Origin: a virus
Virus record (IMG/VR): IMGVR_UViG_3300037421_000067
Span: 1-24,824 of that record
DNA length: 24,824 nt
Direction: 5' to 3' (one strand)
The notes below the pieces were generated by a model. That model had not been told where the DNA came from. It searched no databases and worked only from the letters and a program-made list of their open reading frames with translations. This document shows positions 1 to 24,824 of the stretch, piece by piece. Both the position numbers and the translations under genes were made by a program. Position 1 is the first letter of the stretch; each line of letters starts with the position of its first letter.

Positions 1-2
1 TT

Positions 3-140
3 CTTGAAATAAATGGTTTTTGGATAAGAGCCAACCTTTGGCGTTGGTCTAATCAGACACAGTCGCACCGCGAGCATGGCGAAAAGTGGTTGAACTTAAA
101 TCACGTCTCCATGATCGAATCTTGGCACCGTCCCAAATAA
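3..140 (+). CDS. possible 3' end of a gene cut by the window edge
   Basis: The frame is open from the left edge to a TAA at 138-140, giving 45 codons without a start. The peptide ends in residues such as EKWLNLNHVSMIESWHRPK and is rich in tryptophan. I do not recognise it. An open run of this length arises by chance fairly often (roughly one in nine for a random frame), so it is only a candidate. If the source molecule is circular, this could be the tail of a gene lying beyond the other edge. From 141 to 180 I see nothing else. Confidence 0.22.
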   Translation, partial: LEINGFWIRANLWRWSNQTQSHREHGEKWLNLNHVSMIESWHRPK

Positions 141-180
141 CAACCAGAATAGGAAAAGCCCCACCATCTCAAACTCTTCA

Positions 181-206
181 AAGAGAAAGCCGGGCTATCG
201 CCCGGC
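181..206 (-). terminator. rho-independent terminator of the HTH gene
   Basis: On the minus strand a 7-bp GC stem (arms 189-195 and 200-206, loop 196-199) is followed by a pyrimidine-rich TTTCTCTT run (188-181). The stop codon of the leftward gene lies inside the hairpin. The T-run is interrupted, so strength is uncertain. Confidence 0.5.
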
Positions 207-410
207 CCCCTGTAGTGTCCGAATGCACCGATCAAGTTCTGATTTAGCGATCCGCATGGACCGATAAATCCGGCTCCTTCGCCCCGATGCCCTGGGGAGG
301 GTCAGAGCTTTCAAGAAGCCCCGATCCACGAGCCGACGAATCGTATCCACCGACCACCCCAAAATCCCGGACACTTCCTTAACCGAATAGTACTTCTCAC
401 TGGAATCCAT
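195..410 (-). CDS. excisionase/MerR-like helix-turn-helix protein
   Basis: This 71-residue protein begins with YYSVKEVSGILGWSVDTIRR, a classic HTH_17/excisionase-type DNA-binding helix-turn-helix at about residues 7-27. A short basic wing-like segment with the motif SGRRSRIYRS follows, then a C-terminal helix (SELDRCIRTLQ). Such proteins act as recombination directionality factors or as small repressors that bind DNA next to their own gene. It is transcribed leftward, away from the rest of the left-end genes, and ends inside a terminator hairpin. A palindrome at 434-452, about 24 nt upstream of the start, is a plausible operator. No integrase is seen in the window, so the excisionase role is unproven and a regulator role is equally possible. 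Confidence 0.7.
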   Translation of the reverse strand: MDSSEKYYSVKEVSGILGWSVDTIRRLVDRGFLKALTLPRASGRRSRIYRSMRIAKSELDRCIRTLQGAGR

Positions 411-577
411 ACCTAAACCTCAGATTGAATTCCTCTTCCCGTTAAGGGAAGACTGTGAGAAAAGCGAAGCCGAGAGAAACCCTAAAAGCCCTTCCCTATG
501 GGATGGCTTCCAAGGAACCTTCCGACCTCGGAAACCTCTACCCAAAAGGGTAGAGGTACGGCTATTATAAGCCTGTT
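411..577. repeat. non-coding stretch with a series of short hairpins
   Basis: No gene is supported here. Successive inverted repeats are visible: tcttccc/gggaaga at 434-452, tccc/ggga at 493-503, ccga/tcgg at 522-531, a perfect 9-bp stem cctctaccc/gggtagagg with an AAAA loop at 535-556, and ggct/agcc at 560-573. The 434-452 palindrome may be an operator for the leftward HTH gene. The 535-556 hairpin is strong but has no T-tract on either side, so a simple terminator is unlikely. Protein-binding sites, a processed RNA or part of a replication region are possible. The functions are inference. Confidence 0.45.
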
Positions 578-677
578 TTGGCAGTCCTCTTAGAATACCG
601 GCTTTTGTCCGCGACAGGTATCCAAAAAATTAGCGCGGAAATGCGCCGCGCACTTGTATTTACTGGTGTTTCTGGTG

Positions 678-818
678 TGCCGCCCGGTCCCCCGCCTAGC
701 GACGGGCAGTCTTCCCTGTCCTTATCAGTCCACCCTATCGGGCTACGCTACCGCTTGGTGAAGACTGCCCGTCGCTCCGCTCGCCCTATCGGGTTGCTAT
801 CGCAAGGACCGGGCGGCA
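678..818. repeat. large nested inverted repeat upstream of the membrane-protein operon
   Basis: Two perfect pairs of arms nest. The outer arms are 13 nt (678-690 with 806-818). The inner arms are 17 nt (698-714 with 760-776). The element also holds two copies of ccctatcggg (733-742 and 784-793). It is GC-rich, has no convincing reading frame and ends 5 nt before the GTG start at 823. It could be a REP/MITE-like palindromic element, an RNA leader structure, or a site for a replication or transfer protein. I see no target-site duplication. Confidence 0.6.
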
Positions 819-822
819 ACTG

Positions 823-1419
823 GTGAACTTCGTCAATCCTCCCCCGGAGCGCCTCGAATGGGCAAAGCAACTCCTGCCCAAGATCAAGCGGTTTATTGTC
901 ACAACATTCCTCGCTACCGCACTGGTCTTTTTCTTCGCTCTTTACCTCATCTTCTCGCCGGATGTGTCTGTTGAGGCCGCAGGTGACCTCGTTCTCGTTT
1001 CTCTCGTCGTTCTTGCCATCATCGGAACGATTCGGCACTCGACCAAAACCATCAAACGCATTGACCAATACAATCTTCTCCGGGACCCGGTTCCGCTCGA
1101 ACGCGGGATTCACCAGGCGCGGGCGGTGCTCTCGACGAATCAACCGATCCTCATGCTGTACGAAGTGGAAATCCCCTTTCACGAAGATGACGCCCGCGAA
1201 GCCATTGAAACCCTGACCGGCCTCGTCCTCAGCCGCTATGCCGCCACCGTCCAAAGAGTCCCCAAGCCGGAAACCATCCGCGAGATGGTCCTGAAGTCCC
1301 TTGAAGAGAAATGGGATGCTCTCCATATTTCGGTCATTGCGTATCGCGTTGTCTCAATCGCCCTGGACACACGAGAAATTGCTGAGGGTGAGGGGACGCC
1401 CATCGGGAGCGCCTTATGA
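823..1419 (+). CDS. two-helix membrane protein, unknown family
   Basis: This 198-residue protein starts at a GTG, because the only nearby upstream sequence is the inverted repeat. A basic amphipathic N-terminus (about residues 12-23) precedes a strong transmembrane helix at about 24-44 (TTFLATALVFFFALYLIF) and a second at about 53-70 (LVLVSLVVLAIIGTI). The remaining ~125 residues form a soluble, probably cytoplasmic domain with the segment MLYEVEIPFHEDDAREAIETL. The stop overlaps the next start (ATGA), so the two are translationally coupled. They lead an operon with a VirD4/HerA-like ATPase, so a membrane anchor or scaffold for that ATPase is a reasonable inference. I do not recognise the family. 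Confidence 0.7.
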   Translation: MNFVNPPPERLEWAKQLLPKIKRFIVTTFLATALVFFFALYLIFSPDVSVEAAGDLVLVSLVVLAIIGTIRHSTKTIKRIDQYNLLRDPVPLERGIHQARAVLSTNQPILMLYEVEIPFHEDDAREAIETLTGLVLSRYAATVQRVPKPETIREMVLKSLEEKWDALHISVIAYRVVSIALDTREIAEGEGTPIGSAL

Positions 1420-1955
1420 AGAAGATGGCCCGTCTTATGCGATGGCTCCGAATAAGCCTCTATATCCTCCTCGCGTTCTTCATTTTGGCCGAAGCGACGA
1501 ACTACCATGCGGAAGTTGTAAAACGCGCCTTCCGCCCGGCACCCGCGCAGGTCGTTATCCCCGCAAACCCGGTGAACGCCGCCGAGAACCTCCCCTGTTC
1601 AGACTCTTGGAACAAGCCATCACTCGACTATTCCGAAATCCAAAATGTAGATCACTTCGTCATCAGCGAGGCGAAGAAAGACTGTTTTACTCAGTGGGTC
1701 ATCGTGCCACGTCGTTGGACAACGGGATGGACATTCATTGCCGTCGATCAAAATGACACGAACTGGCGCGTGTCGTTCCAGTACTTCAATCAGCAAGGGG
1801 TTCTCAAAACTATCGGGCCTTTCGGCCCGAAAGACAGACCATGTATCCAGGAACCCATGAACCAATTCCGGCTGAAGGGAACCCTTGGACGCGGCATCAG
1901 GTTCTTTGCTGGCTTTTCCGGCTTCCCGGAAACATGTTCCATGATTATCAAATGA
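1416..1955 (+). CDS. single-pass or secreted protein with four cysteines
   Basis: This 179-residue protein has a basic start and one hydrophobic helix at about residues 11-27 (ISLYILLAFFILAEA), typical of an uncleaved anchor or a signal peptide. The exported part carries exactly four cysteines (C61, C90, C143, C174), which would suit two disulfides, and a central aromatic beta-rich stretch (WVIVPRRWTTGWTFIAV). The start overlaps the previous stop as ATGA, and its own stop overlaps the ATPase start in the same way. It probably works on the outer face of the membrane with its operon partners. The function is unknown and no database family is recognised. Confidence 0.7.
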   Translation: MKKMARLMRWLRISLYILLAFFILAEATNYHAEVVKRAFRPAPAQVVIPANPVNAAENLPCSDSWNKPSLDYSEIQNVDHFVISEAKKDCFTQWVIVPRRWTTGWTFIAVDQNDTNWRVSFQYFNQQGVLKTIGPFGPKDRPCIQEPMNQFRLKGTLGRGIRFFAGFSGFPETCSMIIK

Positions 1956-3364
1956 CGACCATCTCCATCCCCGACAAGGCACGAAACCTGCACGTCTATA
2001 TCGCCGGACTCTCGGGATATGGAAAGAGCAGTCTGATACACCAGATGGCCCTCCACGACATCAAGCGTGGGTGGGGGGTATGTGTCATTGATCCTACTGG
2101 CGACCTCGTAAACAATCTCTTGAACTGGATTCCGAAGAGCCGGGTTGAAGACACGATCCTGCTCGATACCGAGCATCCCGTCCCGATAGATTTCTTTTCC
2201 TATAACGAACCCAAGGAGCGGGAGATTCTCACGGACAATCTTCTCGGCATCTTTAACCTTGAAAACGCCCCGCGAGCACGCCCCCTTCTCCGCAAAGTCC
2301 TCGGCACCCTATTTGACGCGAACGAGGGGAGTATTCCTTCCGGGCGCCGGGCGACCTTCCTCGACATCCTGCGCTTCATCGAACAGCCGACCCGGAGGAA
2401 CGAGCTTCTCTCCTACTGTCCAGGGAGGAAATCCGAGTGGGAGGATTTTCCAAGGGCCGCCGAGTTTGAAGCGATCACGACGCGCATGATCCCATTCTTC
2501 GAGTCTCCGCTTCTCCGCACGATCTTCGGAAGCCCCGCCCCGAAACTCAACATCCGCGATGCGATGGAAGAGGGCAAAGTCATCCTCGTTACGGTAGACA
2601 TCAACGAAACTGACCGGCTCTTCGCCTCGCTCGTCATCGGGAAAATCCAGCAAGCCGCCTTCCTACGCCGGAATCTCCCGCATAGCGAGCGCAAGCTCTT
2701 TTGCCTCTACGTTGACGAGTTCGAGAACTTCGCCACACCGACCTTCGACATCATTCTCTCCCAGGCCCGCAAGTATGAACTCGGCCTCACCATCTCTCAT
2801 CAGCAGTCATCTCAGCTTGATTCCAAAATCCGTGACCGGCTATGGAACGCCTCGACCATGATCCTCTTCCGCATGGACCCGAAGGATGCGGCGCAGTTCA
2901 AAGCCGTCTTTCCCTCAAAGGACGATGCCTACGAGAAGATGCGGAGCAAGCTCACGGCAAAACGTGACCAACTCAAGGTAGAAGTGGAACTCTTGGAAAA
3001 AGAATCCATCGGCAAGGAGTATACGAAGTGGTACGACGATGAGGTTGACTTGAGGAACGCTGAAATCCGAGGCATCCAAACGAAGCTCGACAATCTCCCC
3101 ATCGAGCAGGATGTCCCCGATATCTCGCTCTTGCCGAGTCTCCCGAAATTTCAGGCGCTCTACCGCGCCGCCGATGGTACAAGCCAGCGCATCACGACGC
3201 CCAGACCTCCGGGCCGTTCGCCCGCAAGTTACGCAGGAATCATTAGGAAACGCACTGTGGAAAAGTACGCTTGCGATACCGAGCCGGACGTGGTTCAGTC
3301 AAAGGAAGATGAGCCAGAACCATCAAGCAAGCCGCCTCACCGGAGCAAAACGCAACGCGCTTAA
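1952..3364 (+). CDS. VirD4/HerA-like (DUF87-type) ATPase, first copy
   Basis: This 470-residue protein is in the FtsK-HerA superfamily of hexameric DNA-pumping ATPases, which includes type IV coupling proteins. Walker A is GLSGYGKS at residues 19-26, followed by the family signature VIDPTGD. Walker B is CLYVDEFENF with D255 and E256, and the downstream motif is ISHQQSSQL around 281-288. Residues about 324-380 form a charged coiled coil that the second ATPase lacks. I chose the ATG at 1952 because it overlaps the previous stop as ATGA and puts Walker A near the N-terminus; an upstream in-frame ATG at 1841 would run far into the previous gene. It has no membrane helix, so the two upstream membrane proteins may anchor it. 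A DNA-transfer or partition role is likely; the substrate is unknown. Confidence 0.85.
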   Translation: MTTISIPDKARNLHVYIAGLSGYGKSSLIHQMALHDIKRGWGVCVIDPTGDLVNNLLNWIPKSRVEDTILLDTEHPVPIDFFSYNEPKEREILTDNLLGIFNLENAPRARPLLRKVLGTLFDANEGSIPSGRRATFLDILRFIEQPTRRNELLSYCPGRKSEWEDFPRAAEFEAITTRMIPFFESPLLRTIFGSPAPKLNIRDAMEEGKVILVTVDINETDRLFASLVIGKIQQAAFLRRNLPHSERKLFCLYVDEFENFATPTFDIILSQARKYELGLTISHQQSSQLDSKIRDRLWNASTMILFRMDPKDAAQFKAVFPSKDDAYEKMRSKLTAKRDQLKVEVELLEKESIGKEYTKWYDDEVDLRNAEIRGIQTKLDNLPIEQDVPDISLLPSLPKFQALYRAADGTSQRITTPRPPGRSPASYAGIIRKRTVEKYACDTEPDVVQSKEDEPEPSSKPPHRSKTQRA

Positions 3365-4145
3365 ACTCCTCGCCGAGTATTTCTGTCTACGCACGAACGA
3401 CGCCGCCGCCCTTCTGAAGCACCGGAATCCGAACGAGGACGACAAGAGGACGGTGCGCAGAACGCTCCAGTTTCTTCATAGGGACGGACTTGCGAACCGC
3501 TTACCCTACTTTGACCTCGTGACCGAGGAGCGGGGCGCTATGACCTATGTTTACGGGCTTTCTGATAAGGCGATGCGACTGATAGAGGCCCAGGACATCT
3601 GGGAAACAGATCACGCGAAGACCTTTGACGAACACTCACAGCGCACCCTGGACCACGAGCTTGAAATCTCCCTCTTCCATATCGCCCTCAAGAAATTCTG
3701 CGAAAAGCAAAACCTCGAACTCTACTGGCACCAGAAAGACATCAAGAAAAAGACCATCGCCCCCGACGCATACTTCGCCATCTCCGACCCCGCGAAGCCG
3801 GACGGAAAGAATACTCTTCACTATTTCCTTGAAATGGAACGCTCTAAAATCGGAAACATCAAGAACGGAGAATCATCCATCATCCGCAAGCTCGGCAAAT
3901 ATTACGAGTACTACAACACGGATGCGTGTGAAAAAGAGTGGACCTCATTCCGGCAGTTCCGCGTTATCGTCGTCCAGCGCAACGACACACGGCGGCAGAA
4001 TCTCCTCAAGGAACTTGAAGCCCGCTATAAGAATCGGATGTTCTGGCTCACGACCGAAGATGCTTGCAAGCAAGACATCGGCGCGGAGATATTCAAAACG
4101 CCGAAGGACGCGGAGCAAAGGTCGTACTCGTTTCTAACCCTCTAA
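3309..4145 (+). CDS. replication-relaxation family protein
   Basis: This 278-residue protein has the two-part layout of the Replic_Relax (PF13814-like) family. An N-terminal winged helix comes first (about residues 10-75: KRNALKLLAEYFCLRT, then RRTLQFLHRDGLANR). A C-terminal alpha/beta domain follows with APDAYFAI, LHYFLEMERSKIGNI and IIRKLGKYYEYY, resembling a nuclease-like fold with the acidic residues in PDAYF and LEMERS. Family members are plasmid- and conjugative-element proteins linked to replication initiation or relaxation and often sit beside coupling-protein ATPases, as here. The ATG at 3309 overlaps the ATPase gene by 56 bp. Its purine-rich upstream sequence (AAAGGAAG) lies very close to the ATG, so the exact start is uncertain. 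Confidence 0.8.
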   Translation: MSQNHQASRLTGAKRNALKLLAEYFCLRTNDAAALLKHRNPNEDDKRTVRRTLQFLHRDGLANRLPYFDLVTEERGAMTYVYGLSDKAMRLIEAQDIWETDHAKTFDEHSQRTLDHELEISLFHIALKKFCEKQNLELYWHQKDIKKKTIAPDAYFAISDPAKPDGKNTLHYFLEMERSKIGNIKNGESSIIRKLGKYYEYYNTDACEKEWTSFRQFRVIVVQRNDTRRQNLLKELEARYKNRMFWLTTEDACKQDIGAEIFKTPKDAEQRSYSFLTL

Positions 4146-4146
4146 C

Positions 4147-4293
4147 ATGGCCGGGAAAAAGCACGGCAACTCAATCGTGGGCGGCGACAAGAAGACCCGC
4201 GACAAAGTAAATCGTAAAAAATCCTCGCGGGAACAAACACGGCGGCAAGCGCACCAAGGAACGCCGAAACCGCAAAGCAATCAAGAAGTTTAA
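4147..4293 (+). CDS. small basic protein with an apparent +1 frameshift
   Basis: It starts one base after the previous stop. As written it encodes 48 residues beginning MAGKKHGNSIVGGDKKTRDK and ending at TAA 4291-4293. At the A6 run 4216-4221 the coding signal seems to move to the +1 frame. That frame continues with KNPRGNKHGGKRTKERRNRK, mostly C/G-ending codons like neighbouring genes, and stops at TAA 4352-4354. The literal frame after the A-run has atypical codons. The intact product would be a strongly basic ~68-residue protein, possibly nucleic-acid binding. A homopolymer sequencing error, a real mutation or a programmed shift would all look the same here. Confidence 0.5.
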   Translation: MAGKKHGNSIVGGDKKTRDKVNRKKSSREQTRRQAHQGTPKPQSNQEV

Positions 4294-4354
4294 CTCCCGT
4301 ATCGAATTTCATCGACTAATCCCCACCTCGACAACTCCCGTCAATAATTCATAA

Positions 4355-4472
4355 TTAACTGAATCGCGTCTAACAGCGCGGGGCGGGCAAAATCCCGCAC
4401 TCTCCCGCCTCCCCGTCTTCTCCGGTTGTACTCCAGCCGCGATGGGGACGGGGACGCCGGATCAGTTCGTTC
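4355..4472. other. GC-rich structured stretch without a supported gene
   Basis: I find no convincing gene between the small basic gene and the leftward terminator. Mutually exclusive hairpins are visible: gcggg/cccgc at 4383-4398, an ~8-bp stem joining 4380-4387 with 4404-4411, and ccccgtc (4411-4417) with gacgggg (4447-4453). None has a T-tract on the + strand. It may act in termination of the left operon, but that is inference. Confidence 0.3.
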
Positions 4473-4507
4473 AAAAAAAACAAAAGCCCCTTGCGGTAGA
4501 TAGGGGC
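4473..4507 (-). terminator. rho-independent terminator for the leftward gene
   Basis: On the minus strand the stem aggggc/gcccct (4502-4507 with 4486-4491) is followed directly by a T-rich run, TTTTGTTTTTTTT (4485-4473). It lies 10 bases past the stop codon at 4518. This is the clearest intrinsic terminator in the window. Confidence 0.8.
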
Positions 4508-4517
4508 CTTGGTATGC

Positions 4518-4829
4518 TTAACGGAAGAAGCTACGGAACATTCGATTGATTTCTTGCATAGCTTGACGACTTGTCTCGTCGAGCTTTTGTTTTTCGTGCT
4601 CCTCCCATGATTCGTTGAGATGTTGCTCGTGCCACAACTGATGTTTCTCAAGAGTCTCGGAAAGTTCAATTTGCCACGAACTGTTCCAAAATGCTTGCCG
4701 CACAATTTTCTTACTCGCTCTATAGAGATGCTTATAAGAACATTCCTTGCACCAGAACTCATACTTATCATGCAAACCGATAATCTTGAAGGTAGTAGGA
4801 ACTCCATCCCGGAGTTCTTGAAAGGTCAT
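4518..4829 (-). CDS. hypothetical protein with a zinc-knuckle-like CxxC
   Basis: This 103-residue leftward protein has its own strong terminator, which supports it as a real gene. The N-terminal half contains WCKEC (a CxxC pair) followed by SYKHLYRASKKIVRQAF, and the C-terminal half is an acidic, histidine-rich helix (LEKHQLWHEQHLNESWEEHE) likely to form a coiled coil. A metal site from the CxxC and nearby histidines is possible. It lies alone between two rightward genes and is less GC-rich than they are, as expected of an accessory or recently acquired gene. No clear Shine-Dalgarno is seen. The function is unknown. Confidence 0.65.
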   Translation of the reverse strand: MTFQELRDGVPTTFKIIGLHDKYEFWCKECSYKHLYRASKKIVRQAFWNSSWQIELSETLEKHQLWHEQHLNESWEEHEKQKLDETSRQAMQEINRMFRSFFR

Positions 4830-5012
4830 GGATTGTGAAGGTGCTACCGCTCACCTGATAACCGCTTTCGAGGCGGAGAGGATTCTTGATCCTCTACCTT
4901 AATTTTACCAAACGCATTTTTTCACTTTTCGTCAAACACCCATTTTTCAGTGGATAACTCACGCTTTCATATAGCGACCAGAAGCACTTGACAAACATTT
5001 CTCACTTTTTTG
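4830..5012. promoter_or_regulatory. divergent control region with two hairpins and a DnaA-like site
   Basis: This gene-free stretch lies between a leftward gene and the rightward second ATPase. It contains ccgc/gcgg at 4862-4876 and a perfect 7-bp hairpin agaggat/atcctct at 4877-4895. A reverse-strand 8/9 match to the DnaA box lies at 4949-4957. An AT-rich tract occupies 4896-5012. Promoters for both genes must lie here or upstream. A perfect TTGACA at 4988-4993 has no usable -10 ahead of the start codon, so I do not assign one. Confidence 0.4.
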
Positions 5013-6248
5013 ATGAACGTCATTTTAGGTACAGACTATCTCACGAGCGCCCCATTTTCCGTTGACACCTCGCGGCATATTAACGTCGAAGGCGGCTCCG
5101 GTGTCGGCAAGTCAACGCTTCTCATCAATCTCTTCATTGAGCACATCCGCCAGGGGCACGGCGGACTTTTTATTGATCCTCACGGAGACACCGCCGACCA
5201 GATTGCCCGGCTCATTCCCAAAAGCCGGATGAGAGACTTCATTTGGATAGACCCCGACGCAACGCACGTTCCCCCGTTCAATCCTCTTCACTTTAGAAAT
5301 GGTGAGGAGCTTGAGCTTGGGAAGGAATCGCTTTTTACCACGTTCAAATCTCTCGCCGGAAGCGCCTGGGGAGACGAATCGGCCCGCGTCATCATCAATG
5401 CCATTGACGCAGTATGCGAACGCTTCACACACCCGACGCCCGTTCACGTCTTTCGTTTCATGGCCGACGACAAGTTCAGGGAAAGGGTCTTGAAGGAATC
5501 CGAAAACCCGCTCCTCAAAATGTTCAAGGAGCAGTATGACGACAAGCTCCGCGAATCCGAGCAGATGTCTAAGTTCTCGCCGCCGATCAACAAAGTAGGA
5601 AAGCTCCTCCGGCCATCCATCATCACGATCATCGGGCAGACGAAATCCCTCAATTTCTTGGACGTGATGAACAAGCGCCGGATTGTCGTATGCAGGTTTT
5701 CAAAAGGAAGACTGGGAGAGGAGATAGCCCAGATTCTCGGCTCTCTTGTCGTTTCGATGGTTTCCATTTCTGCATTGAAGCGCGAGAAACAAAAGAAGCG
5801 GCCCCCGTTCCTCATGGTCGTGGACGAGACGCACAACTTCACGCATGGCGGACGATTCAACACATTGCTTGCCGAAGGCCGGAAGTTCGGCATCGCGCTT
5901 GTCTCGGGAACCCAAGGAATGTATCAGCTTCCGTTTGCCCGCGATCTCTTAGCCAACTGCCCAACGCAGATCGTCTTCAACTCAAGCGGGGAGGATGCAG
6001 AGCTTATGGCGAAGAATTGGGGAGAGGAGAGCAAGGCGCGGGAGATCACCGGCCTCTCTCGCTACCGATTCATCGCCCGGACGTTCGAAAATGACATTCC
6101 AAAGATTCGCACGATCCTTGCCGACGCGACGATCCAGCCGCGAGGCGACGAAGCCAACCCAACAAAACTTATCAAGCAATCCCTCATGCGCTGGGGAACA
6201 AAGAAGAAAGACACCCAGGATAAAATCTATCGGTTTCTCGCGTCCTAA
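5013..6248 (+). CDS. VirD4/HerA-like (DUF87-type) ATPase, second copy
   Basis: This 411-residue protein is a paralogue of the ATPase at 1952-3364. The shared block after Walker A is close: FIDPHGD then LIPKSRMRDFIWID here, against VIDPTGD then WIPKSRVEDTILLD there. Walker A is GGSGVGKST (27-35) and Walker B is LMVVDETHNF with D271 and E272. The glutamine-bearing motif SGTQGMYQL lies around 298-306. This is the type IV secretion DNA-binding/TraD-like layout without N-terminal membrane helices. It lacks the coiled-coil extension of the first copy. The start used is the ATG at 5013; a TTG directly before it adds one residue. Two different ATPases suggest either a hetero-oligomer or separate jobs in DNA transfer, segregation or packaging. 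Confidence 0.85.
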   Translation: MNVILGTDYLTSAPFSVDTSRHINVEGGSGVGKSTLLINLFIEHIRQGHGGLFIDPHGDTADQIARLIPKSRMRDFIWIDPDATHVPPFNPLHFRNGEELELGKESLFTTFKSLAGSAWGDESARVIINAIDAVCERFTHPTPVHVFRFMADDKFRERVLKESENPLLKMFKEQYDDKLRESEQMSKFSPPINKVGKLLRPSIITIIGQTKSLNFLDVMNKRRIVVCRFSKGRLGEEIAQILGSLVVSMVSISALKREKQKKRPPFLMVVDETHNFTHGGRFNTLLAEGRKFGIALVSGTQGMYQLPFARDLLANCPTQIVFNSSGEDAELMAKNWGEESKAREITGLSRYRFIARTFENDIPKIRTILADATIQPRGDEANPTKLIKQSLMRWGTKKKDTQDKIYRFLAS

Positions 6249-6302
6249 TCCTGCGTTTCTTGCGTCTGTACACGCGACCGGCAGTCCCCATATCTTCAGA
6301 AC

Positions 6303-6348
6303 AGAGATGGAACGTAAAGCGCCTAGCGCATTCTGTCGTTCCATCTCT
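6303..6348. repeat. 12-bp perfect inverted repeat with inner hairpin
   Basis: The arms agagatggaacg (6303-6314) and cgttccatctct (6337-6348) are fully complementary. Inside them lies gcgc-cta-gcgc (6319-6329). It sits 54 bases after the ATPase stop and about 50 bases before the next start. Only a short TTT follows, so it may be a weak terminator or an RNA-processing or protein-binding site. The rest of 6249-6396 shows nothing else. Confidence 0.6.
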
Positions 6349-6396
6349 TTGGGTTGCGCCTGTAGGGAGACGGCTCAAACTTAATTAACAACAAAC

Positions 6397-6843
6397 ATGG
6401 AAAAAGCAGTAAAAATTGACGTTAAACAGCGCGAGCACATTGTCGATATGCTCTGGCAAGCTGAGCGACGCGCGGAGAGAAACCTTGAGAAGTCCATAAA
6501 GATTTCGGAGGCTTCTCTGGTCAACGAGGCGGCGAAAGGCAAGGGGCTTTCGTCCATCGTCAAGTTGATTCGGGGCTTTAATGACGACATCATCAATCTT
6601 CAGAAGAAGGTGGACGCTCTCCACCGAAAAATGGAAGATGCAGGATTTCGGCATAACGGCCACGATTTCGAGTTGGCGCGGAACGAGGTCGCCGCTGTAA
6701 TTCGCGAGTCCGTGGAGGCCAAACTTGAAGCAGCCCGACAACCGATTGAGGACGCCCTCAAGAAGTATCGGGACGCCGTCGCGCAGGTCTGGACAGTATC
6801 GTCACCCGACGAACTGCGCAAAGCTATTGACGGGCTTCTCTAG
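6397..6843 (+). CDS. helical coiled-coil hypothetical protein
   Basis: This 148-residue protein is predicted by eye to be almost entirely helical, with heptad-like stretches (IINLQKKVDALHRKMEDAGF at about 69-88 and later EAKLEAARQPIEDALKKYRD). It has no cysteine, signal or membrane helix. It follows the second ATPase by ~150 bp across a long hairpin, so it may or may not share its transcript. Its downstream neighbour is convergent. A structural or DNA-organising partner would fit such a protein, but I do not recognise the family. Confidence 0.6.
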   Translation: MEKAVKIDVKQREHIVDMLWQAERRAERNLEKSIKISEASLVNEAAKGKGLSSIVKLIRGFNDDIINLQKKVDALHRKMEDAGFRHNGHDFELARNEVAAVIRESVEAKLEAARQPIEDALKKYRDAVAQVWTVSSPDELRKAIDGLL

Positions 6844-6893
6844 GTTCAATCATTCAGTAAAAATAAACTAACCCGTTCCCCTACACCGCAACG

Positions 6894-6920
6894 AAAAACC
6901 CCATTCATCCAAGAATGGGG
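6894..6920 (-). terminator. rho-independent terminator of the primase operon
   Basis: On the minus strand a perfect 8-bp stem (ccccattc/gaatgggg, arms 6913-6920 and 6899-6906) is followed by TTTTT (6898-6894). The primase stop codon (6905-6907) lies in the 3' arm of the hairpin, the same arrangement as at the leftward HTH gene. Confidence 0.75.
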
Positions 6921-7927
6921 TGGAGGAAAGAGCGAAGCTCCTCCCCTGATAAATGGTCAGGCTGTTGTCCGTCGCCCAACATCACGGCTGTTACGAATTG
7001 TTGTTTAGCAATCTTCGCCGCGATCACGTCCGTCGCCTCGCGCCCGGCCTTATCCCCGTCCAACATGAGAACGACGCTCCTGAAGCGTTTTAAGAGCAAC
7101 AGTTGCGCCTCTGAGATAGTGCTTCCCATGAGTCCGACAGTGTTTTGGAATCCCCCTTGCCATAGGTGCATGACGGAGAAGAATCCCTCAACACAGATCG
7201 CCGTATCATCCATCACCCGATGGACGTTGTAGAGTTCAAGCGTTTTCAAGAATCCGGGCGGGAAGTGATATTTTTCTTCCGCGCCGGCATCCAGTGACCG
7301 CCCGACATACGCAACGAGAAACCCCGCCGCATTATGAACCGGGATGACGATTCGGTACGGGTCTTTGATGACCGACGAGCGGCCACCGAAGTACCCAATC
7401 CCAAACTCCTCAGCAGTCGTGATGCGGATGCCACGCCCCCGGAGATACTCATGCGTCGAGTCAAGGTCTTTGAACCCAGCGAATGAGAGAGGCTTGTTAA
7501 CCATAGGTTCAGCGGTTAACGTCTTGCTTTCTTTTGGCAGTTCAGTAGAGTCAGGAGGTATCACGACGGCAACGCTCTCTTTGGGTTTCGTCCCATTCGA
7601 GGCCGTTGCCTTTTTTGATTCGTTCAGTCCATACCAGTCAACCAGCTTTTGCGCCGCCTGTAGCATGGAGCATTTTTCAAGAACTTGCACGAGGTTGATG
7701 ACATCGCCGCCCTTCTTATTCCCCTTGTTCATCCGGCAGGAGTCGGAGTGACAGAGCCAGAAGTTTTGGGGAACGTTGACGCCGAACGATGTCCTGCTGT
7801 CTTTCGATTCGTGTGTAGGGAGGGGGCATTTGGCATAGTGCCAGTCGCCCCGCCCCTTCAGTGTTACGCCGTACCGCTTGAGAACTTCAAGGATGCTTGC
7901 TTTCTTGATCTGCTCGAAGTCCAACAC
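6905..7927 (-). CDS. DnaG-like DNA primase (CHC2 zinc finger + Toprim)
   Basis: This 340-residue protein would make RNA primers for element replication. The N-terminus carries a CHC2-type zinc finger with C34, H39, C59 and C64 (KCPLPTHES, then WLCHSDSC). A linker (about 105-145) follows, then a region like the DnaG catalytic core (RIVIPVHNAAGFLVAYVGRS). The Toprim domain has CVEGFFSV with the catalytic E247 and VLMLDGDKAG with D290 and D292. There is no helicase domain, and it is shorter than cellular DnaG (about 600 residues), as is usual for phage and plasmid primases. It starts at GTG (7927), two bases after the stop of the upstream small gene, in a two-gene leftward operon. No replicative helicase is visible in the window. 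Confidence 0.88.
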   Translation of the reverse strand: MLDFEQIKKASILEVLKRYGVTLKGRGDWHYAKCPLPTHESKDSRTSFGVNVPQNFWLCHSDSCRMNKGNKKGGDVINLVQVLEKCSMLQAAQKLVDWYGLNESKKATASNGTKPKESVAVVIPPDSTELPKESKTLTAEPMVNKPLSFAGFKDLDSTHEYLRGRGIRITTAEEFGIGYFGGRSSVIKDPYRIVIPVHNAAGFLVAYVGRSLDAGAEEKYHFPPGFLKTLELYNVHRVMDDTAICVEGFFSVMHLWQGGFQNTVGLMGSTISEAQLLLLKRFRSVVLMLDGDKAGREATDVIAAKIAKQQFVTAVMLGDGQQPDHLSGEELRSFLHPILG

Positions 7928-7929
7928 GG

Positions 7930-8166
7930 CTATTTCCGTTTCTTCTTGTCATCGAACATCGGCGGCGGCTCCTGTTCTTTCTCTTTGCGCGGGCAAAGAA
8001 CGAAATTGACGCCGGGACAAGTAGCGATGCGGAACGTAATCATCCCGTCCTCTCCCTGCCATCCTTCGCCAATCGTGTACCAGTGAGTCCGTTCCTCTCC
8101 TTGCGCTTCATAATTGCGCGGGACCGTAACGTTAAAGTCGGGCTTGCGCCCGTTTCCATTTGCCAT
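7930..8166 (-). CDS. small protein co-transcribed with primase
   Basis: This 78-residue protein starts MANGNGRKPDFNVTVPRN. A short globular beta-rich region (THWYTIGEGWQGEDGMITFR, then IATCPGVNFVLCPRK) leads to a lysine-rich tail (DDKKKRK). I prefer the ATG at 8166; an in-frame TTG at 8172 would add two residues. It ends two bases before the primase GTG, so coupling with replication is likely. An AAGGA lies in the loop of a 7-bp hairpin at 8171-8195 just upstream. Small single-sheet proteins of this kind occur beside phage replication genes, but I cannot name the family. Confidence 0.7.
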   Translation of the reverse strand: MANGNGRKPDFNVTVPRNYEAQGEERTHWYTIGEGWQGEDGMITFRIATCPGVNFVLCPRKEKEQEPPPMFDDKKKRK

Positions 8167-8170
8167 AGAC

Positions 8171-8195
8171 AAAGCTGTCCTTTCAAGTCAGCTTT
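8171..8195 (-). promoter_or_regulatory. leader hairpin holding the ribosome-binding region
   Basis: In the leftward mRNA the arms aaagctg (8195-8189) and cagcttt (8177-8171) form a perfect 7-bp stem. The loop carries AAAGGA, the only Shine-Dalgarno-like sequence near the ATG at 8166. It could tune translation of the primase operon; this is inference. Confidence 0.35.
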
Positions 8196-8222
8196 AATCA
8201 GCATAGGAAATACGCGGTTTTT

Positions 8223-8248
8223 AGCTAGATTGAGTTATCCACAGCTAG
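8223..8248 (+). promoter_or_regulatory. perfect DnaA-box match between direct repeats
   Basis: TTATCCACA at 8235-8243 matches the bacterial DnaA-box consensus exactly. It is framed by two copies of AGCTAG (8223-8228 and 8243-8248). It lies between the leftward primase operon and the rightward RNA promoter, a sensible place for replication or transcription control. A single box is not enough to call an origin. Confidence 0.4.
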
Positions 8249-8251
8249 CCG

Positions 8252-8279
8252 TTGACACGGCAAGCCGTTGCGCTATTGT
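8252..8279 (+). promoter_or_regulatory. sigma70-type promoter for the structured RNA
   Basis: The -35 is a perfect TTGACA (8252-8257). A 16-bp spacer leads to the -10 TATTGT (8274-8279, 4/6). The expected start, about seven bases further on, is at 8286-8287, exactly where the 5' arm of the RNA closing stem begins. A small palindrome (cggcaagccg, 8259-8268) sits in the spacer and may bind a regulator. Confidence 0.6.
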
Positions 8280-8285
8280 GAATGT

Positions 8286-8456
8286 AGTGGTTTGTTGATG
8301 GGGGCGCGATGTAACGGCTACTTCAGGTGAGCGTGACGCGATACTCGCTCTACGCAGACGGCAGAAATGTCGTACAGGCAAGCCCGCAAGGGTGAACGCC
8401 TTGAAACGGAGAACAGCCCTGATATGCCTTCGTGCTCCGCCATCAACAAACCACAC
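8286..8456 (+). ncRNA. probable structured non-coding RNA, ~170 nt
   Basis: A perfect 15-bp pairing joins 8287-8301 with 8440-8454, so the ends of the RNA are held together. Adjacent pairings include cggag/ctccg (8407-8411 with 8435-8439), gagcg/cgctc (8329-8333 with 8346-8350) and tacg/cgta (8351-8354 with 8371-8374). There is also a hairpin aggc/gcct (8376-8379 with 8398-8401) that encloses ccc-GCAA-ggg (8383-8392), a GNRA tetraloop that exists only on the + strand. A good promoter begins transcription at the 5' arm. No convincing reading frame fits the stretch. I could not match it to a named class: it has the overall closed shape of 6S-like or phage-encoded structured RNAs, but the interior is more branched than 6S. 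No T-tract terminator follows. Confidence 0.55.
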
Positions 8457-8463
8457 TAAATCT

Positions 8464-8589
8464 ATGAAGTCACAAATCTGTGGTAAAGCATGGTGTCGGC
8501 ACTCCGAAAAGCATCACTCCAAAGATGGTAGACAAATATGCCTCAATAAAGGGTGTCCATGCCTTGGCTTCTCAAAAAGAAAACAATGA
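8464..8589 (+). CDS. tiny cysteine-rich, zinc-finger-like protein
   Basis: This 41-residue protein (MKSQICGKAWCRHSEKHHSK and so on) has five cysteines (C6, C11, C27, C32, C34) and several histidines, arranged like a small metal-binding fold. It begins just after the RNA element and ends in an ATGA overlap with the next membrane protein gene, which supports translation. An in-frame ATG at 8392 lies inside the RNA and is not preferred. The function is unknown; small zinc proteins of phages often bind nucleic acid or host proteins. Confidence 0.55.
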   Translation: MKSQICGKAWCRHSEKHHSKDGRQICLNKGCPCLGFSKRKQ

Positions 8590-8738
8590 ACAAAAGAACT
8601 GTCGGCTTCGTATTGGTCTCTATTCCATTTCTCTCACTCGCAGTTCTTTTTGTTACCCTTTGGGGATGGTTACCCACCCTCTTCATTTTCTTGGTGCCAA
8701 TCGGTTTCGCAACCGGCATGGATTTATTGAATAATTAA
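8586..8738 (+). CDS. small two-helix membrane protein
   Basis: This 50-residue protein begins MNKRTVGFVLVSIPFLSLAV and consists of two closely spaced hydrophobic helices (about residues 6-24 and 27-45) with a WGW turn between them. It starts in an ATGA overlap with the preceding cysteine-rich gene. Small early membrane proteins in phages include superinfection-exclusion and holin-like factors; nothing in the sequence decides between them. Confidence 0.6.
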   Translation: MNKRTVGFVLVSIPFLSLAVLFVTLWGWLPTLFIFLVPIGFATGMDLLNN

Positions 8739-8744
8739 CGCCCC

Positions 8745-8864
8745 ATGGATCACAAAGAACTTGCCCGATTAGGAGGCAAAGCAGTCCTCAAGAAATATGG
8801 CCGGAGCTATTTCAAAAAGCTCCGCGCTCGCCGAAACAAAAAGGTCGAAAAATCAAAGCAATAA
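8745..8864 (+). CDS. tiny basic 'ARLGGKAVLKKYG' protein
   Basis: This 39-residue protein reads MDHKELARLGGKAVLKKYGR followed by a lysine/arginine tail. The pattern 'ARLGG.AVLKKYG..YFK' is one I associate with tiny conserved proteins of Candidate Phyla Radiation genomes and their elements. That association is from memory and needs a search. It is very basic, probably one helix-turn-helix pair, and might bind nucleic acid or ribosomes. It is followed four bases later by the next start, so it belongs to the same rightward gene string. Confidence 0.65.
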   Translation: MDHKELARLGGKAVLKKYGRSYFKKLRARRNKKVEKSKQ

Positions 8865-8868
8865 ATCC

Positions 8869-9054
8869 ATGAACAAAAAAGAACTCATCCAGGGCCAATG
8901 CGAGAATTGCGGAGCAGAGTACCGATTCCCAGCCGACCTCACCAACATCAACGCGATAACTTGTCCCGATTGCGGCAAGTACACCGAAAACTGGGATACG
9001 GTCAACGGCTCGCAGATGGCTCCGTCAATCATTGTTATTCACAACAATGCTTAA
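8869..9054 (+). CDS. small zinc-ribbon protein
   Basis: This 61-residue protein has two CxxC knuckles, CENC (C11, C14) and CPDC (C32, C35), the layout of a single zinc ribbon. The segment between them, GAEYRFPADLTNINAIT, resembles the strands of common bacterial zinc-ribbon domains. The ATG at 8869 is chosen because it follows the previous stop by four bases; longer frames would overlap that gene. The 3' end overlaps the next start by eight bases. A nucleic-acid or protein-binding role is likely; the target is unknown. Confidence 0.68.
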   Translation: MNKKELIQGQCENCGAEYRFPADLTNINAITCPDCGKYTENWDTVNGSQMAPSIIVIHNNA

Positions 9055-9193
9055 CGAATCTCTCTTGTGGCGCATGACACTCTCTCCCACCGGAAGGATT
9101 GTCAAAGAGGAAACATTCTTCGGCGCACTCCTCAAGTTCGCGGCAATCGCTACCCTCGGAATGCTCCTCGCAATCGGTATCCTCGCTTTATAA
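9047..9193 (+). CDS. small single-pass membrane protein
   Basis: This 48-residue protein starts at ATG 9047, overlapping the zinc-ribbon stop as ATGCTTAA. The same eight bases join the portal gene to the gene after it. An N-terminal soluble part (MLNESLLWRMTLSPTGRIVK) is followed by one hydrophobic helix at the C-terminus (about 27-48: LLKFAAIATLGMLLAIGILAL). This is a tail-anchored layout. The function is unknown. Confidence 0.55.
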   Translation: MLNESLLWRMTLSPTGRIVKEETFFGALLKFAAIATLGMLLAIGILAL

Positions 9194-9250
9194 CTTGTGC
9201 GGAAGTTCGCCCCGTCAGCGCGGACAATTCGAAACCTAAAAATCCAACCC

Positions 9251-9460
9251 ATGAAAATCTATCGCGTTCAGATCAGCGGAGACCGCTACCCCACCGATTA
9301 CACCGTCCAAGCGTCATCGTGGGGAACCGCAATCAGCCGCGCAGTCCGCGAGTGGCAGAAGAAGTTTAAAGGAAGCCGGACGACCGAACTCAAAATCAAA
9401 GCGTTCAAATCTGGCGAGCTTCTCAAGACGGACGAAAAAAACCAACCAGTCGAACAGTAA
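9251..9460 (+). CDS. small hypothetical protein, beta-alpha-beta type
   Basis: This 69-residue protein reads MKIYRVQISGDRYPTDYTVQ, then an alpha segment (SWGTAISRAVREWQKKFKG) and another strand (TTELKIKAFKSG), ending in a charged tail. The pattern of strand, strand, helix, strand is common in small phage proteins with a compact fold. The ATG at 9251 is preferred over an upstream GTG because the extension looks non-coding. It is followed by a long hairpin. The family is not recognised. Confidence 0.62.
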   Translation: MKIYRVQISGDRYPTDYTVQASSWGTAISRAVREWQKKFKGSRTTELKIKAFKSGELLKTDEKNQPVEQ

Positions 9461-9467
9461 GACTTGC

Positions 9468-9510
9468 ATTCGCCTGAAGGTCAAGACGCAAGCCTTCCCT
9501 TCAGGCGAAT
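9468..9510. repeat. 12-bp perfect inverted repeat
   Basis: attcgcctgaag (9468-9479) pairs exactly with cttcaggcgaat (9499-9510) across a 19-nt loop. An alternative inner stem is gaagg/ccttc (9476-9480 with 9493-9497). No T-tract follows on either strand. It lies between two small genes and may be a processing or regulatory hairpin. Confidence 0.6.
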
Positions 9511-9535
9511 AACACAAACCCAAATCATCACATCA

Positions 9536-9733
9536 ATGAAAGCATCAGAAAGAATCATCAACGCAGTAATCGGAACCCCACCCCCTCACCCGCTCTCAAA
9601 ATCAAAGTGCCCCTTCTGCCCCGCTTGGGTCATGCGGAAGGACATGGAGAAACACTTGTGGACCGAGCACCAGGACGAGGGCGACCGGACCGCGAACGAC
9701 TACGATCACGAAGAAACAAACCAAAACCACTAA
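9536..9733 (+). CDS. small C2H2 zinc-finger protein
   Basis: This 65-residue protein contains CPFC-x11-H-LWTE-H, that is C-x2-C-x11-H-x4-H at about residues 25-44, a single classical-type zinc finger. An acidic, histidine-bearing tail (YDHEETNQNH) follows. It stops two bases before the ERF gene start, so it is probably co-translated with the recombination genes. The ATG at 9536 follows the hairpin; longer frames would run through the hairpin. It may bind DNA or modulate its neighbours, which is inference. Confidence 0.62.
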   Translation: MKASERIINAVIGTPPPHPLSKSKCPFCPAWVMRKDMEKHLWTEHQDEGDRTANDYDHEETNQNH

Positions 9734-9735
9734 CC

Positions 9736-10281
9736 ATGAACATCTACGAAAAATTGGCCCAAGCTCGCCAAGTCATCCGCGACACGAACGCAAAACGAGC
9801 CGGCCACAACGACTACAGCAAATACGATTACTTCACACCGGAACAGGTTGAAGCCCTCGTAGCAGAAGCGTGCGAGCAGACAAAGACGATCTGCCTCACA
9901 TCCCTTAAGCAAGACCAGTTCGGCTTCTACCAAGAACTGCGCTTCGTTGACCTGGAATCAAAGGAATCCGATGTGTTTGCCAACACGAATGAACGCGGAT
10001 GTCTTACCTTCGAGCTTCGCACAGAGAAACCAACCATCAAGGCAACGAACGAAACACAACAGATGGGCGGAATGGATACCTATTCAGAGCGGTACATCAA
10101 GATGAAGGTCTTCCAGATTAAGGACAACAATCTTGATTTTGATGCTGGCGATAATAGAAAAGCTCCGCCCCCGCGTTCTGCCGCCCCCTATCCCGGAAGA
10201 CACCCCGCCGCCGAACCGAAGCACCGCGATGTGGGTAAAGACTCTGCCGAGCACGATATGGGAGGACTCGAAGACCTCTAA
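9736..10281 (+). CDS. erf: ERF-family single-strand annealing protein
   Basis: This 181-residue protein resembles the ERF superfamily of phage annealing proteins (P22 Erf type). The N-terminal signature is KLAQARQVIRDTNAKRAGHN followed by DYSKYDYFTPEQV, matching the usual 'K.g.N...kY.Y' segment. The later block QQMGGMDTYSERYIKMKVFQ corresponds to the family's 'Q..Gs..TYa.RY' motif at about residues 115-134. The C-terminal 45 residues are proline-rich and disordered. ERF proteins pair complementary single strands in RecA-independent recombination and usually work with an SSB, which is the next gene 34 bp downstream. The gene symbol is given by family resemblance. Confidence 0.75.
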   Translation: MNIYEKLAQARQVIRDTNAKRAGHNDYSKYDYFTPEQVEALVAEACEQTKTICLTSLKQDQFGFYQELRFVDLESKESDVFANTNERGCLTFELRTEKPTIKATNETQQMGGMDTYSERYIKMKVFQIKDNNLDFDAGDNRKAPPPRSAAPYPGRHPAAEPKHRDVGKDSAEHDMGGLEDL

Positions 10282-10315
10282 AACTCCGAACAGAAAAAAC
10301 TAACCAAGCAATCAA

Positions 10316-10753
10316 ATGAATTTCAACAAAGCAATCATCCTCGGAAATGTGACCGCGACTCCCGAGCTACGGACCACAAAAAGCGGACAGCCGGTCACAC
10401 GGCTCGGCATAGCCACGAACCGAAAATGGACGGACAAATCGGGAACCAAGCAAGAAGAGGTAGAGTTTCACAACGTCATCGTCTGGGGCAAACAAGCGGA
10501 AATAGCGAGTCAGTACATCGTAAAAGGCTCTCTCGTCCTCGTAGAGGGCAGACTCAAAACGCGGGAATGGACGGATAAGGACGGAGCGCCGCGCAGGGCA
10601 ACCGAGATCATCTGTGAGAACTTCCAGCTAGGCCCGAAGCCGGAGTCAAGGACGACCGCACCAGCAACAAAACCCGCACCGTCCAAATTAGAAAGGCCGC
10701 TCCATGTCCGACCGGAAGACGCGCCGGAACTCTTCCCCGAAGAAGAAGGATAA
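10316..10753 (+). CDS. ssb: single-stranded DNA-binding protein
   Basis: This 145-residue protein has a standard bacterial-type OB fold at residues 1-105: MNFNKAIILGNVTATPELR, then EEVEFHNVIVWGKQAEIA and GSLVLVEGRLKTREW. It coats single-stranded DNA during replication and annealing. The linker (about 106-130) is proline- and alanine-rich. The tail ends PELFPEEEG; it is acidic but lacks the usual DDDIPF-like tip that recruits host repair proteins, keeping only an LF pair. It sits just after the ERF gene, a common phage arrangement, and is followed by a structured leader. Confidence 0.92.
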   Translation: MNFNKAIILGNVTATPELRTTKSGQPVTRLGIATNRKWTDKSGTKQEEVEFHNVIVWGKQAEIASQYIVKGSLVLVEGRLKTREWTDKDGAPRRATEIICENFQLGPKPESRTTAPATKPAPSKLERPLHVRPEDAPELFPEEEG

Positions 10754-10760
10754 CCAAACA

Positions 10761-10831
10761 AGGGACACCGCGAAAATAAGCGCGGGGCAATATCGCGGAG
10801 GGTTACAACTGCAACCTTTCATGGTGTCCCT
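10761..10831 (+). promoter_or_regulatory. folded RNA element before the accessory operon
   Basis: A perfect 9-bp stem agggacacc/ggtgtccct (10761-10769 with 10823-10831) encloses ccgcg/cgcgg (10768-10785) and ggtt/aacc, with longer partial pairing (10801-10816). Together these look like a three-way junction. It ends about 20 nt before the start of the long accessory operon. It could be a leader that controls that operon, or a processing site; no known riboswitch class is recognised. Confidence 0.4.
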
Positions 10832-10851
10832 CCCCGAAAAACAAAACCTCC

Positions 10852-11133
10852 ATGAAACAATCACAAGCAGACCGGCTCTATAACCTTCTCAGCGATTTTC
10901 AGCCCCATCGCACCGATGAGATCGTGGAGAAAGTCTACGGCCCCGGACTTTCCCTCTCCCGCGTAGGTGCTCGCGTCTACGACGTAAGGCACAAACGCAA
11001 ACTCGAAATCAAGGGCTGGCACGACCCGCACAATCCGAAACTTTACTGGTATCAGATAGTCCGGCCCGCGCCTGTCTTCCCTCCCGCATTCGCCCCAACA
11101 AAAGAACTCCAAACACAGCCGACACTCCTATGA
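10852..11133 (+). CDS. winged-helix DNA-binding protein
   Basis: This 93-residue protein has a winged-helix N-terminal domain: SQADRLYNLLSDFQPHRTDE, then IVEKVYG, the recognition-helix region LSRVGARVYDVRHKRKLEI and a final strand (KLYWYQIV). A short proline-rich tail follows. Such domains in phages serve as regulators or as parts of replication proteins. It is first in a chain of genes joined by ATGA overlaps and follows a folded leader, so it may regulate this operon. The family name is not certain. Confidence 0.68.
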   Translation: MKQSQADRLYNLLSDFQPHRTDEIVEKVYGPGLSLSRVGARVYDVRHKRKLEIKGWHDPHNPKLYWYQIVRPAPVFPPAFAPTKELQTQPTLL

Positions 11134-11447
11134 CTCCCAACGAAACCGGATTTAAAACCATCCTCAACATCCTGCTCGGCTCCGGCGAAATGCCGACGCC
11201 GAACGAGATCGCCCAGGCAAAGGAGTTCTTCTATCAGTTTTGCGCGGCACAAGAGAGAGAAAAAATTGATAAAACCATAAGCGCCTCTTACTCCGAGTTA
11301 AAGAAAAATTACGAACAAGGGAGAGAGGATGCGATTGATGAGTGTGTGGCAAGAGTAAAACAGTATGGCAGAGCGTATCAGTATGAACAAACTACGCAAG
11401 ACATTTTAGAAATCCTCATCGCCCTAAAAAATCTAAAGAACCAATGA
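11130..11447 (+). CDS. helical hypothetical protein
   Basis: This 105-residue protein starts in an ATGA overlap with the winged-helix gene. It is mostly helical, with an N-terminal part (TGFKTILNILLGSGEMPTPN) and a charged coiled-coil-like centre (EREKIDKTISASYSELKKNY), and it ends in a hydrophobic helix (ILEILIALKNLKNQ). The second half of the gene is more A/T-rich than the first, which may mean its parts have different histories. The function is unknown. Confidence 0.62.
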   Translation: MTPNETGFKTILNILLGSGEMPTPNEIAQAKEFFYQFCAAQEREKIDKTISASYSELKKNYEQGREDAIDECVARVKQYGRAYQYEQTTQDILEILIALKNLKNQ

Positions 11448-11797
11448 AAAAACTCGCATCAGCACAACACGCAATCAAACAGGCGATTGAGGGAGGATAT
11501 GATGTTCGATGGAACCCAGCTTGGTTAAATGTAGAGAAAATAGATTCCCAAGGTAATGTGACTCCACTGAAAAATGATCAAGTATTTACCGATCCTCTTT
11601 TTTGGCAAGCATTAGGGAAGGCGAGAGGATGGGAACTTCATACTTGTACCGATTGCAATAACCCTGATAGCAAATGCAATTGTAATGAAAAAGATTTTGA
11701 AGCCCTCCAAAATACTTGGAATGTCTGGGCGATGAGATGGTTCTATACTCGCCTCTCGAACGGCGATGAAGAAAAGTTCTGGCAATCACTCCCATGA
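11444..11797 (+). CDS. phage-type hypothetical with a cysteine cluster
   Basis: This 117-residue protein is coupled by ATGA to its neighbours on both sides. It begins MKKLASAQHAIKQAIEGGYD and contains PLFWQALGKARGW, a pattern I have seen in small phage proteins of unknown function. A cysteine cluster follows (TCTDCNNPDSKCNCNEKD), with four cysteines that could hold one metal ion, then a tryptophan-rich C-terminal helix (NTWNVWAMRWFYTRL). It is AT-rich relative to the late genes. The role is unknown. Confidence 0.65.
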   Translation: MKKLASAQHAIKQAIEGGYDVRWNPAWLNVEKIDSQGNVTPLKNDQVFTDPLFWQALGKARGWELHTCTDCNNPDSKCNCNEKDFEALQNTWNVWAMRWFYTRLSNGDEEKFWQSLP

Positions 11798-12477
11798 CCA
11801 AACTAGACCTCATAGAAAGCATCAGGGGGAAAGGATGTGAAATCTGCAAATGTACGGGATTTTATTGTCGCCAAGCGTGTTGCCCTTCTCATAAATGCAC
11901 CGATAAAAACTGCAAAGCATACGAGCGATTACACTCTACCCCCACCCCTCGCCCCAATGAAGGATGGGAGGAGAGATTTGAGGCATTTGTTCATAAACCT
12001 TCCTCATTTCTTTGTGTTAAGTGTGGCCTTAATTTCCCTGGATACTGCCGTTGTCATGAGCCAAAACCTGACATAAAGGACAGAACGAAAATCTTCATCT
12101 CCACCGAACTCGCTAAAAAGGATGAGGAAATAGCAAACTGGAAACTGGCAAAGGAAGAACTCCAAAAATCTCACGCCGCCGAGATAGCGAAGGCGAGGGA
12201 AGAGGGTATTGAAAGCCAAAAAAGGCACGATGAAGAAGTGATTGGGCAACTTATCGAAGCTCCTCTTACCATTGCTAAAACCGCCCGCCTCGATGAACGC
12301 TCTCGCTTCAAAGAAGAATTACGGGGGAAGATAGAGGATTTACGCCCGAATAAACCCTATCCGAACGCAAGCAACGGATACGCAAGAGATTTAGACCCAG
12401 AAGATAAAGCATATGACCAGGCCATTGCAGATGTTTTGAAGATCGTGCCCGAAACAAACCAAGAAGAACTGAAATGA
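11794..12477 (+). CDS. cysteine-rich N-terminus plus coiled-coil protein
   Basis: This 227-residue protein combines two cysteine-rich segments (GCEICKCTGFYCRQACCPSH at about 14-33 and LCVKCGLNFPGYCRCHEP at about 73-90) with a long charged coiled coil (about 106-155, LAKKDEEIANWKLAKEELQK). A helical tail follows. The cysteine patterns suggest two zinc sites. It starts and ends in ATGA overlaps. It could be an adaptor that joins a metal-binding head to an oligomerising stalk. I do not recognise it. Confidence 0.62.
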   Translation: MTKLDLIESIRGKGCEICKCTGFYCRQACCPSHKCTDKNCKAYERLHSTPTPRPNEGWEERFEAFVHKPSSFLCVKCGLNFPGYCRCHEPKPDIKDRTKIFISTELAKKDEEIANWKLAKEELQKSHAAEIAKAREEGIESQKRHDEEVIGQLIEAPLTIAKTARLDERSRFKEELRGKIEDLRPNKPYPNASNGYARDLDPEDKAYDQAIADVLKIVPETNQEELK

Positions 12478-12620
12478 AAGTAATACTCCAAAGTTTATTG
12501 GCTGTTTTCAGTATTTTGGCCGTAGCAATTGGAACAACGATAATGTACCTTGCGCTCGTAAAGTTTATTTATCCTTGCCAATTCGTATTACCCCACCAAA
12601 CAAACCATCAAGAGAAATGA
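12474..12620 (+). CDS. small single-pass membrane protein
   Basis: This 48-residue protein starts in an ATGA overlap and consists of one hydrophobic helix from about residue 3 to 34 (ILQSLLAVFSILAVAIGTTI and on) with a short polar tail. Its stop overlaps the next start (ATGA). The unbroken coupling on both sides is the best argument that it is translated. The function is unknown. Confidence 0.55.
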   Translation: MKVILQSLLAVFSILAVAIGTTIMYLALVKFIYPCQFVLPHQTNHQEK

Positions 12621-12754
12621 AAAGCAAACGTTCATGGGAATGCAAACATGGGAGACACGAGGATTGCGACGGAACTGTTTTGCGCGGATACGATGAGCCG
12701 CATGATAGCCAATGCCAGTGCGACTGCCATAAACCAAAAGACAAGGAGGAATGA
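12617..12754 (+). CDS. tiny cysteine/histidine-rich protein
   Basis: This 45-residue protein (MKSKRSWECKHGRHEDCDGT and so on) carries five cysteines and several histidines, including C-x3-H, H-x2-C and a C-x-C-x-C-x-H cluster (QCQCDCHK). It looks like a compact metal-binding peptide. It overlaps its neighbours at both ends through ATGA. A very strong AAGGAGGA lies at its 3' end and may help initiation of the next gene. The function is unknown. Confidence 0.55.
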   Translation: MKSKRSWECKHGRHEDCDGTVLRGYDEPHDSQCQCDCHKPKDKEE

Positions 12755-13152
12755 CCTGGTACAACCGGAGAGGAACTAAATACGGGGCCAAATCAACCGA
12801 ATACAACGGTTCCGTTTTTCACTCAAAGAAAGAAGCTGGCCGCGCGGCGGAACTCGACCTCTTGGAGCGCGCGAACGAGATCGAAAACATCAGGCGGCAA
12901 GTCAGAATCAGCTTCGACATCTGCGCCTCCTGCCTGCGCCTCTGCTCCTCCAAGTGCTCTAAGCACCCGAAAGAAATCCCGTCCCACATCACAAACTACT
13001 ACATCGACTTCGTCTACCGGGATAAAAAGACCGGGGAAGAAATATACGAGGAGGTCAAGGGCTTTGAAACCGGAGAGTGGAAGCTTAAATGGAAGCTCCT
13101 CTGCCTTCTTTACGAGAGAGACCCGAAGAAAAAACTGATTGTCACCCGATGA
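12751..13152 (+). CDS. DUF1064-family phage protein
   Basis: This 133-residue protein matches the DUF1064 pattern: KYGAKSTEYNGSVFHSKKEA near the start, then ELDLLERANEIENIRRQVRI, and the acidic strand ITNYYIDFVYRDKKTGEEIY with EEVKGFETGEWKLKWKLL. This is the layout of a small restriction-endonuclease-like fold (E in the first helix, D and E/K on adjacent strands), so a structure-specific nuclease role is suspected for the family. An insertion with four cysteines (CASCLRLCSSKCSKH) replaces part of the usual strand pair and could bind zinc. The start overlaps the previous stop; AAGGAGG ends next to the ATG, unusually close. Confidence 0.78.
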   Translation: MTWYNRRGTKYGAKSTEYNGSVFHSKKEAGRAAELDLLERANEIENIRRQVRISFDICASCLRLCSSKCSKHPKEIPSHITNYYIDFVYRDKKTGEEIYEEVKGFETGEWKLKWKLLCLLYERDPKKKLIVTR

Positions 13153-13423
13153 AAATACTCATTATGGCCGACATGACCTTCATATTGACGAATGCCGCGT
13201 AGGCGGTACGATTACATTAACCATCCCCACGATGATTTTCAAAAAACCCCGCGACATCATATTCGAATACCACGCCCAGAATCATAAGAAAGAGCCGGTT
13301 GATTTGAGTTTTTCTTTCAAAGAAAGCGAAACCTACCTTGAAGACCTCAGACTTTTCTATTTGCTTCTCAAAGACGCCTGCCGGGAAGTCGAAGCCGAGA
13401 TAAACGAACACGAAAAGCAATGA
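13139..13423 (+). CDS. hypothetical protein with uncertain start
   Basis: The open frame gives 94 residues from a TTG at 13139, or 63 residues from the first ATG at 13232. The region before that ATG (HIDECRVGGTITLTIPTMIF) looks like real beta-strand sequence, so I favour the longer form with a 14-bp overlap. The rest contains YHAQNHKKEPVDLSFSFKES and a C-terminal acidic helix. A competing ATG at 13149 in another frame, placed as ATGA, gives only 17 codons. The function is unknown. Confidence 0.5.
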   Translation: MSPDENTHYGRHDLHIDECRVGGTITLTIPTMIFKKPRDIIFEYHAQNHKKEPVDLSFSFKESETYLEDLRLFYLLLKDACREVEAEINEHEKQ

Positions 13424-13656
13424 ACCTCGCAATTTACCGGATAGTCTCCTCCTACGAAGAAGCAAAGCGCGAGATGGCCCGGATTAGAGAAAGAGCCGAG
13501 GAAGTCGGCGCGGAAATCATCACTCTCGTACCCTCCGGCCCATTTGGTCAACATGAAGGAGAGGAAGCGATCCTCAAAGAAATCGCCGCTACCGGAAACG
13601 ACCCCACCACCTGCGTCAAAGGTCTCATCAGTAAACCACTCAACCCGTACCAATGA
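13420..13656 (+). CDS. small alpha/beta hypothetical protein
   Basis: This 78-residue protein, joined by ATGA at both ends, runs as strand (MNLAIYRIVSS), helix (YEEAKREMARIRERAEEVGA), strand (EIITLVPSGP) and helix (EGEEAILKEIAA). It is a compact beta-alpha-beta fold similar in size to many phage accessory proteins. No catalytic residues are obvious. The function is unknown. Confidence 0.62.
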   Translation: MNLAIYRIVSSYEEAKREMARIRERAEEVGAEIITLVPSGPFGQHEGEEAILKEIAATGNDPTTCVKGLISKPLNPYQ

Positions 13657-13808
13657 GCCGCAAATACGACCGCACATTCCAGGTGCAACGGAAGGCGATG
13701 GAGATTCTCACGAATCCCGAAGTCATGAATCGCCTGTTTAAGCGCAAGCCCCGATGGATGCCAAAATTCGTTTGGAAGATCGTCGTAGGACTCGTCATCG
13801 TGCAATGA
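13653..13808 (+). CDS. small basic protein with C-terminal hydrophobic helix
   Basis: This 51-residue protein starts in an ATGA overlap (13653). A basic N-terminal portion (MSRKYDRTFQVQRKAMEILT) precedes a hydrophobic C-terminal segment (FVWKIVVGLVIVQ) that is short for a full transmembrane span. It is the last rightward gene of the chain and faces a leftward gene 20 bp away. The function is unknown. Confidence 0.5.
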   Translation: MSRKYDRTFQVQRKAMEILTNPEVMNRLFKRKPRWMPKFVWKIVVGLVIVQ

Positions 13809-13828
13809 ACCAAACAAACCCCGCAGTT

Positions 13829-14245
13829 TTAGATTTTCGGCCCCTTTATCCGATACACGCGCCCCTCGCCGGTTGGATTGCCTTTCCGGTCAAAAACTCC
13901 CACCATCACAAAGTAATGGTCTTCAAATGTCCCGGTCTTCCGATATACCTTCTTCATCTCCTTAAACCAACGGATATTCTCTTTCACGTCCTTCACTCTC
14001 CTGCCCCGATCGTCAAGATGCTCAATGCCCTTCGAAACTTCCGCCTTGCCGTTCTTCACCATCTCGTCGTATTTCAGAACGGCAGCCGCCGCTTGTTTAC
14101 TCGTTTCAGGGAGGTGCATATCGCGCCAGAATCCCATCACCCCGTGAAACGCCCCGTATATTGCGTTGAAAATACCTTCGCCAATTTTTTCAGCCGTCGT
14201 CGGTTCGGCATACTCCGGTTCCGACTTTTTGACCCGCTTATCCAT
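13829..14245 (-). CDS. isolated leftward gene, moron-like hypothetical
   Basis: This 138-residue protein is transcribed against its neighbours. Unlike most + strand genes here it has a strong Shine-Dalgarno, AGGAGGGT, about 6 nt before the ATG. It starts with a charged segment (MDKRVKKSEPEYAEPTTAEK), then a glycine-rich amphipathic stretch (IGEGIFNAIYGAFHGVMGFW) that might touch a membrane. A helical centre follows, and a C-terminal beta pair (YFVMVGVFDRKGNPTGEGRV). A single reversed gene with its own ribosome site between two phage modules fits a moron, but the function is unknown. Confidence 0.65.
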   Translation of the reverse strand: MDKRVKKSEPEYAEPTTAEKIGEGIFNAIYGAFHGVMGFWRDMHLPETSKQAAAAVLKYDEMVKNGKAEVSKGIEHLDDRGRRVKDVKENIRWFKEMKKVYRKTGTFEDHYFVMVGVFDRKGNPTGEGRVYRIKGPKI

Positions 14246-14322
14246 GCCTACCCTCCTGCACTCAATTCACCATCCTATTCCTTCGGACCAAGCGCCGCAC
14301 CGATTTTCTCCTAAAAGAAGCT

Positions 14323-14547
14323 ATGAACGAACCAACATTAAATTCACCAATCAATCCCCCGCATCCTTCGCATCAGCTTGTCTTAAAAACGGAATGCGTA
14401 CACGAGCTTCGCTATTGCGAGGACTGTGACATCGTGCATTGCCCGAAGTGCATGAGGGAATGGATAAAGAAAGTAGGACGACCTCCGATGCCAACCGGCC
14501 ACGCTGGATTCTTCCCATTCCCACCCGATCTCCCATTTCCAATCTGA
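14323..14547 (+). CDS. small zinc-binding protein before the terminase
   Basis: This 74-residue protein contains ECVHELRYCEDCDIVHCPKC, a run of cysteines and a histidine with two CxxC pairs, consistent with a zinc ribbon at about residues 25-44. The C-terminus is proline-rich and hydrophobic (PPMPTGHAGFFPFPPDLPFP). It ends two bases before the small terminase start. It could be a late regulator or a packaging accessory; neither is shown. Confidence 0.6.
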   Translation: MNEPTLNSPINPPHPSHQLVLKTECVHELRYCEDCDIVHCPKCMREWIKKVGRPPMPTGHAGFFPFPPDLPFPI

Positions 14548-14549
14548 GC

Positions 14550-14897
14550 ATGGCCGAAACTTCCGTTGAAAAACTTGAAAAAACAGGGGGTAAGCATGGC
14601 GGCCATAGAGAAGGCTCGGGCCGCAAGCCGCTCTTGAACAAAGCGGAGATTGAACGCGTCAAAACGCTCATAGCCCAGCACGGGCTTCAGATTGACGACT
14701 CAGACCTTCACAAACGAACCCGTTTGCTCCGTTTGCTTGATGTCCTCTACGAAAAGGGCGTGAGCAAGCAGGACACCCAGGCAATCAAGGAATATCTCGA
14801 CCGGCAGCTTGGCAAATCAAAAGAACTCGTCGAACACTCCGGCAATCTTCCATTCACGTTAACCATTGTTCAAAAGGATGGAGGAAAAACGGATTGA
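14550..14897 (+). CDS. terS: terminase small subunit-like protein
   Basis: This 115-residue protein lies directly before the large terminase gene and overlaps it by 20 bp. The N-terminus has the glycine-rich basic motif KHGGHREGSGRKPLLNKAEI typical of small-terminase N-termini, then helices (EIERVKTLIAQHG and a Leu-rich RTRLLRLLDVLYEKG) and a segment (IKEYLDRQLGKSKE) before a short strand. In the family this subunit binds the packaging-start DNA and regulates the large subunit. The call rests on position plus pattern. The ATG at 14550 is chosen because longer frames overlap the preceding gene. Confidence 0.68.
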   Translation: MAETSVEKLEKTGGKHGGHREGSGRKPLLNKAEIERVKTLIAQHGLQIDDSDLHKRTRLLRLLDVLYEKGVSKQDTQAIKEYLDRQLGKSKELVEHSGNLPFTLTIVQKDGGKTD

Positions 14898-15714
14898 GCT
14901 TTTTAAACAACAGTTCGCCGCGTTCAACTTTCAAACGCAGTTCGGCGCTGCAATAGCTGGCGTCCAATCCGGCAAGACCTTTCTCGGCTCCGTTTGGTCC
15001 GGGAAGAAGATTCAAGAGTTTCCCAAGGGCAACGGCATCATCGCCGCGCCCACCTACAAAATCCTCCAGCAATCGACCCTCGACAAGTTCTTTCAAAACT
15101 TCCCAATGCTCCGGAAGTATTACAAGGAATCGAAGGGCGACATCGAGCTTCCGACCGGAGGACATGTCTTCTGCCGATCGTTCGACCAGCCTTTGGGAGC
15201 GGAAGGCATCACCGCAAATTGGGCCTGGCCCGATGAGGCTGGCCAGATGCCGCGCCTTGCCTGGACGATCCTCAAGAGCCGCGTTGCGATGACCGGCGGC
15301 CAGATATTCATCACGACGACGCCCTACTCGCTTAATTGGCTCTACGAAGAAGTGTATTTGCCCTGGTTCCGGCACGAAGACCCGCGCCTCTCCGTCTTCA
15401 CATGGGCGTCCATCGACAATCCGAACTTTCCCAAAGACCACTTCGACGCCGAGAAGAAACGCCTCTCACCGGAAGAATTCGCCCGGAGGTATTGCGGCGA
15501 GTTCGCAAAGATGGAAGGCGTCGTCTATGAACCTTCCCGCCGAGCAGATCATCGCGCCCAGGCAGATCAACGTGAAGGACGCAATTCTCGGCCTCGACTT
15601 CGGATTCCACAATCCGGCCGCGGCTGTCGTCATCAAGATCGACAACGACAACAACTATTTCATCACGAACGAGTATTACCGCGCTGGCCGGGTACAAGAC
15701 GAGATCGAAGATGA
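14878..15714 (+). CDS. terL: terminase large subunit, ATPase part (frame ends early)
   Basis: The ATPase half powers DNA translocation into the capsid. It shows Walker A GVQSGKT (28-34), Walker B AWPDEAGQM with D119 and E120, and the coupling motif FITTTPYSL (about 144-152). Meaningful sequence runs to about residue 218 (FAKMEGVVYE). Then the frame turns into arginine-rich nonsense until the stop at 15712-15714, while the nuclease half continues in the +1 frame from 15527. Skipping one base near 15532 joins the two into a protein of about 400 residues, normal for TerL. An in-frame TTG at 14866 is a less likely start. Whether this is an error, a mutation or recoding cannot be told from sequence alone. 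Confidence 0.85.
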   Translation: MEEKRIELFKQQFAAFNFQTQFGAAIAGVQSGKTFLGSVWSGKKIQEFPKGNGIIAAPTYKILQQSTLDKFFQNFPMLRKYYKESKGDIELPTGGHVFCRSFDQPLGAEGITANWAWPDEAGQMPRLAWTILKSRVAMTGGQIFITTTPYSLNWLYEEVYLPWFRHEDPRLSVFTWASIDNPNFPKDHFDAEKKRLSPEEFARRYCGEFAKMEGVVYEPSRRADHRAQADQREGRNSRPRLRIPQSGRGCRHQDRQRQQLFHHERVLPRWPGTRRDRR

Positions 15715-16090
15715 CTTGCGACGCCTGCAAGCGGAAACGAGCTTCCGGCAGGTTTACCCCGATCCAGCAGAACCGGACCGCATCGAGGCGATGAAGCGGC
15801 ACGGCTTTTACGTGAGGCAAGTGGACAAGAACGTCATTCTGGGAATCGACCGCGTCCGCGAACTCATCCGAAAGCGCCAACTTTTTGTATTCAACACCTG
15901 CAAGAACGTCCTCGACGAGTTCAACTCATACCGATACGACTCAGAAAAGCCCAAGGAAGAGCCGATCAAGGTGAACGATCACTTGATGGATGCGCTCCGC
16001 TACGCGGTCTATAACCACAACGCGAAGAGCTTAGTGATGCCCCCACCGACCACCGGCCTCGTGAAACCATTTCCCGGTATGATTGCCTGA
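15527..16090 (+). CDS. terL: terminase large subunit, nuclease part (+1 frame)
   Basis: This frame encodes the RNase H-like headful nuclease that cuts packaged DNA. It shows ILGLDFGFHNPAAAVV with D24, RQVYPDPAEPDRIEA with D79, and VNDHLMDALRYAVY with D151 and D155, the expected acidic residues in order. From the ATG at 15527 it is 187 residues long and could be made as a separate protein, because the ATG falls exactly at the frame change. No Shine-Dalgarno precedes it. In ordinary phages this domain is fused to the ATPase. Confidence 0.85.
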   Translation: MNLPAEQIIAPRQINVKDAILGLDFGFHNPAAAVVIKIDNDNNYFITNEYYRAGRVQDEIEDDLRRLQAETSFRQVYPDPAEPDRIEAMKRHGFYVRQVDKNVILGIDRVRELIRKRQLFVFNTCKNVLDEFNSYRYDSEKPKEEPIKVNDHLMDALRYAVYNHNAKSLVMPPPTTGLVKPFPGMIA

Positions 16091-16092
16091 GA

Positions 16093-16359
16093 TCATTTAT
16101 CCGTTCGCACGCACGGACTCGAATTAGGATTGAACACCAAGTCCTCACGCATAAGAATCGCGATTCCATCCCCAATTTTCACGCTCCGATAGTTCCCGAA
16201 CATAGCGCCCCCCGGTCTTTCGACCTTGTCTCCGATTATGCACGTCTCCCCGGTATACCGCGATACCCAATGCGGTTGATTGTACAAATCGTTCAGAACC
16301 AATGCGACGCAGCCCACCAAAACGATTATCCCTATCACAGCCGCTACTCGTCTTGACAT
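16093..16359 (-). CDS. leftward membrane-anchored or exported small protein
   Basis: This 88-residue protein opposes the terminase gene, with stops two bases apart. The start is supported by GGGAGG five bases before the ATG and a candidate promoter further up. A basic N-terminus and one hydrophobic helix (VAAVIGIIVLVGCVALVLND, about residues 5-24) send the rest outside the membrane. That part contains YTGETCIIGDKVERPGG and a conserved-looking C-terminal CVRTDK. One cysteine in the helix (C17) is preceded by ...LVG, so a lipoprotein signal is conceivable. A moron or host-surface role is inferred. Confidence 0.62.
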   Translation of the reverse strand: MSRRVAAVIGIIVLVGCVALVLNDLYNQPHWVSRYTGETCIIGDKVERPGGAMFGNYRSVKIGDGIAILMREDLVFNPNSSPCVRTDK

Positions 16360-16392
16360 TCCGACCTCCCATCTACCGACAAGTGCGCCGAC

Positions 16393-16421
16393 ATCATACT
16401 AGCCAGATTCCGTTTTTGGAA
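16393..16421 (-). promoter_or_regulatory. candidate promoter for the leftward membrane gene
   Basis: On the minus strand TTCCAA (16421-16416, 3/6) and TATGAT (16398-16393, 5/6) are separated by 17 bp. The predicted start is about 10 bases upstream of the gene's Shine-Dalgarno region. The -10 is good and the -35 is poor. Confidence 0.4.
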
Positions 16422-16451
16422 CCGATACGAACTACCGCACTTATCCCCAGC

Positions 16452-16479
16452 TTTACATCTAACGCCCATATCTTAAACT
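16452..16479 (+). promoter_or_regulatory. candidate promoter for the portal/capsid operon
   Basis: TTTACA (16452-16457, 5/6) is followed by a 16-bp spacer and TAAACT (16474-16479, 4/6). It has the same spacing as the promoter of the structured RNA. Transcription would start about 25 bases before the portal ATG. TTATCCCCA, one base off a DnaA box, lies just upstream at 16441-16449. Confidence 0.4.
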
Positions 16480-16512
16480 AAAAGCAATAGCCAGGGTCGA
16501 TGGCTTCCCCGC

Positions 16513-18246
16513 ATGGTGCAACCATTGACCATCTCCATCATCCAAAAGCATCTCGAATCAGATCGTCTGTTCCGGGAGCGCCGTCATAACCAGTGGACGA
16601 TGAATTACGAACTCGCCCGCGATACGGTCATCGTGAACCGACTCACGCAACGGCAATCAGTCAACGTGCCGTACATGAAGAAGACGCTGAAGACCTACCT
16701 CACGCAGACCAATTGGCCCGTCGATAACTACTACGAGAACCAGGCGAACGACAAGCAATCCGAACTCTACCTCAACGAGTATTGGACCCAATGCGCCGAG
16801 CGGCTCCGGCTCGACATTCTCGAAGAAGTTGACCGGAAGCAGGAATGGCTCTATGGCCGTTCGTTCGCGAAGCTGAACATCATTGACGGATGGTTCCACA
16901 TGGAGGTCATTGACCCCCAGGACGTACTTCTCGACCGCTTCATGAACCCTTGGGACTTGCAGTCGGGAAGGCGCATCACCCACACCGGAATCTACCGGAC
17001 CCTTTCCGATTGCGAACGGAATCCTCTATACGACAAAGCGGCTATCGAACGCCTCAAGATATTCTTCGCCACGAAGCAAGGACTCGTCATTGCCGGACAG
17101 AACGCCCTCATAGCGGCAGACAAGGCAAAGCGTTTGCTTGATCTCGGCGTCCCCGATGTCCTCATGCCACTCCTCGGAGAAACCTACGTCGAATTGAACG
17201 AGATGCAGGTCAAGGTTTGGGACGACGAAAAGAAGGAAGATGTCGTCATGGTCGTCGTCACCGCGAATGCGAATGAGATTCTCATGCAGAAGCCGTTGCG
17301 CGAGATACTCGGCATCAATATGTTCTCTTGGGCTTCTTGGGCCGGAGACGTTGAAAGAACCGACTGTTGGAGCGACGGCGGCGCGGACTCGGTTCGGCAA
17401 TTGAACCTCGTCGCAAACGCACGATGGAGCCAGAAGGTTGAGAATGGAACGCTCGCGAACTATGGGATGTATTTCTATGACTCGACCGCGAAAGAAGGAT
17501 GGACGCCCGTAGGATACGACCCGGCTCCATTCGGCTTCTACCCTCTCCCCGGAAAACCGCAAGACGTTTTGCAACCCGTCACCGTTCCAACGATGCCCGA
17601 CGTGTTCAAAGAACTTGACTGGATCGACAAAGAAATCCAGGGAGTGAGCGGCGCGACGGCAATCGAGCAGGGGCAGGACGACCCGAACGCCCCCGGCGCA
17701 GCGCAGACCGCCCAGGAGATTCAAATCCTCGCCTCGAAAGCCAAGGAACGCGCCTCTAACATTTCCAAATACCACAAGCGATATTGGGAGGACATCGGCA
17801 GAATCTTCGTCGAACTCGTCCAGGCGAACGGCAAAGATATGGCTCAACCGAAGCTCTACAAGAAATCAGCCAAGGGCCAGTATTACCCGAAGACACTCAA
17901 CCTCGCGGAGACGTATTCCAAAGAAGGCTACAAGGTCAAAGTCGGCTCGAAAGCTGATAAGGAGTCGGACAGCTTGCAGACAATCCAAAAGATGAAGGTC
18001 GCCGTCACGGACTTCCCGAACAACGCCCCGCTTCAGAAAATCTACAAGCAGAAGGTCTTGGATTGGATGGGACTCACACCAGAGGAGACGAAAGAAGTCA
18101 TGAACTTCGATGACCAGCAAGCCTCCATGATGATGCAAGCAGGACCCGGCAAGCCAACCCCGATGCCTCCCGTTGCCCCTAAAATCGCCGGAGCGCCCCA
18201 TTTCCCCATGCCAAGCCGTCCCATAGCCCAACCCGCCAATGCTTAA
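16513..18246 (+). CDS. portal protein
   Basis: This 577-residue protein follows the terminase genes, the standard place for the portal, through whose dodecameric ring DNA enters and leaves the head. The length and layout fit: an N-terminal helical region, a 'wing' with VIDPQDVLLDRFMNPWDLQS, a long central part containing MFSWASWAGDVERTDCWSDG, and a helical stem/crown. The QGVSGATAIEQGQDDPNAPG loop and AQTAQEIQILASKAKERA helix are typical of portals. The C-terminal 40 residues are methionine- and proline-rich (disordered). The last eight bases overlap the next start as ATGCTTAA. Confidence 0.82.
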   Translation: MVQPLTISIIQKHLESDRLFRERRHNQWTMNYELARDTVIVNRLTQRQSVNVPYMKKTLKTYLTQTNWPVDNYYENQANDKQSELYLNEYWTQCAERLRLDILEEVDRKQEWLYGRSFAKLNIIDGWFHMEVIDPQDVLLDRFMNPWDLQSGRRITHTGIYRTLSDCERNPLYDKAAIERLKIFFATKQGLVIAGQNALIAADKAKRLLDLGVPDVLMPLLGETYVELNEMQVKVWDDEKKEDVVMVVVTANANEILMQKPLREILGINMFSWASWAGDVERTDCWSDGGADSVRQLNLVANARWSQKVENGTLANYGMYFYDSTAKEGWTPVGYDPAPFGFYPLPGKPQDVLQPVTVPTMPDVFKELDWIDKEIQGVSGATAIEQGQDDPNAPGAAQTAQEIQILASKAKERASNISKYHKRYWEDIGRIFVELVQANGKDMAQPKLYKKSAKGQYYPKTLNLAETYSKEGYKVKVGSKADKESDSLQTIQKMKVAVTDFPNNAPLQKIYKQKVLDWMGLTPEETKEVMNFDDQQASMMMQAGPGKPTPMPPVAPKIAGAPHFPMPSRPIAQPANA

Positions 18247-18562
18247 CCTCAGCGCCATTTTTCAAAAATTAGGCATCAGGGGGATTGACGACCTGAAGCC
18301 CGCCGAACAAGCCACCTTCAAACAATGGGAAGCGATCCTCACGAAACCGGAGACGACGATTGACGACCTGAAGAAGCTCCTCCCCAAAGAACTTGAACGC
18401 GCCAACCACGAGCTTCAGAGCTTCGAGAACTCCGAGAAGAAGGATATGTTTTACAAGGCATACGCCCGGCTCCTCGAAGACATCACGAAGATCATCATCA
18501 CGCCGGAGAAAGAACGGAATCAATTGAAACTCATGCTTCAGCAAAAGTATGGGCTTGAATAA
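18239..18562 (+). CDS. small helical protein after the portal
   Basis: This 107-residue protein overlaps the portal gene by eight bases. It is highly charged and helical (QWEAILTKPETTIDDLKKLL, then ERANHELQSFENSEKKDMFY and TPEKERNQLKLMLQQKYGLE). Its place between portal and scaffold suggests a head-assembly accessory, but no family is recognised. Just after its stop lies the first copy of the AAGGTCGCA leader motif. Confidence 0.68.
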   Translation: MLNLSAIFQKLGIRGIDDLKPAEQATFKQWEAILTKPETTIDDLKKLLPKELERANHELQSFENSEKKDMFYKAYARLLEDITKIIITPEKERNQLKLMLQQKYGLE

Positions 18563-18571
18563 AAGGTCGCA
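18563..18571 (+). repeat. AAGGTCGCA leader motif, copy 1
   Basis: This nonamer occurs 24 bases (start to start) before the ATG at 18587, immediately after the previous gene's stop. Exact copies precede two other structural genes (18827 and 20972). It is too far from the ATG to be a Shine-Dalgarno site. Confidence 0.5.
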
Positions 18572-18586
18572 ATCATCATCACCACA

Positions 18587-18823
18587 ATGACACCAGATCA
18601 AATTAACCTCTTAGCTTCCCTCATCGGGGCTGCGCTCTCGCTCGACTCGAACAACAACTACGTTGTCACGACCCCGACGAGCACAAAGACCGTTTCTCCG
18701 GGCGACATCAACGACGCGCTGCTTGCTCTTGCGACCTTCGTCTCACAAACGCAGTCCTCGCTTCAGAGCAGCCCGAGCGCCGCAACGTTGCAATCCCTCA
18801 TGGCAACGATCCAATCAATTTAG
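18587..18823 (+). CDS. small late protein, unknown
   Basis: This 78-residue protein is rich in serine, threonine and alanine: a hydrophobic N-terminal helix (MTPDQINLLASLIGAALSLD), a short hairpin region (NNNYVVTTPTSTKTVSPGDI) and a helical end (LQSSPSAATLQSLMATIQSI). It lies between head genes and is probably a minor virion or assembly component. Nothing identifies it further. Confidence 0.6.
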   Translation: MTPDQINLLASLIGAALSLDSNNNYVVTTPTSTKTVSPGDINDALLALATFVSQTQSSLQSSPSAATLQSLMATIQSI

Positions 18824-18826
18824 CCA

Positions 18827-18835
18827 AAGGTCGCA
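18827..18835 (+). repeat. AAGGTCGCA leader motif, copy 2
   Basis: This exact copy lies 27 bases before the ATG at 18854. The identity continues with the third copy as AAGGTCGCATAAA (18827-18839). Confidence 0.5.
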
Positions 18836-18853
18836 TAAACCAAATCAAATCCT

Positions 18854-19036
18854 ATGGATTCAAAATCAAGAGAACGCTTCGAGGAAATTACCCGCAAGGA
18901 AGTAGAAGCCCTCACACCGGGGGACATCGAATTCCTTCGCGCAAGGGTTTCGTATCTCTCTTCGGACCAAAGGGAGCGATACGCTTCGGTCCTCGGATCG
19001 GAGCAGAAAGCAGCACCAAAGAAGAAGTCCGAGTAG
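18854..19036 (+). CDS. small acidic/basic helical late protein
   Basis: This 60-residue protein (MDSKSRERFEEITRKEVEAL and on) is a charged helix followed by a second helix (DIEFLRARVSYLSSDQRERY) and a lysine-rich tail (KAAPKKKSE). It resembles short helical hairpin proteins found in head-gene clusters, but I cannot name it. The leader motif copy 2 precedes it and a DnaA-box match follows its stop. Confidence 0.6.
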   Translation: MDSKSRERFEEITRKEVEALTPGDIEFLRARVSYLSSDQRERYASVLGSEQKAAPKKKSE

Positions 19037-19039
19037 GAC

Positions 19040-19071
19040 TTATCCACACCTTGCGTAGCAGTCACTACGCA
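19040..19071 (+). promoter_or_regulatory. DnaA-box match and hairpin before the scaffold gene
   Basis: TTATCCACA (19040-19048) is a perfect DnaA-box match. It is followed by a 7-bp hairpin tgcgtag/ctacgca (19052-19058 with 19065-19071, loop cagtca). Both lie in the leader of the scaffold-like gene. The hairpin has no T-tract, so it is not an obvious terminator. Confidence 0.4.
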
Positions 19072-19125
19072 GTACCATTAAATTAATCTTTGCCAAACCC
19101 CGAAAGGGACGGCGAAACAAAACAA

Positions 19126-19791
19126 ATGTCAGACGTTCCAAACCTCCCACCGGAGACGGACCAAGTGCCCCCGGTCGCTACACCACCGGCGGAGCCGCCT
19201 AAAGAGCCGACTCCTCCCATTGATTACGAGAAGAAATTCGCGGAGTCAACGAGGGAAAATCAACTCCTCTTACAGCGTTTAGCCGCAGAGGAAAAAGCTC
19301 GACAGGAATTGACAAAAGAACCAACCGATTCGGAATACAGGACAGCATTCCCGGATTGGGACATTCTGGACGACGCGCAGAAAGCCGATAAGCGCCGCAT
19401 CTACAATGCGGAACGAGCAGCCCTCGCCGCTCGGCAAGACATTGCCGAGATCAAAGAAGAGCGGGCAAGGAACACAAGCATACAGCTTGTCATCTCCTCC
19501 ACTCCTGCCTTACAAGGCAAAGAACAGGCATTTAGAGAGTATGCTTCAAAACCGCAGTACAAGGGCATTCCTATGGAAGTCCTCGTAGACGCGTTTCTCG
19601 GCAAACAGAGCGCCACTCCAGAACCTCCCAAACCGACGCCAAAACCCGGCCTCGAACTCGGCAACGGCGGTCCTCGAACTCCCGAAACGCCTAAGACGCT
19701 ATCTACAGAAGCCCTCGCTACGCTCAGGCAATCAGACCCGAAAGCGTTCCAGGACTATCTCAAGACTCATCCCATTGAGTTAGACATCTAG
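19126..19791 (+). CDS. probable capsid scaffolding protein
   Basis: This 221-residue protein lies directly upstream of the major capsid gene, the normal scaffold position. It has the expected composition: a proline/glutamate-rich disordered N-terminus (PPVATPPAEPPKEPTPPIDY), a charged central coiled coil (about 32-115, including ENQLLLQRLAAEEKARQELT), a small helical section (EYASKPQYKGIPMEVLVDAF) and a C-terminal helical element (ALATLRQSDPKAFQDYLKTH). Scaffolds direct capsid assembly and then leave the head. The ATG at 19126 is preferred to an in-frame TTG at 19090. Confidence 0.7.
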   Translation: MSDVPNLPPETDQVPPVATPPAEPPKEPTPPIDYEKKFAESTRENQLLLQRLAAEEKARQELTKEPTDSEYRTAFPDWDILDDAQKADKRRIYNAERAALAARQDIAEIKEERARNTSIQLVISSTPALQGKEQAFREYASKPQYKGIPMEVLVDAFLGKQSATPEPPKPTPKPGLELGNGGPRTPETPKTLSTEALATLRQSDPKAFQDYLKTHPIELDI

Positions 19792-19802
19792 GCAGTCGAC
19801 GG

Positions 19803-19828
19803 TTGGGGTTAACCACCAAAAACCCCAA
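19803..19828 (+). promoter_or_regulatory. hairpin covering the capsid start codon
   Basis: A perfect 8-bp pairing, ttggggtt/aaccccaa (19803-19810 with 19821-19828), ends on the A of the capsid ATG. The loop is aaccaccaaa. If formed in the mRNA it would place the start at the base of a stem and could control capsid synthesis. Confidence 0.45.
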
Positions 19829-20919
19829 TGGCATCCCCTTACGCAACAAAACTAGCAGAAGGCTTTTCCAGCAAAGTGATGCGGGAAGTCTACCTTGGTG
19901 CGATCTTCGATGAAGTCTGCAACAGAGACTACGAAGGCGACATCAACGGCGTAGGCTCCAAGCTCAACATCTTGAGCTTCGCAAAGCTCTCGGAGAAGGT
20001 CTACAGCGGCGCGAACTTGTCCGTTGACGACCTCACCGAAGTCAACGGCCAGCTTGTCATCGACCAGCAGAAGTCATTCTACTGGCGCGAGAAGACGTTG
20101 GCGAAGTGGCAGTCCTACATCAAGGAACCCCGCCCCGTCATCGTCGAGCAGACCGCCGCAGAGCGGAGGAAGAACGTCGACAAATTCATTCTCGGCTTCT
20201 TCAACCGCATCGCCGCAGGAAACCGCGTTGGAACCGACTACACGACCGGCACCGTCGCTATCGACGCTTCCGGCAACGTGACCGGCTCCGGCACGACCTT
20301 CACCTCTTCGATGGTCGGCAAAGCATTTACTTGCACCGGCCTCTCGAAGCAGTACCGCATCGCCACGTTCACGGACACGACTCACATCGCGATCCAGCTC
20401 GACGTGTTCGATGACACGGTTACGGCATACGACGGCGGCGTCATCTCTTCGGGAACTTCGTACACGATCCAGGCGAACACGCCTGTCGCCCTCACCGGCT
20501 CGAACATCATGTCGAACATCTTGGCCCTCAAGCAGAAACTTGACGACCAGGAAGTCCCCGATGAAGACCGCTACCTCGTTGTTCCCCCGATCATCGCCAA
20601 ACTGATCCCGCAGGGTACGAACATCTCGCTCTCTGTTCCGGCAGCTTTCGACGCACTCGTGCGCAAAGGCTTCCTCACCGAGCTTGTTGGATTCAAGGTA
20701 ATCCAGACCCCGCGTGTACAAGGCGACAACACGAACGGCTGGCACGTTATCGCGTGCAACCGCAACTGGCTCACGTTCGCGGACAAAGTCTTGGAAGTCG
20801 GCATGGAAGAAGACCTCATCGGTAACTTCGGCACGGCTTACAAGGACTTGTACGTTTACGGCGCTCACGTCACGGACAACCGATTGAAGTTCGCCGCAGA
20901 ACTCTTCTGCACTGGCTAA
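19828..20919 (+). CDS. major capsid protein (HK97-like fold, with inserted domain)
   Basis: This 363-residue protein would form the icosahedral shell. The N-terminal arm (MASPYATKLAEGFSSKVMRE) and P-domain-like section (RPVIVEQTAAERRKNVDKFI) are followed by VDKFILGFFNRIA. The C-terminal A-domain-like part contains NILALKQKLDDQEVPDEDRY, LVVPPIIAKLI and GFKVIQTPRVQ, features common in P22- and HK97-type capsids. Between them, about residues 133-215 form a separate beta module (TGTVAIDASGNVTGSGTTFT and so on) of the Ig-like 'GTGT...F' type used as surface decoration in phage proteins. The gene is highly C/G-ending in codon use, as expected for strong expression. Confidence 0.82.
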   Translation: MASPYATKLAEGFSSKVMREVYLGAIFDEVCNRDYEGDINGVGSKLNILSFAKLSEKVYSGANLSVDDLTEVNGQLVIDQQKSFYWREKTLAKWQSYIKEPRPVIVEQTAAERRKNVDKFILGFFNRIAAGNRVGTDYTTGTVAIDASGNVTGSGTTFTSSMVGKAFTCTGLSKQYRIATFTDTTHIAIQLDVFDDTVTAYDGGVISSGTSYTIQANTPVALTGSNIMSNILALKQKLDDQEVPDEDRYLVVPPIIAKLIPQGTNISLSVPAAFDALVRKGFLTELVGFKVIQTPRVQGDNTNGWHVIACNRNWLTFADKVLEVGMEEDLIGNFGTAYKDLYVYGAHVTDNRLKFAAELFCTG

Positions 20920-20966
20920 GTCCTAATCCACTAGGGGCATTCGAGAAATCGGGTGCCCCATAGGAC
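20920..20966 (+). terminator. three-part hairpin after the capsid gene
   Basis: Stacked stems gtccta/taggac (20920-20925 with 20961-20966), ggggca/tgcccc (20934-20939 with 20954-20959) and cga-GAAA-tcg (20942-20951, a GNRA loop) form one long hairpin immediately after the stop. ATTTC follows, not a clear T-tract, so it may act as an mRNA stabiliser or processing site rather than a strict terminator. Confidence 0.5.
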
Positions 20967-20971
20967 ATTTC

Positions 20972-20980
20972 AAGGTCGCA
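20972..20980 (+). repeat. AAGGTCGCA leader motif, copy 3
   Basis: This exact copy lies 30 bases before the ATG at 21002, followed by TAAAT as in copy 2. A weaker relative, AAGGCCGAC, lies at 21731-21739 before the GTG at 21756. Confidence 0.5.
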
Positions 20981-21001
20981 TAAATCTAAATCATTAACCC
21001 A

Positions 21002-21499
21002 ATGGCTCGAACCAAATCAATCAACTTTCCGAACACGGAAGGAGAAATGTTGGCATTGTTCGACAAGCTCCAACGGGCAACGGTGAACACCTTACTCGTT
21101 TCAGGAGCGCTTGCGATCCACGGATCAGCTTCCGCAGTCGTTAAGACCGGCTCTATCGCCTATGCGATGGTGGATAGCGTCCTCGTCAAACTCGCCGCCG
21201 CCGATCTTCCCGCCCTTGTCGGAACCGTCACCAATGGAAACTTCAACGTCTTCGTTTTCACCGTGAACGCATCCGGCACGACCAAGACGTACGCCGGAAC
21301 CCAGGCAAGCACCATCGGAGGCGTCGTCTTCCCGACGACCGCAGACGGCGAAGTTCCGCTCGGCTTCGTCATCATCAACCCGACCGGCACCGGCAACTTC
21401 GTAGGAGGCACGACCGCCCTCGACGATGCAACCGTCGTTCCGAACGCGGTCTACGTGAACACGCTCGGCGAATTCTTCCCGCAGTTCTCGACTCTCTAA
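21002..21499 (+). CDS. virion structural protein, decoration/beta-type
   Basis: This 165-residue protein begins MARTKSINFPNTEGEMLALF and has a beta-rich core full of small residues (AGTQASTIGGVVFPTTADGE, then PLGFVIINPTGTG). Its position after the capsid gene and its composition fit a capsid decoration or head-tail minor structural protein. Codon use matches the capsid gene. It has no signal or catalytic motif. The exact role is not determined. Confidence 0.68.
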   Translation: MARTKSINFPNTEGEMLALFDKLQRATVNTLLVSGALAIHGSASAVVKTGSIAYAMVDSVLVKLAAADLPALVGTVTNGNFNVFVFTVNASGTTKTYAGTQASTIGGVVFPTTADGEVPLGFVIINPTGTGNFVGGTTALDDATVVPNAVYVNTLGEFFPQFSTL

Positions 21500-21504
21500 A
21501 TGTT

Positions 21505-21540
21505 TGGCTTGTGGCTCGCAATAACGCGGGCCACCGGCCA
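21505..21540 (+). repeat. intergenic hairpin before the basic late gene
   Basis: A 9-bp stem with one G-U pair (gtggctcgc/gcgggccac, 21511-21519 with 21526-21534, loop aataac) continues outward as tggc/gcca (21505-21508 with 21537-21540). It lies between stop 21499 and the preferred ATG 21551, and it argues against starting that gene at 21500. Confidence 0.5.
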
Positions 21541-21550
21541 GACCCCATTT

Positions 21551-21730
21551 ATGAAGAAGAAAAAGAACTGGATGGCGGGCGCAGTCAAGCATCCCGGCGC
21601 TCTCCGCTCCACCCTCAAAGCAAAACCGGGGAAAGACATCCCCATCGAAAAGCTCAAAGCTGCCGCACGAAAGCCCGGCATAGAAGGCAAACGCGCACGA
21701 CTCGCGATGGTCTTCAAGCGTTCTCACTAA
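21551..21730 (+). CDS. small basic conserved-type phage protein
   Basis: From ATG 21551 this is 59 residues: MKKKKNWMAGAVKHPGALRS, a lysine-rich middle (KPGKDIPIEKLKAAARKPGI) and EGKRARLAMVFKRSH. The opening 'W..GAVK.PGAL' and closing 'GKRARLA' resemble small basic proteins common in phage structural clusters. The frame also opens at ATG 21500, adding 17 residues (MFGLWLAITRATGQTPF), but that part is a perfect-looking hairpin. It may help condense DNA or sit in the virion; the function is unknown. Confidence 0.6.
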   Translation: MKKKKNWMAGAVKHPGALRSTLKAKPGKDIPIEKLKAAARKPGIEGKRARLAMVFKRSH

Positions 21731-21755
21731 AGGCCGACCAATCAGCATCATCAAC

Positions 21756-22415
21756 GTGAACCTCAACACACCCACCCCTGTCCAATACTCACCAATTGGC
21801 CAGACAATTAAAAAGCTCTTGCATACCCGCATCGGAGCCTTCATCGGCTTCCATCTCGGCATCTCCGGCTTCAACCGCATCGAGAACCGAATCGCCCGAT
21901 TCCAGCGGTACTACGAGCAAGGAGAACCACTCGCAAAAGGCGAGTTCCTTCAGCAAATCGAGGGAAGGGACAAAGTAGGCGTCTACCGCGCCGACCGTCT
22001 CCGCTTCTCCTATAACTCCCGCGTCGACGCAGGAGCAGCGCTTTGCGCATCGCTCATCTCAGGCACGACGCTCGGCGGCATCTCATCGCCTTCAACCGCG
22101 AAATATATCGCTGTCTCTCCTACAACCCTCACGCCAGCGAAAGGCGACACCACCCTTTCGGGAGAACTCTCCACGAATGGTTTCACCCGAGCACTCGCAA
22201 CCGCAGGAACCTATACGGCCCCTGCTTCGCTCGACGGAGCCGCGAGCTACATTCTCACGAAAACCTTCACCGCGACCGGCGCACAGACGGTTGCATCAGC
22301 CGCGATCTTCGACGCCGCTTCCACCGGAAACATGTTTGTCGAAGGAAACTTCGCCTCGTCCGCGACTCTCGCGACGAACGACACCTTGACCGTCAACTGG
22401 ACCGTAAACCTCTAG
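21756..22415 (+). CDS. virion structural protein, GTG start
   Basis: This 219-residue protein begins at GTG 21756. The N-terminal third is helical and basic (GQTIKKLLHTRIGAFIGFHL, then RIENRIARFQRYYEQGEPLA), and the C-terminal two-thirds is a beta-rich Ser/Thr/Ala-rich domain (GDTTLSGELSTNGFTRALAT, then SYILTKTFTATGAQTVASAA) ending in a strand (LTVNWTVNL). This combination is common in head-tail or tail-surface proteins. No enzymatic motif is seen. A small basic gene precedes it and a LamG-domain gene follows. Confidence 0.65.
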   Translation: MNLNTPTPVQYSPIGQTIKKLLHTRIGAFIGFHLGISGFNRIENRIARFQRYYEQGEPLAKGEFLQQIEGRDKVGVYRADRLRFSYNSRVDAGAALCASLISGTTLGGISSPSTAKYIAVSPTTLTPAKGDTTLSGELSTNGFTRALATAGTYTAPASLDGAASYILTKTFTATGAQTVASAAIFDAASTGNMFVEGNFASSATLATNDTLTVNWTVNL

Positions 22416-22462
22416 TCGGTAATGAAATAGTTTGAAAATACCCGACCCGTTTTCGATTTTCT

Positions 22463-23677
22463 ATGGGAAAACATTTCCAAGTAGACACTAACGCAACTCT
22501 TACTACCGGCCTCATTTCGTACTGGGAAATGGAAGGTAATTCCAACGACTTTTTCAGTACGAACAATGGTTCAGACACGGCCATAACGTATTCTTCCGGC
22601 AACGGAAAGGTGAATCAAGGAGCGGGATTTAATGGAAGCTCCAGCGTAATATCCTTTACCACCGTATCCGCCTTGCAGCCGACATCGGCATTCTCTGTCG
22701 CGTTTTGGCTAAAGACCAGCACCGCTGCCACCCAAGGGATATTTCAATCATATTCTCAAGCCACGCATGCTTCTGGCTTACAGATTTTCCAACAGGCTTC
22801 GGATAATAAGCTGGTATTGGTGGCTGGCAATGGAGCGGGGTCTTCTAACAGCGAGACTTCTGCTTCCGCAGTCAACGATGGAAATTGGCATCACTATGTT
22901 TGCTGGTTTGATGGAAGCAATCTGAAGATTTATACCGATGGTTCTCCCGGAGCCGCACAATCTTTTAGCGCATCCTTGGGTTACGAAGCAACCAGCTATG
23001 TGAGGATCGGATGCGCCAATAACACCGGCACAAACTTTGTATTTTTGAATGGCAATATTGATGAAGTGGGTTTTTGGAGCAAGGCGCTTTCATCCCAAGA
23101 GATCACTGATTTATACAATGGCGGCTCCGGTCAAACGATGGTAAATAACACAGCTTTTGCGCGTTCGCTTTCAGACTCCATTCTTACGGCAGCTTCTCGC
23201 AGCGCAACGCTTTCCCGAGTCGCTACTTTTAAAAGAAACATGACCGACGCCATTTCGAACGGAGCAAGCAGGCTCGCCACCGTCGCTAAAGGACTCACCA
23301 GGAACATAAGCGCCTCCATCCTCAATGGAGCTTCACGATCAGCAACCGTTTCCAGGTTATTCGGAGTGGTACGCGCTCTTTCTGATTCGATTCTGAGCGG
23401 AGCTTCTCGCAGCGCGACGCTTTCCCGATTAGTCTCCTACTTCCGTTCAATGGCCGATGCTATCTCAAACGCCGCCTCGCGCCTCGCCACTCTCGCCAAG
23501 GGACTCGCCCGCAGTCTCTCAGACGACATTATGAATGCAGAAGGAAGATTTGCCTTCGTCAAGATATTCACGGACGGCATCATCAGTCTCTTCAAGAGTA
23601 AATACACCACTCAGGGGACGACCTACGGCGGGAAATATGCAAAGCAGGACACCGAATTTGAAAACAAATACCAATGA
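22463..23677 (+). CDS. LamG-domain tail/appendage protein with helical repeats
   Basis: This 404-residue protein has a concanavalin/LamG-type jelly roll at about 10-225: GLISYWEMEGNSNDFFSTNN, later FSVAFWLKTSTAA, DGNWHHYVCWFDGSNLKIYT and FLNGNIDEVGFWSKALSSQE. These are the classic signature strands of sugar-binding or adhesive domains. Residues 232-367 hold six helical repeats of 21-24 residues (see the repeat entry), then a short tail with KYTTQGTTYGGKYAKQDTEF. Such proteins usually decorate virions or bind host surfaces. It is less GC-rich at its start than the head genes, suggesting a separately acquired module. Host binding is inference. Confidence 0.78.
   Translation: MGKHFQVDTNATLTTGLISYWEMEGNSNDFFSTNNGSDTAITYSSGNGKVNQGAGFNGSSSVISFTTVSALQPTSAFSVAFWLKTSTAATQGIFQSYSQATHASGLQIFQQASDNKLVLVAGNGAGSSNSETSASAVNDGNWHHYVCWFDGSNLKIYTDGSPGAAQSFSASLGYEATSYVRIGCANNTGTNFVFLNGNIDEVGFWSKALSSQEITDLYNGGSGQTMVNNTAFARSLSDSILTAASRSATLSRVATFKRNMTDAISNGASRLATVAKGLTRNISASILNGASRSATVSRLFGVVRALSDSILSGASRSATLSRLVSYFRSMADAISNAASRLATLAKGLARSLSDDIMNAEGRFAFVKIFTDGIISLFKSKYTTQGTTYGGKYAKQDTEFENKYQ
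23156..23563 (+). repeat. coding repeats, ASR-x-AT motif, two rounds of three
   Basis: Six protein repeats follow the pattern R-x3-D-x-I-x3-ASR-x-AT-x3. They form two rounds of three: repeats 1 and 4 (LSDSILTAASRSATLSR / LSDSILSGASRSATLSR), 2 and 5 (DAISNGASRLATVAKGL / DAISNAASRLATLAKGL) and 3 and 6 (weaker). At DNA level gcttctcgcagcgc recurs around 23190 and 23402. This implies duplication of a ~68-residue block. Confidence 0.75.
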
Positions 23678-23955
23678 GCGAGGAACGCGATACACAGCGG
23701 GAAATAGCCCAGGACAAAATCAACGCCGACATCATGCGTTCTCTTGGCCGTCTTGAAGCAAAGATGGACGACTCAACGAAGAGCTTCGACCGCTTTTTTG
23801 CCGTTCTTCAAAACCACGAAGCACGCATAGCAAAGAGCGAGAATAGCTTGGTCGGCATCAAAGTGAAACTCGGAATCGCCGGAGCATTCATCGGAGCAAT
23901 TTTTTCTGCTTTGGGGCAGTGGATATGGACCAAACTTTTTAACCACTCCGCATGA
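23674..23955 (+). CDS. XhlA/holin-like membrane protein
   Basis: This 93-residue protein starts in an ATGA overlap. A charged N-terminal coiled coil (IMRSLGRLEAKMDDSTKSFD, then VLQNHEARIAKSENSLVGIK) leads to one C-terminal transmembrane helix (GIAGAFIGAIFSALGQWIWT, about 68-87) and a short tail. The coiled coil plus a single C-terminal helix matches the haemolysin XhlA type of phage lysis-associated proteins and some tail-linked membrane proteins. No endolysin is seen nearby, so a lysis role is only suggested. Confidence 0.6.
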   Translation: MSEERDTQREIAQDKINADIMRSLGRLEAKMDDSTKSFDRFFAVLQNHEARIAKSENSLVGIKVKLGIAGAFIGAIFSALGQWIWTKLFNHSA

Positions 23956-24824
23956 TCCGCGTATCACCCTTTGGAGCCTTCGCAGGATTCTCGGACGTTC
24001 CTCGTCCCGGCACTTCGTACTACACACAGGGACTCACCCACTCCCTCATGGGCATGGGAACCCTTTACAACATTCAAAACAAGATTGACAGTGGAGCAGT
24101 TTCGGGTATGGGCAATATCAAATACTTTGCCCTCGCAAATGGCGTCATGTATGCGCAAGACGACGCCGGTCAGATTCTCAAGGAAACCACGCCCGGCAAT
24201 TATGATTTCGCTATCGTACGATCCCCCGGCGGCAACGGCGCGGGCCTCGTCGGCGACCAGAAGGGCAGACTTCTCTATGCGCAGAATTCCAATCTTGGCA
24301 AGTATGACGGCTCTTACAATGACAGTTGGCAATCGCTCAACACAGGCCAGCATCCGATGGACACCTATGAGGACCTTGTCGTTATCGGAAATGTTTCTTC
24401 GGTCGCGGTGCTGTTTTCCGACGATTCCTTCAATTCTTCCGCGCTCGGCCTTCCCCAAGGCATGACCGTAACCGCAGTTCGTTCCGGCCCGACCGGAATT
24501 CTCATCGGCGCAAACTTCGGATACCAGGGTGCCATCATCCTTTGGGACGGCAATGCCTTACGAGCAAAAACACCCTGGAAGTGGGTGAAGGGGCAGATAC
24601 TCTCCATCGACCGGCACGGCGAGAACTGGATAGTCAAAACAACGCGGGAAATCATCCTCACGAACGGCTACACCGTAAAGATAATCACCGGCATCCTTGA
24701 CGATGAATTGAGCTTCAACAATTACCAAGGCTCGAATCTCCCTCAACAGATGGTCGTCGTCAACGAAACCATCGTGTTTCTCAATACACTCGCGAGTGGC
24801 TCTCCAAGCTATCAAATCGGGAGA
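23952..24824 (+). CDS. tail/appendage protein, runs off the right edge
   Basis: This gene starts at ATG 23952 in an ATGA overlap and remains open for 291 codons to the window edge. The sequence is beta-rich with repeated short strand-turn units (IKYFALANGVMYAQDDAG, GAGLVGDQKGRLLYAQNS, GPTGILIGANFGYQGAIILW, GQILSIDRHGENWIVKTT). This resembles a beta-propeller, a fold used in phage tail and spike proteins. It has no clear signal or enzyme motif. The missing 3' part prevents a firm identification. Confidence 0.65.
   Translation, partial: MIRVSPFGAFAGFSDVPRPGTSYYTQGLTHSLMGMGTLYNIQNKIDSGAVSGMGNIKYFALANGVMYAQDDAGQILKETTPGNYDFAIVRSPGGNGAGLVGDQKGRLLYAQNSNLGKYDGSYNDSWQSLNTGQHPMDTYEDLVVIGNVSSVAVLFSDDSFNSSALGLPQGMTVTAVRSGPTGILIGANFGYQGAIILWDGNALRAKTPWKWVKGQILSIDRHGENWIVKTTREIILTNGYTVKIITGILDDELSFNNYQGSNLPQQMVVVNETIVFLNTLASGSPSYQIGR

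What the first reader, a model, noticed from the sequence alone, without database searches (positions are those of the whole stretch)
8252..8456. Promoter-driven, end-paired structured RNA of unknown class
Seen: a perfect TTGACA, 16-bp spacer and TATTGT predict a start at 8286-8287, and a perfect 15-bp stem begins at 8287 and closes at 8454. Inside are several short helices and a GCAA tetraloop that can form only on this strand. Known: phages and mobile elements encode such RNAs (for example 6S mimics, ωRNA-like or regulatory RNAs). Inference: a dedicated non-coding RNA, placed between the replication operon and the early genes.
Basis: partly seen in the sequence, partly recalled or inferred. 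Interest (0 to 1): 0.8.

Follow-up and report, generated by a model that had tools for sequence, protein, structure and literature searches.

The report
Phage RNA clamp with swappable interior
In the early control region of a family of uncultured temperate bacterial viruses there is a new RNA element: a base-paired clamp kept by compensating mutations, whose contents differ completely from one virus to the next and whose job is not yet known.

Summary
TTGACA (8252-8257), 16 bp, TATTGT (8274-8279) and a perfect 15-bp stem (8287-8301/8440-8454) are present and beyond chance. In 13 copies of the stem from relatives in one virus lineage, 9 of 17 pairs show changes on both sides (0 of 500 shuffles reach this; sliding the arms destroys it). 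Two wobbles and one A.C mismatch are also kept. In seven relatives the same promoter and stem precede the early operon; an eighth has a related stem form. Two relatives have this leader precisely without the element. The stem recurs in a second, 0.5-0.75 kb RNA-like region near the integrase gene.

The interior is not conserved: lengths run from about 45 to 280 nt, unalignable even where flanks are 94% identical. The window's inner helices and GCAA loop therefore have no comparative support. No terminator separates stem and first gene, so the RNA is more likely the 5' leader of the early operon than a proven free 170-nt RNA. Rfam finds nothing; no TnpB, reverse transcriptase or Ro60 gene was found.

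Best reading: a conserved RNA clamp holding exchangeable RNA inserts, transcribed with the early genes. The structure is well supported; the function is inferred.

The parts
8235..8244 (+). TTATCCACAG box (DnaA-box-like) 7 nt upstream of the -35
   Evidence: Same or similar box at the same place in most relatives; TTATCC[AC]CAG occurs 23 times in the family's contigs, permuted versions 0-3 times
8252..8257 (+). -35 hexamer TTGACA
   Evidence: TTGAC at the same place in 7 relatives and, 100 nt further from the module, in an eighth
8274..8279 (+). -10 hexamer TATTGT
   Evidence: TATTGT, TACTAT or TATACT in relatives
8287..8301 (+). 5' arm of the conserved closing stem
   Evidence: Perfect 15-bp pairing; covariation across 13 copies
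8302..8439 (+). hypervariable interior of the module (several predicted helices, GCAA tetraloop at 8386-8389)
   Evidence: Predicted fold only; no homologue in relatives; interior z -1.55
8440..8454 (+). 3' arm of the conserved closing stem
   Evidence: As the 5' arm
8464..8589 (+). first small ORF after the stem (41 aa, Cys/His-rich), predicted first gene of the early operon
   Evidence: Sequence; no homologue found in the fetched relatives, so the gene itself is not certain

Best explanation
The feature is an RNA module: a conserved end-pairing clamp (5' RUGGUUCGUUGAUGG ... CCACCAGCGAAUCAY 3'; in the window all Watson-Crick) that holds a hypervariable insert. It is transcribed from its own promoter as the first segment of the early operon of a temperate phage whose host is probably an acidobacterium. 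Shown from sequence: the promoter and stem are conserved by position, the stem by compensatory change; the module can be precisely absent; the insert is replaced as a block; and the same clamp occurs in a second, longer RNA-like region near the integrase gene. Inferred: a common factor (phage or host RNA-binding protein or nuclease) recognises the clamp with its conserved G.U, U.G and A.C positions; the clamp protects or frees the enclosed insert as a small RNA during early expression; and the insert is an exchangeable cargo, for example a decoy or antagonist RNA (some inserts carry tRNA-like T-arms).
For: Stem covariation: 13 copies, 90% of cells paired, 9 pairs with two-sided change, 20 such cells, 0/500 shuffles, and slid versions give 27-59% paired. 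A second stem form shows the same. Window against consensus: one compensated pair (C-G to U-A), two wobbles turned to Watson-Crick pairs, and the A.C mismatch turned to A-U. Same promoter and position in seven other leaders, plus one leader with a related stem form. Leaders of G007/L008 and G008/L009 read CAGG-TCGA where the others read CAGG-[module]-AAAAGGTCGAA. Insert exchange: the large forms are 94% identical in the 3' flank, yet inserts of 43, 135 and 280 nt are unalignable. T-arms, sense strand only, in 3 of 19 modules against 0.19 expected. All copies are in sense behind a promoter. Host: the integrase of a relative matches best the phage Tunturi_4 of Tunturiibacter (31%, 1e-42); that this genus is acidobacterial is my own knowledge.
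Against: No transcript data. No conserved fold in the inserts, whose folding is only weakly better than shuffles, so the cargo may be mere filler. No terminator or known processing site would make a free RNA. No partner protein was identified. The T-arm excess rests on three cases.
Confidence: 0.45

Rival explanations
1. Cis-acting leader element only: the stem at the 5' end of the early mRNA stabilises the transcript or modifies RNA polymerase (antitermination of the HK022 put kind), and the interior is free filler.
For: Position directly at or near the start site and immediately before the early operon in the short forms; interior without conserved fold; no terminator before the first gene; leaders continue into the AAGGTCGAA motif and a start codon.
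Against: Filler of 45-280 nt is kept and exchanged although flanks are up to 94% identical; the same clamp also sits deep inside a longer RNA-like region near the integrase gene; G007 and G008 do without it; no excess of terminators in the operon (12 found, 12.4 expected).
Confidence: 0.33
2. Non-autonomous mobile DNA element: the arms are terminal inverted repeats and the interior is passenger DNA.
For: Precise presence/absence at one site with AGG on both sides; up to three copies per genome.
Against: All copies found are in sense orientation behind a promoter and none is in a gene; arms differ from each other in a fixed way that keeps RNA pairs (G.U, U.G); no shared interior; no TnpB-type or reverse transcriptase signal.
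Confidence: 0.1
3. Replication origin or primer RNA: DnaA-like box, promoter and hairpin next to the primase gene.
For: TTATCCACA at 8235 and primase at 6905-7927 on the other strand.
Against: The box is a family-wide promoter companion, 23 copies, including in front of the portal gene, not a cluster at one origin.
Confidence: 0.05
4. Chance inverted repeat with no function.
For: Interior helices have no comparative support.
Against: Perfect 15-bp repeat expected about 0 times; covariation across 13 copies.
Confidence: 0.02

Closest known systems
GOLLD and ROOL (large ornate phage RNAs)
   Same: Phage or prophage non-coding RNAs of unknown function with conserved structure and variable linkers, which in GOLLD sometimes hold tRNAs (PMC12286853); here a conserved clamp around variable inserts, some with T-arms
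   Different: No Rfam match; the window element is short and lies in a leader; no conserved ornate core; the larger sister region near the integrase is also unmatched by Rfam where searched
YrlA / bacterial Y RNA
   Same: Ends pair into a protein-binding stem, tRNA-like domain at the other end (own knowledge)
   Different: No TROVE/Ro60 gene in 17 records, no Rfam match, different stem sequence
HK022 put RNA
   Same: Structured RNA at the start of a phage early transcript (own knowledge)
   Different: put is about 65 nt with two hairpins (own knowledge); here one long closing stem with a large, exchangeable insert; antitermination could not be tested
omega-RNA, retron msr-msd, 6S RNA
   Same: Structured RNAs of mobile elements, phages or bacteria whose ends pair (own knowledge)
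   Different: No TnpB-type match over cut-off, no reverse transcriptase, no 6S match

Membership tests
Any Rfam 15 family | Score at or above the gathering threshold | tested here: not met
   No match in the window at gathering; near the element only far-below-threshold hits up to E 10; relatives likewise
YrlA / Y RNA | Ro60/Rsr (TROVE) partner gene | tested here: not met
   0 of 17 records; these are fragments, and the host could supply it
YrlA / Y RNA | tRNA-like domain at the far end | tested here: inconclusive
   T-arms in 3 of 19 modules, not in the window
omega-RNA | Adjacent TnpB/IscB nuclease | tested here: not met
   TnpB-type Zn-ribbon (PF07282): no match over cut-off in 13 records, one weak hit in G018; IscB was not searched for
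Retron | Reverse transcriptase | tested here: not met
   PF00078: 0 of 13 records
6S RNA | Covariance-model match and central open bubble | tested here: not met
   No 6S match to E 10; predicted fold is a branched multiloop, not a central bubble
put-type antiterminator | RNA in cis suppresses termination downstream | not testable with these tools
   Needs transcription assays
GOLLD / ROOL | Conserved ornate core, detectable by the Rfam models | tested here: not met

The most novel reading that the evidence does not exclude
The clamp is a dedicated RNA scaffold of a phage lineage: one recognised helix into which different small RNAs are swapped, used both in the early leader and in a long integrase-linked RNA, so that the virus carries an exchangeable RNA payload, perhaps against host defences or tRNA-targeting enzymes.
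Probability: 0.25. Interest if true: 0.85.

Novelty: new variant of a known kind. Interest (0 to 1): 0.62.

Why it matters
It adds an RNA family with clear compensatory evidence that has no match in Rfam, in uncultured phages that are probably acidobacterial. Its unusual feature, a conserved clamp around inserts that are replaced as blocks, is testable and would point to a way for phages to carry exchangeable RNA payloads. The sister element in a 0.5-0.75 kb RNA-like region near the integrase gives a second handle.

Tried and rejected
Primase as a query in viral contigs found nothing; the portal protein opened the family. A DNA search of the element against named phages gave only short chance-level matches. 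A genome-contig scan with a core of the large RNA gave 15 hits; the ones that BLAST reports match only over 19-30 bases and are taken as chance. A search for the window's insert elsewhere gave one hit inside what reads as a coding region of an unrelated contig, and extra hits of the second arm form lack the partner arm. Of the 20 hits of the first arm pattern, six have both arms, all in this virus lineage. Dropped as explanations: self-splicing intron (no conserved core, copies as short as 77 nt), retron, omega-RNA, 6S, Y RNA, replication origin. Complementarity of the insert to its own genome: nothing above 12 nt, other than the clamp arms pairing with each other or recurring. The portal protein has no relative among named phages, and the large RNA has no DNA match there.

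Full report
What was claimed and what is there. The window is a 24,824-base virus record, apparently of a temperate phage or its fragment: excisionase-like gene, TraG-like ATPases, primase, Erf, SSB, terminase and head proteins; the portal assignment of 16513-18246 is my inference from its place and size, since no library names it. At 8252-8257 lies TTGACA, 16 bases on TATTGT, and at 8287 begins a perfect 15-bp stem that closes at 8454. The stretch folds at -77.3 kcal/mol, z -5.6, and perfect 15-bp repeats within 300 bases are expected about zero times in shuffles.

Relatives. The portal-like protein led to 21 related loci in viral contigs. Two of them showed at once the same promoter and the same arms with a different interior; pattern scans and whole contigs gave more. 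In short form the module sits at the head of the early operon in the window, G003, G011, G013, G016, G017, L083 and L088, and in a related stem form in G018. The arms are RTGGTTCGTTGATGG and CCACCAGCGAATCAY; the promoter TTGAC-N16/17-TATTGT (or a close variant) stands at a nearly constant place, except in G018, where it lies 100 nt further upstream.

Is it RNA structure? For 13 copies the 17 pairs are 90% formed, nine pairs have changes on both sides, and no shuffle of 500 reaches these values; sliding the arms by one to three bases drops pairing to 27-59%. The arms were cut out and joined by a dummy loop for this count, so the alignment is of arms only. A second stem form (UUCGUUCUUUGA with UCAGAGAGCGAA), with only four copies, shows the same. 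Pairs 4 and 9 are usually wobbles and pair 12 is an A.C mismatch in most copies; on the other strand the two wobbles would be mismatches while the A.C would become a wobble, so together with the promoter the + strand is favoured. The window differs from the consensus by one change in the 5' arm and four in the 3' arm, all keeping or improving pairing.

What is not conserved. The interior. Between G014, G017 and G018 the 3' flank is 94% identical over some 210 bases, yet the inserts are 43, 135 and 280 bases long and share nothing. The same holds between short forms G011 and G016, whose promoter flank is 82% identical. Inserts fold only slightly better than shuffles. So the inner helices and GCAA loop of the window have no comparative support. 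Three of 19 modules hold a tRNA-type T-arm, all in sense, against 0.19 expected; the window's does not.

Presence and absence. G007 and G008 have the same early leader without the module, CAGG directly followed by TCGA. The module is therefore a discrete, dispensable unit.

A second home. In G001, G009, G014, G015, G017 and G018 one or two modules of the same kind lie in a 0.5-0.75 kb region near a tyrosine integrase, behind a similar promoter, and with a terminator-like or pseudoknot-like 5' domain. The region is closely conserved in three of them and only partly alignable in the rest. That it is one RNA is inferred from its conservation, not shown. G017 and G018 carry both forms.

How it may work. 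Shown by sequence: promoter, conserved clamp, exchangeable insert, sense orientation in every copy found, placement before early genes. Inferred: a common factor binds or cuts the clamp. I prefer the reading in which the insert is the payload, because filler would hardly be replaced as a block while flanks stay 94% identical; but a purely cis-acting stem at the mRNA start (stability or antitermination) is nearly as likely, since no terminator parts stem from gene and inserts have no common fold. The confidence of 0.45 is for the whole statement; that this is a real conserved RNA structure I hold at about 0.93.

Known kinds. Rfam has no match. TROVE, TnpB-type and reverse-transcriptase genes were not found in the records searched, with the limit that these are fragments and that a host could supply a partner. 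The nearest in spirit are GOLLD and ROOL, phage RNAs of unknown function whose variable linkers may, in GOLLD, hold tRNAs (PMC12286853).

Host. The integrase of G015 has its best match in phage Tunturi_4 of Tunturiibacter; an acidobacterial host is therefore likely, not shown. The portal-like protein has no relative among 50,697 named phage records.

Noticed in passing
L074:695-1444, L065:11079-11778, L077:9555-10524, L052:1650-2440 (-), L070:16040-16740, L066:2201-2770 (-): A 0.5-0.75 kb RNA-like region near the integrase gene, closely conserved in three relatives, with its own promoter, a 5' domain that can form AACCUUUUGA/UCAAAGGGUU next to a U-run, and one or two clamp modules; no Rfam match where searched.
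   Followed up: partly
window 678-818: A second strong inverted-repeat structure (17-bp AGCGACGGGCAGTCTTC with GAAGACTGCCCGTCGCT, and TGCCGCCCGGTCC with GGACCGGGCGGCA), fold z about -5 on both strands, directly before the ORF at 823.
   Followed up: partly
window 8841 and many sites in relatives, e.g. G017:1775, G013:1215, G003:33142: AAGGTCGAA stands roughly 15-40 bases before many start codons; 48 copies against 4-13 for altered versions. It may be a family-specific translation or processing signal.
   Followed up: partly
window 8235-8244 and relatives: TTATCC[AC]CAG, a DnaA-box-like motif, stands upstream of the -35 of early and late promoters in the family (23 copies; permuted versions 0-3).
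   Followed up: partly
L033:9476-9609 and L016:38-126: Integrase ends of two relatives lie next to a tmRNA 3' part and a tRNA-Leu gene, the likely attachment sites.
   Followed up: no
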